Positions 1 to 64,000 of a DNA stretch of 64,000 nucleotides are shown in pieces. Under the pieces are notes generated by a model, which did no database searches, had not been told where the DNA came from, and saw nothing but the letters and a program-made list of their open reading frames with translations. The position numbers were made by a program, and so were the translations under genes. This DNA comes from an uncultured Rhizobiaceae group bacterium (GTDB lineage Bacteria; Pseudomonadota; Alphaproteobacteria; Rhizobiales; Rhizobiaceae): NCBI GenBank assembly GCA_938010435.1, contig CALLUS010000002.1, forward strand, positions 310,001 to 374,000, given 5' to 3'. Every line of letters starts with the position of its first letter. Position 1 is the stretch's first letter.

Positions 1-147
1 CCCTACCCCAAGATTTTTTGCGCAACCATTTTCAATCAAAATCGAGACCTTCAAACATTCACTTCGATTCAGCTCACGACAGTTGTGATGCCGAGTTCCC
101 CTTTATTTTGCTTGTGTCCTAAGCTGAACCGACGCAAAAATGCCCCC

Positions 148-1389
148 ATGACAATGGCTGAAATAAAACAGACTGAACCGCCCGCAAAATCGAGAATGGA
201 CCGCACAACATTGTTCTTGGCTATTGGGCAAACAGTTTTTTGGGCATCCACATTCTACATTCTTCCTGCGCTCATGCTGGACATTCAAAACAATATGTTT
301 TGGTCCAAAGCAGAAGTTTCAGCGGCAATGTCCGGCGCGATTTTAATATCAGCGCTTTGTGCCCGACCTGCGGGCCACATCATCGACCAAGGGTATGGCA
401 AACAATTGATGAGCATTGGCGGGATCTGCGCAGGCATACTTTTACTTTTATGTTCGCAAATCAGCTCCATCTGGCAATTCTATGTTTGTTGGATTGGTTT
501 GGGATTTTGCATGGCCGCCACTTTGTATGAACCATGCTTTTCCATTGTTACGCGCCACCACGGTTTGACTGCAAGACGCGCAATTACACACATCACTCTA
601 ATTGCAGGCTTTGCCGGAACGATTGCATTTCCGATTGCCACTTGGTTGTCAGCACAATTTGACTGGCGTTCTGCGCTACTGTTTTTTGGAACGTCCGTTC
701 TGCTTGTGGCGGTGCCACTTTCCTATTTCGCAATCACAAAGCTTCAAACAACGCGGCCTTTTTTTAACTCTGAACTGATCAACCCCAACTCTGGTACTGG
801 AGTTCGAAACAAAACATTCTGGCTTATCACTGGTGCGTTCACATTAGGCAGTATCAACCACACGATGATCATATCGCACTTGCTTCCGATGTTGAATGAA
901 CGCGGTATTTCAAGCCAATTTGCTGTTATTGCCGCCATGTTGGTGGGACCCATGCAGGTGGTGGGTCGATTGCTTCTTATGAAGAGTGAGAAACATATAT
1001 CGACACGTGCCAGTGCACTCATCTGTTTTTGTGGGTTGACTCTCTCATCCGCCATTTTGTGGATGGCAGGTATCAATCTCGCATTCATCTATGTTGCAGC
1101 CTGTTTACATGGGGCCACATGGGGGTTGGTGAGCATAACCCGCCCGACGCTCATACGTGAATTGTTGGGAGCAAACGATTTTGGTGCAACCTCCGGTTCC
1201 GTTGCAGCCTTTGCCATTTTTGGAATAGCACTTGCACCAAGTTTGGGGGCATGGTTGTGGGCTCTGGGCGGCTATCAACTCATGCTGGGTGTGGGCACAT
1301 TTTTGACGTGCACAGGCGGACTGCTTATTTGGCTATTGAAGCCAGCATCCGTTGCCCAAAACAACGAAGCCCGAAACGCCGATAAGTGA
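148..1389 (+). CDS. MFS transporter, substrate unknown
   Basis: Integral inner-membrane protein with about twelve hydrophobic segments and short charged loops, the pattern of the major facilitator superfamily; about 413 residues from the start chosen here. An Asp/Lys/Gln-rich cytoplasmic loop separates the two six-helix halves near the middle. The reading frame is open further upstream, with GTG at 85 and ATG at 88, but that would add a Cys/Pro-rich leader not typical of the family. I prefer ATG at 148, although no strong ribosome-binding site is seen for either. The gene is convergent with livF, leaving only 4 nt between stop codons and no room for a terminator. Nothing nearby reveals the substrate. 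Family call is firm; substrate is not inferable. Confidence 0.8.
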   Translation: MTMAEIKQTEPPAKSRMDRTTLFLAIGQTVFWASTFYILPALMLDIQNNMFWSKAEVSAAMSGAILISALCARPAGHIIDQGYGKQLMSIGGICAGILLLLCSQISSIWQFYVCWIGLGFCMAATLYEPCFSIVTRHHGLTARRAITHITLIAGFAGTIAFPIATWLSAQFDWRSALLFFGTSVLLVAVPLSYFAITKLQTTRPFFNSELINPNSGTGVRNKTFWLITGAFTLGSINHTMIISHLLPMLNERGISSQFAVIAAMLVGPMQVVGRLLLMKSEKHISTRASALICFCGLTLSSAILWMAGINLAFIYVAACLHGATWGLVSITRPTLIRELLGANDFGATSGSVAAFAIFGIALAPSLGAWLWALGGYQLMLGVGTFLTCTGGLLIWLLKPASVAQNNEARNADK

Positions 1390-1393
1390 CTAT

Positions 1394-2722
1394 TTATCCG
1401 CCGAGGAAAAGTTCACCTACTTTTGGATTAGCCAGCAGATCATCGCCCTTATCGGCAATGGCCACCTCACCATTCACCAAGACATAACCGATGTCAGCAA
1501 ACTCAAGGCCTTTTTTGGCGTTCTGTTCGACCATGATGATCGTCTTACCTTCAGTGTGTTGAAGGTCATGTAGAATTTCAAAAACCATATCGATAAAGCG
1601 AGGTTCCAAACCAATGGATGGTTCGTCCACTAAAAGAACTTCAGGGTCCATGACCAGCGCACGCGAAATTTCCAGCAAACGACGCTCACCGCCCGACAAC
1701 ACCTTTGCCAGATGTTTACGTCGCGCAGCCAAGCGCGGGTATTTATCAAAAACCTGTTCAGCTGCCCGTTTCGCCTCGGCAGGTTGGTCTTTCAAGAAGC
1801 CGCCCATCCAGAGATTTTCTTCAACCGTCATGCCCGGAAAAACTGATTTGTCCTGCAAGATATAGGCGATGCCAGCATCGCTCAGCTTTTGGTTTGGAGA
1901 TAGTTTAGTCACGTCTTTTTTGTCAGGCCCGTCACCAATCTTAATGGAACCCGAAAAGATATTGTTGAAACCAAAGATTGCATGAAGGACCGTGGACTTA
2001 CCGGCACCGTTAGGTCCTATGAGACACAAAGATTGCTTGCGCCCGACCCGTAAACTGACATCGTGCAAAATTTCCATTTTACCATAGCCAGCATGCAAGT
2101 TTTCAATCGTCACGAATGAGTCGTCACCGGCGAGTTTCTCCAATTTTTCAACGGAAGCACCTTCAGCAATGGCTGCAACTTGGCGTGTAACTTCTTCGAC
2201 GGAAATAACAGTTTCAACACCACCAGAACCGTAACCAGAGATCGCTTGTTTAGCCTCTGGCGCTACTTCAACTTCAAGCTTTTTTTCAACGACAGTCTTC
2301 ACAGTTGTGATTTTAGGTTTGGATTTAGGTTTTGCCGCCGCGGCCTTTGCCTGAATGGTGGTTGTTTTTGTTTTAGATTGAGCTGCTTTCGTTTTGCTAG
2401 GCGACGTCTTGGGCTTTGCGGTCGGTTTTGGCTTAGCCGCAGCTTTGGTGCTGGTTGTTACCTTAGTCGATTTTACAACAGTTTTTGCTTTGGGCTTGGT
2501 TGCTTTCACGATCTTTGAAGCGGCTGCAGACCTGGTCTTAGGCGTCGTTTTTGCAACTGGTTTCTTTGCAGGTGCTTTAGCTTTTACAGCAGGTTTCGAT
2601 TTCTCTGCCTTTTCAGCTTTCTTCAATTCAAACACCAGCGCACGTCGATCCGCTTCGGTGCGCGCGGCTGCGATTTTCTTTTTTATTTGGGCTGCAGTTC
2701 CAGCCTTCGATTTGGCAATCAT
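1394..2722 (-). CDS. livF: LivF-type ABC transporter ATPase with a long Lys/Ala-rich N-terminal extension
   Basis: ATPase subunit of a branched-chain-amino-acid-type (HAAT) importer. The ATPase domain begins near residue 203 and has Walker A GPNGAGKST (236-244), signature LSGGE (342-346) and Walker B VLLVDEP (362-368). The domain alone matches the usual LivF length of about 235 residues. The first 200 residues are foreign to the family: a charged helix (1-45), a low-complexity stretch of Lys, Ala, Thr, Pro and Ser (about 45-145) resembling the tail of histone H1 or AlgP-like proteins, and an acidic linker (145-200). The ATG overlaps the livG stop by one base (TGATG), so the extension is translated directly after LivG and is not an accident of a wrong upstream start. 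Last gene of the livHMGF run. ATPase call is secure; the extension's role is unknown. Confidence 0.9.
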   Translation of the reverse strand: MIAKSKAGTAAQIKKKIAAARTEADRRALVFELKKAEKAEKSKPAVKAKAPAKKPVAKTTPKTRSAAASKIVKATKPKAKTVVKSTKVTTSTKAAAKPKPTAKPKTSPSKTKAAQSKTKTTTIQAKAAAAKPKSKPKITTVKTVVEKKLEVEVAPEAKQAISGYGSGGVETVISVEEVTRQVAAIAEGASVEKLEKLAGDDSFVTIENLHAGYGKMEILHDVSLRVGRKQSLCLIGPNGAGKSTVLHAIFGFNNIFSGSIKIGDGPDKKDVTKLSPNQKLSDAGIAYILQDKSVFPGMTVEENLWMGGFLKDQPAEAKRAAEQVFDKYPRLAARRKHLAKVLSGGERRLLEISRALVMDPEVLLVDEPSIGLEPRFIDMVFEILHDLQHTEGKTIIMVEQNAKKGLEFADIGYVLVNGEVAIADKGDDLLANPKVGELFLGG

Positions 2723-3462
2723 CAGTGTGCCCCCAGATACGCGTCGATCACACGCTGGTCATTTTGAATGTCCGCCGCATTGCCGGAAGCCAGCAATTCC
2801 CCGTGAGCAAGACAATATATTTGATCTGCCATATTCATGATCACACGCATGTTGTGTTCAATAATGAACAGCGTAATTCCAAATTCGGAATTCGCGCGTT
2901 TCAAACGGTCAATCAATCCATTGATCAAAGTTGGATTGATGCCCGCCGTTGGTTCATCCAGCAGAAGTACAGTTGGTTCATTCATCAATGCCATTGCAAA
3001 TTCAAGCAGCTTTTGCTGACCGAATGATAAAGAACCTGACCTAAGGTGACGCTTTTCAAACAAGCCCACGAATTCAAGCAAATGCTCAGCCCGTTCGCGG
3101 TCTTCTGCTGTATTTTTCTTCAATGTTTCCAGCAGGCTCATTTTTCGATGCGGCAGAGAGATCAGCATGTTCTCAACGCAATTCATTTCACCGTAAATGC
3201 GTGTCTGTTGGAACGTGCGCAGCAATCCAAGGCGGGCGATTTCAGGCACCTGCATCTTTGATATTTCTTTGCCTTCATATTTTATCGACCCGGAATCAAT
3301 GGGGTGATAACCCACGATCGAATTGAACAGCGTGGTTTTGCCCGAACCGTTTGGCCCGATTAAACCAGTTATTCCACCTTTTTCCACCTTGATGGAAACA
3401 TCAGTATTTGCTTTCACGCCGCCGTAAGATTTGGAGACATGGCTCACATCAATAATGCTCAT
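2722..3462 (-). CDS. livG: LivG-type ABC transporter ATPase
   Basis: Second ATPase of the HAAT importer, 246 residues, normal length for LivG. Walker A GPNGSGKT is at 36-43, the LivG-like signature LSFGQ at 145-149 and Walker B VLLLDEP at 165-171, followed by the H-loop in IIEHNM. It sits at the cytoplasmic face of the LivH/LivM permease pair. The start overlaps the livM stop by 4 nt and the stop overlaps the livF start by one base, so livM, livG and livF are translationally coupled. Substrate specificity is set by LivK, not by this subunit. Confidence 0.93.
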   Translation of the reverse strand: MSIIDVSHVSKSYGGVKANTDVSIKVEKGGITGLIGPNGSGKTTLFNSIVGYHPIDSGSIKYEGKEISKMQVPEIARLGLLRTFQQTRIYGEMNCVENMLISLPHRKMSLLETLKKNTAEDRERAEHLLEFVGLFEKRHLRSGSLSFGQQKLLEFAMALMNEPTVLLLDEPTAGINPTLINGLIDRLKRANSEFGITLFIIEHNMRVIMNMADQIYCLAHGELLASGNAADIQNDQRVIDAYLGAH

Positions 3463-4523
3463 CGTGCAGCAGCCTCCGCTTTGCTTGTTGCACGAGTTTC
3501 GGATTCTTTTTCATCCACCGTAAGTCCAAACCATTCCGGTTTCGTGTGTTTCAACCAACCCATCAATCCATCTTGGAAATAGACAACTGTCACGACGATG
3601 AGCGCACCCAGTGCCACCCACTGCCAGCCAAGGAAATAATTCCAAGTGACTTCCTTGAACACTTGAAACGCGATAGCGCCGATAATCGGCCCCCACAACG
3701 TACCCTTGCCGCCTAACAACACGCATACAACCATAAAGATACCAAGGTTGATGGTTTGATAAGCAGATTCCAACGGTTCAAACGAAATTAATTGAAAAGC
3801 GGATATTCCGCCCACAACGCCTATAAAGAATGCGGACATCGCCCAAGCGACCAGTTTATAGCGCATGGTGTGAATTCCCATGGCCTCCGCTTTTTCTTCA
3901 TCGTCGCGAATGGCATTCATCGCAGCACCAAATCGCGTTTTGTAAAGCCAATTGAGAAAAATAAAGAGAACTACACCAGTTATAGCGAAGGCAAAATAGA
4001 TGAATAATTTGGTTTGATCAAAGTCCCCACCGTAAACCGGCAAAGTGATGCCCTGTCCACCACCGACCCAATCCCAGTTGGATACCAATTCACCGGCAGC
4101 AATTGCGGTACCGAGTGTGCCAATTGCAAAATACGGACCACGCAAACCGAAAAGGACGTATCCCAAAATGAAGGCCGAAAATGCACAGAAGAGGCCCGCA
4201 CCGAGAGATCCAAGAACGAAACCGATAATATATTGTTCATTGGTAAAGTCATAACGGCCACCACCTGATGCGCCCGTGTATTCGCCTACGTCATAGACCA
4301 ATCCGATTGCAATGACTGCCGCGACATACATTCCCGTGCCATAGAAAAAGATGTTTCCCAGCGAGTTGTATCCCATTTGCCCTCCGGTCATATCCCAAGT
4401 CATTGAGACAATGATGAACAACCAAAGCGTGGCCAACTGCGTGGTGTAATTGGGAAATAGAAACGGTGCGGCAATCGTGATTGCCAGAAGAATACCGTAG
4501 AATCCAATTTTTTGAATATTCAT
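3459..4523 (-). CDS. livM: LivM-type permease of a branched-chain amino acid-type ABC transporter
   Basis: Inner-membrane permease of 354 residues with roughly nine to ten hydrophobic segments. It carries the LivM-type loop GIHTMRYKLVAWAMSA, which docks on the ATPase, preceded by the conserved IRDDEEKAEAMG stretch. The C-terminus is a hydrophilic tail of about 30 residues rich in Glu, Lys and Ala. It pairs with LivH to form the channel. Eleven bases separate it from livH upstream, and it overlaps livG by 4 nt. The ATG at 4523 is preceded by a purine-rich GGGGGCGG stretch that can serve as ribosome-binding site. Confidence 0.92.
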   Translation of the reverse strand: MNIQKIGFYGILLAITIAAPFLFPNYTTQLATLWLFIIVSMTWDMTGGQMGYNSLGNIFFYGTGMYVAAVIAIGLVYDVGEYTGASGGGRYDFTNEQYIIGFVLGSLGAGLFCAFSAFILGYVLFGLRGPYFAIGTLGTAIAAGELVSNWDWVGGGQGITLPVYGGDFDQTKLFIYFAFAITGVVLFIFLNWLYKTRFGAAMNAIRDDEEKAEAMGIHTMRYKLVAWAMSAFFIGVVGGISAFQLISFEPLESAYQTINLGIFMVVCVLLGGKGTLWGPIIGAIAFQVFKEVTWNYFLGWQWVALGALIVVTVVYFQDGLMGWLKHTKPEWFGLTVDEKESETRATSKAEAAAR

Positions 4524-4534
4524 GTTTCCGCCCC

Positions 4535-5467
4535 CTACTGCAGAACTTGTCGGTTACGCTTTTGTTGCAGCAACCGATAGACCAGAACTGCAAGCAACAG
4601 CATGACAGCGATGGCTTGTTGATAACCAATGCCAAAGACATGGCTGCCGTATTGTTCTGCTGCACCAATGCCGAGACCCGCTGCAATAACGCCTGGTAAA
4701 TTACCCAGACCTGCAGCTGTCACGATGACGAAAGCGCGCACTGAATATGTGATGCCATAGAATGGTTGAATGACCCAAACCATCACGATAATCGCACCAG
4801 CAGCACCACAAATTGCGGAATTGAGTGAGAACGTGAACGCGTAGACTTTTTCCGTATCAATACCCATCACGCGAGCAGCGCGGGCGTCTTGAGCGGTCGC
4901 TCTAATTGCTTGACCCATTCGGCTGCGTTTCATGAATAAGATAACGCATGTTGCCAATATGGCGGCCAAAGCAACGCCAATAATTTTAGCGGCGGGCAGA
5001 TCAATCAGCCCGTCTGCAAAGTAGTAGTTGTTCTCCAACCCAAGTGCAGTAACATCCAAAACCAGACTTTGAGTATCGGAACCAAACATCAGGTTCATTA
5101 ATTGGGCGTACATAATAGCAAGACCAAAAGTGGCCAAGAGCGACGTAAATAGGTCACGTTCGATCACGCGCGAAATAACCAGTTTATAGGTCACCCAACC
5201 AATGCCCCACATGACCACAAAGGCGATGGGGACACCAAGTAAAGGGTGCAACCCTACATTGTTTGCAAGCCACCACGATACATAACCGCCACCGATCACG
5301 AAGTCACCTTGCGCAAGGTTTTTGACATTCATCACGCCCCACACCAGAGCTAAACCGTAAGCTGCCAATGCAAACAATGCCCCAATCATAACCCCATCAA
5401 GAATGATCTTGAGATTGACGATCGGAAATTGAATCAGCAGATCAATGTTTCCTATAATCTGATCCAT
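4535..5467 (-). CDS. livH: LivH-type permease of a branched-chain amino acid-type ABC transporter
   Basis: Inner-membrane permease, about 310 residues, with eight or more hydrophobic segments and the LivH EAA-like sequence RMGQAIRATAQDARAARVMG that contacts an ATPase. The frame stays open to an ATG at 5494. I chose ATG 5467 because AGGGAG lies ten bases upstream and translation then begins MDQIIGN, as in many LivH proteins. It is the first gene of the livH-livM-livG-livF run and is separated from livK by about 140 bases that include a rho-independent terminator, so livHMGF probably depends on read-through or on its own promoter. Confidence 0.92.
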   Translation of the reverse strand: MDQIIGNIDLLIQFPIVNLKIILDGVMIGALFALAAYGLALVWGVMNVKNLAQGDFVIGGGYVSWWLANNVGLHPLLGVPIAFVVMWGIGWVTYKLVISRVIERDLFTSLLATFGLAIMYAQLMNLMFGSDTQSLVLDVTALGLENNYYFADGLIDLPAAKIIGVALAAILATCVILFMKRSRMGQAIRATAQDARAARVMGIDTEKVYAFTFSLNSAICGAAGAIIVMVWVIQPFYGITYSVRAFVIVTAAGLGNLPGVIAAGLGIGAAEQYGSHVFGIGYQQAIAVMLLLAVLVYRLLQQKRNRQVLQ

Positions 5468-5570
5468 GGACCAGCTTCTCCCTTTGCAAGCCACATCTTA
5501 GGTGCGGTCTGGCGTTGTTATAATATCATCGCTCAACTGAAATCAGTCGAGCCAAAATCTAATTATAGAA

Positions 5571-5598
5571 TTGAAAAGGCCGGGCGTTGCGCCCGGCC
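5571..5598 (-). terminator. Rho-independent terminator behind livK
   Basis: A perfect hairpin GGCCGGGCG-TTG-CGCCCGGCC occupies 5578-5598. Read on the minus strand it is followed by TTTT (5577-5574) and then TTCAA-like AT-rich sequence, right after the livK stop at 5607. The stem is nine G/C base pairs. It should end most livK transcripts and leave a lower level of livHMGF message, a common way to make binding protein in excess over permease. Confidence 0.85.
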
Positions 5599-5606
5599 CA
5601 TCTCGC

Positions 5607-6827
5607 TTAGTTTGTGCGTGGATAATTCACTTTGTCGGAAGCGAAAGCAGATGGAGCAACCACCTTGTATTCACCGTCTTGGATCTGACGCAGCACCATC
5701 GGTTTCGCGATATTGTTGCCAGTTTCAGAGAACTTGATTCCGCCGTAGAACGTTTTCATATCAGTTGCAGAAATCGCATCACGAATTTTTTCCTTGTCCA
5801 TAGAGCCAGCACGTTCAAATGCGTCTTTGTAAACATAGATCGCAGCTGAAGCTTGAGCTGTCTGATATGGAACTTTCTTGTTCGTATAGGCAGAGTAATT
5901 TGCTTTGAATTCTTTTTCATAATTCGCAGCAGAACCAAAGATTGGATCTTCATAGGTCAATGTTTCAGCCCACTGGGTAGAACAAAGAATGTCATTAGCA
6001 GCAGCACCAAAGTTGCCGGTTACATCAGCAGCTTCACAGTGTGTCATAGCGATCATAGGCGTTGAGATTTTTTGCTCACCGATTTGACGAACCGCAGTTG
6101 CAGCACCTTTAGAGTGACCAGACACAACGAGAAGATCCGGTTTGATCAATTTCACCTTAGTCAAAATGGATGTCATGTCTGACAGGTCGCGTGGCAATTT
6201 CTCATCGATTACGATTGTCATACCAGCTCTTTTGGCATCTTCCATCACACCGGCACGAATATCGAGCGAGAACGGATCATTCTCTACCGCAATTGCAACT
6301 TTAACGTCACTGGCCTTTCCGCCAGCTTCAACTGCTTTTTCACCAGCCAAAGTTACCGCAGAAGCAAGGTACTGTTCAGATGTGGAAAGCACAGCAAAGA
6401 GATACTTGTAGCCCTTGTTAAACAAAGAGCGCGACGCGCCTTCAGCTTCAATCATCGGGATTTTGTATTTTTCTGTTACTGGCGCAATCGCTTTGGTCAT
6501 ACCTGAAGAGTATGGGCCAAGCATATATTGAACTTTGTCCTGATTGATCAAGCGCTCTGCCAAAGTGGCCGCACGGTCACCTTTGGACTCGTCATCATAA
6601 TAAGTGACTTTAAAGTTATAGCATTTGCCATCGACCTTTACGCCGCCGTTTTCGGCAATCTTTTTGATAGCGAATTCATAACCATTTTGAGTGTGCACAC
6701 CATTGGTAGCGTATTTGCCAGTCAATGAAATGGCCGCGCCCAGAGTGATCGTGCCACAATCAGCGGCAGCGGCGATAGCAGTGGAAGCCATCAGCGCACC
6801 CGCGGCAAGTGATAGAGTTTTCAACAT
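5607..6827 (-). CDS. livK: Periplasmic substrate-binding protein of the Liv-type ABC transporter
   Basis: Secreted type-I periplasmic binding protein, about 406 residues. The N-terminus MLKTLSLAAGALMASTAIAAAAD is a signal peptide, probably cleaved after the Ala run. The mature start ITLGAAISLTGKYATNG and the GPYSSGMTKAIAPVTEKY region are typical of the family that binds branched-chain amino acids, amides and similar ligands. Four cysteines could form one or two disulfides. An upstream in-frame ATG at 6953 exists, but ATG 6827 has a strong GGGAGG seven bases upstream and begins the signal peptide. It is followed by a terminator and then livHMGF, and is divergent from glpD. The ligand cannot be read from the sequence. 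Confidence 0.92.
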   Translation of the reverse strand: MLKTLSLAAGALMASTAIAAAADCGTITLGAAISLTGKYATNGVHTQNGYEFAIKKIAENGGVKVDGKCYNFKVTYYDDESKGDRAATLAERLINQDKVQYMLGPYSSGMTKAIAPVTEKYKIPMIEAEGASRSLFNKGYKYLFAVLSTSEQYLASAVTLAGEKAVEAGGKASDVKVAIAVENDPFSLDIRAGVMEDAKRAGMTIVIDEKLPRDLSDMTSILTKVKLIKPDLLVVSGHSKGAATAVRQIGEQKISTPMIAMTHCEAADVTGNFGAAANDILCSTQWAETLTYEDPIFGSAANYEKEFKANYSAYTNKKVPYQTAQASAAIYVYKDAFERAGSMDKEKIRDAISATDMKTFYGGIKFSETGNNIAKPMVLRQIQDGEYKVVAPSAFASDKVNYPRTN

Positions 6828-7019
6828 CGTATATCCTCCCAGAATTGATGAGTTTTCAGCGTAATCGACTTTGCACGCAAATGGCAACGTCCTTTTTTCC
6901 ATCCGCACAAATGAGACCGAAAACCGAAGCGTGTGACGATTATGTTCACCCAAAGTCTCGCACTTTCGCGAACAGGGTGATACGAAACGATTAAATACAG
7001 TTCATATCATCGCGGTTCT

Positions 7020-8537
7020 ATGTCTCAACACGTCAACGTTTTCATTATTGGTGGTGGTATTAACGGGGTTGGCATTGCCAGAGATGCAGCGGGACGCGGG
7101 TTTTCCGTTGCTCTTTGCGAAATGAAAGACCTGGCCAGCGGCACCTCAAACTGGTCATCAAAGCTCGTCCATGGTGGCGTTCGATATTTAGAACATTACG
7201 AATTCATGCTGGTACGAAAAGCGCTGAAAGAACGCGAAGTGCTTTGGGCTGCTGCACCACACATTATTCGCCCCATGCGCTTTATCATGCCTCATCACAA
7301 AGACTTGCGACCAGCATGGCTTCTGCGACTTGGTCTCTTTCTTTACGACCATATTGGCGGGAGAAAATTATTACCTGCAACAAAAACTGTCGATCTGGTG
7401 AACGGCATTTTTGGCAAACCGCTGAAGGCGATGTTTAAAAAAGGTTTCCAATATTCTGATTGCCAAGTTGATGATGCGCGATTGGTTGTGCTCAATGCAA
7501 TTGCCGCGAAAGAAAAAGGGGCAGAGATTTGTGTGCGTACAGAATGTGTATCAGCACGTCGGGACGGCGATGTTTGGGCAATTGAAACTCTCAATCATGA
7601 TACAGGTAAGAAGGCGAAATACACCGCTGATTTGGTGATTAATGCAGCCGGACCGTGGGTTGATGCAGTACTCGGATCTGCGTTTGGTAAGAACAACGCC
7701 AAGAACGTCCGCATGGTTCAAGGCAGCCATATTGTGATGCCTAAAATGTATGACCATGACAATTGTTACATTTTTCAGAATGGTGATGGTCGGATTATTT
7801 TTGCGATTCCCTACACCCAAGACACAACGTTGATCGGAACCACTGACAAAGACTACGAAGGTAACCCGAGAGACGCCGAGATTTCGCAGGAAGAGATTGA
7901 ATATCTCTGCAATGCTGCATCAGAATATTTTCAGAAGCCCGTTTTGCAGGAAAACATCGTCTGGACTTATTCGGGCGTACGTCCGCTTTATGATGACGGC
8001 GCCAGCGCGGCACAAGAGGCCACACGGGATTACATCTTCAAACAGGAAGGTGGCAAAGGCTCTGATACTTCTGAGATCGGCGCTCCATTGATCAATATTT
8101 TTGGTGGTAAGATCACCACATACCGCGAACTCGCCGAACGGATGATGGATAAGATTGAGGAAAACCTTGGAACCAAAGGCCGCCCCTGGACGGAGCGCGA
8201 CCCGCTGCCTGGCGGGGACTTTCCCACTCAAGGGTTTGATGCTTTGGTTACAAAAATGTCAGCGCGTTATCCGTTTATGGAAAGTGAAGTTCTACGCCGC
8301 ATGTGCCATGCTTATGGCACCCGACTATCAATGGTGTTAGGCACAGCCTCGTCGCTCGATCAACTGGGGCAGGACTTTGGAGCGGGTCTTTTTGAAGCCG
8401 AAGTTCGCTATTTGTCCGCCAATGAATGGGCGGCCAATGCTGATGATGTTGTATGGCGCCGTAGCAAGCTCGGCCTCGTGATAAACGACAAGCAAGTTTC
8501 GGCGCTCGACGACTGGATGAAGGCTGAACTGGACTAA
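7020..8537 (+). CDS. glpD: Glycerol-3-phosphate dehydrogenase (aerobic, FAD-dependent)
   Basis: Oxidises sn-glycerol-3-phosphate to dihydroxyacetone phosphate at the inner membrane and passes electrons to the quinone pool. 505 residues, the normal length. The FAD-binding Rossmann motif IIGGGINGVGIARDAAGRG is at residues 9-27, followed by the family signatures SGTSNWSSKLVHGGVRYLE and GTTDKDYEG. The C-terminal domain of GlpD (from about 385) is present. The ribosome-binding site is weak (GCGGTTCT). No glpR, glpK or glycerol transporter gene is in the window, so its induction cannot be judged. It is convergent with the ggt-like gene (12 nt gap). Confidence 0.93.
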   Translation: MSQHVNVFIIGGGINGVGIARDAAGRGFSVALCEMKDLASGTSNWSSKLVHGGVRYLEHYEFMLVRKALKEREVLWAAAPHIIRPMRFIMPHHKDLRPAWLLRLGLFLYDHIGGRKLLPATKTVDLVNGIFGKPLKAMFKKGFQYSDCQVDDARLVVLNAIAAKEKGAEICVRTECVSARRDGDVWAIETLNHDTGKKAKYTADLVINAAGPWVDAVLGSAFGKNNAKNVRMVQGSHIVMPKMYDHDNCYIFQNGDGRIIFAIPYTQDTTLIGTTDKDYEGNPRDAEISQEEIEYLCNAASEYFQKPVLQENIVWTYSGVRPLYDDGASAAQEATRDYIFKQEGGKGSDTSEIGAPLINIFGGKITTYRELAERMMDKIEENLGTKGRPWTERDPLPGGDFPTQGFDALVTKMSARYPFMESEVLRRMCHAYGTRLSMVLGTASSLDQLGQDFGAGLFEAEVRYLSANEWAANADDVVWRRSKLGLVINDKQVSALDDWMKAELD

Positions 8538-8549
8538 AGGCCAACTCTA

Positions 8550-10142
8550 CTAATATCCGATAGCGCAACCGTCTTTGCGCGGATCACTCCCTCCCGTAAG
8601 AACACCTGTTTCCCAATCGACCTGAATGGCTTGTGATCCGCCAACAGGGCTTTTTGCCAGTTCAATTTTGTGGCCCATATTGCGGAGCTTTTCCAAAGTC
8701 GCCTCTGGCACTGCCGCTTCCATTTCAACTTCTCCGGTGAAAGGGTCCACCATCCAGCGAGGTGCATCTTGCGCTTCTTGCACATCCATCCCGTAGTCGA
8801 TGTAGCGGGTTAGAAACTGCAAATGTCCCATAGCCTGATATTCGCCGCCCATAACACCAAAGCTCAAAACGGTCTGCCCGTCTTTTTGAACCATAGCAGG
8901 AATGATCGTGTGAAGCGGACGTTTGTTCGGTGCGATGCAATTCGGATGTCCCTCTTCCAACACAAATCCTTCCCCCCGATTGGTCAGCACAATGCCATGT
9001 TTCGGCGTTGTGATGCCGCTGCCCCAGCCCCAGAACAATGTATTGATGAATGAACACGCATTGCGATCTTTATCGACCACCGAAATGTAAACTGTGTCTT
9101 TGTGCTCAGGCAGATAAAGCGCATCTTCGGGATGTCTCGATGTGTCGGGATCGATGTCAGCGAGAAGTTGCGCTGCATAGTCCTTAGACAAAAGGCCCTC
9201 GACTGGGACATCGACTTGGTCTGCGTCGCCTAAATAGATTCCGCGAGATGCGTAGCCACGTCGACATGCCTCCAATTCCAAATGAATGCGTTCTACGCTT
9301 TGATAGTCTACAGCCACTTCTGCCTTTTCCATCATGTTCATCAAAAGCAGCGCAATCACGCCCTGCCCCTGTGGTGGACATTCAACGATTGTGTGGTTGC
9401 GATAATCTGAGGTAATTGGTGTGATGTAATCGCCTTTGGCGTTGGCAAAATCTTCCACTGTGTGAAGACCACCTTTGGCCTGGAGGGTCCCGACCATTTC
9501 TTCCGCCAGAACTCCCGCATAGAATCCGTCACGCCCTTCCCGTCCTATTAATTCCAGCGCGTCGGCGAGGCCTTCTTGATGGTGGATGGTTCCAAAAGCC
9601 GGGACTTTGCCGCTTGGCAAAAATATCCGCGCAAGATTTTCATCGCTTTTCAAATGTTCGAAATTCTTCGACATATCGTGATGAACGCGCTGTCCAATTG
9701 GATATCCGTTTCGTGCATAATTGATAGCTGGTTGCAACAGCTCCGAGAGTGGCATGTTGCCGTGATCTTTATTCAATTGACACCAAGCATCCACGGCACC
9801 GGGCACAATGACAGAATGGGCGGACGTGCGAACAAGTTTCTCAACTCCGAGCGACTTGAGCTTTTCTAATGAAGCTGCAGCAGGCGCTCTACCCGAGCCA
9901 TTATATCCTATAACATTGTTGCCACCGTTTGGTGCGTAAAGTGCAAAACAGTCACCGCCGATACCCGTCGACCCCGGTTCTACCACACACTGAACGGCAC
10001 AGGCCGCAATGGCGCCATCCATGGCATTGCCGCCAGCCTTCAGAACCTCAATCGCTGTTTGCGTTGCAAGAGTGTGCGACGTGGCAGCCATACCGTTGGT
10101 TGCAACGACAGGTGATCGACCCGGAAGTTCAAGATTGCGCAT
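8550..10142 (-). CDS. ggt: Gamma-glutamyltransferase family protein, no signal peptide
   Basis: Ntn-hydrolase of the gamma-glutamyltranspeptidase family, 530 residues. The autoprocessing and catalytic Thr should be T350 in HKDTVYISVVDKD; downstream are the family blocks GEGFVLEEGHPN, RPLHTIIPAM, FGVMGGEYQAMGH and the C-terminal GGSDPRKDG. The N-terminus starts directly in the catalytic fold (NGMAATSHTLAT), with no signal peptide, unlike periplasmic E. coli Ggt. A cytoplasmic location and a role as amidase or acylase-like enzyme, rather than periplasmic glutathione breakdown, is therefore possible. It is divergent from the HisD-like gene, sharing a 138-bp region. Family call is secure; substrate is open. 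Confidence 0.88.
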   Translation of the reverse strand: MRNLELPGRSPVVATNGMAATSHTLATQTAIEVLKAGGNAMDGAIAACAVQCVVEPGSTGIGGDCFALYAPNGGNNVIGYNGSGRAPAAASLEKLKSLGVEKLVRTSAHSVIVPGAVDAWCQLNKDHGNMPLSELLQPAINYARNGYPIGQRVHHDMSKNFEHLKSDENLARIFLPSGKVPAFGTIHHQEGLADALELIGREGRDGFYAGVLAEEMVGTLQAKGGLHTVEDFANAKGDYITPITSDYRNHTIVECPPQGQGVIALLLMNMMEKAEVAVDYQSVERIHLELEACRRGYASRGIYLGDADQVDVPVEGLLSKDYAAQLLADIDPDTSRHPEDALYLPEHKDTVYISVVDKDRNACSFINTLFWGWGSGITTPKHGIVLTNRGEGFVLEEGHPNCIAPNKRPLHTIIPAMVQKDGQTVLSFGVMGGEYQAMGHLQFLTRYIDYGMDVQEAQDAPRWMVDPFTGEVEMEAAVPEATLEKLRNMGHKIELAKSPVGGSQAIQVDWETGVLTGGSDPRKDGCAIGY

Positions 10143-10280
10143 AGTTGATTGCTCTCGATTGTCATTTACCCAAATAGGGTTTTACAAAACTATGCCCTCG
10201 GGGCCCGGGAGTGCAAGGCTGTTCTGGATTTTGCTTGCCGCAAATGCGATAGCACTGAAAACTGCCTTTGGAACTTTCAG

Positions 10281-11609
10281 ATGACACACTCCGTTGCCCT
10301 CCATAACCTTGCAAAAATGAGCGATAGTGAGCGTTCTGCATTGTTGATGCGCATTGAGGATGATCTCGCACCATTCATGGAGAAGGTTGCGCCAATTATC
10401 AAAGCAGTACGCGAAGAAGGTGATGCCGCTCTAGTGCGTTTTGCGAAAGAATTTGACGGCGCAGAATTTGATCGGTCAACTATTGCTGCAAGCGATCAAG
10501 ATTTTGAAGGTGCTTATGCAGCGCTCGACGATGAGTTCATCGACGTGCTGCGCTATGCGGCAGACAATATCCGCCGTTTCCATGAACAACAGGTGCCCGA
10601 AACCCAGTGGATGATGGAAATTCGTCCCGGTGCCCATGTGGGTGAACGGTTCACGCCGATTGATTCTGTAGCTTGCTACTCTCCACGGGGCAAAGGCTCA
10701 TTTCCGTCCGTTACGTTGATGAGCCTTATCCCTGCCGTTGTGGCTGGTGTGCCGGAAATCATTGCACTGACCCCTCCCGGACCCGATGGCAAGATCGACC
10801 CTGCAACATTGGTGGCAGCTGATATTTCCGGCGTCCGCAAAGTTTATAAAGCGGGTGGTGCGCAAGCGGTTGCTGCTGCGGTCTATGGAACCGAAACTAT
10901 TCCGCGCTGTGTAAAAATAGAAGGACCAGGCAGTCCATTTTTGGTGGCCGCGAAAGCGATGCTGTCCAATCGGATCGACCCTGGAATGCCTGCAGGACCA
11001 TCTGAAGCGATTGTTTTTGCCGACGAGACTGCAAACGCAAGAATTGCTGCTTTAGACACAATTATTGAATCAGAACACGGTGATGATTCATCTGTGTTTC
11101 TGGTCACAACCTCTCTTGAGTTGGCTGAAGCTGCACGGATCGCCATTCCAGAATACTGGGCCGAAATGAGTGATGAACGTGTGGGCTACTCAGCTGCCGT
11201 CTTAAACAGCACGTCAGGCGGAATTGTTTTGTGCGAAAACGAACAACAAGCCTATGATTTCATCAATGATTATGCCCCTGAGCATCTTCAAGTTTTATCG
11301 AAAGACCCTCACCGTCACCCGGAACATATTCGCAATGCCTCTGAGATTTTAATGGGTGAAGACACGCCGGGTTCCATCGCCAATTACATGATGGGGCCAA
11401 ACTGCGTTCTGCCCACATCGGGCGCCGCAAAAACGCGATCTCCTTTGGGTGTGATGAACTTTATGAAAGCATGTTCTATCGGTGAGCTTTCAAGAGAAGC
11501 GTTTCAGGAAATGGCTCCAAAGACTCATTTATTTGCAACCTATGAAGGTTTTGATGCCCACGCCAATGCTGTCAGTAATTTGCGTAAAAAAGCGCTTGGC
11601 AACAAATGA
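10281..11609 (+). CDS. HisD-family NAD-dependent alcohol dehydrogenase, probably not histidinol dehydrogenase
   Basis: About 442 residues from ATG 10281, the length of HisD; an upstream in-frame start at 10149 would add an unlikely 44-residue leader. The fold is clearly that of histidinol dehydrogenase (IDPGMPAGPSE, YAPEHLQV with E334/H335, PTSGAAKTRSPLG). Compared with E. coli HisD by eye, zinc ligands Q259 and D360 are replaced by E263 and N368, and substrate-binding H367 by C375; H262 and H419 are kept as H266 and H427. This pattern suggests a paralogue acting on another alcohol, as HpsN does for sulfopropanediol. No other his gene is nearby. Convergent with phoB, one base apart. Confidence 0.75.
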   Translation: MTHSVALHNLAKMSDSERSALLMRIEDDLAPFMEKVAPIIKAVREEGDAALVRFAKEFDGAEFDRSTIAASDQDFEGAYAALDDEFIDVLRYAADNIRRFHEQQVPETQWMMEIRPGAHVGERFTPIDSVACYSPRGKGSFPSVTLMSLIPAVVAGVPEIIALTPPGPDGKIDPATLVAADISGVRKVYKAGGAQAVAAAVYGTETIPRCVKIEGPGSPFLVAAKAMLSNRIDPGMPAGPSEAIVFADETANARIAALDTIIESEHGDDSSVFLVTTSLELAEAARIAIPEYWAEMSDERVGYSAAVLNSTSGGIVLCENEQQAYDFINDYAPEHLQVLSKDPHRHPEHIRNASEILMGEDTPGSIANYMMGPNCVLPTSGAAKTRSPLGVMNFMKACSIGELSREAFQEMAPKTHLFATYEGFDAHANAVSNLRKKALGNK

Positions 11610-11610
11610 C

Positions 11611-12312
11611 TTAATCGCTGGAATCCAACGAATATCCTGCGCCTCGAACGGTGCGGATTAAATCGCGGGCGCCGCCTGAATTAAGAACTTTGCGCAAGCG
11701 ACCCACGTGAACATCCACTGTGCGTAAATCGACATCTGCATCCATACCCCAGACGCGATCCAACAAACTGTCCCGGCTCCAAACACGTTTGGGGCGTTCC
11801 ATGAACACTGTGAGCAGACGATATTCTGTCGGACCAAGTTTCAACGGTTTATCATCGCGCGTCACGCGATGTTGTTCCGTATCAATTGAAATATCTTCAA
11901 ATGCCAACGTTTTTCCAATGGCCGATGGACGGGTTGTGCGCAAGCGGGCCCGAATGCGCGCAATGAGTTCCCCCACTCCGTAGGGTTTGACCATGTAATC
12001 ATCTGCGCCCGTTTCCAACCCGCGAACACGATCACTTTCCTCACCCCGCGCTGTCAACATAATCACGGGAATATCAGCTGTTGGTTCTGCGCTTTTCAAC
12101 CTGCGGCACACATCAATTCCTGAGACAGACGGAAGCATCCAATCCAATACGATAAGATCGGGCAACTCTTCATTGGCCACCAAAACAGCTTCTTCACCGT
12201 CTTCTGCTGTGACAACACGAAAGCCCTCTTTCTCAAGATTATAGCGCAGTGTTTCCAACTGTGCGACTTCATCTTCCACGATCAGAATTGTTGCGGCGTC
12301 TTGAGCGACCAT
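11611..12312 (-). CDS. phoB: Phosphate regulon response regulator PhoB
   Basis: OmpR-type response regulator, 233 residues. The receiver domain (1-125) has the acidic pocket EDE near residue 13, phospho-acceptor D57 in VLDWM, and the KPY motif with the conserved lysine near 108. The winged-helix DNA-binding domain (about 135-230) contains RTVDVHVGRLRKVL, the recognition-helix region typical of PhoB. Phosphorylated by PhoR when phosphate is scarce, it binds Pho boxes such as the one at 17307-17335. It is the last gene of pstSCAB-phoU-phoB, so it should be positively autoregulated through the pstS promoter. Confidence 0.95.
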   Translation of the reverse strand: MVAQDAATILIVEDEVAQLETLRYNLEKEGFRVVTAEDGEEAVLVANEELPDLIVLDWMLPSVSGIDVCRRLKSAEPTADIPVIMLTARGEESDRVRGLETGADDYMVKPYGVGELIARIRARLRTTRPSAIGKTLAFEDISIDTEQHRVTRDDKPLKLGPTEYRLLTVFMERPKRVWSRDSLLDRVWGMDADVDLRTVDVHVGRLRKVLNSGGARDLIRTVRGAGYSLDSSD

Positions 12313-12335
12313 TACATCGAAGTCTCCGTTTTAAA

Positions 12336-13052
12336 TTACTTTTCGGTCGCAATTGCTTTGCTGGTCGTGTCACCTTTGGGTCTATCATCATCAGGTAATT
12401 CGCCCGTGATCAAGAATGTGATTTGCTCAGCAATAGACGTGGTATGATCACCCATGCGCTCCACATTCTTGGAGATAAACAACAAATGCATACATGGGGT
12501 AATATTACGCGGGTCTTCCAACATATACGTAAGCAAAGTGCGGAACAGGTTGTTGTGAACCTGATCAACTTCTTCATCGCGCAAGCGAACCTCAACAGCA
12601 CTAGCACCATCACGTGTTAAATAGGCATCAAGCACGTCTTTGACCATTTCACGAACCATCAAGCACATGCGTTTAATGGTTTTTCCTGACGAACCGACGG
12701 GCGGCACAGTCGCTAAAACATCCATGCGTTTGGCAAGGTTTTTTGCATAATCGCCAATACGCTCCAGGTCAGAGGCAACTTTCAATGCAGCTAAGACTGC
12801 ACGCAAGTCCTGCGCCTTGGGCTGGCGTAAGGCGATAATGCGCACGACCAATTCATCGATCTCTTGCTCAATCTGATCAACTTGTTTGTCGGAATGGATC
12901 AATTTTTCAGCCAGTTCCAGATCGCGACTGACAATCAATTCAGCAGCGTTCTCTATTTGCTGCTCGACCAAACCACCCATGGTGACCACAAGATTTTCGA
13001 TCTGGCGAAGATCGTTGTCGAAGGCTGCAACAATGTGCTGTCCAGAGTTCAT
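12336..13052 (-). CDS. phoU: Phosphate transport system regulator PhoU
   Basis: All-helical cytoplasmic protein of about 238 residues built of two similar three-helix repeats, each with the PhoU metal-binding pattern (EIDELVVRIIALRQPKA and DEEVDQVHNNLFRTLL regions). It links the Pst transporter to PhoR and keeps the kinase off when phosphate is plentiful. The frame is open to 13250, but the ATG at 13052 has AAGGAG seven bases upstream, and the longer version would lie inside pstB. It is placed between pstB and phoB, as usual. A low-complexity tail follows the last helix. Confidence 0.94.
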   Translation of the reverse strand: MNSGQHIVAAFDNDLRQIENLVVTMGGLVEQQIENAAELIVSRDLELAEKLIHSDKQVDQIEQEIDELVVRIIALRQPKAQDLRAVLAALKVASDLERIGDYAKNLAKRMDVLATVPPVGSSGKTIKRMCLMVREMVKDVLDAYLTRDGASAVEVRLRDEEVDQVHNNLFRTLLTYMLEDPRNITPCMHLLFISKNVERMGDHTTSIAEQITFLITGELPDDDRPKGDTTSKAIATEK

Positions 13053-13062
13053 AATATGCTCC

Positions 13063-13854
13063 TTACCCAATCCGGCCTGTAATGTAACTCTCAGTGCGCG
13101 GGTCTTTGGGATTGGTGAAAATTTCTTCAGTAGCTCCCGTTTCCACAATCTCTCCCAAGTGGAAAAATGCAGTGTCTTGGCTAACACGAGCCGCTTGTTG
13201 CATCGAATGGGTGACGATAACAATTGTGTAATTCTGACGAAGTTCGTCAATCAACTCTTCCACGATAGACGTGGCGATCGGATCGAGGGCAGAACAAGGT
13301 TCGTCCATTAAAATGACAGATGGTGAAACTGCAATGGCACGGGCGATACAAAGGCGCTGTTGTTGGCCGCCCGACAAACCTGTTCCCGGTTGATCAAGGC
13401 GGTCTTTCACCTCTTCCCAAAGTCCGGCACGTTTGAGACTTCTCTCCACAATCTCTATCATGTCAGCCTTGCTGCTAGCCAAACCGTGAATGCGAGGACC
13501 GTAAGCCACGTTTTCAAAAATGGACTTCGGGAATGGATTGGGTTTTTGAAACACCATTCCAACGTCAGCACGAAGATCAACCACATTGACCTCTGGTGCG
13601 TAAATGTCCTGTCCATCCACTTCGATATTGCCTGTCACACGGCAAATATCGATCATATCGTTCATACGATTGATACAACGCAGGAAAGTAGACTTGCCGC
13701 AGCCAGACGGACCGATCAGTGCTGTGACCTGCTTTTCTTTGATGTCCAGGTCGACACCTTTTATCGCTTCTTTGTCAGCGTAAAATACGTGAACATCAGA
13801 ACATGCAATTTTTGTTGCCGATGTTTCGACGGATTTTGTTTCAGGTGCGTTCAT
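13063..13854 (-). CDS. pstB: Phosphate ABC transporter ATPase PstB
   Basis: ATPase that drives phosphate import through PstC/PstA, about 263 residues. Walker [10 protein letters not shown] is at 48-56, followed by the PstB hallmark [10 protein letters not shown], then signature [14 protein letters not shown], Walker [14 protein letters not shown] and the H-loop VTHSMQQA. An in-frame TTG at 13872 overlaps pstA; I chose ATG 13854, eleven bases after the pstA stop, with a purine-rich AAGAGA upstream. PstB, together with PhoU, also takes part in signalling to PhoR. Confidence 0.95.
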
Positions 13855-13865
13855 TGAATTGTCTC

Positions 13866-15179
13866 TTACCAACGGCGTTCGAATTTATTACGCAACCAAA
13901 CTGCGATTGCGTTCATTGCGACGAGAAAACACAGCAGGATCAAAATGGCCGCTGCGGTCTTTTGTTGAAACCCAATTTCAGGAAAATCAGCCCACATGAA
14001 AATTTGCACGGGTAACACAGTTGCAGGGTCAGTGAACCCACTTGGAATATCCACGATGAATGCCACCATACCGATCAACAAGAGCGGTGCTGTTTCACCC
14101 AATGCTCCAGCCATACCGATGATTGTACCTGTTAATATTCCGGGCATCGCCAGCGGCAACACGTGATGGAATGTGGCCTGCACTTGTGAAGCACCAATAC
14201 CCATTGCCGCTTCGCGGATGGAAGGCGGTACTGATTTAATTGCAGCACGGCTTGCGATGATGACTGTGGGAAGTGTCATCAAAGCGAGGACCGTACCACC
14301 TGTAATTGCTGCAGATCGCGGGAACCCACCCCCGAGCGTGAACCAACCCAAGTGAACACCATTTAGGAAGAAACCAAGACCTAGAAGACCAAACACAATC
14401 GACGGCACTGCAGCCAAATTGTTGATGTTGATTTCTATAAAACCTGTCAATTTGTTCTTGGGTGCGAATTCCTCCAGATAAATGGCTGCACCAACACCAA
14501 CAGGTACCGACAAGACCAACGTCACTGACAATGTGAGAAATGATCCAACCACAGCACCCCAAATACCAGCCATTTCTGGTTCGCGGCTTGCTCCATGGGT
14601 GAAGAAAATGGAATTGAAACGAGATTCAATTTTGCCCTGTTCTTTGAGCTGATCAACCCATTTGATTTCAATATCAGAAAATTTTCGTTCGGATTCCGGA
14701 CGCGTAACATCGCCCATCAGGTTCTTCAAATAAAGATCAGCGGTATCAGAAAGTGGCAAGTAAATTTCTTGTTTCGTTCCGATCCATTGAGGGTTCTCTG
14801 AAACTTCTGTGCGCAATTCTATAGCGGCACCTGAAGACACGAGGCTGCGCAATTTTTTGCGGTCTTTACGGCCTTTCACACCGGGCACAACTTCATAAAT
14901 ACCATTCCTGACAATCTTACGATAATCAAGTGTGGCAGCATTCTCTGCTGTCAGTTTTTCGCTTACGAGTTCAATCGGCACTTTGAGATAATTGTAGGTC
15001 AGGGCCGGAAGTGCATTTCCGACAATTGTCCAAAGCAAAATGACGAGAAACAGAGCCGCGCTTAGAACAGCTGCAAGGCCGATATACTCAAATCTTTTTT
15101 CAGCAGCATAGCGTTTGGCCGTGCGCTTCTTACGCGCCTCGTCCACTGATGTTTTGGTTGGTGTGGACATATCAGTCAT
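13866..15179 (-). CDS. pstA: Phosphate ABC transporter permease PstA
   Basis: Inner-membrane permease of 437 residues, longer than E. coli PstA (about 296) but in line with alphaproteobacterial forms. After a basic cytoplasmic N-terminus and one membrane segment (about 35-58) comes a periplasmic domain of some 170 residues, then the five-helix permease core. The core carries the ATPase-contacting sequence [29 protein letters not shown]. It overlaps pstC by 8 nt and is followed by pstB. The large periplasmic insertion may contact PstS. Confidence 0.93.
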
Positions 15180-16149
15180 ATTGTTCCCGATACTTGTTCA
15201 CGACTCTCAAAGCGATAAAATTGAGTGCGAGTGTGATGAAGAACAGCGTGAGCCCCAAAGCAAATGCAGCAAGCGTTTTCGCGCTGTCAAATTCCTGATC
15301 ACCCACCAAAAGGGTGACAATTTGAACGGTAACTGTTGTTACAGCTTCCAACGGATTGATGGTGAGGTTGGCGGCCAAACCAGCTGCCATTACAACAATC
15401 ATCGTTTCACCCACAGCGCGACTGATCGCCAACATCATGGCGGACACAATACCGGGAAGTGCAGCTGGCAAAACAACTTTGCGAATGGTTTCCGATTTTG
15501 TGGCTCCCATACCTGCTGATCCATCACGCAGGGATTGAGGCACAGCGTTGATTACATCATCGGATAAAGACGAGACAAACGGGATGATCATGATGCCCAT
15601 AACCAAACCGGCAGCCAGCGCGGATTCCGACGACACGGTTAGTCCAAAACTCTCACCAAACCCACGAATGGCCGGAGCAACGGTGAGTGCAGCGAAGAAG
15701 CCGTATACGACCGTCGGCACACCCGCCAAAATTTCAAGAATGGGTTTTGCAACTCTGCGGAACTTTGGGTGAGCATAGTCAGACAAATAGATCGCGGACA
15801 TCAAACCAATTGGGGCTGCCACACACATAGCAACCAATGTGATGAGCAATGTTCCTGCAAAAAGGGGAATAGCACCAAAGACAATGGAATTGTCCACACC
15901 GCTGCCTTCACTGCCTGCGCCTTCAAATGCCGATTGCGGAGACCAATGCAAACCAAACAGGAAATCAAGAAAGTGAACTCGCCCGAAAAACCGGAGCGTT
16001 TCAAAAATCAATGAAAATACGATCCCGATTGTGGTCAAGATCGCAACACCAGCGCACGCGAACAGTACTCCCTTGACAGCCAATTCGAGGGGCTGACGGG
16101 CGCGGCTGCGCCCGACAAAGCGGCGTGTGCTTTCCGGTGTTGCGGACAT
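15172..16149 (-). CDS. pstC: Phosphate ABC transporter permease PstC
   Basis: Inner-membrane permease of 325 residues, close to E. coli PstC in length, with six predicted membrane segments. The binding-protein-dependent transport motif SLRDGSAGMGATKSETIRKV (with PAALPGI following) is the ATPase contact. A stretch rich in Gly and Ser (SAFEGAGSEGSGVDNS) in the periplasmic loop precedes the core. It lies 25 bases behind pstS and overlaps pstA by 8 nt. It forms the phosphate channel with PstA. Confidence 0.93.
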   Translation of the reverse strand: MSATPESTRRFVGRSRARQPLELAVKGVLFACAGVAILTTIGIVFSLIFETLRFFGRVHFLDFLFGLHWSPQSAFEGAGSEGSGVDNSIVFGAIPLFAGTLLITLVAMCVAAPIGLMSAIYLSDYAHPKFRRVAKPILEILAGVPTVVYGFFAALTVAPAIRGFGESFGLTVSSESALAAGLVMGIMIIPFVSSLSDDVINAVPQSLRDGSAGMGATKSETIRKVVLPAALPGIVSAMMLAISRAVGETMIVVMAAGLAANLTINPLEAVTTVTVQIVTLLVGDQEFDSAKTLAAFALGLTLFFITLALNFIALRVVNKYREQYD

Positions 16150-16174
16150 ATCTACCCGTTCCCCAGCTTACGAC

Positions 16175-17215
16175 TTACATGGCCAACGGTTTCAGCGCGT
16201 TTGCGCTTTCAGACACAGATTCACGTTCGGTTTCCGGCAATGGAATCAGACCTTTGTCAGCAAGGTAGCCTTCATCTCCCCATGTATCTTCGTCTGTGAA
16301 TTCAGCCACAAATTCTTTGATGCCGGGCACCACACCCACATGTTCTTTCTTTACGTAGAAGAACAAAGAACGTGAAATCGGGTACGCACCTTCAGCAATG
16401 TTTTCGAAAGTCGGCTCATTTCCATCAACTGTTGCACCTTGCAATTTATCTGAATTCTGATCGAGGAATGAGAAACCAAAGATGCCAACCGCATTCGGGT
16501 TTGCCTGCAGTTTTTGTACGATCAAGTTATCGTTCTCACCCGCTTCCACATAAGCCCCGTCTTCACGAACAGCATGCGCTGCTTTCTTGAACGCTTTCTT
16601 GTCAGATTCTTGTAATGCCGCAAGCATTTCAATTTTCTTGGCGCCGCCTTCCAATGCCAATTCGGCAAACGCGTCACGTGTGCCTGAGGTTGGTGGTGGA
16701 CCAAGCACTTCAATTTTGAGGTTTGGCAATGACGGGTCAACATCGGTCCAAGTTTTATTCGGATTCGCTACAAGTTTGCCATCGACCGGAATTTCTTTCG
16801 CCAGCGCCAGGAAGATTTGCTCGGGAGTAAGTGCAAGCGAAATACCGCCCTTTGCAGACCCCATCACAATGCCATCGAAACCTACTTTGACTTCAACAGG
16901 CGTGACACCATTGGCGATGCATGACTTGAATTCACGTTCTTTGATACGGCGTGATGCGTTGGTAATGTCAGGAGTGTTTATTCCTGCCCCCGTGCAAAAT
17001 AATTTAAGACCACCGCCGGAACCGGTGGATTCCACGACTGGTGTCTTGAACGATGTGTTCTGACCGAAAGTTTCAGCAACAGCGGTTGAAAACGGAAATA
17101 CTGTCGAAGAGCCGACAATCTGAATTTGATCACGTGCATGAGCTGTATTTGAAATTGCAATGGCGCTTGCGAGTGCAAGTGACAGTTTAAGAGTTCTTGT
17201 GAATGAAGCAGTCAT
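16175..17215 (-). CDS. pstS: Periplasmic phosphate-binding protein PstS
   Basis: Secreted phosphate-binding protein, about 346 residues. The N-terminal signal peptide ends near NTAHARD. The mature start IQIVGSSTVFPFSTAVAE contains the conserved phosphate-binding Ser/Thr of the PstS/SphX family, and ESTGSGGGLKLFC and GPPPTSGTRDAF are the other binding loops. Two in-frame ATGs exist (17230, 17215); the second has GGAAGG at good spacing. It is the first gene of the pstSCAB-phoU-phoB operon, with a triple Pho-box repeat 92-120 bases upstream. It should therefore be strongly induced by phosphate starvation. Confidence 0.95.
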   Translation of the reverse strand: MTASFTRTLKLSLALASAIAISNTAHARDQIQIVGSSTVFPFSTAVAETFGQNTSFKTPVVESTGSGGGLKLFCTGAGINTPDITNASRRIKEREFKSCIANGVTPVEVKVGFDGIVMGSAKGGISLALTPEQIFLALAKEIPVDGKLVANPNKTWTDVDPSLPNLKIEVLGPPPTSGTRDAFAELALEGGAKKIEMLAALQESDKKAFKKAAHAVREDGAYVEAGENDNLIVQKLQANPNAVGIFGFSFLDQNSDKLQGATVDGNEPTFENIAEGAYPISRSLFFYVKKEHVGVVPGIKEFVAEFTDEDTWGDEGYLADKGLIPLPETERESVSESANALKPLAM

Positions 17216-17306
17216 TGGGGAACCTTCCATCTTCGACTGTTAAATATCGCCAAGGCCAACTTTCAGCCTTGATGAGATTCTCATAAGGCTCGCGTGTGTA
17301 GCGTTT

Positions 17307-17335
17307 GTGACAGTTGCATGACAGTTTTATGACAG
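17307..17335 (-). promoter_or_regulatory. Pho box: three direct CTGTCAY repeats ahead of pstS
   Basis: Read on the minus strand the region gives CTGTCAT, CTGTCAT and CTGTCAC, each starting exactly eleven bases after the last, separated by AT-rich AAAA and GCAA spacers. This is the classical PhoB-binding direct repeat (consensus CTGTCAT-N4-CTGTCAT). Three in-phase copies would allow more than one PhoB dimer to bind on the same face of the helix. The site lies in the phoR-pstS gap, so it controls pstS and the genes behind it, not phoR. Confidence 0.93.
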
Positions 17336-17360
17336 TGCCAGAAAAGTGCGGATAAACCCG

Positions 17361-18407
17361 CTAAAGGATGGCCGGAATGAGAGCAGTTATGGTTACGCCT
17401 TCTCCGGGAACACTTGCAATGTGCAGCCTGCCTCGATGTCTGCTCAAAATATGTTTTACAATAGCGAGACCAAGCCCTGTGCCCCCCATTGCGCGAGAGC
17501 GGCCTGAATCAATACGGTAAAACCTTTCCGTCAAACGCGGAAGATGTTCTGCGGCGATTCCCTCTCCTTCATCTGACACAGATACCGCCCACACGGTTGA
17601 ATTGAGACGCGGCACTGACTTTTTGGATTCAATCTTCAGACTGACCTGACCACCGGGTTTTGAATATTTAACCGCGTTCTCCAAAAGGTTTTGAAAAACT
17701 TGCGTCAATTGATCCGGGTCGCCAACCACAAGGCATTTTTCTGATTCAGAATGAAGGTTAAAACCACGATCTGCAGATTCGCTTCGTTCCTTCAAGTTTC
17801 TAATCACGATCTGAACGATTTGGACAAGATCAACAGATTCTGTTGGGCGCACACGTTCTTCTTCTTCAACCCTCGACAGCGAAATGAGATCGCCGATCAA
17901 ACGGTCCATACGCCCTGCTTCACTTTGCATAATTTTCAGGAACCGCTGTTGAGCTTCTAGGTCGTCTTTGGCATTTCCTTGCAGCGTTTCAATAATGCCG
18001 GAAAGGGTGGTCAGTGGAGAACGCAGTTCATGGCTTACATTGGCCACAAAATCACTCCGCATTTGTGCCGCTTGAAGCAGAGGCGTTTCATCTTTCAAAG
18101 AAACGACAACCGCCGGTGAGTCTGTCTCCAAAGCCACCGCCATTAAACGCATGGTCACACGATGAGGGGTGTCCAATTGTATATCAGCATGAGCGCGTTT
18201 TTGTCCGGCCAGAACTTCATCTACGCATCGAAGTGCTTCGGGGTTACGCAAAACACGCACGAAACTTTGCCCCTGTAACGGAGTTTTGCTTTTGAGTGAC
18301 AATAGTTTTTGAGCCGCCACATTGGCTTGCACAATCGTTCGGTCTGTATCCAACAACAATACAGGCTCATCAAGAGTATCCAAAACGCTATAAAGAAGGT
18401 CGGTCAT
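17361..18407 (-). CDS. phoR: PhoR-like histidine kinase lacking membrane segments
   Basis: Sensor kinase for PhoB, 348 residues. An N-terminal PAS-like domain (about 5-105) is followed by the dimerisation/phospho-acceptor domain with H126 in NVSHELRSPL, then the N-box NLLENAVKYS, G1 SDEGEGIA and G2 GGTGLGLAI. E. coli PhoR is about 430 residues and has N-terminal membrane helices; here translation begins directly at the PAS domain and no hydrophobic segment long enough to cross a membrane is present. The frame cannot extend far upstream because the cyclodeaminase gene ends 6 nt before the ATG. It is probably a soluble kinase that reads Pst/PhoU state in the cytoplasm. Identity as PhoR rests on linkage to the pst operon. 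Confidence 0.88.
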   Translation of the reverse strand: MTDLLYSVLDTLDEPVLLLDTDRTIVQANVAAQKLLSLKSKTPLQGQSFVRVLRNPEALRCVDEVLAGQKRAHADIQLDTPHRVTMRLMAVALETDSPAVVVSLKDETPLLQAAQMRSDFVANVSHELRSPLTTLSGIIETLQGNAKDDLEAQQRFLKIMQSEAGRMDRLIGDLISLSRVEEEERVRPTESVDLVQIVQIVIRNLKERSESADRGFNLHSESEKCLVVGDPDQLTQVFQNLLENAVKYSKPGGQVSLKIESKKSVPRLNSTVWAVSVSDEGEGIAAEHLPRLTERFYRIDSGRSRAMGGTGLGLAIVKHILSRHRGRLHIASVPGEGVTITALIPAIL

Positions 18408-18413
18408 ATCATA

Positions 18414-19358
18414 CTAAGCAACTTGACGTTGGTGAGCATCAACCAATGCTGCGCTGACCATAATGTCCAAATGCGCACCTCCACCGTTCTTGAATACGGT
18501 GATGTCATCATCGGATGCTCGTCCGGTTTCACCCGAAACCAATTGATGCAGATCACCAATAACGGCTGATTCATCAATCACACCTTGGCTGATTGGTATT
18601 TTCAATTCGCCAATATGACCGATGGTTGTGTCACGACTGTCGACAAACCAATGTCCGAGTTTGTGCACGTCATCATCGGCTTCACGCATATCCGACTTGA
18701 ACGCCCCGACAAGGTCCACATGCGTTCCCTTTTTCAACCAACGGCCCTTAAGAAGTGGTTCTTTTGTCATAGTGGCACAGCAGACAATATCTGCCTTTGG
18801 CACAGCTTTGCTCAAGTCAGTTTCGATCACAATGTTCTGGGCAAGGTCAGACAATCGCCGTTGCAACGCTTCAACCCGCTCCACCGAACGGTTCCAGAGT
18901 ATCACCGTTTTGATATTTGGTCGCACACTTAAATGAGCGCGGATCAAAGGCCCCGCCATAGAACCAGCACCAACCATCAACATAGTACCAACATCCGGTC
19001 TGGCCAAAATATCGCATCCCAACGCGCTATCTCCAGCCGTCTTCCAAGAAGTCACTTCTGTTCCATCTACAAGAGCCGTCAATTCACCTGAATTGGGATC
19101 AAACAACATGATTTGTGCATGGACAGACGGCAGAGATGGCGATTTCTCAGGATTGCCCGGAACCACTGTCGCAGCTTTCACCCCTGCGGCCAGTCCGTCA
19201 ATATAGGCACTTCGCACAAGCATTGTGTTGTCACGGACGTGAACGAACGTGTCGCCAATATCGGCTCTAGGTAATTTATGCCCATTGCGAATGGAATTGA
19301 TCACCAAAGGCCATGTGGCTAATTTTCGAACATCTTGGGTTGAAAGTGAAACGACCAT
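18414..19358 (-). CDS. Ornithine cyclodeaminase / mu-crystallin family protein
   Basis: NAD(P)-dependent enzyme of about 314 residues. The substrate-site motif GVKAATVVPGNP holds the conserved Lys, and the dinucleotide-binding loop is VGAGSMA in the middle. The family covers ornithine cyclodeaminase, alanine dehydrogenase and ketimine reductases, and the sequence alone does not decide among them. Start at ATG 19358; an upstream in-frame ATG at 19421 lies inside mrp and is unlikely. Seven bases follow mrp and six precede phoR, so it is probably co-transcribed with both. No link to phosphate is obvious. Confidence 0.82.
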   Translation of the reverse strand: MVVSLSTQDVRKLATWPLVINSIRNGHKLPRADIGDTFVHVRDNTMLVRSAYIDGLAAGVKAATVVPGNPEKSPSLPSVHAQIMLFDPNSGELTALVDGTEVTSWKTAGDSALGCDILARPDVGTMLMVGAGSMAGPLIRAHLSVRPNIKTVILWNRSVERVEALQRRLSDLAQNIVIETDLSKAVPKADIVCCATMTKEPLLKGRWLKKGTHVDLVGAFKSDMREADDDVHKLGHWFVDSRDTTIGHIGELKIPISQGVIDESAVIGDLHQLVSGETGRASDDDITVFKNGGGAHLDIMVSAALVDAHQRQVA

Positions 19359-19365
19359 AATTCGA

Positions 19366-20502
19366 CTATTCAAAGACGATTGAAGGACCTTCAGTTTTCT
19401 CGACTTCCAGCGCGCTTGCAACCTTTGCAGCTATCGATTTGTAGATTTCTGCGTGTGGTCCATCAGGGTCACTGTCCACAACTGGTGTGCCTGAATCAGA
19501 ATTGCTTCTGATATCCATGTGCAATGGAACAGCTCCCAAGAAAGGAACGTCAAGCTTTTCAGCTTCAGCTTCGGCTCCACCATGCCCAAAAATATCTGTC
19601 CGCTCTCCGCATTTCGGACAGATGAACGTGCTCATATTTTCCACAATCCCGATAATTGGAACCGAGACTTTGTTAAACATGTTGAGCCCCTTGCGGGCAT
19701 CGATCAAAGCGAGGTCTTGTGGGGTGGATACAATTACAGCTCCCGCCAACGGAACTTGTTGTGCCATGGTCAGTTGCGCATCACCTGTGCCGGGCGGCAT
19801 ATCAACAACCAAAACATCAAGTGGTGCCCAATCAACTTCACGCAACAATTGCGTTAGTGCTGAAATGACCATCGGACCGCGCCAAATCATTGGTGTGTCT
19901 TCAGCCACTAAAAACCCAATGGACATGACTTTTAATCCAAGGCTTTCCATTGGCTTGAGAACACGTCCCTCAGCTTCCGGCTTTCCGTTCAGGCCTAAAA
20001 GACGCGGCAATGAAGGACCGTAAATATCAGCATCCAACACACCAACCTTCAATCCTTGCTCTTTCAAACCGAGCGCGAGGTTGATCGACGTGGTGGATTT
20101 ACCAACGCCGCCCTTACCAGAAGCCACAGCAATAATATGCTTTACGCCAGGAATTCCAGGCTGCGGCGCTGATGCTTGTGAAGCCGCTTTTGGTGCGGAA
20201 GCTGGTGCAGCTGGCGGGGGCGCTGAATTACCCTCGCCTGCTTTTCGTTCTGCGGTCATGGCAACCATTGCCGAGGCAACACCACCCAAAGATTCAACGG
20301 CTTGTTGCGCAGCCGAACGCATCGGTTCCATCACCTGAGCTTTGTCAGCCGGAACTGTCAGTGAAAACATCACTTTCGCCCCCGCATCGCTTTCGGTGAT
20401 AAATGGGGCAGATACCATGCCAGCTGACACAATATTTTCCGTGCTGTCGGGAAGCTCTAACTTAGTTAGAGCTTCAAGAACCTGATCTTTGGTAATGGTC
20501 AT
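19366..20502 (-). CDS. mrp: Mrp/ApbC family iron-sulfur carrier ATPase
   Basis: P-loop ATPase that assembles or carries iron-sulfur clusters, 378 residues. An N-terminal MIP18/DUF59 domain (1-85) is joined through a Pro/Ala-rich linker (about 90-118) to the NBP35/Mrp ATPase domain with the deviant Walker A KGGVGKST (130-137). The cluster-bridging CxxC motif is present in FICPKCGE. It has 11 bases to the SCP2 gene upstream and 7 to the cyclodeaminase gene downstream. Cytoplasmic, homodimeric by family analogy. Confidence 0.92.
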   Translation of the reverse strand: MTITKDQVLEALTKLELPDSTENIVSAGMVSAPFITESDAGAKVMFSLTVPADKAQVMEPMRSAAQQAVESLGGVASAMVAMTAERKAGEGNSAPPPAAPASAPKAASQASAPQPGIPGVKHIIAVASGKGGVGKSTTSINLALGLKEQGLKVGVLDADIYGPSLPRLLGLNGKPEAEGRVLKPMESLGLKVMSIGFLVAEDTPMIWRGPMVISALTQLLREVDWAPLDVLVVDMPPGTGDAQLTMAQQVPLAGAVIVSTPQDLALIDARKGLNMFNKVSVPIIGIVENMSTFICPKCGERTDIFGHGGAEAEAEKLDVPFLGAVPLHMDIRSNSDSGTPVVDSDPDGPHAEIYKSIAAKVASALEVEKTEGPSIVFE

Positions 20503-20513
20503 ATTGTTTGCAA

Positions 20514-20816
20514 TTAGCCCAATAGAGAGCCGAGTTGCATAGCAATGCCCATGTCGCCCTCAACCTTAAGCTTGCCTGACATGAATGCCATTTGCGCATT
20601 CTCTTCACCTGCAGCAATACTTTCAAAAACATCTTTTTCAACAACCACTGTGCAGTCTGCTTCGCCATTATCATTATTCACAACAGCTGGATCTTGTGCC
20701 CCGTCGATTGTCAGTTGTCCGTCGTCACCAAAATCAAATTTTACGATCTTTCCATCGATAGCGCCTTTTGCAGCAACACGTGTGGTCATTTCGGCGGTGA
20801 TTTCTTCAAGTGTCAT
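20514..20816 (-). CDS. SCP2 sterol-carrier domain protein
   Basis: Single-domain protein of 100 residues with the SCP2 pattern: an alternating beta-sheet with KIVKFDFGDDGQLTID, the DCTVVVEKDVFESIAAGE middle, and the C-terminal FMSGKLKVEGDMGIAMQLGSLL. SCP2 domains bind fatty-acyl chains or acyl-CoA in a hydrophobic tunnel. ATG 20816 is chosen because AAAGGA lies upstream; the longer frame to 20951 would run into the divergent operator. It faces the beta-oxidation operon across a 149-bp region with a palindrome, which fits a role in handling acyl-CoA, and starts the run SCP2-mrp-cyclodeaminase-phoR. Confidence 0.88.
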   Translation of the reverse strand: MTLEEITAEMTTRVAAKGAIDGKIVKFDFGDDGQLTIDGAQDPAVVNNDNGEADCTVVVEKDVFESIAAGEENAQMAFMSGKLKVEGDMGIAMQLGSLLG

Positions 20817-20909
20817 GATGAGTTCCTTTGATTTTTGGGGCCACCCGCAAACAACTGTGGATGGATAAACTGTCTCTCCCTTGCCCTTGCAGAAAACAAC
20901 AGCCATAGT

Positions 20910-20931
20910 CAACATACTACTCGGTATGTTG
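20910..20931. promoter_or_regulatory. Palindromic operator between SCP2 and the beta-oxidation operon
   Basis: A perfect inverted repeat CAACATAC-N6-GTATGTTG (arms of 8 bp) lies 35 bases ahead of the thiolase start and 94 bases ahead of the SCP2 start. Its size and symmetry match operators of TetR-family regulators of fatty-acid breakdown. No regulator gene is adjacent, so the factor must be coded elsewhere. It is placed so that it could control both directions. The palindrome is seen directly; its function is inferred. Confidence 0.55.
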
Positions 20932-20965
20932 GCCGTCATTATCGGCCTCAATTCAGGAGCTAATC

Positions 20966-22144
20966 ATGCGCGAAGCTGTCATCGTATCCACCGCCCGCAC
21001 GCCAATCGGCAAAGCCTATCGCGGCGCATTTAACAACACCCCTTCACAAACACTTGGTGGTCACGCCATTGAACACGCAGTTAAACGCGCAGGCATCGAC
21101 CCGGGTGAGGTTGACGATGTCATCATGGGAGCAGCCATGCAACAAGGCGTCCAAGGCGGAAACATTGGCCGCCAAGCGGCCCTCAAAGCGGGTTTGCCTG
21201 TTTCTGTTGCTGGTATGTCATTGGACCGCCAATGTGCATCAGGCATGATGGCAATCGCAACTGCAGCAAAGCAAGTGGTCCACGATCACATGCCAATTTG
21301 CATTGGTGGCGGTGTTGAATCAATCTCTATGGTGCAAACGCCAGACATGCGTGTGGGCGTCGATAAGTCGCTGATCGCCATGCATCCACATGTCTATATG
21401 TCCATGCTCGAGACGGCTGAAGTCGTGGCAGATCGCTACGGAATTTCCCGTGAGGCCATGGATGAGTACGGTTTACAATCACAACAACGTGTTGCTGCGG
21501 CACAAGAAGTCGGCAAGTTTGATGATGAAATTGTGCCGCTGTCTTCCACCATGGTGATGGTGAATAAAGAGACCAAAGAAAAGTCAGAACACGACGTCAC
21601 TTTGGAAAAAGATGAAGGCAACCGCGCCTCTACGACAATTGAGGGACTGCGAGGTTTGAATCCGGTTCTTGGGCCAGACAAAACAATCACGGCAGGCAAC
21701 GCATCCCAACTTTCAGACGGCGCGTCAGCTTCTGTCGTTATGGAAGCCAAGGAAGCCGAGCGCCGTGACCTATCGCCCCTTGGCGCTTATCGTGGAATGG
21801 CAGTAGCAGGCCTTGAACCGGACGAGATGGGCATAGGACCAATCTACGCGGTTCCAAAACTACTCGAGCGCTTCAATTTAAAAACGGACGATATTGGTTT
21901 GTGGGAATTGAACGAAGCCTTTGCCGTGCAGGTTCTTTATTGCCGCGATAAGCTGGGCATCGATAATGACATACTCAATGTAAATGGCGGTGCAATTTCT
22001 GTTGGCCACCCGTATGGGATGAGCGGCGCACGGATGGTTGGTCACGCATTGATTGAAGGCAAACGCCGTGGTGCTAAATACGTCGTCTGCACCATGTGTG
22101 TCGGCGGTGGTATGGGCGCTGCAGGCTTGTTCGAAGTATATTGA
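20966..22144 (+). CDS. Acetyl-CoA acyltransferase (thiolase)
   Basis: Thiolase of 392 residues that cleaves 3-ketoacyl-CoA with CoA in the last step of beta-oxidation. Active-site C90 is in DRQCASGM, the histidine in [14 protein letters not shown], and the second cysteine in [13 protein letters not shown] near the C-terminus. All catalytic blocks are intact. GGAGC lies 7 bases before the ATG. It is the first gene of a five-gene operon with the multifunctional protein ten bases on. Degradative, FadA/FadI-like, rather than a biosynthetic PhaA type, judging from the operon. Confidence 0.92.
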
Positions 22145-22154
22145 GGGTATCAAA

Positions 22155-24257
22155 ATGACAAAATCCGTCACAACTGAAATGCATGGTGAAATCGCCGTTA
22201 TCCGGATCGACAACCCACCCGTGAACGCGCTGTCTCACCATGTGCGTGAAGGTATGTTGCGTGAGCTGGGTGCTGCCCAAGAAAATAACGCGAAAGCAGC
22301 CATTTTGGTAGGTCGTGGCGGAACGTTCATCGCGGGTGCCGACATTAAAGAATTCGGTAAACCGCCGAAAGAACCAATGTTACCGGAAGTTATTCATCAG
22401 ATTGAAGCTATCACAATTCCTGTGATCGCCGTTATCGAAGGCAACACCTTAGGTGGCGGGCTCGAAGTCACACTTGGGTGTCACTACCGCGTTGCAGATG
22501 CGAAAGCCAAACTTGGCTTGCCAGAAGTCGCATTGGGTTTGTTGCCGGGTGCCAGTGGAACTCAAAGACTGCCACGATTATTGCAAAATCCGGTCGAAGC
22601 TTTGACCATGATTTCGTCAGGCCGCCCAATCAACGCGGCCAAAGCAGAAGCCATTGGATTGGTAGATAAGGTCGTAGATGGCAATGCACTGGAAGCAGCA
22701 CTGGAAATGGCTAATGGGTTGAACAATGACAACCTTGATGCGCGTCGTATTTCCAAAATCGAACTTACTATGACACCAGAGCTGGAAGCAGTCTTTGACG
22801 GGGCAATGGTTGAAATTGCCCAAAAAGCAAAAGGATCGATTGCGCCTGTGAAAGCCGCCGAGTGTGCACGCGCTGCATACAACATTCCATTCGATGAAGG
22901 CATGAAGCTTGAGCGTCAGTCATTTTTGGAATTGATGGTGGGCGATCAGTCGCAAGCACTGCAGTATATGTTCTTCGCGGAACGCCAGTCTCCTAAACCA
23001 CCGAAGGACGTCACTGGTGCGCCACGTGATGTAAAGAAGGTTGGCATTATTGGTGCTGGCACAATGGGAGGTGGCATCGCCATGACCTATGCCGAGGCTG
23101 GTTTTCCGGTGACCATTTTAGAAATGACCAATGAAGCGTTGGATCGCGGATTGGGAACGATTGAAAAAAACTGGGCGCGGGGCATCAAGTCCGGACGTAT
23201 CACCGAAGCTGGCGTAGCAGAACGGATGAGCCGACTTTCACGCACTACGAGTTATGATGATCTTGCCGATTGTGACCTCGTCATAGAAGCTGCGTTTGAA
23301 ACCATGGAGGTCAAACGCAACGTCTTCCGCAAACTGGATGCGACCGTCAAACAGGGTGCTATTTTGGCTTCCAACACATCTTATTTGAATGTTGATGAAA
23401 TCGCAGCTGAAACCAACCGTCCTGCGGATGTGTTGGGCATGCACTATTTCTCTCCAGCGAACATTATGCCTTTGCTGGAAATTGTTCGTGCTGAAAAGAC
23501 AGCTGATGATGTTTTGCTCACAGCCCTCGCTATGGCGAAGAAAACACGCAAGACGCCTACTATTTCCCGTGTGGGCCACGGTTTTATCGGCAACAGGATG
23601 CTAACACCTTATTTGCGTCAGGCTAACTTGCTTGTGCTTGAAGGGGCATCGCCTGCGCAAATTGACAAAGCACTAACCGATTTCGGTTGGGCCATGGGAC
23701 CATTCGCAGTAAGCGATTTAGCGGGTCTCGATATCGGATATAAATCGCGACAAGATCAAGAACTGAGCGAAGACGAGACACGCATTTATACCGCTGCTGA
23801 TCGATTGGTTGAAGCTGGTCATTTAGGGCAGAAATCCGGTTCTGGGTTCTATGCCTATGATCCGGAAATACGCGGTCGTTCTGAAAATTCAGCAGCGACA
23901 GAGATCATTGAACAGGTACGTTCAGAACTTGGCATCAACACTCGCGCCATTAGCGATGAAGAAATTGTGGAACGCACACAATTCGCCCTCGCAAATGAAG
24001 GTGCACATGTGTTGGCTGAAGGTGTCGCAACACGCGCAAGCGATGTGGATGTTGTCTACAACTACGGCTACGGCTACCCGCGCTGGCGCGGTGGCCCCAT
24101 GCATTACGTGGACACTGTTGGTCTGAAACACGTTGCAGCTAAAATTGCTGAATGGTCGGACAGCGCACAAAGCGTTCACTGGAACCCATCAGACCTATTG
24201 ATGACACTGGCCGACGAAGGCAAGAGTTTCCGTCAATGGGATGCTGAAAACAGTTAG
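22155..24257 (+). CDS. Fused enoyl-CoA hydratase / 3-hydroxyacyl-CoA dehydrogenase (FadB/FadJ-like)
   Basis: Two-domain beta-oxidation enzyme of 700 residues. The N-terminal hydratase/isomerase domain (1-190) has GRGGTFIAGADIKEF for CoA binding and the catalytic glutamates in NTLGGGLEVTLG and LGLPEVALG. The dehydrogenase half begins at VGIIGAGTMGGGIAMTYAEAG and carries the NAD site and the HYFSPANIMPLLEIV block, followed by two C-terminal helical domains. An in-frame ATG at 22053 lies within the thiolase gene; ATG 22155 has GAGGG eight bases upstream. It forms the trifunctional complex with the thiolase in related systems. Confidence 0.93.
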   Translation: MTKSVTTEMHGEIAVIRIDNPPVNALSHHVREGMLRELGAAQENNAKAAILVGRGGTFIAGADIKEFGKPPKEPMLPEVIHQIEAITIPVIAVIEGNTLGGGLEVTLGCHYRVADAKAKLGLPEVALGLLPGASGTQRLPRLLQNPVEALTMISSGRPINAAKAEAIGLVDKVVDGNALEAALEMANGLNNDNLDARRISKIELTMTPELEAVFDGAMVEIAQKAKGSIAPVKAAECARAAYNIPFDEGMKLERQSFLELMVGDQSQALQYMFFAERQSPKPPKDVTGAPRDVKKVGIIGAGTMGGGIAMTYAEAGFPVTILEMTNEALDRGLGTIEKNWARGIKSGRITEAGVAERMSRLSRTTSYDDLADCDLVIEAAFETMEVKRNVFRKLDATVKQGAILASNTSYLNVDEIAAETNRPADVLGMHYFSPANIMPLLEIVRAEKTADDVLLTALAMAKKTRKTPTISRVGHGFIGNRMLTPYLRQANLLVLEGASPAQIDKALTDFGWAMGPFAVSDLAGLDIGYKSRQDQELSEDETRIYTAADRLVEAGHLGQKSGSGFYAYDPEIRGRSENSAATEIIEQVRSELGINTRAISDEEIVERTQFALANEGAHVLAEGVATRASDVDVVYNYGYGYPRWRGGPMHYVDTVGLKHVAAKIAEWSDSAQSVHWNPSDLLMTLADEGKSFRQWDAENS

Positions 24258-24266
24258 GAATTTAAG

Positions 24267-25034
24267 ATGAGTCTTTTTGATCTCAAGGGCAAAACCGCAA
24301 TCATCACAGGTTCCTCTCGCGGCATCGGGAAGTCAATCGCCGAACAAATGGCAGCTCATGGCGCGAAGGTAGCCATATCTTCGCGCAAAATGCCCGCTTG
24401 CGAAGAAGTTGCTGCTGAATTGAACGCGAAATACGGCGATGGCACAGCTATTGCTGTTGCTTGCAACATTTCCTCAAAGGACGACCTGCAAAACTTGGTG
24501 GATGAAACCAAACAAGCGTTTGGCGATATCCATGTGTTGGTTTGCAACGCGGCATCGAACCCGTACTATGGGCCCATGGCAGATATTGCGGACGATCAGT
24601 TCACGAAAATTCTGCACAATAACATTGTCGCCAACAATCAATTGATCGGGATGGTGTCGCCGGAAATGATTGCTCGTAAAGATGGGGCAATTACAATTGT
24701 TTCATCCATTGGCGGGTTGAAAGGTTCACCGATTATCGGTGCTTACTGCATCTCGAAAGCTGCTGATTTTCAATTGGCGCGCAATCTAGCCGTCGAATAT
24801 GGGGCACATAATGTCCGCGTGAATTGCATCGCACCTGGCCTGATCAAAACAGACTTCGCGCGCGCGCTTTGGGAAAATCCCGATAATCTGAAAATGGCAT
24901 TGGCCACCACCCCCATGCGCCGTATTGGCGAACCCGATGAGATCGCCGGAGCAGCTGTATTCCTCTCTTCCCCAGCAGGTCAGTATATGACCGGCCAACA
25001 AATTGTCATCGATGGTGGCCAAACAATTACCTGA
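24267..25034 (+). CDS. Short-chain dehydrogenase/reductase
   Basis: Classical SDR of 255 residues with the cofactor loop TGSSRGIG (14-21), the NAAS stretch near 94, catalytic Ser146/147 and Y160-x3-K164. The C-terminal GQQIVIDGGQT is typical. Arg following the glycine loop and SSRK after strand 2 suggest NADP use, but this is not certain. It lies 9 bases behind the multifunctional gene and ten before an acyl-CoA dehydrogenase gene. In this operon it may reduce or oxidise a 3-keto/hydroxyacyl-CoA, or an unsaturated or branched side-chain alcohol. Confidence 0.88.
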   Translation: MSLFDLKGKTAIITGSSRGIGKSIAEQMAAHGAKVAISSRKMPACEEVAAELNAKYGDGTAIAVACNISSKDDLQNLVDETKQAFGDIHVLVCNAASNPYYGPMADIADDQFTKILHNNIVANNQLIGMVSPEMIARKDGAITIVSSIGGLKGSPIIGAYCISKAADFQLARNLAVEYGAHNVRVNCIAPGLIKTDFARALWENPDNLKMALATTPMRRIGEPDEIAGAAVFLSSPAGQYMTGQQIVIDGGQTIT

Positions 25035-25044
25035 GGAACAACTT

Positions 25045-26229
25045 ATGAGCGACCTTGAGACATTTAGAAACGAAACGCGTGAATGGTTAGATAAAAACTG
25101 TCCAGCCGACATGCGTGATGGTGCTGTAAGTGAAGCTACCCAGTGTTGGGGCGGACGCAATTGGACATTCACCAGCGAGGGGCAAAAGCTCTGGCTTGAA
25201 CGCATGGCAGCCAAAGGCTGGACTGTTCCCACATGGCCAAAAGAATATGGCGGAGCCGGCCTTTCAAAAGATGAAACGGAAATTCTTCAGGCGGAAATGA
25301 AGGCTATTGGTGCGCGAAAGCCGCACGATAATTTTGGCATCACAATGTTGGGCCCTGCTTTGCTGAAATTCGGAACGCATGAGCAGAAGCTGGAACATTT
25401 ACCACCCATAGCGCGCGGTGAATTGCGTTGGTGCCAAGGCTATTCAGAACCTGGAGCAGGTTCAGATCTTGCGTCCTTACGCACCAAAGCAGAAGACAAG
25501 GGCGATCATTATATCGTCAACGGTCAGAAAATCTGGACGTCTTATGCCGACAAAGCAGACTGGATATTCTGCCTTGTGCGAACGGACTTTGATGCAGCAA
25601 AACACAAAGGCATTTCGTTCGTTCTCTTTGATATGGCGACCGACGGCGTCACCACCAAACCAATCAAACTCATATCTGGTTCCTCGCCATTTTGTGAAAC
25701 ATTTTTCGATGATGTGCGTGTTGAAAAGTCCAATCTGGTGCATAAACCAAACAAAGGTTGGGATGTTGCAAAATATCTACTAACCCACGAGCGCGGCATG
25801 ATTGGCGAAGTGTTTGGCAACATGACGGGCGGACGCTCATTGGGTGAAATCGCTGCCAGTGAAATTGGTATCGATGATATGGGGCGCGTGGATGACCCAC
25901 TGCTTCGCGCAAAACTGGTACAGGCGGAGGTTGATTCCTTAGCTTTCTCCACCTTATTGCAGTCTGTCAGCGAACGCGCGGAAGCTGGGGAAAGTTTGGG
26001 CGCTGTCTCGTCCGTTTTAAAATATTACGGAACCGAAATGAACAAACGTCGCCATGAATTGCTTATGGAAATCGGCGGATCTGATGAATTGGAATGGTCT
26101 GAGCAGAACGACGATGGCCAACGTTCAAAAGATTGGTTGCGCACAAAGGGCAACTCCATTGAAGGCGGAACATCGGAAGTGCAATTACAGATTGTTGCAA
26201 AACACATTCTTCAAATGCCCAACGCATAA
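25045..26229 (+). CDS. Acyl-CoA dehydrogenase, first of a tandem pair
   Basis: FAD enzyme of about 394 residues that introduces the first double bond in acyl-CoA. Family blocks: WPKEYGGAGL, YSEPGAGSDLASL (FAD/substrate binding), and the C-terminal GGTSEVQLQIVAKHIL. The start at 25045 has GAGGAA at good spacing; the longer in-frame start at 25003 overlaps the SDR gene. The second dehydrogenase gene follows after 31 bases. Similar neighbouring pairs in steroid- and bile-acid-degrading bacteria form mixed complexes, which is a possibility here. Confidence 0.9.
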   Translation: MSDLETFRNETREWLDKNCPADMRDGAVSEATQCWGGRNWTFTSEGQKLWLERMAAKGWTVPTWPKEYGGAGLSKDETEILQAEMKAIGARKPHDNFGITMLGPALLKFGTHEQKLEHLPPIARGELRWCQGYSEPGAGSDLASLRTKAEDKGDHYIVNGQKIWTSYADKADWIFCLVRTDFDAAKHKGISFVLFDMATDGVTTKPIKLISGSSPFCETFFDDVRVEKSNLVHKPNKGWDVAKYLLTHERGMIGEVFGNMTGGRSLGEIAASEIGIDDMGRVDDPLLRAKLVQAEVDSLAFSTLLQSVSERAEAGESLGAVSSVLKYYGTEMNKRRHELLMEIGGSDELEWSEQNDDGQRSKDWLRTKGNSIEGGTSEVQLQIVAKHILQMPNA

Positions 26230-26260
26230 ATACCGCATAGAGAGAGTTTAGAGCAAACCC

Positions 26261-27400
26261 ATGTCGATGATGTTGAACGAAGACCAAGAAATGTTGCGCG
26301 AAGCGGCAGCTGGCTTTCTTAAAGAAAACGCACCAGTTTCCGCGTTCAGAGAAATGCGCGACAGCAATTCAACTGAAGGCTTTTCACGCGATCTCTGGTC
26401 AGAAATGGCGCAGATGGGTTGGGTTGGAATTCTGGTGCCTGAAGAATATGGGGGCAGCGCATTTGGCATGGTTGGCGCAGGTTTGATTGCCGAAGAAATG
26501 GGGAAACACCTCACGACATCTCCATTCCTCTCCACATCTGTATTGGCAACAACTGCTTTTGCAAAATTTGGAAGCGAAGCTCAAAAGCAACACCACCTCC
26601 CCAAGATTTCTTCCGGTGAATGCCTATACGCTTTGGCTGTTGATGAAGGTGCCAAGCATGCACCCGCAAAAATTAATCTGAAAGCAGAACGATCAGGCAA
26701 CGGGTTTAAATTGTCGGGTCAAAAAACATTCGTCGCAAACGGCCATGTGGCAGATCACGTCATAGTTGCGGCCCGTACAAGCGGTGAAGCTGGCGACGAG
26801 AACGGCATCACGCTCTTTTTAATGGATGCTAATTCCATGGGTTTGGATAAAACCGCCTCATCCATGGTCGACAATTCTAGTTCTGCGCGTCTGCGGTTGA
26901 GCGATGTGGAAGTGAATGCTGACGCGATCATTGGAGAGATTGACGGTGGTTTTGAACCATTGGAAACTATTTTAAATGCAGGGCGGGCTTGTCTTGCCGC
27001 TGAATTGACCGGTTGCGCCGATCAAGCTTTTAACACAACCGTTGCTTACATCAACGAACGCAAACAATTCGGTGTGCCCGTGGGTTCCTTCCAAGCCTTG
27101 CAACATCGCGCGGCACACCTGCACACCGAAATTGAAATGGCAAAGGCAGTAACCTTAGCTGCGCTTCAAAGCGTCGATGGTGAAGACGAACACGCTTGGC
27201 GCTTAACAGCACTTGCCAAAGCAAAAGTCGGTCAGGTTGCGTTGTTGGCGGCCCAAGAAGGCGTGCAAATGCATGGTGGAATGGGTATGACAGACGCGTT
27301 CGATATCGGCCTCTATTTGAAACGCGTGCGTGTTGCTGGAGAAATGTTTGGCGACGCCTCATGGCATGCCAACCGGATTGCGGAGGCACTTTCGTTTTAG
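26261..27400 (+). CDS. Acyl-CoA dehydrogenase, second of a tandem pair
   Basis: 379 residues, same fold as the preceding gene but clearly different in sequence. It has LVPEEYGGSAFG near residue 70, a weak version of the usual middle FAD-binding block (the region is AVDEGAKHAPAKINL instead of the xEPxAGSD type), and the C-terminal QMHGGMGMTDAFDIGLYLKR. The first member has the middle block intact but lacks the HGG motif. This complementary loss fits a heteromeric enzyme. It is the last gene of the operon. No terminator-like hairpin is seen before the next start. Confidence 0.88.
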   Translation: MSMMLNEDQEMLREAAAGFLKENAPVSAFREMRDSNSTEGFSRDLWSEMAQMGWVGILVPEEYGGSAFGMVGAGLIAEEMGKHLTTSPFLSTSVLATTAFAKFGSEAQKQHHLPKISSGECLYALAVDEGAKHAPAKINLKAERSGNGFKLSGQKTFVANGHVADHVIVAARTSGEAGDENGITLFLMDANSMGLDKTASSMVDNSSSARLRLSDVEVNADAIIGEIDGGFEPLETILNAGRACLAAELTGCADQAFNTTVAYINERKQFGVPVGSFQALQHRAAHLHTEIEMAKAVTLAALQSVDGEDEHAWRLTALAKAKVGQVALLAAQEGVQMHGGMGMTDAFDIGLYLKRVRVAGEMFGDASWHANRIAEALSF

Positions 27401-27503
27401 CGATTGTGCTGAACTCTTTTCACTGTCGCGTGATATAGGGTAGAAAATCCACCTCATTCTGCAACATAAGAGCAAGAGAATGTCTCAACGAAAGTCCTAA
27501 ATT

Positions 27504-28211
27504 GTGTCAGAGCAAACTGTCGAGAGCGAACCAACCAAACGAACACCTTGGGTCAAAATCATTATTGGCCTTGCAGCGCTTGCGGCCCTGTTGATTGGTT
27601 TCAGGTTTCTCCCGCTTCAAGAATGGATTACGAGTTTTCAAAACTACGTCAATGATTTGGGTGTATTGGGCTGGTTTATTTTTATTATCGTCTATGCGCT
27701 CACAGTTTTCGTTTTGGTGCCAGGATCTTTCCTCACATTGGCCGCGGGCGTGGTGTGGGGTTTATGGGGTTTTCCCATTGTGATCGCTGGCGCCATTATT
27801 GGCTCTACGATTTCTTTCCTCGCTGCGCGGTTTTGGTTTTTCGAGCGGGTTCAAGCTAAAGTGCAGGAATATCCGAAATTCAAAGCGGTTAATGATGCCA
27901 TTGGAGAAGAAGGTTGGAAGGTCGTCGGCTTGTTGCGACTTTCGCCCGCCCTTCCCTTTTCTCTACAAAACTGGTTTTTGGGCGTGACGCCTGTTGGGTT
28001 TTGGCCATCCCAAGTCGCAACATTTTTTGGTATCATGCCCGGTACACTGCTATACGTCTGGATTGGCAGCCTTGGCGGTCAGGCAGCAGGCGACGGAATG
28101 AGCACAGCAAAATGGGTTGTGGGCGGCCTTGGCTTATTAGCAACCTTGGTGGTCACTGTGATTGTGACCAAAAAAGCTCAGCAAAAACTCAAAGAGCTCA
28201 GTGTCGATTAA
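27504..28211 (+). CDS. TVP38/TMEM64 (VTT domain) family membrane protein
   Basis: Inner-membrane protein of 235 residues. The VTT/SNARE-associated Golgi domain signature FVLVPGSFLTLAAGVVWG is at about 70-90, followed by GAIIGSTISFLAARF and the later RLSPALPFSLQNWFLG and FGIMPGTLLYVWIG blocks. Members are related to DedA and are thought to scramble or move lipids. Start is GTG at 27504. Six codons further up in the same frame there is an ATG (27480) behind AAGAG, but a TAA at 27498 separates the two, so the ATG can only give a seven-residue-or-shorter peptide. Function in this organism is unknown. Confidence 0.85.
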   Translation: MSEQTVESEPTKRTPWVKIIIGLAALAALLIGFRFLPLQEWITSFQNYVNDLGVLGWFIFIIVYALTVFVLVPGSFLTLAAGVVWGLWGFPIVIAGAIIGSTISFLAARFWFFERVQAKVQEYPKFKAVNDAIGEEGWKVVGLLRLSPALPFSLQNWFLGVTPVGFWPSQVATFFGIMPGTLLYVWIGSLGGQAAGDGMSTAKWVVGGLGLLATLVVTVIVTKKAQQKLKELSVD

Positions 28212-28260
28212 TTGATTTAGCTTAAACACCTTCGCGGACTCACGAATATATCGCTCGGGC

Positions 28261-28289
28261 TTGACAGCAATGAACTTTGTTCATATTTA
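28261..28289 (+). promoter_or_regulatory. Sigma-70-like promoter of the DUF2157 gene
   Basis: A perfect -35 hexamer TTGACA (28261-28266) is followed after 17 bases by TATTTA (28284-28289), four of six matches to the -10 consensus. A 23-bp palindrome begins inside the -10 element. The start codon chosen for the next gene is 33 bases beyond. Confidence 0.6.
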
Positions 28290-28308
28290 TTGAACGCCGT
28301 TCAATAAA
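28286..28308. promoter_or_regulatory. 23-bp perfect palindrome overlapping a promoter
   Basis: Arms of 11 bp (TTTATTGAACG and its complement) flank one central base. The core TTGAACGCCGTTCAA is of the kind bound by TetR-family repressors. It covers the -10 element and the expected transcription start, so binding should block the promoter. It ends 14 bases before the GTG start of the DUF2157 gene. No repressor gene is adjacent. The symmetry is certain; the bound protein is inferred. Confidence 0.7.
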
Positions 28309-28321
28309 ACAGGTATATATT

Positions 28322-29335
28322 GTGACAGATTTAGGGTTGGTATCGTTGGACCTCGATAAACTGGTGCGTGAAGGCGCTCTTTCACATAATGAAGCAAAGC
28401 GGCTAACCAGTTATGCGGAAGCACCACGCGCTGCCGGCTTTCTTATCAGCGTGCTCTATATCATTGGCGCTATCGCCGCAGCAGCAGGCGTCGTGCTTTT
28501 GAAACCTGCTGCAACGACTGGTCTGGTTATTGCAATGATTTGTTTGGTTGTGGGCCAGTTCATACGTTTCAAACGTCTGGTTCATCTGGATATTCTCGCA
28601 CTCGCCTTGGGCATTGGTGCTACAGCAGGTCTTATAGGATGGTTTGTCCTTGAGTTCGAAGACACTCTGTCCGGTATCGTGATCAATAGTTTCGCGACCG
28701 GGGTCACATTGGCAATGGCAGTGTTGTTTAGATCGCGCTTCTTAGCTGCATTTGTACCACTTGGAATTGGTACAATTATCGGATCTGGTGGCGCTTATTG
28801 GCATGCATCCTATGGAATTTTTGTACAGGAAGCGACTATTACGATTGCATTGTTTACACCACTTGCTGCGCTGCTGTGGTGGTTTGGACGCAAAGTTCTG
28901 CATGCAGATTGGTCGCCTATGGCAATTGTTGCCGCCCGTATGGGTTTCATTATTTCCAATTTCGGATTTTGGGTCGGTTCACTGTGGGGTGACCGTATCG
29001 GAGAGTTTCTTTTCGGCCCGAGCAAAGAACTACGTCGGGAAAACTACAGAGCATGGAATGAGGCACGAAATGCATTTCGTGAAACGTTACCCTACATCCA
29101 CGAACACGTATTTGCCATTGGCTGGGCCGCGTTTTCTATCGCCGCAATTGCGATTGGCCGTCGCATTGGAAACCGCTTTCTTGAAATTACAGGCGTTGTC
29201 TTCCTCGCCATTAACGCCTTTACCCAATATTTTGAGTTCTTCGAAGACGAACCTTGGGCTTTAATTTTTGGCGGCATTGCACTTGTTGCTATCGCGTTGG
29301 CCTTGGTGCGTTGGCAAGTGCAAACGGAAAAGTGA
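28322..29335 (+). CDS. DUF2157 family membrane protein
   Basis: Membrane protein of about 338 residues. A soluble N-terminal segment (1-45: LDLDKLVREGALSHNEAKRL) matches the helical start of DUF2157 proteins and is followed by about nine to ten hydrophobic segments, with a hydrophilic loop near the middle (PSKELRRENYRAWNEARNAF). The open frame reaches a TTG at 28277, but this lies within the promoter; GTG 28322 with AGG upstream is preferred. Family function is unknown. The promoter is covered by a palindromic operator, so the gene is probably switched by a specific repressor. Convergent with the CaiD-like gene. Confidence 0.75.
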   Translation: MTDLGLVSLDLDKLVREGALSHNEAKRLTSYAEAPRAAGFLISVLYIIGAIAAAAGVVLLKPAATTGLVIAMICLVVGQFIRFKRLVHLDILALALGIGATAGLIGWFVLEFEDTLSGIVINSFATGVTLAMAVLFRSRFLAAFVPLGIGTIIGSGGAYWHASYGIFVQEATITIALFTPLAALLWWFGRKVLHADWSPMAIVAARMGFIISNFGFWVGSLWGDRIGEFLFGPSKELRRENYRAWNEARNAFRETLPYIHEHVFAIGWAAFSIAAIAIGRRIGNRFLEITGVVFLAINAFTQYFEFFEDEPWALIFGGIALVAIALALVRWQVQTEK

Positions 29336-29347
29336 AGACAGTCAAAC

Positions 29348-30148
29348 TTACTTCCCTTTCCAAACAGGGTCACGCTTTTCGGCGAAAGCATTGAAGCCTT
29401 CCATCATGTCTTTGCTGCCGTACAATTTGTCCACTGTTGGCAATTGTCGAGTGGTGATGCGGTTCAATGAGTCCTGGAATTTAGAATCTTCTGCATCGCG
29501 GACCACTTCTTTGATTGCCGCATAGACAAGTGGTGGTCCACTTTCCAATAACTCTGCCATTGCCCAGGCCTCTTCCATGAGTTTATCGGCAGGATAAATA
29601 TGATTTACCATGCCCCACTTATGCGCCTCTTCCACGTCAACCCAACGGCCCGTCAAAAGCATTTCCATGGCGATATGATAAGGAATTCGCTTAGGTAATT
29701 TGATGGACGCCGCGTCCGCCACTGTTCCAGAGCGGATTTCGGGCAAAGCAAATGTTGCATGGTCAGCTGCTAAAATAATGTCGCACGACAATGCTATCTC
29801 TAGCCCGCCACCACAACAAATTCCATTGACCGCGCAGATAACCGGCTTGTTCATACCGCGCAGTTCTTGTAAACCGCCAAATCCACCGACACCGTAGTCA
29901 CCATCAACAGCATCACCTTCAGCACCATCGCTGTTGGACGCTGCTTTCAAATCCCATCCCGGGCAAAAAAATTTCTCGCTAGTCGCCGTTAAAATCGCCA
30001 CCCGCATTTCAGGGTCATCACGGAATTCTGCAAATATGTCACCCATAATACGACTTGTTGCGAGATCGATTGCATTGGCTTTTGGACGGTCAATCGTGAT
30101 TTCAAGAATACCACCCACTTTGCGTGTTTTAATGGGGCTGTCAGTCAT
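29348..30148 (-). CDS. caiD: CaiD-like enoyl-CoA hydratase (carnitinyl-CoA dehydratase family)
   Basis: Crotonase-fold enzyme of 266 residues that most resembles carnitinyl-CoA dehydratase. Shared CaiD features: GILEITIDRPKANAID near the start, FCPGWDLKAA as CoA-binding loop, GGGLEIALSCD, the glutamate in FALPEIRSG, TGRWVDVEEAHKWGMVN, and the C-terminal FAEKRDPVWKGK, which is nearly identical to the end of E. coli CaiD. Expected reaction: crotonobetainyl-CoA plus water to and from L-carnitinyl-CoA. It overlaps the acyl-CoA synthetase gene by 8 nt and closes the operon with carnitine dehydrogenase upstream, which supports the assignment strongly. Confidence 0.85.
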   Translation of the reverse strand: MTDSPIKTRKVGGILEITIDRPKANAIDLATSRIMGDIFAEFRDDPEMRVAILTATSEKFFCPGWDLKAASNSDGAEGDAVDGDYGVGGFGGLQELRGMNKPVICAVNGICCGGGLEIALSCDIILAADHATFALPEIRSGTVADAASIKLPKRIPYHIAMEMLLTGRWVDVEEAHKWGMVNHIYPADKLMEEAWAMAELLESGPPLVYAAIKEVVRDAEDSKFQDSLNRITTRQLPTVDKLYGSKDMMEGFNAFAEKRDPVWKGK

Positions 30149-32198
30149 GCTGTTTCCTTTTCACAATCAATGCATCCACGGCGACACTGCCGAACTGGGT
30201 GGCAAATAATGGGTTCACGTCAAGTTCTTCTAAAGTATCCGCGTTCGCTGTGGCATAATTCGTGATGCATAAGACGTTTGCAATCAATGCGTCTATATCG
30301 GCGGCATCTGTATCACGATACCCTTCAAGTAATTTGCCAATTTTCAAATCTGCAAGTGCTGAACGAATGTCGGCCTCATCTACGGGCAATAGCAATGTCG
30401 CTGTATCAGCCAGCAATTCTGTTAAAATGCCCCCTGCCCCAATGGTCAACATCAACCCTACAACGGGCTCACGCGTCACGCCCACGATCAGTTCTGCAAG
30501 TGGTTTAGGGGCCATTTCTTCAATCAGAAACTTATCGGATAGGTCTGTCATGCTTTCGATGGCTTGCAGTATGTCTTCGTTGGAATTCAAGTTGAGTTTT
30601 ACTGCACCAAATTCGGACTTGTGAGCGATTCCCAGTGCCTTCACAGCTACAGGAAATTGCAATTCGCAAGTGCTTAAATCGAATTCCCTTCGATCAAAAA
30701 CGAGCAACCTTTTTGGCGTAACAAGCCCAGCCTTCGACAGTTCATTTTTTGAGTCGTATTCGTTGAGCGTTATCGATTCGAAGTCAGCAACACCTTTAAC
30801 TTTCAACAGTGGGGCAGCCTGCTTTTCAGCCCATGCTTCACCTATAAAGACCGCAGCTTCTGTAGCTTTCACCGCCGTATTCAAACCACACAAAGGAGCT
30901 ATACCTTTTGACATTAAGTCTTGGGCAACATCTTCAGGCATAGTCTCAGGCAGGCTAGAAACGACAGCCGCACAGACACCTGTCTGTTTGACTGCAGCAA
31001 CAAAACTGTCCGTTGCACTTTTCCAATCTTCAGGGTCGCATAGGTCGTCACGAGGAAAGTCCATCACCAAAGTTGCCAAATCAAAATTAGGCTCAAGTGC
31101 CACCTCAAACATACGGGTCATAGCTGGCCAATCGCCCCAAATGAATGTGTTGTAATCCAGCGGATTTGCAACGGTGACAATGTTTCCCAATTCTTGTTTC
31201 AGAGCATTCGATTCAGTATTCGAGAACGGTCGATAATTAAGTTTAGTGCTTTCGGTCGCATCGGCCATCAAAGACGCTTCACCGCCTGAACATGATAAGG
31301 ACAAAATGTCAGAACCGTTCATCGGGCCACCCACATGCAGCAGTTTCAGTGTTTCCAGAAACACTTCGATGAACGAGACACGAGCGACACCCAAACGCTC
31401 GAACAATGCGCTGTGCGCTACATCAGAACCAGCGAGAGACGCGGTATGTGTCATTGCCGCAGCTTGTGCTTGGGAAGACTTACCAACTTTCAATGCAACA
31501 ATGGGCTTTCCCAATTTCCTTGCGCGGAACGCCAAAGCCTCAAACGATTTCACATCGTCTAAGCCTTCGATATGAAGTCCAAGAGCCGTCACGCGCTCAT
31601 CTTCCAACAGGCTCAATCCCAGTTGCGACATACCCGTTTGCGCTTGATTGCCAACCGTCATTACACAGGCGATTGGCAGTGCCCGTTTCTGCATCGTCAT
31701 GTTTATGGCGACGTTGGAAGACTGGGTGAGGATCGCCACGCCACGATCAATCGGTTGAACGCCGTGTTGATCCGGCCATAGAGCTACACGTTCGAGCGCA
31801 TTTACATAGCCATAACAATTCGGGCCGATGACCGGCATATCATCAGCCGCCTCAATCAATTGCTTTTGTAGATCGCCAGAACCTTCGTTTTCTAGATCAG
31901 CTTCAGCAAAGCCAGCTGCGTAGCAAACTGCACCACCAGCGCCCATTTTTGCTAATTGCGCTACAACATCGATCGTCAAAATTCGATTGACGGCCACATA
32001 AGCTGCATCGGGTGCATGGGGCAAATCATTGACCGATTTGAAACACACGCGACCACGCATGTTCTCTCGCTTAGGGTGGACACACCAGATTTCACCATCA
32101 AAGCCAAGTTTATCACATTGTTCTACAACGCGGTCGCATTCCTTACCACCAATGACAGCAATGATACGCGGGTTTAGCAGACGGGAAATATCTGTCAT
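30141..32198 (-). CDS. ADP-forming acyl-CoA synthetase, probable betaine/carnitine CoA ligase
   Basis: Single-chain NDP-forming CoA ligase of 685 residues. An N-terminal CoA-binding domain (1-125) is followed by the succinyl-CoA-synthetase-like domain with H251 in THTASLAGSD, the phospho-histidine candidate, and a C-terminal ATP-grasp domain (about 470-685). The order is that of ADP-forming acetyl-CoA synthetases. In the present operon the expected substrates are gamma-butyrobetaine, crotonobetaine or carnitine, replacing the AMP-forming CaiC. Such ligases are reversible and can recover ATP from a CoA thioester. It starts 3 nt after the acyl-CoA dehydrogenase stop and overlaps caiD. The fold is certain; the substrate is inferred from context. 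Confidence 0.82.
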   Translation of the reverse strand: MTDISRLLNPRIIAVIGGKECDRVVEQCDKLGFDGEIWCVHPKRENMRGRVCFKSVNDLPHAPDAAYVAVNRILTIDVVAQLAKMGAGGAVCYAAGFAEADLENEGSGDLQKQLIEAADDMPVIGPNCYGYVNALERVALWPDQHGVQPIDRGVAILTQSSNVAINMTMQKRALPIACVMTVGNQAQTGMSQLGLSLLEDERVTALGLHIEGLDDVKSFEALAFRARKLGKPIVALKVGKSSQAQAAAMTHTASLAGSDVAHSALFERLGVARVSFIEVFLETLKLLHVGGPMNGSDILSLSCSGGEASLMADATESTKLNYRPFSNTESNALKQELGNIVTVANPLDYNTFIWGDWPAMTRMFEVALEPNFDLATLVMDFPRDDLCDPEDWKSATDSFVAAVKQTGVCAAVVSSLPETMPEDVAQDLMSKGIAPLCGLNTAVKATEAAVFIGEAWAEKQAAPLLKVKGVADFESITLNEYDSKNELSKAGLVTPKRLLVFDRREFDLSTCELQFPVAVKALGIAHKSEFGAVKLNLNSNEDILQAIESMTDLSDKFLIEEMAPKPLAELIVGVTREPVVGLMLTIGAGGILTELLADTATLLLPVDEADIRSALADLKIGKLLEGYRDTDAADIDALIANVLCITNYATANADTLEELDVNPLFATQFGSVAVDALIVKRKQHD

Positions 32199-32201
32199 CG
32201 A

Positions 32202-33365
32202 CTATCCGCCAAGCGGACGAAGAAGCGCGCGGGAAATAATGTGCCGCTGAATTTCAGATGTGCCTTCCCAGATGCGTTCAATACGCGCATCGCGCCAAAT
32301 GCGTTCCAGTGGCAATTCCTCCATAAGACCCATGCCACCATGAATTTGAATGGCTTCATCGGCAACCATAGCCAGCACTTCTGACGCTTTGAGTTTTGCC
32401 ATAGCCATGTCGCTGTCAGTGCATGCGCCATCGTCAAACTTACTGCCCGCTTCCCACGTGAGCAGTTCAGCAGCTTTGAGTTCCATCGCCATATCAGCAA
32501 GCTTGAAACTCACGCCTTGAAACTTTCCGATTTGCTGGCCGAATTGTTTGCGCTCTGTGGAGAATTGCACGGCGTGTTGGAAAGCGCGGTCGGCACGACC
32601 AAGGCAAGTGGCTGCAACTTGAAGACGCGTTGCGCCCAGCCAATCATTGGCCACTTCGAACCCTTTGCCCAGTTCACCCAAAATATTTTCAGCTGGAACG
32701 CGGCAATCATCGAACTCCAAAATAGCATTGGTATAACCTCGGTGAGATACATTGTTGTATCCGTCGCGGACTGAGAAACCTTTGGTTCCTTTGTCCACGA
32801 AGAACGCAGTGATTTCTGCCTTGGGTCCGCGTGAAGTTTCCACCTCTCCCGTTTTCATGAAACAGATTGCAAAACCTGCTATATCCGCATGGCTGATGAA
32901 ATGCTTTGTGCCGTTCAACACCCAGTCAGTTCCATCCCGTTTTGCGCTGGCTTTCATGCCGCGCAGATCAGACCCCGCGCCGGGTTCTGTCATGGCGAGA
33001 CAATCCCACGTCTCACCTTTTAGACAAGGCTCTAAGTAACGTTCACGTTGATCTGCATTGCCTGCACACAGGATATTTGATGGGCGCGCAACGCATGTCC
33101 AATGCAAGGCATAATTGGCACGCCCCAGTTCTTTTTCGTAAAGCAGCCAAGTAAGTGTATCGAGGCCTACACCGCCAAACTCTTCAGGAATATTGGCGGC
33201 ATAAAGCCCTGCCTCAATCGCCTTCTTCTGAAGCTCTTTGACGAGATCCATCTCAAGCACACCACTGCGCTCGATCTCTTCCTCGTGAGGATAGAGCTCG
33301 TTTTCCACAAACGCGCGAGTGGTTTCAACTATGAGATTCTGTTCTTCGGAGAGAGAGAAATTCAT
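32202..33365 (-). CDS. Acyl-CoA dehydrogenase, probable gamma-butyrobetainyl-CoA dehydrogenase
   Basis: FAD-dependent dehydrogenase of 387 residues with complete family blocks: NIPEEFGGVGLD near 60, the MTEPGAGSDLRGM flavin/substrate loop, LGATRLQVAA, QIHGGMGLM and ERIWEGTSEIQRHI at the C-terminus. In CaiA-type and related clusters the enzyme interconverts gamma-butyrobetainyl-CoA and crotonobetainyl-CoA. The operon with CaiD and a carnitine dehydrogenase makes the oxidative direction likely. It overlaps the YunG-like gene by 4 nt. The general reaction is safe; the substrate is inferred from neighbours. Confidence 0.85.
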   Translation of the reverse strand: MNFSLSEEQNLIVETTRAFVENELYPHEEEIERSGVLEMDLVKELQKKAIEAGLYAANIPEEFGGVGLDTLTWLLYEKELGRANYALHWTCVARPSNILCAGNADQRERYLEPCLKGETWDCLAMTEPGAGSDLRGMKASAKRDGTDWVLNGTKHFISHADIAGFAICFMKTGEVETSRGPKAEITAFFVDKGTKGFSVRDGYNNVSHRGYTNAILEFDDCRVPAENILGELGKGFEVANDWLGATRLQVAATCLGRADRAFQHAVQFSTERKQFGQQIGKFQGVSFKLADMAMELKAAELLTWEAGSKFDDGACTDSDMAMAKLKASEVLAMVADEAIQIHGGMGLMEELPLERIWRDARIERIWEGTSEIQRHIISRALLRPLGG

Positions 33366-33715
33366 GTGAGGTCACCCAAATTCTCTAACAATGCTTCACG
33401 CAGCGTAGTATATTCCTGTTCAGTGAAGCCGCTGTTTGCTTCTCGTTTGGATGAAGCTACGTTAGCATAGTGAATCGGAACTTCAAATTGATCATCAGTC
33501 AGATCGTACACCGAACCATCTATCTGATTGTAATAGTGATCAGTTTGTTCATTCCACGGTGTCTTAAGAATTTCTCCGCCAAAAATGTCAGCTATAACTG
33601 CCGCGGTAACGTTGCATTGACCTTCAAATGGCCGTTCTTCAGTCCATTGGCGCGCTGTATCCAACGACCAGCTTTTCGCCAATGCGTTTCTCACTTTGGT
33701 TTCATTAAACATCAT
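33362..33715 (-). CDS. Small YunG-like protein of unknown function inside the carnitine operon
   Basis: 117 residues, no signal peptide or membrane segment. The pattern GQCNVTAAVIADIFGGEIL (C34), DHYYNQIDG (H60) and YDLTDDQF (D71) resembles proteins named YunG-like in many bacteria. The order Cys-His-Asp on such a small fold recalls papain-like hydrolases, but that is only a suggestion. The gene overlaps the carnitine dehydrogenase gene by 11 nt and the acyl-CoA dehydrogenase gene by 4 nt, so it is fully embedded in the operon. Two neighbouring ATGs (33715, 33712) could start it. I do not know its function; a CoA-thioester hydrolase role is one idea to test. Confidence 0.65.
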   Translation of the reverse strand: MMFNETKVRNALAKSWSLDTARQWTEERPFEGQCNVTAAVIADIFGGEILKTPWNEQTDHYYNQIDGSVYDLTDDQFEVPIHYANVASSKREANSGFTEQEYTTLREALLENLGDLT

Positions 33716-34712
33716 TGGCCACTTTCGCTTTCAATCGTTCTTCGTACTCCATCAGAAGCTTTCCTGAACCCCACCCTTTTCCGCCATGGCCTTTGGCTAG
33801 AACGTGCATGATACCCACGAGATTTTCGTCGCGAATTTGTTCCAATTCACGAATTGAATGCATGCCTGATTGGGCGTCAGATTGATCCGCGATTTTGTTG
33901 ATCAAAGCTTCGTCCAACTCGGGAACGTTCATCAACTTCGTCCAAGGCAGGCTCATGGTCGGGCCGAACTGTTCGATGAAATGACGCATGCCCGCTTCAC
34001 CGCCTGCGATGCGGTATGTTTCGAACAAGCCCATCTGCGCCCAACGCATGCCGAACGAATAGCGCATGATATTGTCGAGTTCTTCGGTGGTGCAAACATC
34101 ATCTTTGATGAGCCAAAGCGCTTCGCGCCAAACGGCTTCCAACAAGCGGTCACCCACAAATGCATCGATTTCTTTGCGGATGGTGATGGGCTTCATGCCG
34201 ACCTGTTCGTAAGCCGCATGCGCACGCGAGATTATATCTTCGCTCGTTTGATTCCCACCCACGATTTCCACCAACGGCAGGAGGTAAACAGGGTTGTAAG
34301 GATGCGCGACGAACAAGCGTTCCGGGTTCATCATTTTAACCTGAATATCGGTGGGCAAAAGGCCGGATGTGGAAGACCCGATGAGTGCTATTTCAGATGC
34401 CGCAGCATCAATTTGCATGTGAACTTTTTGTTTCAGCTCCAAACGCTCCGGCACGGATTCTTGGATGAGGTCTGCATGTTCCACAGCCTCTTCGATGCTG
34501 TCTACAAAGGTGAGAGTTCCGCGCTCTGGCTTTGGTGCATCGGTAAGCATGGCAAATGCACGTTCTGCATTAGACATCACTTCGCCAACGATGCGTTGCG
34601 CTTCGGGGTGCGGATCAAAGATTTTGCAGTCCAGCCCGTTCAATACAAACCGCGCCGCCCAAGCTCCACCGATAACACCGCCGCCAATTGCGGCCGTTGA
34701 TTTAATGGTCAT
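33705..34712 (-). CDS. lcdH: L-carnitine 3-dehydrogenase
   Basis: NAD-dependent dehydrogenase of the 3-hydroxyacyl-CoA dehydrogenase superfamily, 335 residues. The cofactor motif GGGVIGGAWAARF is at 10-22; VPERLELKQKVH, STSGLLPTDIQ and AHPYNPVYLLPLVEIVGG are hallmarks of carnitine dehydrogenases, where the superfamily histidine lies in AHP. It oxidises L-carnitine to 3-dehydrocarnitine. Some homologues carry a C-terminal thioesterase domain for betainyl-CoA; this one ends without it. It overlaps the BKACE gene by 4 nt, and that enzyme takes the product further. Pairing with BKACE makes the call strong. Confidence 0.9.
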   Translation of the reverse strand: MTIKSTAAIGGGVIGGAWAARFVLNGLDCKIFDPHPEAQRIVGEVMSNAERAFAMLTDAPKPERGTLTFVDSIEEAVEHADLIQESVPERLELKQKVHMQIDAAASEIALIGSSTSGLLPTDIQVKMMNPERLFVAHPYNPVYLLPLVEIVGGNQTSEDIISRAHAAYEQVGMKPITIRKEIDAFVGDRLLEAVWREALWLIKDDVCTTEELDNIMRYSFGMRWAQMGLFETYRIAGGEAGMRHFIEQFGPTMSLPWTKLMNVPELDEALINKIADQSDAQSGMHSIRELEQIRDENLVGIMHVLAKGHGGKGWGSGKLLMEYEERLKAKVANDV

Positions 34713-35623
34713 TTGCTTGCTGCCCGTTTCACCAAACCAAGACGCTCGCGCACTTGTTCAGGCCCGATCACTTTCGCACCAAGGTTTTCGATAATCGACA
34801 CCGACTTCTCCACAAGCTGTGTGTTGGTGGCTAATACACCGCGTTCCAGCATGAGGTTGTCTTCTAAACCCACCCGCACATTACCACCAGCAAGAACAGA
34901 TGCCGCCACATAGGCCATCTGATCGCGGCCCAAACTAAATGCGCTCCAGTTCCATGTGTCCGGCACATTGTTGACCATAGCCATGAATGTGTTGAGATCG
35001 TTCGGTGCGCCCCATGGCACTCCCATGCAAAGTTGCACCAATGCGTTTTCTTCCAGAATACCTTCTTTCACCAACTCCTTGGCAAACCAAAGATGACCTG
35101 TGTCGAAGGCTTCAATCTCAGGCTTCACACCAAGGTCCGTCATCATTTGTCCCATGGCACGCAACATACCCGGCGTGTTGGTCATCACGTAGTCAGCTTC
35201 AGCAAAGTTCATTGTGCCGCAATCGAGTGTGCAGATTTCTGGCAGACACTCAGCCACATGAGCAACCCGTTCAGCAGCCCCAGCCATATCTGTTCCTGCG
35301 ACTTTTAATGGTAATGGCGCTTCTGTAGTGCCAAACACCATGTCGCCGCCCATACCTGCGGTTAGGTTCAAAACCACATCAACGTCTGCATCTCGAATGC
35401 GATCGGTAGCTTCTCGATAAAGATCAAGCCTGCGGCTTGGCACACCTGTTTCGGGATCACGCACATGGCAATGAACAACAGCAGCGCCAGCCTTTGCGGC
35501 ATCGATTGCGCTATTGGCAATTTCCTCCGGCGAACGGGGCACATGCCGGCTTTTGTCTTGGGTTCCACCAGAGCCTGTGACGGCGCATGTGATGAAAACT
35601 TCACGGTTCATGGAAAGTGGCAT
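34709..35623 (-). CDS. Beta-keto acid cleavage enzyme (BKACE), probably acting on 3-dehydrocarnitine
   Basis: DUF849 family Zn enzyme of about 304 residues. The metal-binding HCH of VVHCHVRDPETG is at H51 and H53, with ITCAVTGSGG at the N-terminus and NLTAGMGGDMVFG for substrate binding. BKACEs join a beta-keto acid with acetyl-CoA to give acetoacetate and a new CoA ester. With carnitine dehydrogenase next to it, the expected products are acetoacetate and betainyl-CoA. GGGAGG lies five bases ahead of ATG 35623; an upstream in-frame ATG at 35707 would add a hydrophobic leader and is rejected. It is the first gene of the six-gene operon, behind a 134-bp AT-rich upstream region. Confidence 0.88.
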   Translation of the reverse strand: MPLSMNREVFITCAVTGSGGTQDKSRHVPRSPEEIANSAIDAAKAGAAVVHCHVRDPETGVPSRRLDLYREATDRIRDADVDVVLNLTAGMGGDMVFGTTEAPLPLKVAGTDMAGAAERVAHVAECLPEICTLDCGTMNFAEADYVMTNTPGMLRAMGQMMTDLGVKPEIEAFDTGHLWFAKELVKEGILEENALVQLCMGVPWGAPNDLNTFMAMVNNVPDTWNWSAFSLGRDQMAYVAASVLAGGNVRVGLEDNLMLERGVLATNTQLVEKSVSIIENLGAKVIGPEQVRERLGLVKRAASK

Positions 35624-35757
35624 GGTTCCTCCCGAATATGCCAATTCAATTGCGTAAAGTGTCACGATAATTTGGAATAAAACGCAACCAAAAAACGGCG
35701 AATTCACGTTTCATTTTTAATTCAAAATCTGGAGTTATCACTCGTCGAAATAAGAAT

Positions 35758-36384
35758 TCAAAGCGTAATTTTTTTGTTCGTGATTGCTGCTTCCAAAATA
35801 TCAACAGCCTCACCCAACCGTTGGTCGATCACTTCAAGATATTTCGTCCAGTCGCTGTATTTTGAAACCGGGTCTGCACCGTCTGATATACCCCGCAAAC
35901 CGATTATTGGAACGCCATAAATCAGACACGCGCGCATAATAGCCCATGTCTCCATATCTACCATATCTGCTGAAGCGGATTTATAAGAATCGCCCGAAAC
36001 CACATTGGCTCCTGTGCTCAACGTTGCAGTCTCCATGTCGGGTATCATGTGTTTCAGTTCAACCTCTGCGGGCAAATCCAAGAATGGCGTTGCGCCCTTT
36101 TCAAAGCCGAATGGAGACGCATCCATATCACGGTAAGACACGTGGCTTACTTGATACACTTTGACTTGTTCCAGAACAGCAGACCCCGCACTGCCAAGAG
36201 AAACAACGAGATCCGGTTTGTTATTGGCAGTTAAATATTGGGCCATGTGTAAAGCCGCTTCAACTGGTCCGACCTGACAGATTAGTGGTTTGAAGCGGGC
36301 CTTCAGCGCAGAATGATATTCTGCCAATGTCGCCATAACATACAGAACCCGGCGGCCTGCGACTATTTTCACTTCGGGTGTCAT
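35758..36384 (-). CDS. 5'-methylthioadenosine / S-adenosylhomocysteine nucleosidase-like protein
   Basis: Purine-phosphorylase-superfamily protein of about 208 residues. It has VSLGSAGSA (phosphate-site-like loop), MVDMETWAIMRACLIYGVP with the ribose-binding Met-Glu pair, and GISDGADPVS with the catalytic Asp, all as in MtnN. It should cleave adenine from methylthioadenosine or S-adenosylhomocysteine. ATG 36384 has AGGGA eight bases upstream; the in-frame ATG at 36423 is less likely. It is slightly shorter than E. coli MtnN (232) and diverged at the N-terminus, so another nucleoside cannot be excluded. Divergent from the DUF2177 gene. Confidence 0.82.
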   Translation of the reverse strand: MTPEVKIVAGRRVLYVMATLAEYHSALKARFKPLICQVGPVEAALHMAQYLTANNKPDLVVSLGSAGSAVLEQVKVYQVSHVSYRDMDASPFGFEKGATPFLDLPAEVELKHMIPDMETATLSTGANVVSGDSYKSASADMVDMETWAIMRACLIYGVPIIGLRGISDGADPVSKYSDWTKYLEVIDQRLGEAVDILEAAITNKKITL

Positions 36385-36478
36385 AACACTATCCCTGCCC
36401 ATAAAATGCCGCCTATGATGCAACCCATAGCAGCATTTGAACGTTGTTGTTTAGAGTTTACATTTTCAGGACCAATTT

Positions 36479-36883
36479 ATGACCCGCTACATCGTCGCCT
36501 ATTTTGCCACTATGGTTGTTTTCTTTGCCATCGATTTCGTCTGGCTGTCGCGTGTGGCCACAACATTTTACCAAAACCAAATCGGTGACCTGTTGTTGAA
36601 GGATTTCAAGATGGGTTACGCAGCTGGTTTTTATCTCATTTATGGTGCCGGGTTGGTGTTTTTCGCAGTAAAACCTGCTTTGGATAGTGGCAATTTGAGC
36701 ACTGCGCTGTTCTACGGCGCATTTCTAGGTTTCCTTTGTTATGGCACTTACGACTTTACAAATTTGGCCACACTCAAAGGCTACACACCAACAGTTGGTT
36801 TCGTAGACCTCGCTTGGGGTACGGTTTTAACCGCTGTTTCAGCATTTGGCGGAGCCTGGATCACCCGCGCCATTATGGGATAA
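36479..36883 (+). CDS. DUF2177 family membrane protein
   Basis: Small membrane protein of 134 residues with four predicted membrane segments: FATMVVFFAIDFVWLSRVA, a second around AAGFYLIYGAGLVFFAV, a third ending in FLGFLCYGTYDFTNLATL, and a last around TVLTAVSAFGGAWITRAI. The FDFVWLS-like and YGTYDFTNLATLKGY blocks are typical of DUF2177. No function is known for the family. The ATG is preceded by a weak AGGACC. The BON-MscS gene follows and may be co-transcribed. Confidence 0.82.
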   Translation: MTRYIVAYFATMVVFFAIDFVWLSRVATTFYQNQIGDLLLKDFKMGYAAGFYLIYGAGLVFFAVKPALDSGNLSTALFYGAFLGFLCYGTYDFTNLATLKGYTPTVGFVDLAWGTVLTAVSAFGGAWITRAIMG

Positions 36884-36947
36884 ATTTGACCTGGAGGCTA
36901 TCAGGCTGACAAATGAGTCAGTCTTGATTCGCATAGAGGTTTCCAAA

Positions 36948-38285
36948 TTGCATTTTCTCAGACTTTTTCTACTGTTGCTGCCGCTTATTTCCATTTCTGT
37001 TTTCGTGCCGAATACGGCAGTTGCTCAGAAAGTTTCGGAAGCGACAGAGCTGGATCAAGACATACAGAAAAAGGTTCGCAATCTTTTTGCCGAAATCGGC
37101 GATTTCTCTAATGTCTTCATTACCGTCAAAGGCGGAGTGGTCACTTTGAAAGGTCGTGTGCTTGACCTTCAACAGGTTGCACGGGCCGAAGAGCTTGCCT
37201 CCAAGATTGATGGTGCAGTTGCTGTCAACAATTTGATCGATGTGGAAACGTCAGTTGAGAAGCGTCTCACGCCAGCACTTGAGCGCTTTCAGGAACGGGT
37301 GGCGCAGTTCCTAACTTTCATTCCAATTATCATTGTCGGCCTCATCTTATTTGCATTCGTCGCCTTTCTCGGATTCCTTTTTGCGAAGATGAAATACCCT
37401 TGGGATGCCATTGCACCAAACCCATTCATTGCCAACTTGTTACGGCAAGTGGTTCGGCTGGCCTTCATTATTTTAGGTGTGGTTTTGGCATTAGATGTGA
37501 TGGGGGCGACAGCACTCTTGAGCACGATTTTAGGCGCCGCTGGTATATTCGGTTTAGCGATTGGTTTTGCAGTTCGTGACACCGTGGAGAATTACATCGC
37601 CTCCGTTTTGCTCAGTTTTCGCCAACCCTTTCGTCCACGAGATGTCGTAAAAATTGATGGCCACGAAGGATATGTGATTGCGTTGACATCACGAGCGACA
37701 ATTTTACTCACCTTCGACGGCAATCATGTGCGCATTCCAAATGCCACGGTCTTCAAAGGCACCATCATCAACTATTCACTCAACCCCGAGCGTCGCTTTA
37801 GTTTTGAGTTGGGGGTGGAGACGGAAGATCTGCAACGCGCAGTCAAAATTGGTTTGGATGTTATCAAGGATTTGAGTTTCATTTTAAAAGACCCTGCCCC
37901 AGACGGTTGGGTCAGCGATATCGGCGATTCCAGTATGATCTTATGGTTTGGTGGGTGGGTCAATCAGATCGACACCAGTCTGGCCAAAGCACGCGCTGAA
38001 GCCATTCGCAAAGTGAAGCTGGCTTTCGAAGCTGAAAACATCGGTTTACCTGATCCAACTTATCGCTTGCGTATTGACGACACCAAGTCCTTGCCTGTGC
38101 CGTCTAAATCAAAACTCAAAGCGAAACCATCAAACAAGACGAAAGCTGTAAAAGCGACGGTGGTTGAAGAAGCTGAAATGGATGTTTCTCCAGACCGCGA
38201 TTTGGAAAAAAAGTTGGAAGCTGAAGGACAGCGTGGCGGTGGTGAGGACTTACTCAGTGACGCGGCTCCCCAAGAACTAAGCTAA
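36948..38285 (+). CDS. MscS-type mechanosensitive channel with an N-terminal BON domain
   Basis: About 445 residues from the TTG start preferred here, which has GAGG at nine bases and begins a signal peptide ending near TAVAQ. A BON domain follows (about 40-105: KKVRNLFAEIGDFSNVFI and GGVVTLKGRVLD), then membrane segments, then the MscS pore and beta domain (GIFGLAIGFAVRDTVENY, FRPRDVVKIDGHEGYV, VRIPNATVFKGTIIN). The last 80 residues are charged and low in complexity. BON domains bind membranes or partner proteins in the periplasm, which here lies just before the channel. An upstream TTG at 36846 would overlap the DUF2177 gene; the start is uncertain. Confidence 0.82.
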   Translation: MHFLRLFLLLLPLISISVFVPNTAVAQKVSEATELDQDIQKKVRNLFAEIGDFSNVFITVKGGVVTLKGRVLDLQQVARAEELASKIDGAVAVNNLIDVETSVEKRLTPALERFQERVAQFLTFIPIIIVGLILFAFVAFLGFLFAKMKYPWDAIAPNPFIANLLRQVVRLAFIILGVVLALDVMGATALLSTILGAAGIFGLAIGFAVRDTVENYIASVLLSFRQPFRPRDVVKIDGHEGYVIALTSRATILLTFDGNHVRIPNATVFKGTIINYSLNPERRFSFELGVETEDLQRAVKIGLDVIKDLSFILKDPAPDGWVSDIGDSSMILWFGGWVNQIDTSLAKARAEAIRKVKLAFEAENIGLPDPTYRLRIDDTKSLPVPSKSKLKAKPSNKTKAVKATVVEEAEMDVSPDRDLEKKLEAEGQRGGGEDLLSDAAPQELS

Positions 38286-38356
38286 ACTTGGCGATACTCT
38301 CTGATCTGGAACGTTCAATTCGGTTTGTATTCAGTCTGTCACTTTCAATGATGCGA

Positions 38357-38376
38357 CACTTTGTCAAAACAAAGTG
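38357..38376. repeat. Inverted repeat ahead of the fasciclin gene
   Basis: CACTTTGT-CAAA-ACAAAGTG, arms of 8 bp with a 4-base loop, 71 bases behind the mscS stop and 71 ahead of the fasciclin start. No T-run follows on either strand, so it is a poor terminator. It could be an operator or a processed 3' end hairpin. Confidence 0.5.
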
Positions 38377-38446
38377 GTTCTATGCGCGAAACTAATGGCG
38401 AAACACCAACGTTAAAGAAAGGTAAATAGTAAAACGGGAGGTCATC

Positions 38447-38983
38447 ATGACCAAGATTAAATCCATTCTTTTCGCGGGTACAACTGCACTTGCTGTCGCC
38501 ACATCTACAATTCCAACAATGGCAGACAGTAACTCTAAAAATATCGTTGAAACGGCTGTCGGCAACAACGACTTCGCAACACTGGTTGCAGCCGTAAAGG
38601 CAGCAGGTTTGGTCGACACCCTTTCAGGCGGCGGTCCGTTCACAGTGTTTGCACCAACCAACGCGGCTTTTGCGAAATTGCCGGACGGCACAGTTGAAAC
38701 TCTGCTCAAGCCAGAAAACAAAGCAACGCTTCAAAAAATCCTGACAGCCCATGTGGTATCTGAAAACGTCGACGCTGCAACGCTCGTTGGCCTCATCAAA
38801 AAAGGTCATGGATACAAAAATGTTGTGACCGTGAGCGGCGACGTTGTGACAGCCCGTGTAAGCAAAAGCGGCGCAGTCTACATCTTCGATGAATCAGGTG
38901 GTGTCAGCAATGTGATTGCAACAGATGTGAAAACATCAAACGGTACAATCCACGTGATTGACAGTGTCTTGCTGCCAAAATAA
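38447..38983 (+). CDS. Secreted fasciclin (FAS1) domain protein
   Basis: Exported protein of 178 residues. The signal peptide ends near TMAD. One FAS1 domain fills the rest: the H1 block [17 protein letters not shown], the YH-type helix region [10 protein letters not shown], and the H2 block [13 protein letters not shown] at the C-terminus. FAS1 domains mediate adhesion and surface contacts. GGGAGG lies seven bases ahead of the ATG, suggesting high expression, and a clear terminator follows. It is convergent with the sigma/anti-sigma pair, an arrangement reminiscent of SigK, RskA and the FAS1 proteins MPT70/MPT83 of mycobacteria. Confidence 0.92.
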
Positions 38984-39007
38984 ACGGCAAGCTAAGCGTT
39001 AAAGAAC

Positions 39008-39040
39008 CCGCACCGTCGTGAAAACGGGGCGGTTTTTTTT
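39008..39040 (+). terminator. Rho-independent terminator of the fasciclin gene
   Basis: Stem CCGCACCGT / ACGGGGCGG (nine positions, one A-G mismatch) with a seven-base loop, followed by eight T residues (39033-39040). It starts 25 bases after the stop codon. On the opposite strand the T-run is missing, so it serves mainly the plus strand. Confidence 0.85.
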
Positions 39041-39059
39041 AATTACTTAATGCGGTTGA

Positions 39060-39842
39060 TTATTTCACCTCTGGCGCAGGCGTAGCGTCAATATTCTCAA
39101 CCAACTTACCCGTATAGATTACAGGCCCGGTTGCTGTTCCGGTGGGCGAACCGCCTTGCGGCTCTAAAGAAATAGCCAACAGGTCGCCGTTTTGTGCTGT
39201 TATATCTTTGAGGTCGATACCACTTTCGCCAACCAAACCAACAGAAACTGCCTTTTGCCCTTCAGGCACATACCAAAGTTCCAAGCTTTTTCCATCGGGT
39301 CGGTCAACACCAACACTGCGTACAGAAACTTCGCCCGTCTTGGCATCAATATTGATCACCAATGATGGCTGATCGCCATTTGCATTTACAACTGCAATAT
39401 ATTGTTTGGCGGGGTCGACAACACCGGCGAGTTGGCTGTTACTTTGTCCTGATATCAACCCGCTGTTGATGAGGAATGCACCTAGGCCAAATGCAGCGAC
39501 CGTCGCCGCAATCGCGCCCATGCGCCAGCGACCACGGCTGCGCTTGAGCACATCCAGTTGATTGTCATTTGCGGCAGCTGTGGCTGCAGCACTGCCAGGC
39601 AACACAACACTGCTCGCAGCCGTTGGCAAAGCAGCTTCAATTCGGTTCCACACCTGTTCCGGTGCAGGCACAGGCGCAATAGAGGCATTGAGGGAACCAA
39701 ACGCACTTTCCCAATAAGTCACATCAGTTCGTACTTCTTCATTGCTTTCCATGGATGCTTCAAATGCCCGCCTTTCAACAGCGGATAGAGTGCCGATTAC
39801 ATATTCGGCTGCGTCGATTTGCGGTTCTTTTGACCGTGCCAT
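39060..39842 (-). CDS. RskA-family anti-sigma factor
   Basis: Membrane-bound anti-sigma factor of about 260 residues. The cytoplasmic N-terminus (1-75: EYVIGTLSAVERRAFEASM) binds the sigma factor, a single membrane segment lies near 110-130 (MGAIAATVAAFGLGAFLI), and the periplasmic C-terminal RskA domain ends with LAISLEPQGGSPTGTATGPVIYTG, the RskA hallmark. There is no HCC zinc motif, so it is not of the ChrR/ZAS type. ATG 39842 overlaps the sigma factor stop by one base (TAATG), ensuring equal synthesis. It should release the sigma factor by regulated proteolysis. Confidence 0.9.
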   Translation of the reverse strand: MARSKEPQIDAAEYVIGTLSAVERRAFEASMESNEEVRTDVTYWESAFGSLNASIAPVPAPEQVWNRIEAALPTAASSVVLPGSAAATAAANDNQLDVLKRSRGRWRMGAIAATVAAFGLGAFLINSGLISGQSNSQLAGVVDPAKQYIAVVNANGDQPSLVINIDAKTGEVSVRSVGVDRPDGKSLELWYVPEGQKAVSVGLVGESGIDLKDITAQNGDLLAISLEPQGGSPTGTATGPVIYTGKLVENIDATPAPEVK

Positions 39843-40390
39843 TATGCTGTCTCCAAACAAGTTCTCAACGCGATCAATCCGCGACGAAGCCTCGTTTTAA
39901 TAGTGCCTATTGGTGAATCGAAGCGTTCTGCAAGTTCCTCGCGCGAAAAGCCTTCGTAATACGCCAACAGCACATAATTCCTATCGTCTTCTTTCATCTC
40001 ACCAAGGCAGAATCTCAATGACTCCAACTCGGCCACGTCTAATTGTTCCGCATCTTGACCACCGAGACGAAAAATCTCTTCTTCATCGCCGGGCTCATCA
40101 ACCGTTTGCTCAGGTCGGGTTGCACGAATAACATCAATTGCTCGATTGCGTGCAATCGTTGCCATCCATGTGATCGGTCTGCCCTGTGCAGGGTCATAAG
40201 AACCGGCCTTTTGCCAGATCTTCAAGAAGACATCCTGAAGGACGTCTTCTGACTTTTGTTTGTTCTTCAAGATACGAAGGACAACGCCAAAAAGTTTTGC
40301 GGAAGATCGCTCATAAAGCGTTTTAAATGCACTGCGGTCTCCGCCAGAGACCTGGACAAGCAAACTTTCAAGAGTAATTTCAGTGTTCAT
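39842..40390 (-). CDS. ECF sigma factor of the SigK type
   Basis: Extracytoplasmic-function sigma factor of about 182 residues. Region 2 (residues 18-90) has LFGVVLRILKNKQKSEDVLQD and the -10 recognition segment ITWMATIARNRAIDVIR; region 4 (about 125-180) has YYEGFSREELAERFDSPIGTIKTRLRRG for -35 recognition. The acidic linker DEPGDEEE joins them. ATG 40390 has GGA eight bases upstream and lies just behind a small hairpin; the ATG at 40414 lies inside that hairpin and is less likely. It is coupled to the RskA-type anti-sigma gene. The probable target is the convergent fasciclin gene. Confidence 0.92.
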   Translation of the reverse strand: MNTEITLESLLVQVSGGDRSAFKTLYERSSAKLFGVVLRILKNKQKSEDVLQDVFLKIWQKAGSYDPAQGRPITWMATIARNRAIDVIRATRPEQTVDEPGDEEEIFRLGGQDAEQLDVAELESLRFCLGEMKEDDRNYVLLAYYEGFSREELAERFDSPIGTIKTRLRRGLIALRTCLETA

Positions 40391-40406
40391 GTAAAGTTCC
40401 AATCGC

Positions 40407-40423
40407 GCATCCATTCTGGATGC
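40407..40423. repeat. Inverted repeat in the 5' region of the sigma factor gene
   Basis: GCATCCA-TTC-TGGATGC, a perfect 7-bp stem with a 3-base loop, ending 16 bases before the sigma factor ATG and next to its ribosome-binding site. It may be an operator or a small RNA hairpin that affects translation. No T-run follows. Confidence 0.45.
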
Positions 40424-40486
40424 AAAATCATCTTATCAAATGCGCACATGCATTCAATATTAGAAACCCATTGTACACGTGCGTTG

Positions 40487-42883
40487 CTATTTTCCCTTGA
40501 CCTGTGGCAAACTCGAACGAATATGCAGATCAGTTTGCGGGAACGGAATTTCAATGTCATTTTCTCTGAATGCTTTGTCGATGGCAAACCGAACATCGGT
40601 TTCAACGATTGGATAAAGCATCAAATCACGAATGAAGAACCGCAATTGAAAGTCCAGTGACGAAGCTCCGAAATCCGAAAAATGAACAAATGGGGCAGGA
40701 AAACTCGCAACGCGGGAATCATCTTTAACGCATCCAAGCAAGAGTTCGCGCACCTTTTCGATGTCTGAACCGTAAGCCACACCGACCGCAACTATAATTC
40801 TGCGCATGTGGTCCGTGTGCATCCAGTTGCCAACTGATGTATTAATCACTTCCGAGTTGGGAATAATCACACTTTGGCGGTCAAAGGTCTCAAGCTCGGT
40901 GGCCCGAACATTGATCTTACGCACGAATCCTTCAGAACCCGCCACCATAATAATATCCCCAACCTTGATGGGGCGCTCGATCAACATAATGATGCCCGAG
41001 ACGAAGTTATTGACGATGTTTTGCAGGCCAAAACCAATGCCAACGGACAATGCACCCGCGATCAAAGCAATATTGGAAAGATTGAAACCCGCCCAACTGA
41101 TGCCGACCAAAGCAGCAATGAAAAAACCAACATATCCTACACCGGATTTGATGGAGTTTTTGACCCCGGAATCCAGTTGTGTCCTCGCCAGCACTTTTCC
41201 GTCAAACCAACGTTGCACAAATCTGGTTGTAAGAATTAATGCTGCAAACGCAAACAACGCGATCAGAATTCGCGCGATTGAAATTTGAACCCCGCCAATC
41301 GAAAACCCTGTGAATGCAGATCGTGCCGAACTGAATATCTCGTCAGTTTGAACACCCCATTGCAACAGCAAGAGTGGCACCCCGATGCATAGAACCACAA
41401 TGTTTGTGAGTATGGAGAATACTAAACCGAGTTGGTCGAGACGAAACTCTGTATAATCTTTTGATTGAGACAAGTGGTTGCCAAGTTTGGTACTCGCCAT
41501 CGCTCCCTGTGCGGAGATTGCTCTCGATGTCAAAAACCCGATATACATGGTCGCTAAAATTGAACCGGTGACAATAATCTGACCAACGATAAACCGGCTC
41601 AAACTGACGTATCCAAGTGCGGTCGATATGACGATTGCTGTAATCGACAACCAAACAAGCCAATAAATTATCGGATTCCACCCGCGGTACCCGGACCGTT
41701 CTGATTGCGGGTCGAACACATTCAGTCTGGTCATAACGGCCACAATGAGTATCATCGCGATCAAAGCAATTGCAACAAAGGTTTTCACCACTGTGAATGC
41801 AACAGACAACGAAAATAGGCTGATCAATTGAGACCCAAAATAATCAGCCCCATAGACAACAGCCATTGCGAACCCTGACCAAAACAAGCGGGAAGCAGCC
41901 AAATTGGTTATCGGCAGCAAACGTTGATTGGCATTTCTTGGAGCCAGAATTGCGCGCAACAGATTCCAGATGAAATACAACACAACAACTATGAGAATGA
42001 AATTGAAAACCATTTCATCAATTCGTAACCGATACAGCCCAAAATATTGAAAGGCATTGTGGAGCGAAACTCCGATGGTCACTGCAAATGCCCCACTGAC
42101 CACAGTTGGGAAAAACGCCAACATGATTTTCTGAAGCGGTGTAATTTCCTCTGCGTGCACCAGGCGTTGTTCCCAAATTCGGATTGGTCTGACCAACCAA
42201 TAAAAACCCGCAGAAATGAGCATGGTCACACCAAGGACAGACAACATCCCCCAAATATTTTGTGCAAGAGTAGTTCCAAACCAAGCTGATACGATTTGCC
42301 AAACACGGTTGTTAGCTTGAGGGGCTTCGTTCAGCACTTCGTTGAATACGCTGGAATCTATATTTCTGCGTTTCAATATTGAAGACACAAACAATGCGCG
42401 TCGCTGTTCCAAGACACGCGCTGTCAAACTGGCCGCTCTGACCGATAATATCTCCGCATCTTTCACAGCAATCGTTGCATTTGCTTTTTGTTGTGCAAGG
42501 GCCGCGCGCTCTGCTTGAATATTCTCCGGCTCTGCAGGTTCACCTTCTGCAGGCAGGGCTGGTAAGCGCGAAATGCTGGTTTCCAATTGCTGAATTTGAG
42601 GTAAAAATTGAGCCACCCTATCCAGAATATCGTTACCCGCTTTTTCAAGATCCAATCTAAATTTGGTGAGATCTTCTTCTGTCAGTTCTTTTGATTGGAG
42701 TGAACTTTCAATTTCTGAAATTCGTTTTGAAATCTGTTCAACGGAAGCTGTGATGCGCTCTGCCACAGTGGCTTGGGCTTGCAATTGCGCATCCGCAGAA
42801 TTTGGAAAAGCCAAAAGCAGCGCCGACACAAAAAGAAAAGAAAAAAGAAGCACTGTGTGGCGCAACACAAATTTAATGAGCAC
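40487..42883 (-). CDS. Large MscK-like mechanosensitive channel (DUF3772 family)
   Basis: About 798 residues. A signal peptide (ending near NSADAQ) is followed by a periplasmic coiled-coil domain of 200 residues of the DUF3772 kind (TERITASVEQISKRISEIES), about eleven membrane segments, and the MscS pore with ALSVGIGFGLQNIVNNFVSG followed by the beta domain IKVGDIIMVAGSEGFVRKIN. The start is GTG 42883, seven bases behind AGGGGG; an in-frame ATG at 42928 has no ribosome-binding site. These channels relieve osmotic pressure. It has its own 95-base spacer ahead of the sigma factor gene, and a second MscS-type gene lies 4 kb away. Confidence 0.9.
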   Translation of the reverse strand: MLIKFVLRHTVLLFSFLFVSALLLAFPNSADAQLQAQATVAERITASVEQISKRISEIESSLQSKELTEEDLTKFRLDLEKAGNDILDRVAQFLPQIQQLETSISRLPALPAEGEPAEPENIQAERAALAQQKANATIAVKDAEILSVRAASLTARVLEQRRALFVSSILKRRNIDSSVFNEVLNEAPQANNRVWQIVSAWFGTTLAQNIWGMLSVLGVTMLISAGFYWLVRPIRIWEQRLVHAEEITPLQKIMLAFFPTVVSGAFAVTIGVSLHNAFQYFGLYRLRIDEMVFNFILIVVVLYFIWNLLRAILAPRNANQRLLPITNLAASRLFWSGFAMAVVYGADYFGSQLISLFSLSVAFTVVKTFVAIALIAMILIVAVMTRLNVFDPQSERSGYRGWNPIIYWLVWLSITAIVISTALGYVSLSRFIVGQIIVTGSILATMYIGFLTSRAISAQGAMASTKLGNHLSQSKDYTEFRLDQLGLVFSILTNIVVLCIGVPLLLLQWGVQTDEIFSSARSAFTGFSIGGVQISIARILIALFAFAALILTTRFVQRWFDGKVLARTQLDSGVKNSIKSGVGYVGFFIAALVGISWAGFNLSNIALIAGALSVGIGFGLQNIVNNFVSGIIMLIERPIKVGDIIMVAGSEGFVRKINVRATELETFDRQSVIIPNSEVINTSVGNWMHTDHMRRIIVAVGVAYGSDIEKVRELLLGCVKDDSRVASFPAPFVHFSDFGASSLDFQLRFFIRDLMLYPIVETDVRFAIDKAFRENDIEIPFPQTDLHIRSSLPQVKGK

Positions 42884-42971
42884 ACTGCCCCCTAATTCAA
42901 AAATCGATCCAACCGCCTGCGCGATCATTCAGCAAGATATATGAAAGGGCAACTTCTGTCTTGCTGGAAGG

Positions 42972-43247
42972 TTAGTTATTTACGATGCGGCCTTTGCCAC
43001 CTTCGATCACAATATCTTCCTTGCCTTTCACGGCAAGCATATCGCCCGATGGGAAAGAGATGAAACAACCAGTAGGGCAAGCGTTCACTTTGGCCTTGGC
43101 CTCAATACTTACTTCAGAGCGAACGCCCTTCTCTGTCACCGTCAGCGTGCGACTTTCAGCATCAGAATTTAAAACAGTCACGGCATGTGCAGAAAAAGGT
43201 ACCACAAATGCAAGCACAGAAGCGGCCACAAAAATTGCATTCTTCAT
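42972..43247 (-). CDS. Small secreted protein with a CxxxC motif
   Basis: 91 residues. The N-terminal MKNAIFVAASVLAFVVPFSAHA is a signal peptide, leaving a mature protein of about 70 residues with regular beta-strand character: VTVLNSDAESRTLTVTEKG, then ACPTGCFISFPSGD and an acidic/glycine end. Similar small periplasmic proteins occur in many alphaproteobacteria without known function; the two cysteines (CPTGC) may bind a ligand or form a disulfide. The ribosome-binding site GGAAGG is close to the ATG and an 18-bp palindrome lies just upstream. Confidence 0.8.
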   Translation of the reverse strand: MKNAIFVAASVLAFVVPFSAHAVTVLNSDAESRTLTVTEKGVRSEVSIEAKAKVNACPTGCFISFPSGDMLAVKGKEDIVIEGGKGRIVNN

Positions 43248-43264
43248 AATTTCACCTTCCTACA

Positions 43265-43282
43265 AAGTCGGTTGTCCGACTT
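43265..43282. promoter_or_regulatory. Inverted repeat in a divergent promoter region
   Basis: AAGTCGG-TTGT-CCGACTT, perfect arms of 7 bp, 18 bases upstream of the small secreted protein gene and 76 bases ahead of the Bcr/CflA-type exporter. The size fits a TetR-type operator that could serve both genes. As RNA on the minus strand it would form a hairpin directly ahead of the ribosome-binding site. Both readings are inferences. Confidence 0.5.
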
Positions 43283-43357
43283 ACGTTAATTAGGGCTTCC
43301 CTTGCACAAATACAAATGAGAAGACTGCTTCATAGTTAAAATACGTGAAAGTACATC

Positions 43358-44569
43358 GTGCCAAACAAAACATCTGGCCCATCAAACTCAGAGTTAATCG
43401 TATTCTGCGGCTTTTTGATGACCCTTTCTGGATTTTCTGTTGATGTTATGCTGCCTGCTTTCACCGCAATGGCGGTTGATCTCAAAGCACCCGTTGCAAA
43501 TGTTCAACTGACTATTTCAACGTTTGCAATCACATTTGGTCTCAGCCAAATCGTGCATGGTCCCGCTTCAGACAGGTTTGGACGTAAATCAATACTTGCA
43601 GTAGGTCTGGGTATTTTTCTGGTCGGCTCTATTTTTGCCGCCTTCAGCTCGGATATCGCTTGGGTGCTGTTCGGGCGGGCGCTACAAGGAATCGGGGGCG
43701 CTGCTGCTCCCGTCTTAGGCCGTGCCATATTGCGCGACACGCATTCTGGGAAAGAGTTGGCGCGTGCCATGGCCACCACGATGACCATTTTTGCGATTGG
43801 TCCCATCATCGCACCATTGGCTGGTTACGGTATTATGGCAGCTTCCAGTTGGCGCTACATATTTTTAGCCATGGGGTTACTGGCATTCGGACTGTCTTTT
43901 TTTAACGCCATTCGATACCGCGAAACCATTGCTGGAAAAAACCCAGATGCTTTAAACTTTGGGTCAATGTTAAAATCTGCATTATCCATTTTCAGCAATT
44001 GGCAGTCGCGCTATTTCATGATCTGCGCCTCGCTGGGTTATTGTGCATTGTTCACGTTCCTTGGAAACTCTCCAATCATTTACGAGAATGTTTTTGGCGT
44101 AAAGAACTTGGAGTTTTCTCTGTTTTTCTCTGCCACCGCATTCGGAATTGTATTTGGACACGTCGTGAACAAACGCTTGATCAATGCATTTGGTGTCGTA
44201 AAAATGCTTCGATTATCCAGCCTGATCTTGGTTCTCGCAACCGTATGTATGTTGGTATTAGCCTATACCGGAACGCTGAACAGCTGGAACCTGACCGCAC
44301 TTCTGTTTCTGTTCAATACATCTTTTTTATCGGTGATATCCAACAGCGCATCGCTCACTCTAGACCCTCATCCGCATCATGCTGGCCTCGCATCAGCTAT
44401 GTTCGGTTCAATCACCAGTGCAACAGGTGCAATATTTCTTGCGCTGACGGTGGGGGGTGTGGATGGCAATCCCGTCAATTTTTCTCTGCTTATGACACTA
44501 TCTACAATAGCAATCTTTATCACATTACTGGCAATCAATCCCAGCAAACGACAATTGACGATTCAATAA
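43358..44569 (+). CDS. Bcr/CflA-type MFS multidrug exporter
   Basis: Inner-membrane drug:proton antiporter of 403 residues with twelve membrane segments. The Bcr/CflA features are DVMLPAFTAMA in the first helix, HGPASDRFGRKS in the loop between helices 2 and 3 (the MFS A motif), and ALQGIGGAAAPVLGRAILRD at helix 4-5 (motif C region). Start is GTG 43358; no better ATG is near. It is divergent from the small secreted protein gene, with a palindrome in the 110-bp gap, and convergent with the Gfo/Idh/MocA gene. The exported compound is unknown. Confidence 0.88.
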   Translation: MPNKTSGPSNSELIVFCGFLMTLSGFSVDVMLPAFTAMAVDLKAPVANVQLTISTFAITFGLSQIVHGPASDRFGRKSILAVGLGIFLVGSIFAAFSSDIAWVLFGRALQGIGGAAAPVLGRAILRDTHSGKELARAMATTMTIFAIGPIIAPLAGYGIMAASSWRYIFLAMGLLAFGLSFFNAIRYRETIAGKNPDALNFGSMLKSALSIFSNWQSRYFMICASLGYCALFTFLGNSPIIYENVFGVKNLEFSLFFSATAFGIVFGHVVNKRLINAFGVVKMLRLSSLILVLATVCMLVLAYTGTLNSWNLTALLFLFNTSFLSVISNSASLTLDPHPHHAGLASAMFGSITSATGAIFLALTVGGVDGNPVNFSLLMTLSTIAIFITLLAINPSKRQLTIQ

Positions 44570-44580
44570 ACCTCTCGAAG

Positions 44581-45603
44581 TCAGACGGTTTTTCGACATC
44601 CATCTATTGCAGAAGCATAAGCCAATTCTTCCAACTGCAGGTTTTTCAAATACTCACGAGCGGTGTTAGTCAATGGAGTGCCCGATACATAATGATTCAC
44701 AACGTGACGGGTGAAGTTAAAAACACAATCTCCTCCAAATCCATTATCGTCCCAAGAAAACGGAATAAGTTCCGCTGCATTCGAACCAGCTTTTCTGAAG
44801 TGTATTTCGCCATCACCCGACAAAGACAAAACACCTTTTTCTCCATCAACCAGCAATTCACCCATGACCAAACGTCGGTTTTCAGCACGGTGATCTGACA
44901 AGCGATTTCCATCCAGCACCGTGCGCACAGCGCCATGGGTCATAACAATATGGCAACTGTCTTCGCCAGTGATTGCAGGGTTAAGCTTCATCAAGTCTGC
45001 CCAGACAGTATCTGCATCTCCAAATAGAAAACGGAAAATGTCTAGATAATGCACACCCGTTTCATGGAGCAGAAAGCGATCCATTTCCTGAAAGTAAGGC
45101 TGGCGCGCAAGATAAGCATCCGGCCCTTGTCCGTCGCCAGGTCGAAAACGAAATGTGCATTGGTAGATTTGGCCAAGCAGACCAGTTTCCAAAACTGATT
45201 TGATCTTTTGATACCAAGGTTGGAATCGGAAATTTTCGTGCACAGTGATTTTAATGCGTGCACTTTCCGCTACATTCGTCATGGCTTTAGCAGTGTCCAA
45301 ATCACCACAAAATGGCTTTTGGCAAATCACGTCGATTCCCAATTTAGCAGCAATTTGGATGAATTCCGCATGAACCGCAGGAGGTGCAACAATATCAAGC
45401 AAATCCGGTTTTGTTGCCTTGCACATTTCTGCAACATCTTGAAAAACATCACCTCCATAGAGGGCTGACAACTTATTGGCAGCTTCGATATCCAAGCTTG
45501 CAATTCCAACGAGTTCTACCTCTTCACAACGAGACCAAGCGTTGAAGTGGAAATGGCTGAAATAGCCTGTACCAACAACCGCAACTTTGAGATTTGTCTT
45601 CAT
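44581..45603 (-). CDS. Gfo/Idh/MocA family oxidoreductase
   Basis: NAD(P)-dependent sugar or inositol dehydrogenase-type protein, 340 residues. The Rossmann domain begins VAVVGTGYFSHFHFNAW, and the active-site Lys lies in VICQKPFCGD, as the EKP motif has become QKP. The C-terminal beta-sheet domain follows from about 125, with HETGVHYLDIFRFLFGD holding the catalytic His/Asp region. It overlaps the isopropylmalate-dehydrogenase-like gene by 4 nt and is the last gene of a three-gene operon that looks like sugar-acid or polyol breakdown. Substrate unknown. Confidence 0.87.
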   Translation of the reverse strand: MKTNLKVAVVGTGYFSHFHFNAWSRCEEVELVGIASLDIEAANKLSALYGGDVFQDVAEMCKATKPDLLDIVAPPAVHAEFIQIAAKLGIDVICQKPFCGDLDTAKAMTNVAESARIKITVHENFRFQPWYQKIKSVLETGLLGQIYQCTFRFRPGDGQGPDAYLARQPYFQEMDRFLLHETGVHYLDIFRFLFGDADTVWADLMKLNPAITGEDSCHIVMTHGAVRTVLDGNRLSDHRAENRRLVMGELLVDGEKGVLSLSGDGEIHFRKAGSNAAELIPFSWDDNGFGGDCVFNFTRHVVNHYVSGTPLTNTAREYLKNLQLEELAYASAIDGCRKTV

Positions 45604-46718
45604 GCCAAGCGAGGATCATTGTCTTGCAAGGTTGCAAGTGCTTTTTCAACTGCCTGCGAAATCTCCACAACACCTGCACTTCCCCCCCGCTCGGTGGAAA
45701 CGAGTGCTCCATCTGCAAATGCATCATCAACGGCAGACCGCAGGAACAGTGCTGCGCGACCATAATTCTCATTGCCCTTTTCGATAGCAAGCCATTCCAA
45801 CATCATGGCCCCTGACAAAAACATTGCTGTTGGATTGGCTTTGCCTGTTCCTGCAATATCCGGCGCCGAACCATGGCACGGTTGGAACACGGCGTGTTCA
45901 TCCCCAATATCTGCAGAAGGTGCCATGCCCAAGCCGCCAATGAGACCTGCCGCCAAATCAGACAGAATATCGCCATACATATTTTCCGTTACCATGACGT
46001 CATAGATCCATGGACGTCGCACCATCTCCATGGCAACCGCATCAACATAGCCGTAACGCTTACTCACATCCGTATAACCTTCGGAAACATCATCAAACAC
46101 ATCCCGCCAGAATGCCATTGATTTAAACACATTCGCTTTGTCGACACTGGTGACTTCGCCCAGATGCCCCCGTGACTTGCGTTGTTGAGCCAATTTAAAT
46201 GCGAACTCACAGACACGTGCAGTGCCTTTGCGTGTTATCACTTGGGTGTCAGTCGCGTGATCTTCATCCCGCGTGCCTTTGCCAACGGAAGCGAACAAAC
46301 CTTCGGTGGATTCACGGATCAGTACAAAATCCAATTCGTTGCCGCATGGGTCAGCCAATGGACCGTTTATGCCCGGCACAGAGCGCACAGGGCGAACGCC
46401 TGCGTATAAATCCAACTCAAATCGTAGATCAATCTGCGGAATAATTTCAGTTCCATCGGGATAACGCACTTCAGGATCACCCATTGCTGCCAAAAGAATT
46501 GCATCTGCATTGCGGCATCCATCTATGGTTTCAGCAGGCAATGCACTGCCCAATTTCGTATAAGCGCCAGCGCCTGCCTCCAACCATTTTTCAACAGCTT
46601 CAGGCTCTCCCGCTCTTCGCAAAGCAATTTGCACCAATTCCACACATGGTTTGGTAATTTCCATACCAATTCCATCACCTGGCAAAATTGCCAACTCCAA
46701 AGCATTATCTCGCATCAT
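45600..46718 (-). CDS. Isopropylmalate/isocitrate/tartrate dehydrogenase family protein
   Basis: Beta-decarboxylating dehydrogenase of 372 residues. Key blocks: LPGDGIGMEI at the N-terminus, FVLIRESTEGLF for substrate binding, the catalytic Lys in TSVDKANVFK, the metal-binding aspartates in TENMYGDILSDLAAGLIGGLG, and HGSAPDIAGTGKANPTA for cofactor binding. The RESTEG sequence and the accompanying sugar-acid genes point to a tartrate- or 3-isopropylmalate-like hydroxy acid other than leucine precursors; no leu genes are near. Two neighbouring ATGs (46718, 46715) share AGGA upstream. It overlaps the next gene by 4 nt. Confidence 0.87.
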   Translation of the reverse strand: MMRDNALELAILPGDGIGMEITKPCVELVQIALRRAGEPEAVEKWLEAGAGAYTKLGSALPAETIDGCRNADAILLAAMGDPEVRYPDGTEIIPQIDLRFELDLYAGVRPVRSVPGINGPLADPCGNELDFVLIRESTEGLFASVGKGTRDEDHATDTQVITRKGTARVCEFAFKLAQQRKSRGHLGEVTSVDKANVFKSMAFWRDVFDDVSEGYTDVSKRYGYVDAVAMEMVRRPWIYDVMVTENMYGDILSDLAAGLIGGLGMAPSADIGDEHAVFQPCHGSAPDIAGTGKANPTAMFLSGAMMLEWLAIEKGNENYGRAALFLRSAVDDAFADGALVSTERGGSAGVVEISQAVEKALATLQDNDPRLA

Positions 46719-46724
46719 GTTTTC

Positions 46725-47765
46725 CTAAACGCCCATTTTATTCTTCATTGCACCCAAAAGCGGACTGATTTCATAATCCCAATGGGCCGGCTTTGCCCCT
46801 GGCACGGGCATGTTCACCACAGCCAATTTGTTATCCAACAAACAGCCCAACACACCTTGCCTCAAATCTGGCCCGTGAAAAGCTAAATTAGACACATTAC
46901 GCAGATATTTTCCTGCCGCTTTGTCCAAATGCGGCCGCCCCATTGTATTGTTGTTCCAAGCCTCTTCTACCCAATCCAAATGATCAAGGTCAGCGTCCTC
47001 AATATAAGTAAACACATCACCATTATCGCCGAATCTCAACACACGGTTTGATACGATTGAAGTCAACCAAGCATCACCCTTTTCATCAAATGCCAGACCA
47101 TCCGGAAACACACCATAGCTCAGTTTTGCAACAGTTTTTCGATTGGATAGATCGCCATTGTCAGCAATATCATAGCTGGTGAGGCGTCGAGCAAACGTCT
47201 CATTCACAAACAACCTCTTCCCATCCGGGTGAGGAAGGCATTCATTCGTGTAACCCAAATCATCGGCAACGATGCGCGCCTGCCCCTTATCAACAATCAC
47301 AATAAAACCATCAGCAATATCTGCTCTATATGCAGCCGCACGCGGAACTTTCCGTGTGGACACTGTGACCCACGCTCTGCCCAGTTGATCGACGGTTACA
47401 AAGTTCGTGGGCGGCAAGGGTTTTCCTTCCAACTCCAGCAGAAAAGGTGACACGGTGCCGTCCACTGCCAGCTTAAAAACGCCACCACGCTCCGCACCAA
47501 GATGAGCAACTAGAAACTCTCCTTTTGGTAAAAGACAAATCCCATTAGGGCGAAGTGCTTCCTCAAATCCAAACTCAGTTGCTACATCAGGCCAATTTTG
47601 GGCCAAGTGCCGGATCGTTTCTCCGCTAGGTGAAATAATTGAAATACCACCGTTGTCGGTCCAATCGGGTGCAAATACATAGCCGCTTGAATGTGTCACA
47701 GCGCATTCCGGCCGCGAGAGCCCGCTCCCGATAAATTTCAACTCATCCAAATCAAATGGCTGCAA
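46725..47765 (-). CDS. SMP-30/gluconolactonase-like protein
   Basis: Six-bladed beta-propeller lactonase-type protein, 346 residues. Blocks typical of the family are LSRPECAVTHSSGYVFAPDW, FGFEEALRPNGICLLP, PTNFVTVDQLGRAWVTVS, the metal-ligand region GYTNECLPHPDGKRLFVNE and YGVFPDGLAFDEKGDAWLTS. It probably hydrolyses a sugar lactone. It is the first gene of the three-gene operon with the hydroxy-acid dehydrogenase (6 nt gap) and the Gfo/Idh/MocA protein. Divergent from mutL across 104 bases that hold two short inverted repeats (47803-47819 and 47825-47845). Confidence 0.85.
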   Translation of the reverse strand: MQPFDLDELKFIGSGLSRPECAVTHSSGYVFAPDWTDNGGISIISPSGETIRHLAQNWPDVATEFGFEEALRPNGICLLPKGEFLVAHLGAERGGVFKLAVDGTVSPFLLELEGKPLPPTNFVTVDQLGRAWVTVSTRKVPRAAAYRADIADGFIVIVDKGQARIVADDLGYTNECLPHPDGKRLFVNETFARRLTSYDIADNGDLSNRKTVAKLSYGVFPDGLAFDEKGDAWLTSIVSNRVLRFGDNGDVFTYIEDADLDHLDWVEEAWNNNTMGRPHLDKAAGKYLRNVSNLAFHGPDLRQGVLGCLLDNKLAVVNMPVPGAKPAHWDYEISPLLGAMKNKMGV

Positions 47766-47869
47766 TTTGCACCTTTGTCATTCTGCACTTTATCCAACAG
47801 TGAAATCAGGTCATGATTTAACTTGGAGATCCAAAACGAATCTCCTGCCTCCAACCCTTGGGAAACATC

Positions 47870-49723
47870 ATGACGGTTCGCCGGCTCAGCGACAATATTG
47901 TTAATCAGATTGCAGCGGGCGAAGTGATCGAACGACCTGCAAGTGTCGTGCGTGAGCTCCTCGACAATGCCATTGATGCTGGCTCCACCCGAATTGAAGT
48001 TGTTACTTCAAATGGCGGGAAATCGCTTGTTCTAATTACAGATAATGGCGCCGGAATGTCTCATGATGACCTTCAATTAGCTGTCGAGCGCCATTGTACG
48101 TCCAAACTTATCGATGATTTGAGCGCTATTAATTCTCTGGGATTTCGTGGGGAAGCATTGCCTTCCATCGGTTCGGTAGCACGACTTTCGATGCGCAGCA
48201 GATTACGTGGTCAGGAAACAGGTTGGGAAATCCGCGTTGAAGGTGGACAAATTTTCCCACCAAAACCTGCGGCGCTCACAGAGGGAACCGTGGTTGAAGT
48301 TGCAGACCTGTTTTATGCAACACCCGCTCGATTGAAATTCTTAAAAACGGATCGTGCCGAGGCTAACTCAATCACTGATGTCGTGAAGCGCACCATTTTG
48401 GGTCATCCTCACATTCATTTTTCCGTATCAGGCAATGATCGACAATCAAGCGAATACCCTGCTCTTATAGGTGAAGACGCATCAACCAAACGTATGGCAC
48501 AAGTGTTGGGTGAAGAGTTCATTGAAAACGGGTTGTTGATTGATGCGGAACGCGAAGGTGTTTTGCTCAAAGGTGTATCCAGTCTGCCAACATACAATCG
48601 TGGCAATGCGCTGCATCAATTTTTCTATGTGAATGGACGCTCTATAAAAGACAAACAAATCACGGGCGCCATTCGTGGCGCTTACATGGATTTTCTATCC
48701 AGATACAGACATCCTGTATGTTGTTTGTTTTTAGAAATCGACCCTGCATTGGTCGATGTAAATGTTCATCCGGCTAAATCCGAAGTTCGGTTTCGCGATT
48801 CCGGTTTGGTTCGTGGGCTGATTGTTGGGGCACTGCGCGAAGCCATTGCTTCTGCTGGTCATAGATCTTCGAATGAAGGCGGGCGCGATATGTTAGGCGC
48901 CTTCCAACTGCAGGATACGTCCGTGCAAAGTTCTGTTCAAACTGGCCATTCGTCCAATCCTTCACGCTATCAAGGTGGCGGAATTCAAAACCACAATTGG
49001 CAACAAAGCCCCTTCCGTCCCGTTCAAGATGTATCGAGCAACAGTCCTTCCGGCTTCGGCGAAAGCCCACAGCAAGGTTTCGATGTGACTGCCGCACCAA
49101 GCGCTGATATTCGAGAGGCGGGCGATGTCCATTATCAACAAGCCCTGCCCCTTGGTGCTGCCCGCGCTCAATTGCATGAAAACTATATCATCACCCAAAC
49201 AGACGATGGATTGGTGATCGTTGATCAACACGCTGCCCATGAACGGCTGGTTTATGAAAAGATGAAAGCCCAAATGGCACGCGATGGGATTAATGGGCAA
49301 ATGTTGCTTATTCCCGACATTGTTGAATTGCCTGAAGAAGATGTGAACAGGCTGTTGGACCATGCTGATGGCCTTCAAAAATTTGGACTTTCTATTGAAT
49401 CTTTCGGGCCGGGTGCCGTAGCTGTACGCGAAACGCCAGCTATACTGGGTGAAATCGACAGCCATGCCCTGCTACAAGACCTTGTTGATGAAATTGGAGA
49501 ATGGGGAAGTTCTGATTTGGTTTCGGAGAAAGTGGATTACGTAGCCGCAACCATGTCGTGCCACGGTTCTATTCGGTCCGGTCGTCGATTAAAGCCACAA
49601 GAAATGGACCAATTGTTGCGGGATATGGAGGCAACACCCAACTCCGGCCAATGCAACCATGGCCGCCCAACTTATGTCGAATTGAAATTGAAAGACATTG
49701 AACGCTTGTTTGGGCGCAGCTAA
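47870..49723 (+). CDS. mutL: DNA mismatch repair protein MutL
   Basis: 617 residues. The GHKL ATPase half has NQIAAGEV (12-19), DNAIDAG, TDNGAGMS (58-65) and the GFRGEAL block. A Gln/Ser/Pro-rich linker (about 320-420) leads to the C-terminal dimerisation/endonuclease domain with DQHAAHERLVYE, which fits the nicking motif DQHA-x2-E-x4-E, and the supporting ACHGSIRSG-like and CNHGRPT motifs. This is the endonuclease form found where MutH is missing. ATG 47870 has GGGA seven bases before it; an upstream TTG at 47858 is less likely. Confidence 0.96.
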   Translation: MTVRRLSDNIVNQIAAGEVIERPASVVRELLDNAIDAGSTRIEVVTSNGGKSLVLITDNGAGMSHDDLQLAVERHCTSKLIDDLSAINSLGFRGEALPSIGSVARLSMRSRLRGQETGWEIRVEGGQIFPPKPAALTEGTVVEVADLFYATPARLKFLKTDRAEANSITDVVKRTILGHPHIHFSVSGNDRQSSEYPALIGEDASTKRMAQVLGEEFIENGLLIDAEREGVLLKGVSSLPTYNRGNALHQFFYVNGRSIKDKQITGAIRGAYMDFLSRYRHPVCCLFLEIDPALVDVNVHPAKSEVRFRDSGLVRGLIVGALREAIASAGHRSSNEGGRDMLGAFQLQDTSVQSSVQTGHSSNPSRYQGGGIQNHNWQQSPFRPVQDVSSNSPSGFGESPQQGFDVTAAPSADIREAGDVHYQQALPLGAARAQLHENYIITQTDDGLVIVDQHAAHERLVYEKMKAQMARDGINGQMLLIPDIVELPEEDVNRLLDHADGLQKFGLSIESFGPGAVAVRETPAILGEIDSHALLQDLVDEIGEWGSSDLVSEKVDYVAATMSCHGSIRSGRRLKPQEMDQLLRDMEATPNSGQCNHGRPTYVELKLKDIERLFGRS

Positions 49724-49788
49724 ACTGTTTCTCAATCGAGAGAGCATCACGATTGGTCAGATGATCAATACATGATAGAAAGATCAAT

Positions 49789-50007
49789 ATGTTAGAACGA
49801 ATTAATCCTACAGCAGTGCAACTTGCATCCATCAAATATACTGAAGCGGATTTTCAGGTTCTCTCCCCCGGAACCCATGTGAAATGTGCGATCTCGGGTA
49901 AAATGATCCCACTGGATGAGTTGAAATATTGGAGTTGGCAGCGCCAGGAAGCTTATGTGGATGCGGATGCATCATTGGCGGCTGAACAGCTTAACCAGCA
50001 AATCTGA
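49789..50007 (+). CDS. DUF2093 family protein
   Basis: 72 residues, soluble. The block VKCAISGKMIPLDELKYWSWQRQEAYVDADAS is diagnostic of DUF2093, found across alphaproteobacteria near mutL and lpxK. The C-x-I-S-G-K part recalls a small metal-binding turn but only one Cys is present. The last 17 bases overlap the end of lpxK on the other strand. Function unknown. Confidence 0.88.
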   Translation: MLERINPTAVQLASIKYTEADFQVLSPGTHVKCAISGKMIPLDELKYWSWQRQEAYVDADASLAAEQLNQQI

Positions 50008-51022
50008 CACGCCGCGTTTCAGCGTTTTTAATCGCAGATTTAACCATCATTGCTATCATGTTTGGATTTTCAAACTCGATTTCAATATTCAGAACTTTGG
50101 AGACTGAACGTAACGAGTCTTGTTCACGCCCCATACCACGCAGCCGAGCCGCGTCTTTCGATGTGGTCACCGGAACAAGTTTTTCATCCCGCGCCTGTTC
50201 CAACAACTCTCGACATTCCTGAGCTGTATAGGGATGGTGATCGTGGAAATTACGGAAAGCGGTCACGATTGCACCTGCGTCTTCAAGACTTGTGTGAAAC
50301 TTTTCAGGGTCTGCAATTCCTGAATATGCAAGCACATGAACACCCTGCAACGCTTCAGATTGAATACCTTTGATTTCTGCGCTTAAAACAGGTTTCGCCA
50401 TTTTAGCGGCTTCGCGAATGACCGTAAGGCCAGCTTCAAGTTTACCGATCACCAACACAGCGTGGGCAGCGGACAATTGAGTGCGCATATTCGCTCTAAT
50501 GGGCCCGGCAGGGATACAAAAACCGTTGCCGATGCCACGGCGTGAATCGACGACTGCCAAGCTATAATCCTTTAACAGAGACGCGTTTTGAAACCCGTCA
50601 TCCATGATAATAAAGTCCACATTTTGCTGCTCCAAGAGTTTGGCTCCAGCCACTCGATCAGGAGACACGACTGTCGTTGCGTAGTCGCACAAGATCAGCG
50701 GTTCATCGCCCACGTCTTTGGAATTGTGTGTGCTAGGGTCAACAACTGTCGGGCTTGAGATACTACCGCCATATCCTCTGCTCAAAAACCCAGGTCGCAT
50801 ATTCATATTGCGAACTGCCTTCGCGATAGCGATGGCTGTTGGTGTTTTACCGGCACCGCCTGTTACAAAATTGCCAATGCAGAGAACCGGAACCGCAGCA
50901 GTATAGCTGGGTGTAACTTTCATTCGTTTTCCAGCTATATGTCCATAAATTTTTGCAACCGGAGACAATGCATAAGCTGCAAAACCGGGTTTTTGAAACC
51001 AGAATGGAGGCGCTTCACTCAT
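49991..51022 (-). CDS. lpxK: Tetraacyldisaccharide 4'-kinase LpxK
   Basis: Inner-membrane-associated kinase, 343 residues, that adds the 4'-phosphate in lipid A synthesis. It has a short hydrophobic/amphipathic N-terminus, the Walker A NFVTGGAGKTP (near 52-62), LSRGYGG, and the catalytic-base stretch VDFIIMDDGFQNASL with the Walker B acidic residues, followed by AYSGIADPEKFH. It starts 8 bases after waaA. The stop overlaps DUF2093 tail to tail by 17 nt. Confidence 0.94.
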   Translation of the reverse strand: MSEAPPFWFQKPGFAAYALSPVAKIYGHIAGKRMKVTPSYTAAVPVLCIGNFVTGGAGKTPTAIAIAKAVRNMNMRPGFLSRGYGGSISSPTVVDPSTHNSKDVGDEPLILCDYATTVVSPDRVAGAKLLEQQNVDFIIMDDGFQNASLLKDYSLAVVDSRRGIGNGFCIPAGPIRANMRTQLSAAHAVLVIGKLEAGLTVIREAAKMAKPVLSAEIKGIQSEALQGVHVLAYSGIADPEKFHTSLEDAGAIVTAFRNFHDHHPYTAQECRELLEQARDEKLVPVTTSKDAARLRGMGREQDSLRSVSKVLNIEIEFENPNMIAMMVKSAIKNAETRRVRFAG

Positions 51023-51030
51023 AAAACAGA

Positions 51031-52374
51031 CTAACCGTTGGGAACCTGTGCAGCGGTACCTATTTTGTCGCGTCGTTCAATCCCTGCCTTTACGCGAAGT
51101 GGGATAATATAGGCATCCAGAGTCGTGATGGTTTTTTCCAATGCGCCCGTCATACCCTGAACTTCTTGATAAGCCGCTTTTTTCATACGTTCCAGTTCGG
51201 GACGATCAGACAACAGTTTTAAGACATAACTCGCCAACATTTTCTCATCACTGACAAGTTTAACACCTCCACATTCGAGCAAAGCCTGATAGGTGTCACG
51301 AAAATTCTGAACATATTTTCCCGAAAGAATAGCCGAACCGGTGACAGCAGGTTCTATAGGGTTTTGACCACCTTCGGACTTCAAAGATTTGCCCATAAAT
51401 GCAATTTCTGACAATCGAAGATAAAGTCCCATCTCACCAATCGTATCACCTAAAAAAACATTGGTATCGGCGCTAATAGGGTGACCAGAAGAACGGGTCA
51501 CAACCGAAAGACCTGCCGCTTTTAATTCATTCAACACTTCGTCTTTACGGTCCGGGTGTCTCGGAACGATAATTGTCAATAGATCTGGAAATTTGGACCG
51601 CAGCATTTTGTGAGATTCACCAATTGCTGCTTCTTCACCTTTGTGAGTACTCACAGCTGTCCAGGTTGGCCTGTCTCCAATCATCACTTTTAGCGCTTTG
51701 AGCGACGACGGTTCAGGGTTTGGAACATCTGCATCGACTTTTAAATTGCCTGCAACCGTGACCTTTGGTGCGCCCAAAATACGAAACCGCTCTCCGTCTA
51801 ATTCTGACTGCGCTATAACTTGGGACAATTTCCCAAAAATGGCCTGCGCCAGCGCGGGACGTTTGCTCCATCTGCGGTTGGAGCGATCTGACATACGTGC
51901 ATTGACCAAGACTTGAGGCACGTTTCGCGCTTCGAGTTCTTGAATGATTGTCGGCCAAATTTCAGATTCAGCAAAAATGGCAAAGTCAGGTTTCCAATGA
52001 TCGAGAAACCTACTGACCGATCTCTTCATATCCAAAGGAACGTATTGATGGATTGTGCGCTTTGATAAACGTTCTTTGGCTACGCTGGCTGATGTCACCG
52101 TTCCGGTTGTGAGAACCAAGTTGATCCCAAAGCTCTCCATGCGCGTAATGAGTGGCATTATTGCTAGGGATTCGCCCACACTGGCCGCGTGCAACCAAAC
52201 GAGGGGCCCTGCAGGTCTTTCCCAACTTGCATATCCATACCGTTCGCCACGCCGATCACGGTCTTCCTTGCCTTTGCGGGCTCTAGAACGCAAAAACGGG
52301 CCGGTGAACGGATAAATAACCGTGCCGATGCCACGGTATAATTTAAGAGTTGTGTTGGCCCAAATATCGCTCAA
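51031..52374 (-). CDS. waaA: 3-deoxy-D-manno-octulosonic acid transferase WaaA
   Basis: GT-B glycosyltransferase, 447 residues, that attaches Kdo residues to lipid IVA. After an N-terminal membrane anchor region comes WLHAASVGES with the probable catalytic E68, then WKPDFAIFAESEIWPT, and the C-terminal CMP-Kdo-binding half with GGQNPIEPAV. Somewhat longer than the usual 425 residues, with a basic C-terminal extension of about 15. It stands between DUF4170 and lpxK in the usual Hyphomicrobiales order. Confidence 0.94.
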   Translation of the reverse strand: MSDIWANTTLKLYRGIGTVIYPFTGPFLRSRARKGKEDRDRRGERYGYASWERPAGPLVWLHAASVGESLAIMPLITRMESFGINLVLTTGTVTSASVAKERLSKRTIHQYVPLDMKRSVSRFLDHWKPDFAIFAESEIWPTIIQELEARNVPQVLVNARMSDRSNRRWSKRPALAQAIFGKLSQVIAQSELDGERFRILGAPKVTVAGNLKVDADVPNPEPSSLKALKVMIGDRPTWTAVSTHKGEEAAIGESHKMLRSKFPDLLTIIVPRHPDRKDEVLNELKAAGLSVVTRSSGHPISADTNVFLGDTIGEMGLYLRLSEIAFMGKSLKSEGGQNPIEPAVTGSAILSGKYVQNFRDTYQALLECGGVKLVSDEKMLASYVLKLLSDRPELERMKKAAYQEVQGMTGALEKTITTLDAYIIPLRVKAGIERRDKIGTAAQVPNG

Positions 52375-52440
52375 TGAGGTGTCTCAAATTTTTGCGGCTG
52401 CAGTTTTTGAGCCGACGCTTAAAAGTCATTAGGCGATAAA

Positions 52441-52677
52441 TCAGTCATTTTCAGGGTCAAGAAGACGATGCATGTGTACGATAAAATAACGCATGTGCGC
52501 ATTGTCGACTGTAGATTGTGCTTTTGCTTTCCATGCGACACGTGCAGAAGCGTAGTCTGGGAAAATACCAACGATATCCAAATTTTCCAGGTCTCTGAAC
52601 TCAATGCCTTTTAGGCTTTCAAGTTCGCCACCAAACACCATATGCAAAAGTTGTTTGTTTTCTTTTGAATCGCTCAT
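52441..52677 (-). CDS. DUF4170 family protein
   Basis: 78 residues, soluble, with the DUF4170 pattern LHMVFGGELESL, then DLENLDIVGIFPDYASARVAWKAKAQ and the conserved end MRYFIVHMHRLLDP. The family is alphaproteobacterial and typically lies between the inositol-phosphatase-like gene and waaA, as here. Function unknown; the synteny suggests a link to envelope synthesis. Confidence 0.87.
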   Translation of the reverse strand: MSDSKENKQLLHMVFGGELESLKGIEFRDLENLDIVGIFPDYASARVAWKAKAQSTVDNAHMRYFIVHMHRLLDPEND

Positions 52678-52716
52678 ATCATTGTCTCAAGGGCTGCCGG
52701 TAAATACCGATTGAAA

Positions 52717-53526
52717 TCACTTTTGGCGTTTATCTATCGCATTGCGTGCAAGATCAAGCATTTCATCATGGCGTAACGCGTTAGATGCAACGAGTGTGCT
52801 GTGCCTGATGTCATGACAATTATAGGCCAGCTGTTCACCAGCTAGATTTGTCAGTTTCGCCGTAGCTTCTTGGATAATCAAATCTGCAGCGGCCAAATCC
52901 CAGTCCTTTGCGCTGCCCCGCACCAAAGACAAATCAATTTGCCCCATCGCAATCATTGCAAGACGATACGCCAGCGATGGCACGAACGGTACGATATCGA
53001 CTTCCTGGTCGAACAATTCCGCAAATTCCCGCCCCACGCTACGAGGTCCTGCAACTTTGAGCACATCCGTGCGTTCGAGATTTTTGGACTGAATGGCGTG
53101 TTCGTTTACTTTCGCACCATTGCCCGCAGACGCTACAATGGTTTCTTCCATCACAGGGCATTCCAAAACACCAACTGTCGGCCTGTTGTCTTCCACAACC
53201 GCAATGCTGATACACCAACGCTTCATCCCGTTGATAAACCCACGTGTTCCGTCAATAGGATCAACCACAAACGTGCGCTTGGTGTCTATACGATCCAGAT
53301 TGTCTTCAGTCTCTTCCGACAACCAGCCATAGTCAGGACGCGCATCAAGAAGCTTTTCCTTTAGAAATGTGTCGATGGCGTAGTCCGCTTCGGAAACAGG
53401 GGATTGACCTTCTTTCATCCAGACTTCTGGAGATTTACCAAAATATTTCAGTGCAATCTCACCCGACTCGCGCGCGAGTTCCGTGATCAACTTCAGATCA
53501 TCTGCATACGGATCAACTTCCGGCAA
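52717..53526 (-). CDS. Inositol monophosphatase/CysQ family phosphatase
   Basis: Mg-dependent phosphatase of 269 residues. The metal-site signatures are GWLSEETED (Glu ligand), VDPIDGTRGFINGMKRW (Asp ligands) and the C-terminal DWDLAAADLIIQEATA. The LSEE and DGTRGF forms suit CysQ-like 3'(2'),5'-bisphosphate nucleotidases as well as inositol or histidinol phosphatases; this cannot be decided. It overlaps pmbA by 14 nt and leads to DUF4170-waaA-lpxK. Confidence 0.87.
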   Translation of the reverse strand: MPEVDPYADDLKLITELARESGEIALKYFGKSPEVWMKEGQSPVSEADYAIDTFLKEKLLDARPDYGWLSEETEDNLDRIDTKRTFVVDPIDGTRGFINGMKRWCISIAVVEDNRPTVGVLECPVMEETIVASAGNGAKVNEHAIQSKNLERTDVLKVAGPRSVGREFAELFDQEVDIVPFVPSLAYRLAMIAMGQIDLSLVRGSAKDWDLAAADLIIQEATAKLTNLAGEQLAYNCHDIRHSTLVASNALRHDEMLDLARNAIDKRQK

Positions 53527-54889
53527 GGGTCATCCCTTCGATCGCAATCGTGGCCGTATTAGTTCCGTGTCTTTTATCGAGATCGTTCGCAGGTTCCATT
53601 TTAGAGAACATATCAAACAGATTACCAGCAATTGTAATTTCACTCACTGCAAATGTCAGTTCACCGTTTTCGATCCAAAAACCGCTGGCTCCGCGCGAAT
53701 AATCGCCGGTCACCAAATTAACGCCCTGACCTATCAATTGAGTGATATAAAATCCTTCCTTCAAATCTGAAATCATATCTTGCGCGCTGCGTTTTCCTGC
53801 TTGCAAGGTCAGATTTGTCGATCCGGGTGATGTTCCGCTACCTGACCTGTTGGCCCGTCCATTGGTTTTCAATCCCAACTCGTTTGCCGCTGCGCAATCA
53901 AGAAACCAGTTTTGCAATATACCATCTTCAATCAATTGAAGGTTACCTGACGCTAGGCCTTCACCATCAAACGGTTTGGAAGCTACGCCGCGTCTCAGAT
54001 GCGGTTCATCAATGAGATTAACCCCATCTGCAAACAACTTCTCACCCATGCGGTCCCGCAGGAAAGACGTTTTGCGCGCAACTGAGGCTCCATTAATTGC
54101 ACCGGCAATATGCCCAACCAGACTTCGTGCCATGCGCGGCTCGTAAATCACAGTGGCAGTTTGGGTGGGCACTTGTTTTGCATTCAAATTTTTCACCGCA
54201 CGTTCACCGGCGATGCGTCCTATTTCTTCGGCAGCACGCAAGTCTGAACGATAGCGCTGACTGTCAAAATCATATTCGCGTTCCATAGAGGTGCCTTCGC
54301 CAGCAACTGCTGTAGCGGAGACCGAGCATCGGCTCGCGCGATAACTGCCAACAAAACCATGGCTTGTGGCTAAAACACTTCCGCCCAAGGAACGACCGAA
54401 ACTTGCGCCAGAAGATTGCGTCACACCTTCCACAGCGAGAGCAGCTTCTTCGCAAGCCAATGCCTCATCCCGCATATCTTCAAATGATACATCGCGATCA
54501 TCGAACAGATCCAGATCGGCTACGGACGTGGCCAGCAGGTCTTGGGGCGCTAACCCCGCATATTCATCTTCCGGTGAAACCTTTGCCATAGAGACCACCC
54601 GTTCAGCCAAAGTGGCAACATCTGACGGGTCATTCGACGAAATAGAAGCTGACCGTTTGCCAACAAACACCCGTAAAGAGAACGCTTTGTTTTCAGCACT
54701 TTCTGTTTCTTCAATATTGCCATTGCGCACTTCAACACCGGTTGCGCGACTTACTGCAACAACAGCATCAGCATGATCAGCACCTGCACTCTTCGCGGCT
54801 TCAACCAATGCGGCTGCGCGGTTTTCAAGTTCGGACAATTGGAAATCTGTGTTTGGATCGCGTGACACGTTACAAAGGCCTTGAATCAA
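53513..54889 (-). CDS. pmbA: PmbA/TldE family protein
   Basis: 458 residues, the partner type of the TldD/TldE peptidase. It has the N-terminal domain (20-200) with VVAVSRATGVEVRNGNIEETESAEN, the middle domain, and the C-terminal block NLTLQAGKRSAQDMISDLKEGFYITQLIGQGVNLVTGDYS-like region with GASGFWIENGELTFAV at the end. No HExxxH zinc motif is found, consistent with PmbA/TldE rather than TldD. No tldD gene is in the window. First gene of pmbA-cysQ-DUF4170-waaA-lpxK; divergent from the Kef-type gene. Confidence 0.92.
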   Translation of the reverse strand: MIQGLCNVSRDPNTDFQLSELENRAAALVEAAKSAGADHADAVVAVSRATGVEVRNGNIEETESAENKAFSLRVFVGKRSASISSNDPSDVATLAERVVSMAKVSPEDEYAGLAPQDLLATSVADLDLFDDRDVSFEDMRDEALACEEAALAVEGVTQSSGASFGRSLGGSVLATSHGFVGSYRASRCSVSATAVAGEGTSMEREYDFDSQRYRSDLRAAEEIGRIAGERAVKNLNAKQVPTQTATVIYEPRMARSLVGHIAGAINGASVARKTSFLRDRMGEKLFADGVNLIDEPHLRRGVASKPFDGEGLASGNLQLIEDGILQNWFLDCAAANELGLKTNGRANRSGSGTSPGSTNLTLQAGKRSAQDMISDLKEGFYITQLIGQGVNLVTGDYSRGASGFWIENGELTFAVSEITIAGNLFDMFSKMEPANDLDKRHGTNTATIAIEGMTLAGS

Positions 54890-55020
54890 ATCTTTGTCAC
54901 TGTTTACGCAGTCGCAACCACAGTCACAAGCTCGGTTTTAAACTTGCGGTTGTTTCTGCAGCCTGTTGTGTCAATTTGTACTAAGTTGCGCAAACAGACT
55001 CAGCTTATCAGGAAAATTCT

Positions 55021-56805
55021 ATGGCAGACGGCAGTAACATTTTTCTCGATGCGGTCATTCTTTTGGGAGGTGCAGCGATTGCTGCTCCACTGTTCAAGAA
55101 AATCGGTCTTGGAACTGTACTCGGGTATTTATGCGTTGGAATCATATTAGGCCCAATATTGAACTACATTCGCGATGGCGAAAGTGTTCTCCATGTGGCT
55201 GAGATCGGCGTTGTGCTGCTGTTGTTTCTTGTGGGATTGGAATTGAAACCAGCACGCCTTTGGGACATGCGTCACGGAATATTCGGGCTTGGCGGGTTGC
55301 AAGTTATTCTGAGCGGTGCTGTTTTGTCCGTTGCAGCCTGGGCTTTGTATTTCAATTTTGCAGCGGCGATTGTTGTTGGCTTTGGTCTGGCATTGTCCTC
55401 GACCGCATTTGCTTTGCAACTCTTGGAAGAGAATGGTGATGATCGTTTGGCCTATGGCAAACGCGCGTTTGGAATTTTACTATTCCAAGATCTTGCGATT
55501 GCGCCTTTACTGGTCTTGGTTCCGTTACTAGCTGCAGGTTCTATGGAGCTTTCAATGGAAGGCTTGCAGCAACTCGGTATTGCCATCGGCTGCATTGCTA
55601 TTCTCATTTTAGCAGGACGTTACGCGCTCAATCCATTGTTCGGCATCATTGCTTCGACGGGAGCCAGAGAAGCCATAATCGCCGCTGCATTGTTCATTGT
55701 GGTTGGTTCGGCGGTATTGATGCAATATGCGGGCTTATCCATGGCTATGGGAGCATTCATCGCGGGTGTGATGTTGGCGGAATCCAGCTATCGCCATGAG
55801 CTTGAAGCGAACATCGAACCGTTTCGCGGGATCTTTCTCGGCTTATTTTTTATCGCTGTGGGACTGGCAATTGATCTCAAAGTTGTCATAGAAAATTTGT
55901 GGCTCATATTGGCGTTAGTTCCGGCCATCATGCTGATCAAAATGATTATCTTATACGGATTAGCCCGTTTATTTCGCTCTAGTCATTCGGACGCAACAAA
56001 GATTGGATTTATCCTCCCACAGAGCGGTGAATTCGGGTTCGTATTGTTCACTGCTGCAACGGGTGCTGCGTTGTTGGACCAGAACGAAGCTTCGTTTCTT
56101 ATCGCTTGTGTCACTCTTTCGATGGCACTCACTCCACTTGCGGTGAAACTGGGTACCGTTTTCATCAGTAAGGGTTCTTCAGAAGAGATGGATGAAAACT
56201 TCGAAGGTGCAGAAGCGAATGTTTTGATGATTGGATTTTCGCGTTTAGGGCAGATTGCATCTCAAGCATTGTTAGCAGGCGGTAGTCACGTAACGGTGCT
56301 CGACAATTCGGCAGACAGGATTCGGCAAGCGCAAACATTTGGCTTTCGGATATATTTTGGCGATGGTACCCGCAAAGACGTTTTACGGGCTGCTGGTATT
56401 GAAAATGCCAAAATCGTTGCAATTTGCACACAGAAAAGAGAAACGACCGATCAAGTTGTTAAACTAATTAAAGACGATTTCCCGCATCTCAAGCTCTATG
56501 TGCGATCGTATGATCGTGGACACTCGCTTGAATTACTTAAAGTGGAAAATCTTTGGGAGATTCGTGAAACTTATGAATCCGCATTGGTGATGGGACGGGC
56601 ACTTCTGGAAGGCGTTGGTCATTCCAAAGAAGATGCGCAGATAATTGTCGACGATGTTCGCCATCGTGATGGGGAACGCATGAAACTTCAGTTCAAAGAT
56701 GGACTGTTGGCAGGAATGGAAAACCTCCATACAAAGCCAGTTCCGGAACCACTGCTTCAACCAAGGCATGGGTCAAACGGAAATTCTCCTTCGAAAGACG
56801 AGTAA
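55021..56805 (+). CDS. Kef-type CPA2 family K+/H+ antiporter
   Basis: 594 residues. About twelve to thirteen membrane segments of the CPA2 fold fill residues 1-385 with GTVLGYLCVGIILGP, GLALSSTAFALQ and AGVMLAESSYRHELEANIEPFRG, the Kef signatures. A cytoplasmic RCK/TrkA-N domain (about 398-515) has the nucleotide-binding MIGFSRLGQIASQALL. The KefC-type regulatory loop HELE is intact. A charged tail closes the protein. Divergent from pmbA; its stop overlaps the MATE start (TAATG). Confidence 0.92.
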   Translation: MADGSNIFLDAVILLGGAAIAAPLFKKIGLGTVLGYLCVGIILGPILNYIRDGESVLHVAEIGVVLLLFLVGLELKPARLWDMRHGIFGLGGLQVILSGAVLSVAAWALYFNFAAAIVVGFGLALSSTAFALQLLEENGDDRLAYGKRAFGILLFQDLAIAPLLVLVPLLAAGSMELSMEGLQQLGIAIGCIAILILAGRYALNPLFGIIASTGAREAIIAAALFIVVGSAVLMQYAGLSMAMGAFIAGVMLAESSYRHELEANIEPFRGIFLGLFFIAVGLAIDLKVVIENLWLILALVPAIMLIKMIILYGLARLFRSSHSDATKIGFILPQSGEFGFVLFTAATGAALLDQNEASFLIACVTLSMALTPLAVKLGTVFISKGSSEEMDENFEGAEANVLMIGFSRLGQIASQALLAGGSHVTVLDNSADRIRQAQTFGFRIYFGDGTRKDVLRAAGIENAKIVAICTQKRETTDQVVKLIKDDFPHLKLYVRSYDRGHSLELLKVENLWEIRETYESALVMGRALLEGVGHSKEDAQIIVDDVRHRDGERMKLQFKDGLLAGMENLHTKPVPEPLLQPRHGSNGNSPSKDE

Positions 56806-58247
56806 TGTCTGCAAAATCTGGATCAAAGGCCGCCTTTACGTCAGGCAGCACCATGCGTCATGTGGTGGTTATGACGGCCACCTCTTCAGTTGGTTTGGTG
56901 TCAATTTTTGCTGTTGATGCGCTAAACCTTTTTTATATCTCGCTTCTGGGACAACAGGAGTTGGCCGCAGCTATAGGTTACGCAGCAACTCTTATGTTTT
57001 TCACGATTTCGATTTGCATCGGCATAAGCATAGCTGCAGCTGCACTGGTTGGACGTGCGATTGGTGCGGAGAATGCAGCCAAAACCAAAAGCATGGCCAC
57101 ATGGTCTTTGATTTATATATTCATCATAGGCGTGATTATCGCCGCCCTCGCGTTTCCGCTCCTGCCATTTTTTCTGAAGACTATTGGAGCGCAAGGCGAG
57201 ACTCTGGCACTCGCATTGGGCTTTATGCAGATTGTGGTGCCCTCCATACCATTGCTTGGCTTAGGCATGTGCACAGGGGCATTGTTGCGCGCCAAAGGTG
57301 ATCCAAAACGCGCAATGTATGTCACACTAAGCGGCGGGGCAGCCGCGCTTGTTCTGGACCCGTTATTCATATTCACCTTCGACATGGGAATAACCGGCGC
57401 TGCAATCGCGACATTCTGTGTTCGGGTTGTTCTCGTACTCGTTGGCCTATGGGGCGTGCAATCCGTTCACCGGATGTTGGGCAAACCAAATCTCCAAGAC
57501 GGTCTTGGTCAATTTAGAGCATTTTTCATAATCGCGTTCCCCGCAATAATTACCCAATTGGCCACGCCAATCGGCAATGCTTATGTGACAAGCGCCATTG
57601 CAGAGTTTGGTGATGATGCGGTTGCTGGTTGGGCGATCGTTGGTCGCTTGTTGCCGGTGGCTTTCGGCGTAATATTCGCATTGTCCGGTTCAGTCGGCCC
57701 TATTATGAGCCAAAACTACGGCGCAAAACTATTGCCACGTGTGCAGTCCACATTGCGCGATGGTCTTATTTTCACAATGATCTACTGTTCGGTGGTCTGG
57801 GCTTTGCTGGCAATTGCAAACCCATGGATCATACAGCTTTTTGGTGCAAAAGGTCAGGCAGCTGACATTATCACCATTTTCAATCTGTTGGTGGCAGCGA
57901 GTTTCTTGTTCAACGGCGCACTGTTTGTGGCCAATGCCGCATTCAACAATCTTGGTTTTCCTCTATGGGCAACCTTTTTCAATTGGGGCCGTGCAACGGC
58001 TGGTGTCATTCCATTTGTTTATGTGGGTAAATCCTACGGCGCGACAGGCGTTCTCATAGGATGGGGTCTCGGAGCTATTGTGTTCGGTATCGGTTCAGTG
58101 ATTGTCGCTTTCAGGGTTGTCGCCAATCTGCCCCTGCCTGATGACAGCGAAGGCGATAATAATGTTTCACCTCCGCCCACATCCAATTCACCATTTACCT
58201 CCGGCAAAGGTGCAAGCTATTCGGCCAGTTCGCAGCGGGTTGATTGA
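56805..58247 (+). CDS. MATE family efflux transporter
   Basis: 480 residues with twelve hydrophobic segments in two halves. Typical blocks are FYISLLGQQELAAAIGYA in the first half and SGSVGPIMSQNYGAKLLPRVQSTLRDG in the second. It exports organic cations or other compounds with Na+ or H+. The ATG overlaps the Kef-type stop by one base, so the antiporter and exporter are made together. The first 30 residues (Ser/Gly/Lys-rich) and the last 40 (Pro/Ser-rich) are soluble extensions. Confidence 0.9.
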   Translation: MSAKSGSKAAFTSGSTMRHVVVMTATSSVGLVSIFAVDALNLFYISLLGQQELAAAIGYAATLMFFTISICIGISIAAAALVGRAIGAENAAKTKSMATWSLIYIFIIGVIIAALAFPLLPFFLKTIGAQGETLALALGFMQIVVPSIPLLGLGMCTGALLRAKGDPKRAMYVTLSGGAAALVLDPLFIFTFDMGITGAAIATFCVRVVLVLVGLWGVQSVHRMLGKPNLQDGLGQFRAFFIIAFPAIITQLATPIGNAYVTSAIAEFGDDAVAGWAIVGRLLPVAFGVIFALSGSVGPIMSQNYGAKLLPRVQSTLRDGLIFTMIYCSVVWALLAIANPWIIQLFGAKGQAADIITIFNLLVAASFLFNGALFVANAAFNNLGFPLWATFFNWGRATAGVIPFVYVGKSYGATGVLIGWGLGAIVFGIGSVIVAFRVVANLPLPDDSEGDNNVSPPPTSNSPFTSGKGASYSASSQRVD

Positions 58248-58256
58248 GAACGGCAA

Positions 58257-59099
58257 TTAAGTTTTCCGAAAAGCATCTAATGCTGCAGATACCTGCTGTT
58301 TAGTTGCTTCACGCGTTGAAGTCGTCTTTTCAATAATTGACTTCGCCCGCATGAAATCCAGCACTGCAATACCATTGACCGGTGGGACAATCATGACATT
58401 GGGCGGTCTGATCTGGCATTTCAAACGTGTAGCAGTTTGCATCATCAACTGACTTGCAGCAGACAGTACTTCGATCCGCGAAGGCTCTTCATCATCGTCA
58501 GCAGTAGGGCCGCCGACAACATCCACAGCGATAACTATGTCCGCCTTATCGAACAAAAGTTCAAACGGCACCGCATTGACCAGTCCCCCATCCACTAACG
58601 CTGCTCCATTGCGTTTCACAGGCCTGAACACAGCCGGCAATGCAATTGATGCAGCAACGGCGTCCGCAACGCTTCCCTCGCGAATAACAACTTCTTTCTG
58701 GCCATAGAAGTCTGTGGCCAAAACTTGAAAATCAATTTCAAGTTGTGAGAAATCTTCCTTCACCTGCTCAGGCAAAAACGCCCGCATGGCCCGCTTAGAA
58801 TCGATATTTCCAAGCAGAGTTCTGGGACCATTCCAAACTTCGGCAATACTTTCCGGCCGCATCTTCCAAAAGCGACTCGCCACTTCCGTTGGATTGTCAA
58901 ATATGCCCAGAACATAGTCGTGAATGTCTCCACCAGACATGCCGCTGGCCATTCCAGACCCGATCAACGCCCCCACTGAAGTGCCGCTAATGGCAACAGG
59001 CTTCACGCCCATTTCGTCAAGAACTTCGACAACATGTATATGGGCAAGTCCACGGGCACCGCCGCCGCCAAAGGCAACAGCAACAGTTGGTTCCCTCAT
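58257..59099 (-). CDS. Patatin-like phospholipase family protein
   Basis: 280 residues, RssA-like. The oxyanion hole loop FGGGGARGLAH (10-20), nucleophile elbow GTSVG with S41, and DGG with D170 form the Ser-Asp dyad of patatins, all intact. No signal peptide or membrane anchor. It overlaps the second M16 gene by 4 nt and is the last of the three-gene unit. Probably a lipid acyl hydrolase; the substrate is unknown. Confidence 0.9.
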   Translation of the reverse strand: MREPTVAVAFGGGGARGLAHIHVVEVLDEMGVKPVAISGTSVGALIGSGMASGMSGGDIHDYVLGIFDNPTEVASRFWKMRPESIAEVWNGPRTLLGNIDSKRAMRAFLPEQVKEDFSQLEIDFQVLATDFYGQKEVVIREGSVADAVAASIALPAVFRPVKRNGAALVDGGLVNAVPFELLFDKADIVIAVDVVGGPTADDDEEPSRIEVLSAASQLMMQTATRLKCQIRPPNVMIVPPVNGIAVLDFMRAKSIIEKTTSTREATKQQVSAALDAFRKT

Positions 59100-60424
59100 T
59101 TGGACGATTTTCCTACAGTGACAATCGTCGGTTTAGATGCCAGCAACTTTTGGGCAATTGTCTTTGCATCTTCCAATGTCACTGCATCAATATAGGAAGC
59201 TCGTTTGTCGATGTAGTCGATACCTAAATTGGCAGATTGAATAGCGCTAAGCACGGACGCAATTTTTCCAGATGTGTCCAGATTAGAGATCGCATAGCTG
59301 CCTTTGATATATTTTTTCGCTTTATCAAGCTCATCCGCTGTTGGTCCATCCTTGGCCATTTTTTCGATCTCAGCCAATATAACTTCAACAGCCTTGTCCG
59401 TATTACTAGCGCTTGTTGCTGTTCCGGCACCGACGATCCCGCTATAATCTTTGGTGCCGAGATAGGAATACACACCATAGGCAAGACCACGTTTTTCACG
59501 CACTTCCTCGTAGAGGCGTGATGCAAAAGAACCACCACCCAGTACGTAATTCACAAGATATGCTGAGTAGAAATCTTTGTTGTCGCGCTTGATACCCGGC
59601 ATCGCCATGGTGATCGTGGTTTGGGGCGTATTGAAATCCACAGCAATGGTTTCACCTGTCTTCACTTGCGTTTCGGGAACCACCTTGAGATTTGCTTTTT
59701 CCTGCATCGAACCAAAAACCTGATCAAGCATGGCTTTCAATTCGTCAGGACTAATCGCGCCAACAACACCTACAACGAGGTTGTCTCTTGCAAAGACATT
59801 TTTGCGATATGTCTCCAAATCTTGTTTGGTGATGGTCGGCATTGTTTCCAACGTGCCGCCAGTTGGCCGCCCATAAGGATGGTTGGGATAGAGCGCTTCA
59901 CGCAATGCCTTACTGGCGATGGCTTGAGGATTTGTTTCTGCAGCGCGCAGGCCGTTCATTCGTGAAGATTTCATGCGTTCAATCGGGTCCGCATCAAATT
60001 TCGGCTTATTAAGCATCAACGCCAGCAGTTCAAAACTACGAGCCGACTCTGATTTAAGTACCTGAATACCACCTGAAAAACTATCTTGGCTGGCGTTAAA
60101 CGAATATTTCATACCATTGTCATCAAGCGCGATTTGAAATGCTTGACTATCAAGATCACCAGCGCCTTCATCAAGAAGGTTCGTCAACAGGCTTGCGGTT
60201 CCTTCTTTGCCATCAGCGTCTTGGGTCGAACCACCTTTAAAGCTGAACGATATTGCAATCAAAGGTACGGCGTAGTCTTCTACCAACAAAGCCTTGACGC
60301 CTCTGTCGCTGACGACAGTTTGAATATCCACGGCATAGGCAGATGAGATCGTTGTGCTAACCACTGCAAATGCAAAGCTGACCGCAGCGAAAGTGGTTTT
60401 GAGTTTGTGGGAAATCATATTCAT
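59096..60424 (-). CDS. M16 family peptidase homologue without the zinc motif
   Basis: About 442 residues, exported (signal peptide ending near SSAYAVD). It keeps the M16 fold with FSFKGGSTQDADGKEGTASLLTNLLDEG at the position where active members have HxxEH; here this is replaced, so the chain cannot bind zinc. The R/Y motif EKRGLAYGVYSYLG is intact. Such chains form heterodimers with an active partner. ATG 60424 has GAGGG eight bases upstream and follows the partner's stop by 4 nt. Confidence 0.9.
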   Translation of the reverse strand: MNMISHKLKTTFAAVSFAFAVVSTTISSAYAVDIQTVVSDRGVKALLVEDYAVPLIAISFSFKGGSTQDADGKEGTASLLTNLLDEGAGDLDSQAFQIALDDNGMKYSFNASQDSFSGGIQVLKSESARSFELLALMLNKPKFDADPIERMKSSRMNGLRAAETNPQAIASKALREALYPNHPYGRPTGGTLETMPTITKQDLETYRKNVFARDNLVVGVVGAISPDELKAMLDQVFGSMQEKANLKVVPETQVKTGETIAVDFNTPQTTITMAMPGIKRDNKDFYSAYLVNYVLGGGSFASRLYEEVREKRGLAYGVYSYLGTKDYSGIVGAGTATSASNTDKAVEVILAEIEKMAKDGPTADELDKAKKYIKGSYAISNLDTSGKIASVLSAIQSANLGIDYIDKRASYIDAVTLEDAKTIAQKLLASKPTIVTVGKSSK

Positions 60425-60428
60425 CAAT

Positions 60429-61826
60429 TTAACCCTCATTCTTTTGAGCTGCGGTTTCAGGTTTTAAATATCCTGTGACCGAACGTTTCAGTTTCAAATA
60501 TTTTCGCGCCACGTCATTCACTTCTTGAACTGTAATCGCGTTTATTTTGTCGGGCCAAGCCTGAATGCTTTCAATGGTAGACCCCAATGTCATTGAACCA
60601 CCATAAATGCGGGCCAAGGTTGATTGGCTGTCTTGGGTGAAAATCGAAGAGCGCACCAAACGCTTTTGTGCGCGCTTCACCTCGGCTTCGGTCACACCAT
60701 CTCTCAAAAGTTTCGCGATGACCTCATCAGCAGCCGCCTCAACTTCGGGAAGAGTTGTGCCATTGCGGGGAGAGCCGTAAAATCCAAATTGAGTCTCATC
60801 CAAACTTCCTCCTTGATACCAAGTGCCGGCACTGGATGCGACCTTGTCTTCTACCACGAGCTTTCTATAAATCCGGCTTGTGGTGCCACTGCCCAGTATT
60901 TCACTTAAAACGTCAAAAGCTTCCGCCTCTTGAGTGTCACTTGAATAATAAGACGGCACGAGATAGACGCGCGAAAAACTTGGCGTACGCACGCGCGCGT
61001 CTGACATTTCAACGCGCCGTGCAGCCCTTGGTTCCGGCTCTTTGGTGCGGGCGCGTTTGCCCGGTTCAGCACGACGTTTGACTTTACCGTAAGTTTTTTC
61101 TGCCAGTGCCTTCACTGTTTCTGCATCTACATCACCAGCAACTACCAATATAGCGTTGTTAGGTGTGTAGAATTTGTCATAAAATGCGATCGCGTCTTCT
61201 TTGGTCAACGCATTTACCTCATGCTTCCAACCAATAATGGGTATGCCATAACCGTGGTTTTGATAAAGTGCCGCATCCATTGCTTCACGCAACAAAGAAC
61301 CCGGATTGTTTTCCGTGCGCGCATTGCGCTCTTCATTCACCACATCCCGTTCAGGCAGGATTTTTTCTGTGGTAAGCACCAGATTTTCCATACGGTCAGC
61401 TTCCAATCGCATCATTTCTTCAAGGGCTTCTGGCGTAATGCGTTGGAAATACGCAGTGTAGTCACTTGAAGTGAAAGCGTTTTCCTGTCCGCCGATCGCC
61501 GCAATTTTGGCTGAAAACTCTCCGTTCTTGACCGTTTTGGTGCCCTTAAACATCAGATGTTCGAGATAGTGAGCGATTCCAGAAGCGCCGCGCGGTTCAT
61601 CAGCAGATCCAGCTTTGTACCAGACCATGTGGGTGACAACAGGAGCTCTTCGGTCTGGAATGACCACCACCTGCAAGCCATTGTCCAACGTGAATGACGT
61701 GACTTTCGGACCCACCTTTTGCGATGCTGCCAATGCAGCCCCCAACGATGTGACAGAAGTGCTAACAGGTGTCAGTGACGTGGCTGCACATAGAATAGCG
61801 ACGGCAATTGTGGTCTTAAGCTTCAT
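60429..61826 (-). CDS. M16 family zinc peptidase, catalytic subunit
   Basis: About 465 residues with a signal peptide (1-34). The inverted zinc motif HYLEH (H86, E89, H90) in SGIAHYLEHLMFKGT is intact, with downstream acidic ligands in ERDVVNEERNARTENNPGS. It is the active half of the M16 pair; the next gene lacks the motif. Periplasmic peptide degradation or precursor processing is likely. ATG 61826 has GAGGAA six bases upstream. The 222 bases up to rsmD hold no gene or clear signal that I can see. Confidence 0.92.
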   Translation of the reverse strand: MKLKTTIAVAILCAATSLTPVSTSVTSLGAALAASQKVGPKVTSFTLDNGLQVVVIPDRRAPVVTHMVWYKAGSADEPRGASGIAHYLEHLMFKGTKTVKNGEFSAKIAAIGGQENAFTSSDYTAYFQRITPEALEEMMRLEADRMENLVLTTEKILPERDVVNEERNARTENNPGSLLREAMDAALYQNHGYGIPIIGWKHEVNALTKEDAIAFYDKFYTPNNAILVVAGDVDAETVKALAEKTYGKVKRRAEPGKRARTKEPEPRAARRVEMSDARVRTPSFSRVYLVPSYYSSDTQEAEAFDVLSEILGSGTTSRIYRKLVVEDKVASSAGTWYQGGSLDETQFGFYGSPRNGTTLPEVEAAADEVIAKLLRDGVTEAEVKRAQKRLVRSSIFTQDSQSTLARIYGGSMTLGSTIESIQAWPDKINAITVQEVNDVARKYLKLKRSVTGYLKPETAAQKNEG

Positions 61827-62048
61827 GTCATTCCTCATATTTCAAATGAAGGCTGTTTCTGAATCGAAACAAATAAATAATATCGAATTCGTACAGTGCA
61901 ATATAGGTACTGATGTGACGCATGCACTTTACAATTTTGTCATCTGCAAAAATTGGAGCAAAATGCGTTAAATCTGCACCATCACTTGCACCAAGACTGT
62001 GCACTTGATGGCACCTTCTTGATTCCGTTGAAACGTATTATTCTCTGG

Positions 62049-62603
62049 TTACTTAAGCGTGAAAAATCCAATTTCTGTTTCACCGAATTGGCGAACATCC
62101 TCACAGATAAAACCGTCGACTATTTCGGGTAAACTGCCCTTTTTCTCTTCCAAAATGCACAAGGCATCCTCTTGTAACCAACCATTTTCCGCCAAGGCAA
62201 TAAGAGATTTCTCACCTAGTCCTTTGCCGTAGGGAGGGTCTGCAAAAACCATATCGAATGCACCCATCGTGCCAATCGGCCCTGGTTTGGTTGCATCACG
62301 TCGAAACACTTTAGTATGTCCTGTCAGCGAAAATGTTTCGATGTTCGTGCGCAAAAGACCGCGACCTTCGGCGCCGATTTCCATGAATACGCAATAGTGA
62401 GCGCCGCGAGATATGGCTTCTAAACCAAGTGCACCGGTACCCGCGAACACATCGAGAATACGGGTTTCGCGCAGTTTCTGTGAGTAAGAGTGGTTCAGAA
62501 TATTGAACAGACTTTCGCGTGTACGATCTGTGGTAGGACGAATATTTTGACTGTTCGGTACTGCTAGTTTTCGACCACCAAATTTACCGCCGACGATCCG
62601 CAC
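62049..62603 (-). CDS. rsmD: 16S rRNA (guanine(966)-N(2))-methyltransferase RsmD
   Basis: Rossmann-fold methyltransferase of about 184 residues. VRIVGGKFGGRKL begins the protein, DVFAGTGALGLEAISRGA is the SAM-binding block and FADPPYGKGL the catalytic (D)PPY motif. I prefer the GTG at 62603, five bases behind GGAGG. An ATG at 62639 is the alternative and would add VRPNRLE-type residues inside the rluB gene. The start overlaps rluB by 20 nt, so the two are coupled. Confidence 0.93.
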   Translation of the reverse strand: MRIVGGKFGGRKLAVPNSQNIRPTTDRTRESLFNILNHSYSQKLRETRILDVFAGTGALGLEAISRGAHYCVFMEIGAEGRGLLRTNIETFSLTGHTKVFRRDATKPGPIGTMGAFDMVFADPPYGKGLGEKSLIALAENGWLQEDALCILEEKKGSLPEIVDGFICEDVRQFGETEIGFFTLK

Positions 62604-63606
62604 CGGCACCTCCAGACGGTTTGGTCTTACGTCCGCCACCGCGCTTTGACGAATATTCAGGGCGCTTACGCGTATCGAGGCGTGCCAAAGGATCTACTTT
62701 TTTATCCTTGCGATTGCTGCTTGATTTATTGTTCGCTTTTTCTTTGGAGGATGTTTTTTCTGAGGCGCTGTCAGGTTTTTTGATAGAAACGATTGGCGCA
62801 TCGAAGTTTGCATTTGACGCTTCAACCAATTTTTGCCCCAATTGATCACGAAGCGTGCGACTGCGCACTTCGATAACTTCTCCAGCGCCAATCTCACCGA
62901 GTTGGAACGGGCCATAAGAGGTCCGGATCAATCGATTTACATCAAGATCAAGAGCAGCAAGCACCTTTTTAACTTCCCGGTTTTTGCCTTCACGCATGGC
63001 GAAAGTTAGCCAGACATTCGTTCCTTGTTGGCGCTCTAACGTTGCTTCAATTGCTCCATAGAGAACTCCATCAACAGCGATACCATCAGCCAATTCATCA
63101 AGTTGTTCTTGCGTCACTGTGCCATGAGCGCGAACTCGATAACGACGCAACCAACCTGTGGACGGCAATTCCAAAACCCGAGACAACCCGCCATCATTGG
63201 TGAGCAACAATAGACCTTCGGTGTTTATGTCCAAGCGTCCTACGCTCATCACTCTTGGTAAATCGGTTGGAAGCCGTTCGAATATTGTGAGACGACCTTC
63301 TGGATCTTTATTCGTTGTGACTTGCCCTGCCCGTTTATTCAACAACCACAGGCGAGTGCGCTCCATGCCAGGCAATGGCTTTCCATCGACCTCAATACGA
63401 TCCGTTTGACTCACAACACAGGCGGGAGTTGTCAGCTTCTTACCATTTAAAATGACGCGTCCGTCTTCAATCCAACGCTCTGCATCGCGGCGCGAACACA
63501 GGCCGGCACGCGCCATGCGCTTGGCGATACGTTCCGTAGGCAATGCTTGTTCGCGTTCAACAGCGTCAGCGCTGGGTTTTGAATTTTGTTTGTCGGGCTT
63601 TTTCAT
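62584..63606 (-). CDS. rluB: RluB-family rRNA pseudouridine synthase
   Basis: 340 residues. An S4 RNA-binding domain (about 25-70: AKRMARAGLCSRRDAERWIEDGRVILNGK) is followed by the RsuA/RluB catalytic domain with the active-site Asp in VGRLDINTEGLLLLTNDG. The last 80 residues are a basic, disordered tail rich in Lys, Ser, Arg and Gly. The enzyme modifies U2605 of 23S rRNA in E. coli. AGGGAG lies seven bases ahead of the ATG. It overlaps rsmD and is divergent from tadA. Confidence 0.93.
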   Translation of the reverse strand: MKKPDKQNSKPSADAVEREQALPTERIAKRMARAGLCSRRDAERWIEDGRVILNGKKLTTPACVVSQTDRIEVDGKPLPGMERTRLWLLNKRAGQVTTNKDPEGRLTIFERLPTDLPRVMSVGRLDINTEGLLLLTNDGGLSRVLELPSTGWLRRYRVRAHGTVTQEQLDELADGIAVDGVLYGAIEATLERQQGTNVWLTFAMREGKNREVKKVLAALDLDVNRLIRTSYGPFQLGEIGAGEVIEVRSRTLRDQLGQKLVEASNANFDAPIVSIKKPDSASEKTSSKEKANNKSSSNRKDKKVDPLARLDTRKRPEYSSKRGGGRKTKPSGGAGADRRR

Positions 63607-63680
63607 ACATGCTCCCTACCATTGCTTGGCAAGTTGTGCGAGAGCGGTTTTGTAACGTTTGTCTATTTGGTGAGCCGTTG

Positions 63681-64000
63681 ATGACCAATAGTTTTATGAA
63701 TGCCGCTTTGGATGAAGCCAGACGTGCTTCAGAACGGAATGAAGTTCCGGTGGGAGCTGTTATTGTGTATCAAAACAAAATCATTGCCCGTGGTGGAAAT
63801 CGAACACTTGAACTGAGTGATCCCAGCGCTCACGCAGAAGTTGTTGTCATTCGTGAAGCTTGCGAAAGCTTAAATAGCCAACGGCTCAATGATTGCGATC
63901 TGTATGTGACATTAGAACCATGCACCATGTGCGCTGCGCTGATTTCATTCGCCCGCATTCGGCGCCTGTATATTGCAGCAGAAGATGCTAAGGGCGGCGG
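63681..64000 (+). CDS. tadA: tRNA-specific adenosine deaminase TadA, 3' part beyond the window
   Basis: The first 106 codons are present and the frame is open to the window end. The zinc-site motifs are intact: HAE in SDPSAHAEVV and PCTMC in LEPCTMCAALISFARI. The N-terminus MNAALDEARRASERNEVPVGAVIV is typical of TadA. It converts A34 to inosine in tRNA-Arg. ATG 63681 has GGTGAG upstream. The C-terminal third is missing only because the sequence ends. Confidence 0.93.
   Translation, partial: MTNSFMNAALDEARRASERNEVPVGAVIVYQNKIIARGGNRTLELSDPSAHAEVVVIREACESLNSQRLNDCDLYVTLEPCTMCAALISFARIRRLYIAAEDAKGG

Follow-up and report, generated by a model that had tools for sequence, protein, structure and literature searches.

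A common Rhizobiaceae operon with an ADP-forming acyl-CoA synthetase, probably for gamma-butyrobetaine and carnitine use

Six open reading frames, all on the minus strand and spanning positions 29348-35623 of the window (the whole 64,000-nucleotide stretch of DNA that was analysed), probably form an operon of a kind common in Rhizobiaceae for the aerobic use of gamma-butyrobetaine and carnitine, in which betainyl-CoA would be opened by a free-standing thioesterase. We infer every substrate and every step of this route from sequence. The six-gene content, order, strand and spacing given in the original prediction all match the open reading frame coordinates exactly, with overlaps of 4, 11, 4 and 8 nt and a single 3-nt gap at the junctions, and Pfam concurs. 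The genes, in operon order, are:

34709..35623, minus strand: BKACE (PF05853, 326 bits; 75% identity to the S. meliloti and R. etli BKACE)
33705..34712, minus strand: carnitine 3-dehydrogenase-like protein (CDH), 335 aa, lacking the thioesterase domain at the C terminus (PF02737 and PF00725)
33362..33715, minus strand: YunG family protein, 117 aa, an insert in the slot between CDH and the acyl-CoA dehydrogenase (PF24585, 115.5 bits)
32202..33365, minus strand: acyl-CoA dehydrogenase, 387 aa, putative gamma-butyrobetainyl-CoA dehydrogenase (PF02771, PF02770 and PF00441)
30141..32198, minus strand: ADP-forming acyl-CoA synthetase, 685 aa, putative gamma-butyrobetaine/crotonobetaine:CoA ligase (PF13380, PF13607 and PF13549)
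29348..30148, minus strand: CaiD-like crotonobetainyl-CoA hydratase, 266 aa (PF00378; best NCBIfam model NF002936)

The ATG of the BKACE gene is preceded by GGGAGG at 4 nt. A promoter and terminator scan was uninformative, with 3 promoter-like sites where 7.6 were expected and 9 terminator-like sites where 7.9 were expected. The operon has no transporter or regulator gene next to it.

The proposed route would begin with the ADP-forming ligase, which would produce gamma-butyrobetainyl-CoA (or crotonobetainyl-CoA). The acyl-CoA dehydrogenase would oxidise gamma-butyrobetainyl-CoA, and the CaiD-like hydratase would add water to crotonobetainyl-CoA to give carnitinyl-CoA, from which L-carnitine could be freed either by a thioesterase or by the ligase in reverse. 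CDH would convert L-carnitine to 3-dehydrocarnitine, and BKACE would turn this and acetyl-CoA into betainyl-CoA and acetoacetate. Betainyl-CoA would most likely be opened by a free-standing 4HBT_2-type thioesterase, which is proposed because the CDH-fused domain of many relatives is absent here. Two of these reactions are described for S. meliloti in the available text of earlier papers: a BKACE of the operon's kind converts 3-dehydrocarnitine to betainyl-CoA (PMC12482172), and BcoAB forms gamma-butyrobetainyl-CoA from ATP, CoA and gamma-butyrobetaine (PMC8364193). BcoAB may be the ligase of the S. meliloti-type operon. The pathway reading is well supported, yet largely known already, since the operon is widespread and BcoAB is in print.

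Ligase homologues were used to select 105 distinct loci, and in 79 of them BKACE, CDH, acyl-CoA dehydrogenase, ligase and CaiD are arranged in this order on one strand. Because selection went by similarity of the ligase, and because the named loci are the top 80 of at least 586, the count does not estimate how often the order occurs in genomes at large. This five-gene order is kept beyond chance, in genera that include Rhizobium, Shinella, Sinorhizobium and Mesorhizobium, and the operon is not local. A survey of the six-gene order, put forward with the original prediction, bore out the five core genes but not YunG, which occurs in only 3 of 9 congeneric complete operons. Four of the proteins (BKACE, CDH, the acyl-CoA dehydrogenase and CaiD) share 63-76% identity with their counterparts in the S. 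meliloti operon, whose annotations read 3-keto-5-aminohexanoate cleavage protein, carnitine 3-dehydrogenase, acyl-CoA dehydrogenase and caiD; for the ligase, identity to the R. etli protein is 51%. The carnitine operon of S. meliloti and R. etli matches the present one in its five enzyme genes and their order. However, the operon reported here differs in having a CDH free of the fused thioesterase, an inserted YunG gene and no adjoining GlxA-type regulator or ABC transporter.

The ligase is placed in the ADP-forming class by its domains, its predicted fold and its phosphohistidine. PF13380, PF13607 and PF13549 all scored above their cut-offs, so that CoA-binding, ligase and ATP-grasp domains are present. 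The best solved match is DddX (7cm9, about 25% identity), to which the model of the ligase aligned with a TM of 0.86; the fold also matches 8wzu. H251 aligns with His292 of DddX, the phosphohistidine, and is His in 105/105 rows, while W141 aligns with Tyr181 (Trp in 105/105) and W392 with the cation-pi residue Phe435 (Trp in 97/105). The ligase therefore shares with DddX, an ATP-dependent DMSP lyase, the synthetase fold, the phosphohistidine and aromatic residues at these two positions. In contrast, the position of the cation-pi residue Trp391 is held by the non-aromatic N350 (His 87, Asn 15 and Thr 3 of 105), and that of the lyase base Glu432 by P389, which is variable among the 105 rows in an alignment read by eye, with Glu not among the six commonest residues. 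The predicted substrate of the ligase is gamma-butyrobetaine or crotonobetaine, and an enzyme of this class could regain ATP by running backwards. When the S. meliloti ligase region served as a nucleotide query, the 40 of 228 records listed carried no gene name more specific than 'acetate--CoA ligase family protein' or 'acyl-CoA synthetase'. The ligase frame of the S. meliloti Ak57 record is split into two pieces. Among the literature matches listed, no paper named an ADP-forming ligase for gamma-butyrobetaine in its available text.

The acyl-CoA dehydrogenase carries Glu at position 367, which we take to be the usual catalytic position; it is Glu in 42/101 loci and Asp in 59/101. It scored 180.5 bits against the CaiA model NF002885, below the cut-off of 540, and its best model was acryloyl-CoA reductase (303.1 bits, below the cut-off of 640). 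The hydratase was far under the cut-off of 500 for NF002936 at 287.5 bits, yet this was the library's best model; the protein is 49% identical to E. coli CaiD and 76% identical to S. meliloti CaiD, and Glu 117 and Glu 137 are both present in 103/103 rows.

The unusual part of the operon is the missing thioesterase of CDH, for which a separate homologue in the genome may stand in. CDH scored 591.5 bits against NF005716, 0.5 bit short of the cut-off of 592, because the thioesterase part is absent (the match covers positions 4-333 of 495), and it shares 70% identity with the S. meliloti protein annotated as carnitine 3-dehydrogenase, compared over the dehydrogenase part of the latter. No thioesterase match was found within the CDH frame, and the operon contains neither a thioesterase nor CaiC, as had been claimed. 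However, for the thioesterase the claim fails in the genome as a whole, where a free-standing 4HBT_2-type thioesterase homologous to the fused domain (35% identity) lies among unrelated genes at G000:C14:159197-159682. As for CaiC, 16 places in the genome match the E. coli protein at 24-37% identity, but the best (E 1e-53) is only 30% identical, so no close CaiC was found. The fusion is common rather than defining, being present in 50/79 complete operons, and is missing from this genus. The free thioesterase was found in 14/14 genomes with unfused CDH compared to 5/16 with fused CDH in a first set, and in 18/18 compared to 0/20 among further genomes. It is also present in 11/31 relatives without CDH and therefore has some further function. 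When kinship was counted, the pairing of unfused CDH with the free thioesterase gave 3 cases for, 0 against and 1 tie (p 0.25); independent switches between the fused and unfused states are too few for significance.

These observations bear on how the CoA esters are opened. The original prediction had the ligase as the sole CoA enzyme, activating gamma-butyrobetaine and in reverse freeing both carnitine and betaine with ATP formation, so that no thioesterase would be needed. The ADP-forming fold, the invariant phosphohistidine and the lack of a thioesterase in the operon are all consistent with this, but a fused thioesterase sits beside the same ligase in those 50 operons, and a free homologue is encoded in the present genome, as it is in all 32 of the examined genomes whose CDH is unfused. 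Replacement of the thioesterase by the ligase is thus a weak proposal and quite unlikely, while the rest of the predicted pathway, from gamma-butyrobetaine or crotonobetaine through carnitine to betainyl-CoA with an ADP-forming ligase, is upheld by the identities and the conserved order. An ATP-neutral CoA cycle, in which the ligase would recover the ATP spent on gamma-butyrobetaine by releasing L-carnitine from carnitinyl-CoA and, where CDH has lost its domain, would also earn ATP from betainyl-CoA, is likewise unlikely. YunG itself occupies the expected site of the fused domain, and its C34, H60 and D71 are invariant in 10 rows, as might be expected of a cysteine-dependent thioesterase that took the very place of the lost domain behind CDH. 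However, it is missing from 6 of the 9 congeneric operons, including that of the nearest relative (G013), and all 6 have a CDH that is equally unfused. It is encoded elsewhere in the genome in four other relatives and is rare in the class (6/289 genomes, the present one counted). Among the listed fold matches, none from Foldseek reached E 0.001 or better (best E 0.096), and the best VIA-align result (Z 5.9, rmsd 3.9, 107 aligned) was not a clear fold match either. YunG is an accessory insert in the operon, and its patchy presence disfavours it as the thioesterase replacement, which makes this explanation highly improbable.

It could also be argued that the operon acts not on carnitine but on a related onium acid, such as a different betaine or a sulfonium analogue, since sequence cannot tell specificity and the closest solved relative of the ligase uses DMSP, a cation to which DddX ligates CoA according to the available text. 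This is distinctly unlikely given the identity of CDH to an annotated carnitine 3-dehydrogenase and of the hydratase to E. coli CaiD, and P389 stands where DddX has its lyase base. Use of gamma-butyrobetaine and carnitine, with betainyl-CoA opened by the free thioesterase, remains the preferred reading.

Other known systems resemble the operon in part. The E. coli cai operon encodes a CaiD 49% and a CaiA 30% identical to the proteins here, but CaiA bears a reductase annotation, and in it Gly occupies the position of Glu367. It also has CaiC, which is AMP-forming, and the CoA transferase CaiB, and both are absent from the operon reported here. In P. aeruginosa, cdhC, cdhA and cdhB presumably correspond to BKACE, CDH and the thioesterase. 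The P. aeruginosa caiX-cdhCAB-hocS operon takes carnitine to glycine betaine, with a divergent AraC-family regulator; compared by description, it differs in that a ligase, an acyl-CoA dehydrogenase and CaiD are not among its genes named in the available text (PMC5806209). Strain HK4, a relative of Agrobacterium and Rhizobium, is described in the available text as converting gamma-butyrobetaine to L-carnitine by steps like those of fatty acid degradation (PMC2131755), a route alike in outline to the proposed pathway when likened by the described steps rather than by gene sequences. A carnitine island of Arctic SAR11 has CDH and BKACE genes along with gamma-butyrobetaine dioxygenase genes and an acyl-CoA thioesterase gene, but a set of ligase, acyl-CoA dehydrogenase and CaiD is not named in the available text (PMC12421898).

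According to the data presented here, a conserved carnitine/gamma-butyrobetaine operon that Rhizobium, Sinorhizobium, Shinella, Mesorhizobium and marine relatives have in common includes an ADP-forming ligase. The data also lead to the prediction that where CDH lacks the thioesterase domain, betainyl-CoA would be opened by a free thioesterase. Should the ligase recover ATP instead, estimates of the energy gained by growing on gamma-butyrobetaine and carnitine would need revision.

The original prediction of six minus-strand genes proved exact when read against the window sequence, both in their places and in their spacing (overlaps of 4, 11, 4 and 8 nt and one 3-nt gap).

29348-35623, minus strand: the six-gene operon
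32202-33365, minus strand: acyl-CoA dehydrogenase (ACAD) gene of the operon
33362-33715, minus strand: YunG gene of the operon
35758-36384, minus strand, upstream of BKACE: 5'-methylthioadenosine/S-adenosylhomocysteine nucleosidase gene (TIGR01705, 267 bits)
20966-27400, plus strand, converging on the operon: fatty-acid-oxidation-like genes (by eye, thiolase, FadB-like, SDR, two acyl-CoA dehydrogenases)

By Pfam, the operon encodes a beta-keto acid cleavage enzyme (BKACE), a carnitine dehydrogenase (CDH) of the 3-hydroxyacyl-CoA-dehydrogenase type, YunG, ACAD, a three-domain ADP-forming acyl-CoA synthetase (the ligase) and an enoyl-CoA hydratase (CaiD); GGGAGG lies 4 nt upstream of the BKACE start codon. 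The top NCBIfam models are carnitine 3-dehydrogenase for CDH (591.5 bits against a cut-off of 592) and crotonobetainyl-CoA hydratase for the hydratase (287.5 against 500). Identity to S. meliloti proteins is 75% for BKACE, 70% for CDH, 63% for ACAD and 76% for CaiD, and the ligase shares 51% identity with its R. etli counterpart; compared with E. coli, CaiD is 49% identical to CaiD and ACAD 30% identical to CaiA. Two ACAD types share this slot and differ at position 367: of 101 loci, 42 carry Glu (their ACADs are 48-100% identical to the window ACAD) and 59 carry Asp (51-63%); the matching residue of E. coli CaiA is Gly. PMC12482172, citing Bazire 2019, has the S. meliloti BKACE-type enzyme converting 3-dehydrocarnitine to betainyl-CoA, and in PMC8364193 S. 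meliloti BcoAB was used with ATP and CoA for making gamma-butyrobetainyl-CoA. We infer that BcoAB is the ligase of this operon type.

The spread of the operon was surveyed at 26 places from a ligase search of 61 genomes (source genome included), the best 80 of at least 586 named loci and two plasmid loci; three named loci repeat others, leaving 105, all picked by ligase similarity. The five core genes (all but YunG) occur in the same order in 79 of the 105, with a thioesterase fused to CDH in 50 and without it in 29. YunG is present in three of nine complete operons of the window's genus. One of the 50, in S. meliloti Ak57, has its ligase frame in two pieces of 480 and 228 aa (L134:12001-14027, no CDS annotated there), either a true loss or an artefact of sequencing. 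On plasmids, 158 of 72,556 records matched the ligase at E 1e-100, every one below 60% identity. A divergent GlxA-type regulator gene lies upstream of BKACE in most sampled loci and is absent there in the window; its nearest relative in the source genome, at 33% identity, lies about 130 kb off on the contig. Five roseobacter-type loci (L081, L085, L096, L102, L125) group ACAD, ligase and CaiD together with a separate GlxA-type gene, with no BKACE or CDH inside the stretch shown, and in L111, L114 and L128 the two sets lie close together. This arrangement is read as two modules, one from gamma-butyrobetaine to carnitine and one from carnitine to betainyl-CoA. The reading of the pathway originally proposed is sound.

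Between CDH and ACAD, the nine congeneric operons carry YunG (G000, the source genome, and congeners G006 and G007), a GNAT-type protein (G002, G004), a 269-aa protein (G001) or nothing (G003, G011, G013). YunG occurs in 7 of 61 relatives, four of which carry it at another genomic place, and its GC3 of 0.398 is the lowest among the six genes; it is taken as an accessory insert. Cys, His and Asp are invariant in 10 rows of YunG homologues, and its model (pLDDT 94.1) found no clear solved relative in fold searches; it is possibly an uncharacterised cysteine enzyme. The nucleosidase gene lies upstream of BKACE, on the same strand, in all nine operons, one being a contig-end fragment; none of the other loci showed it. 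Genes similar to the 20966-27400 set occupy the same place in several congeners. Of the 105 loci, 17 carry an HD-domain gene beside BKACE and CDH, and CDH is unfused in 16 of these 17 (HD gene at L045:5694-6326, L031:13306-13968 and Mesorhizobium-type loci such as L087 and L090). The HD gene's product weakly resembles MIOX/PhnZ/TmpB oxygenases, and since enzymes of the TmpB type convert a phosphonate into glycine betaine, a role in C-C cleavage is conceivable. In congener G003, a GDSL-type hydrolase gene (PF13472; L045:5044-5697) separates BKACE from the HD gene; such an acyl hydrolase inside the operon could bear on CoA-ester release.

The closest solved chain to the ligase is DddX (E 1.9e-59 across residues 12-678), and the predicted model (mean pLDDT 88.4) matches it with TM 0.86, rmsd 4.5 and 25% identity. 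In pairings taken by eye from the alignment, where gapped regions leave room for an error of a few columns, H251 aligns with the phosphorylated His292 and is invariant across 105 rows, W392 aligns with the cation-pi residue Phe435 (Trp in 97/105), and W141 aligns with Tyr181 (Trp in 105/105), whereas solved 4-hydroxybutyrate and 3-hydroxypropionate ligases have Asn and Gln there. The second cation-pi residue of DddX, Trp391, aligns with non-aromatic N350, adjoining Y349 (Tyr in 103/105), and its lyase base Glu432 aligns with P389, a variable position. Given these aligned residues, the sequence would fit a ligase acting on a cationic acid, without lyase activity.

In relatives such as locus L036, CDH runs on into a 4HBT_2 domain (PF13279); the window CDH ends at position 333 of the 495-position carnitine 3-dehydrogenase model. 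A rapidly built tree of 56 fused and 31 unfused CDHs (87 in all) gave five changes of state, at least four on supported branches. In it the CDH of the window's genus clusters, with support 95, beside the Rhizobium-type clade of fused proteins and away from the Mesorhizobium-type clade of unfused ones, so the domain losses in the two look separate; elsewhere in the tree, several long branches make the topology unsure. The original prediction had the ligase replace the thioesterase. Such replacement is not favoured, the main argument against it being that 50 operons carry ligase and fused thioesterase together. A second, ATP-conserving role of the ligase is possible.

A free thioesterase is the favoured candidate. 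The single other match to the fused domain in the source genome has its own frame (G000:C14:159197-159682, 35% identity, E 4.5e-24), beside genes for a chloride-channel-like protein and an FAD-linked oxidase (by eye), whose counterparts also adjoin it in four other congeners; such a match was found in 12/12 congeners of one search and 14/15 of another (exception G014). In the 61-genome set (CDH called at E 1e-60; a thioesterase counted as free from 40% identity upward when its frame was separate from that of CDH), whose counts, like those of the second set, are made up mostly of close relatives, it accompanies unfused CDH in 14/14 genomes and fused CDH in 5/16 (G033, G040, G042, G048, G049; an unfused CDH is present in G042 as well). 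The 14 are ten congeners (CDH over 80% identical), G012 (CDH only 44% identical), G059 (thioesterase gene adjoining CDH), and G021 and G035, scored unfused as no thioesterase match adjoins CDH, although a divergent domain could be missed. In the second set (38 of 77 distinct named loci), free matches of 57-64% identity occur in 18/18 unfused and 0/20 fused; among the 18, one match lies inside a 528-aa open frame and three extend across a stop, while another genome carries, in addition, a second match whose long frame has the fused size. Of the independent pairs tested, three favour the association, none opposes it and one is tied (p 0.25). As 11 of the 31 genomes without CDH also carry the gene, it has a further role besides this pathway.

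From sequence, the free thioesterase would be the likeliest betainyl-CoA hydrolase in the source genome. Because four MttB-family proteins and two binding proteins of the OpuAC type are present, betaine demethylation and uptake may also be possible there. The data suggest that the pathway belongs to a widespread, largely known kind, and that what varies here is the CDH, which lacks its thioesterase domain and is probably supplied with that activity in trans.
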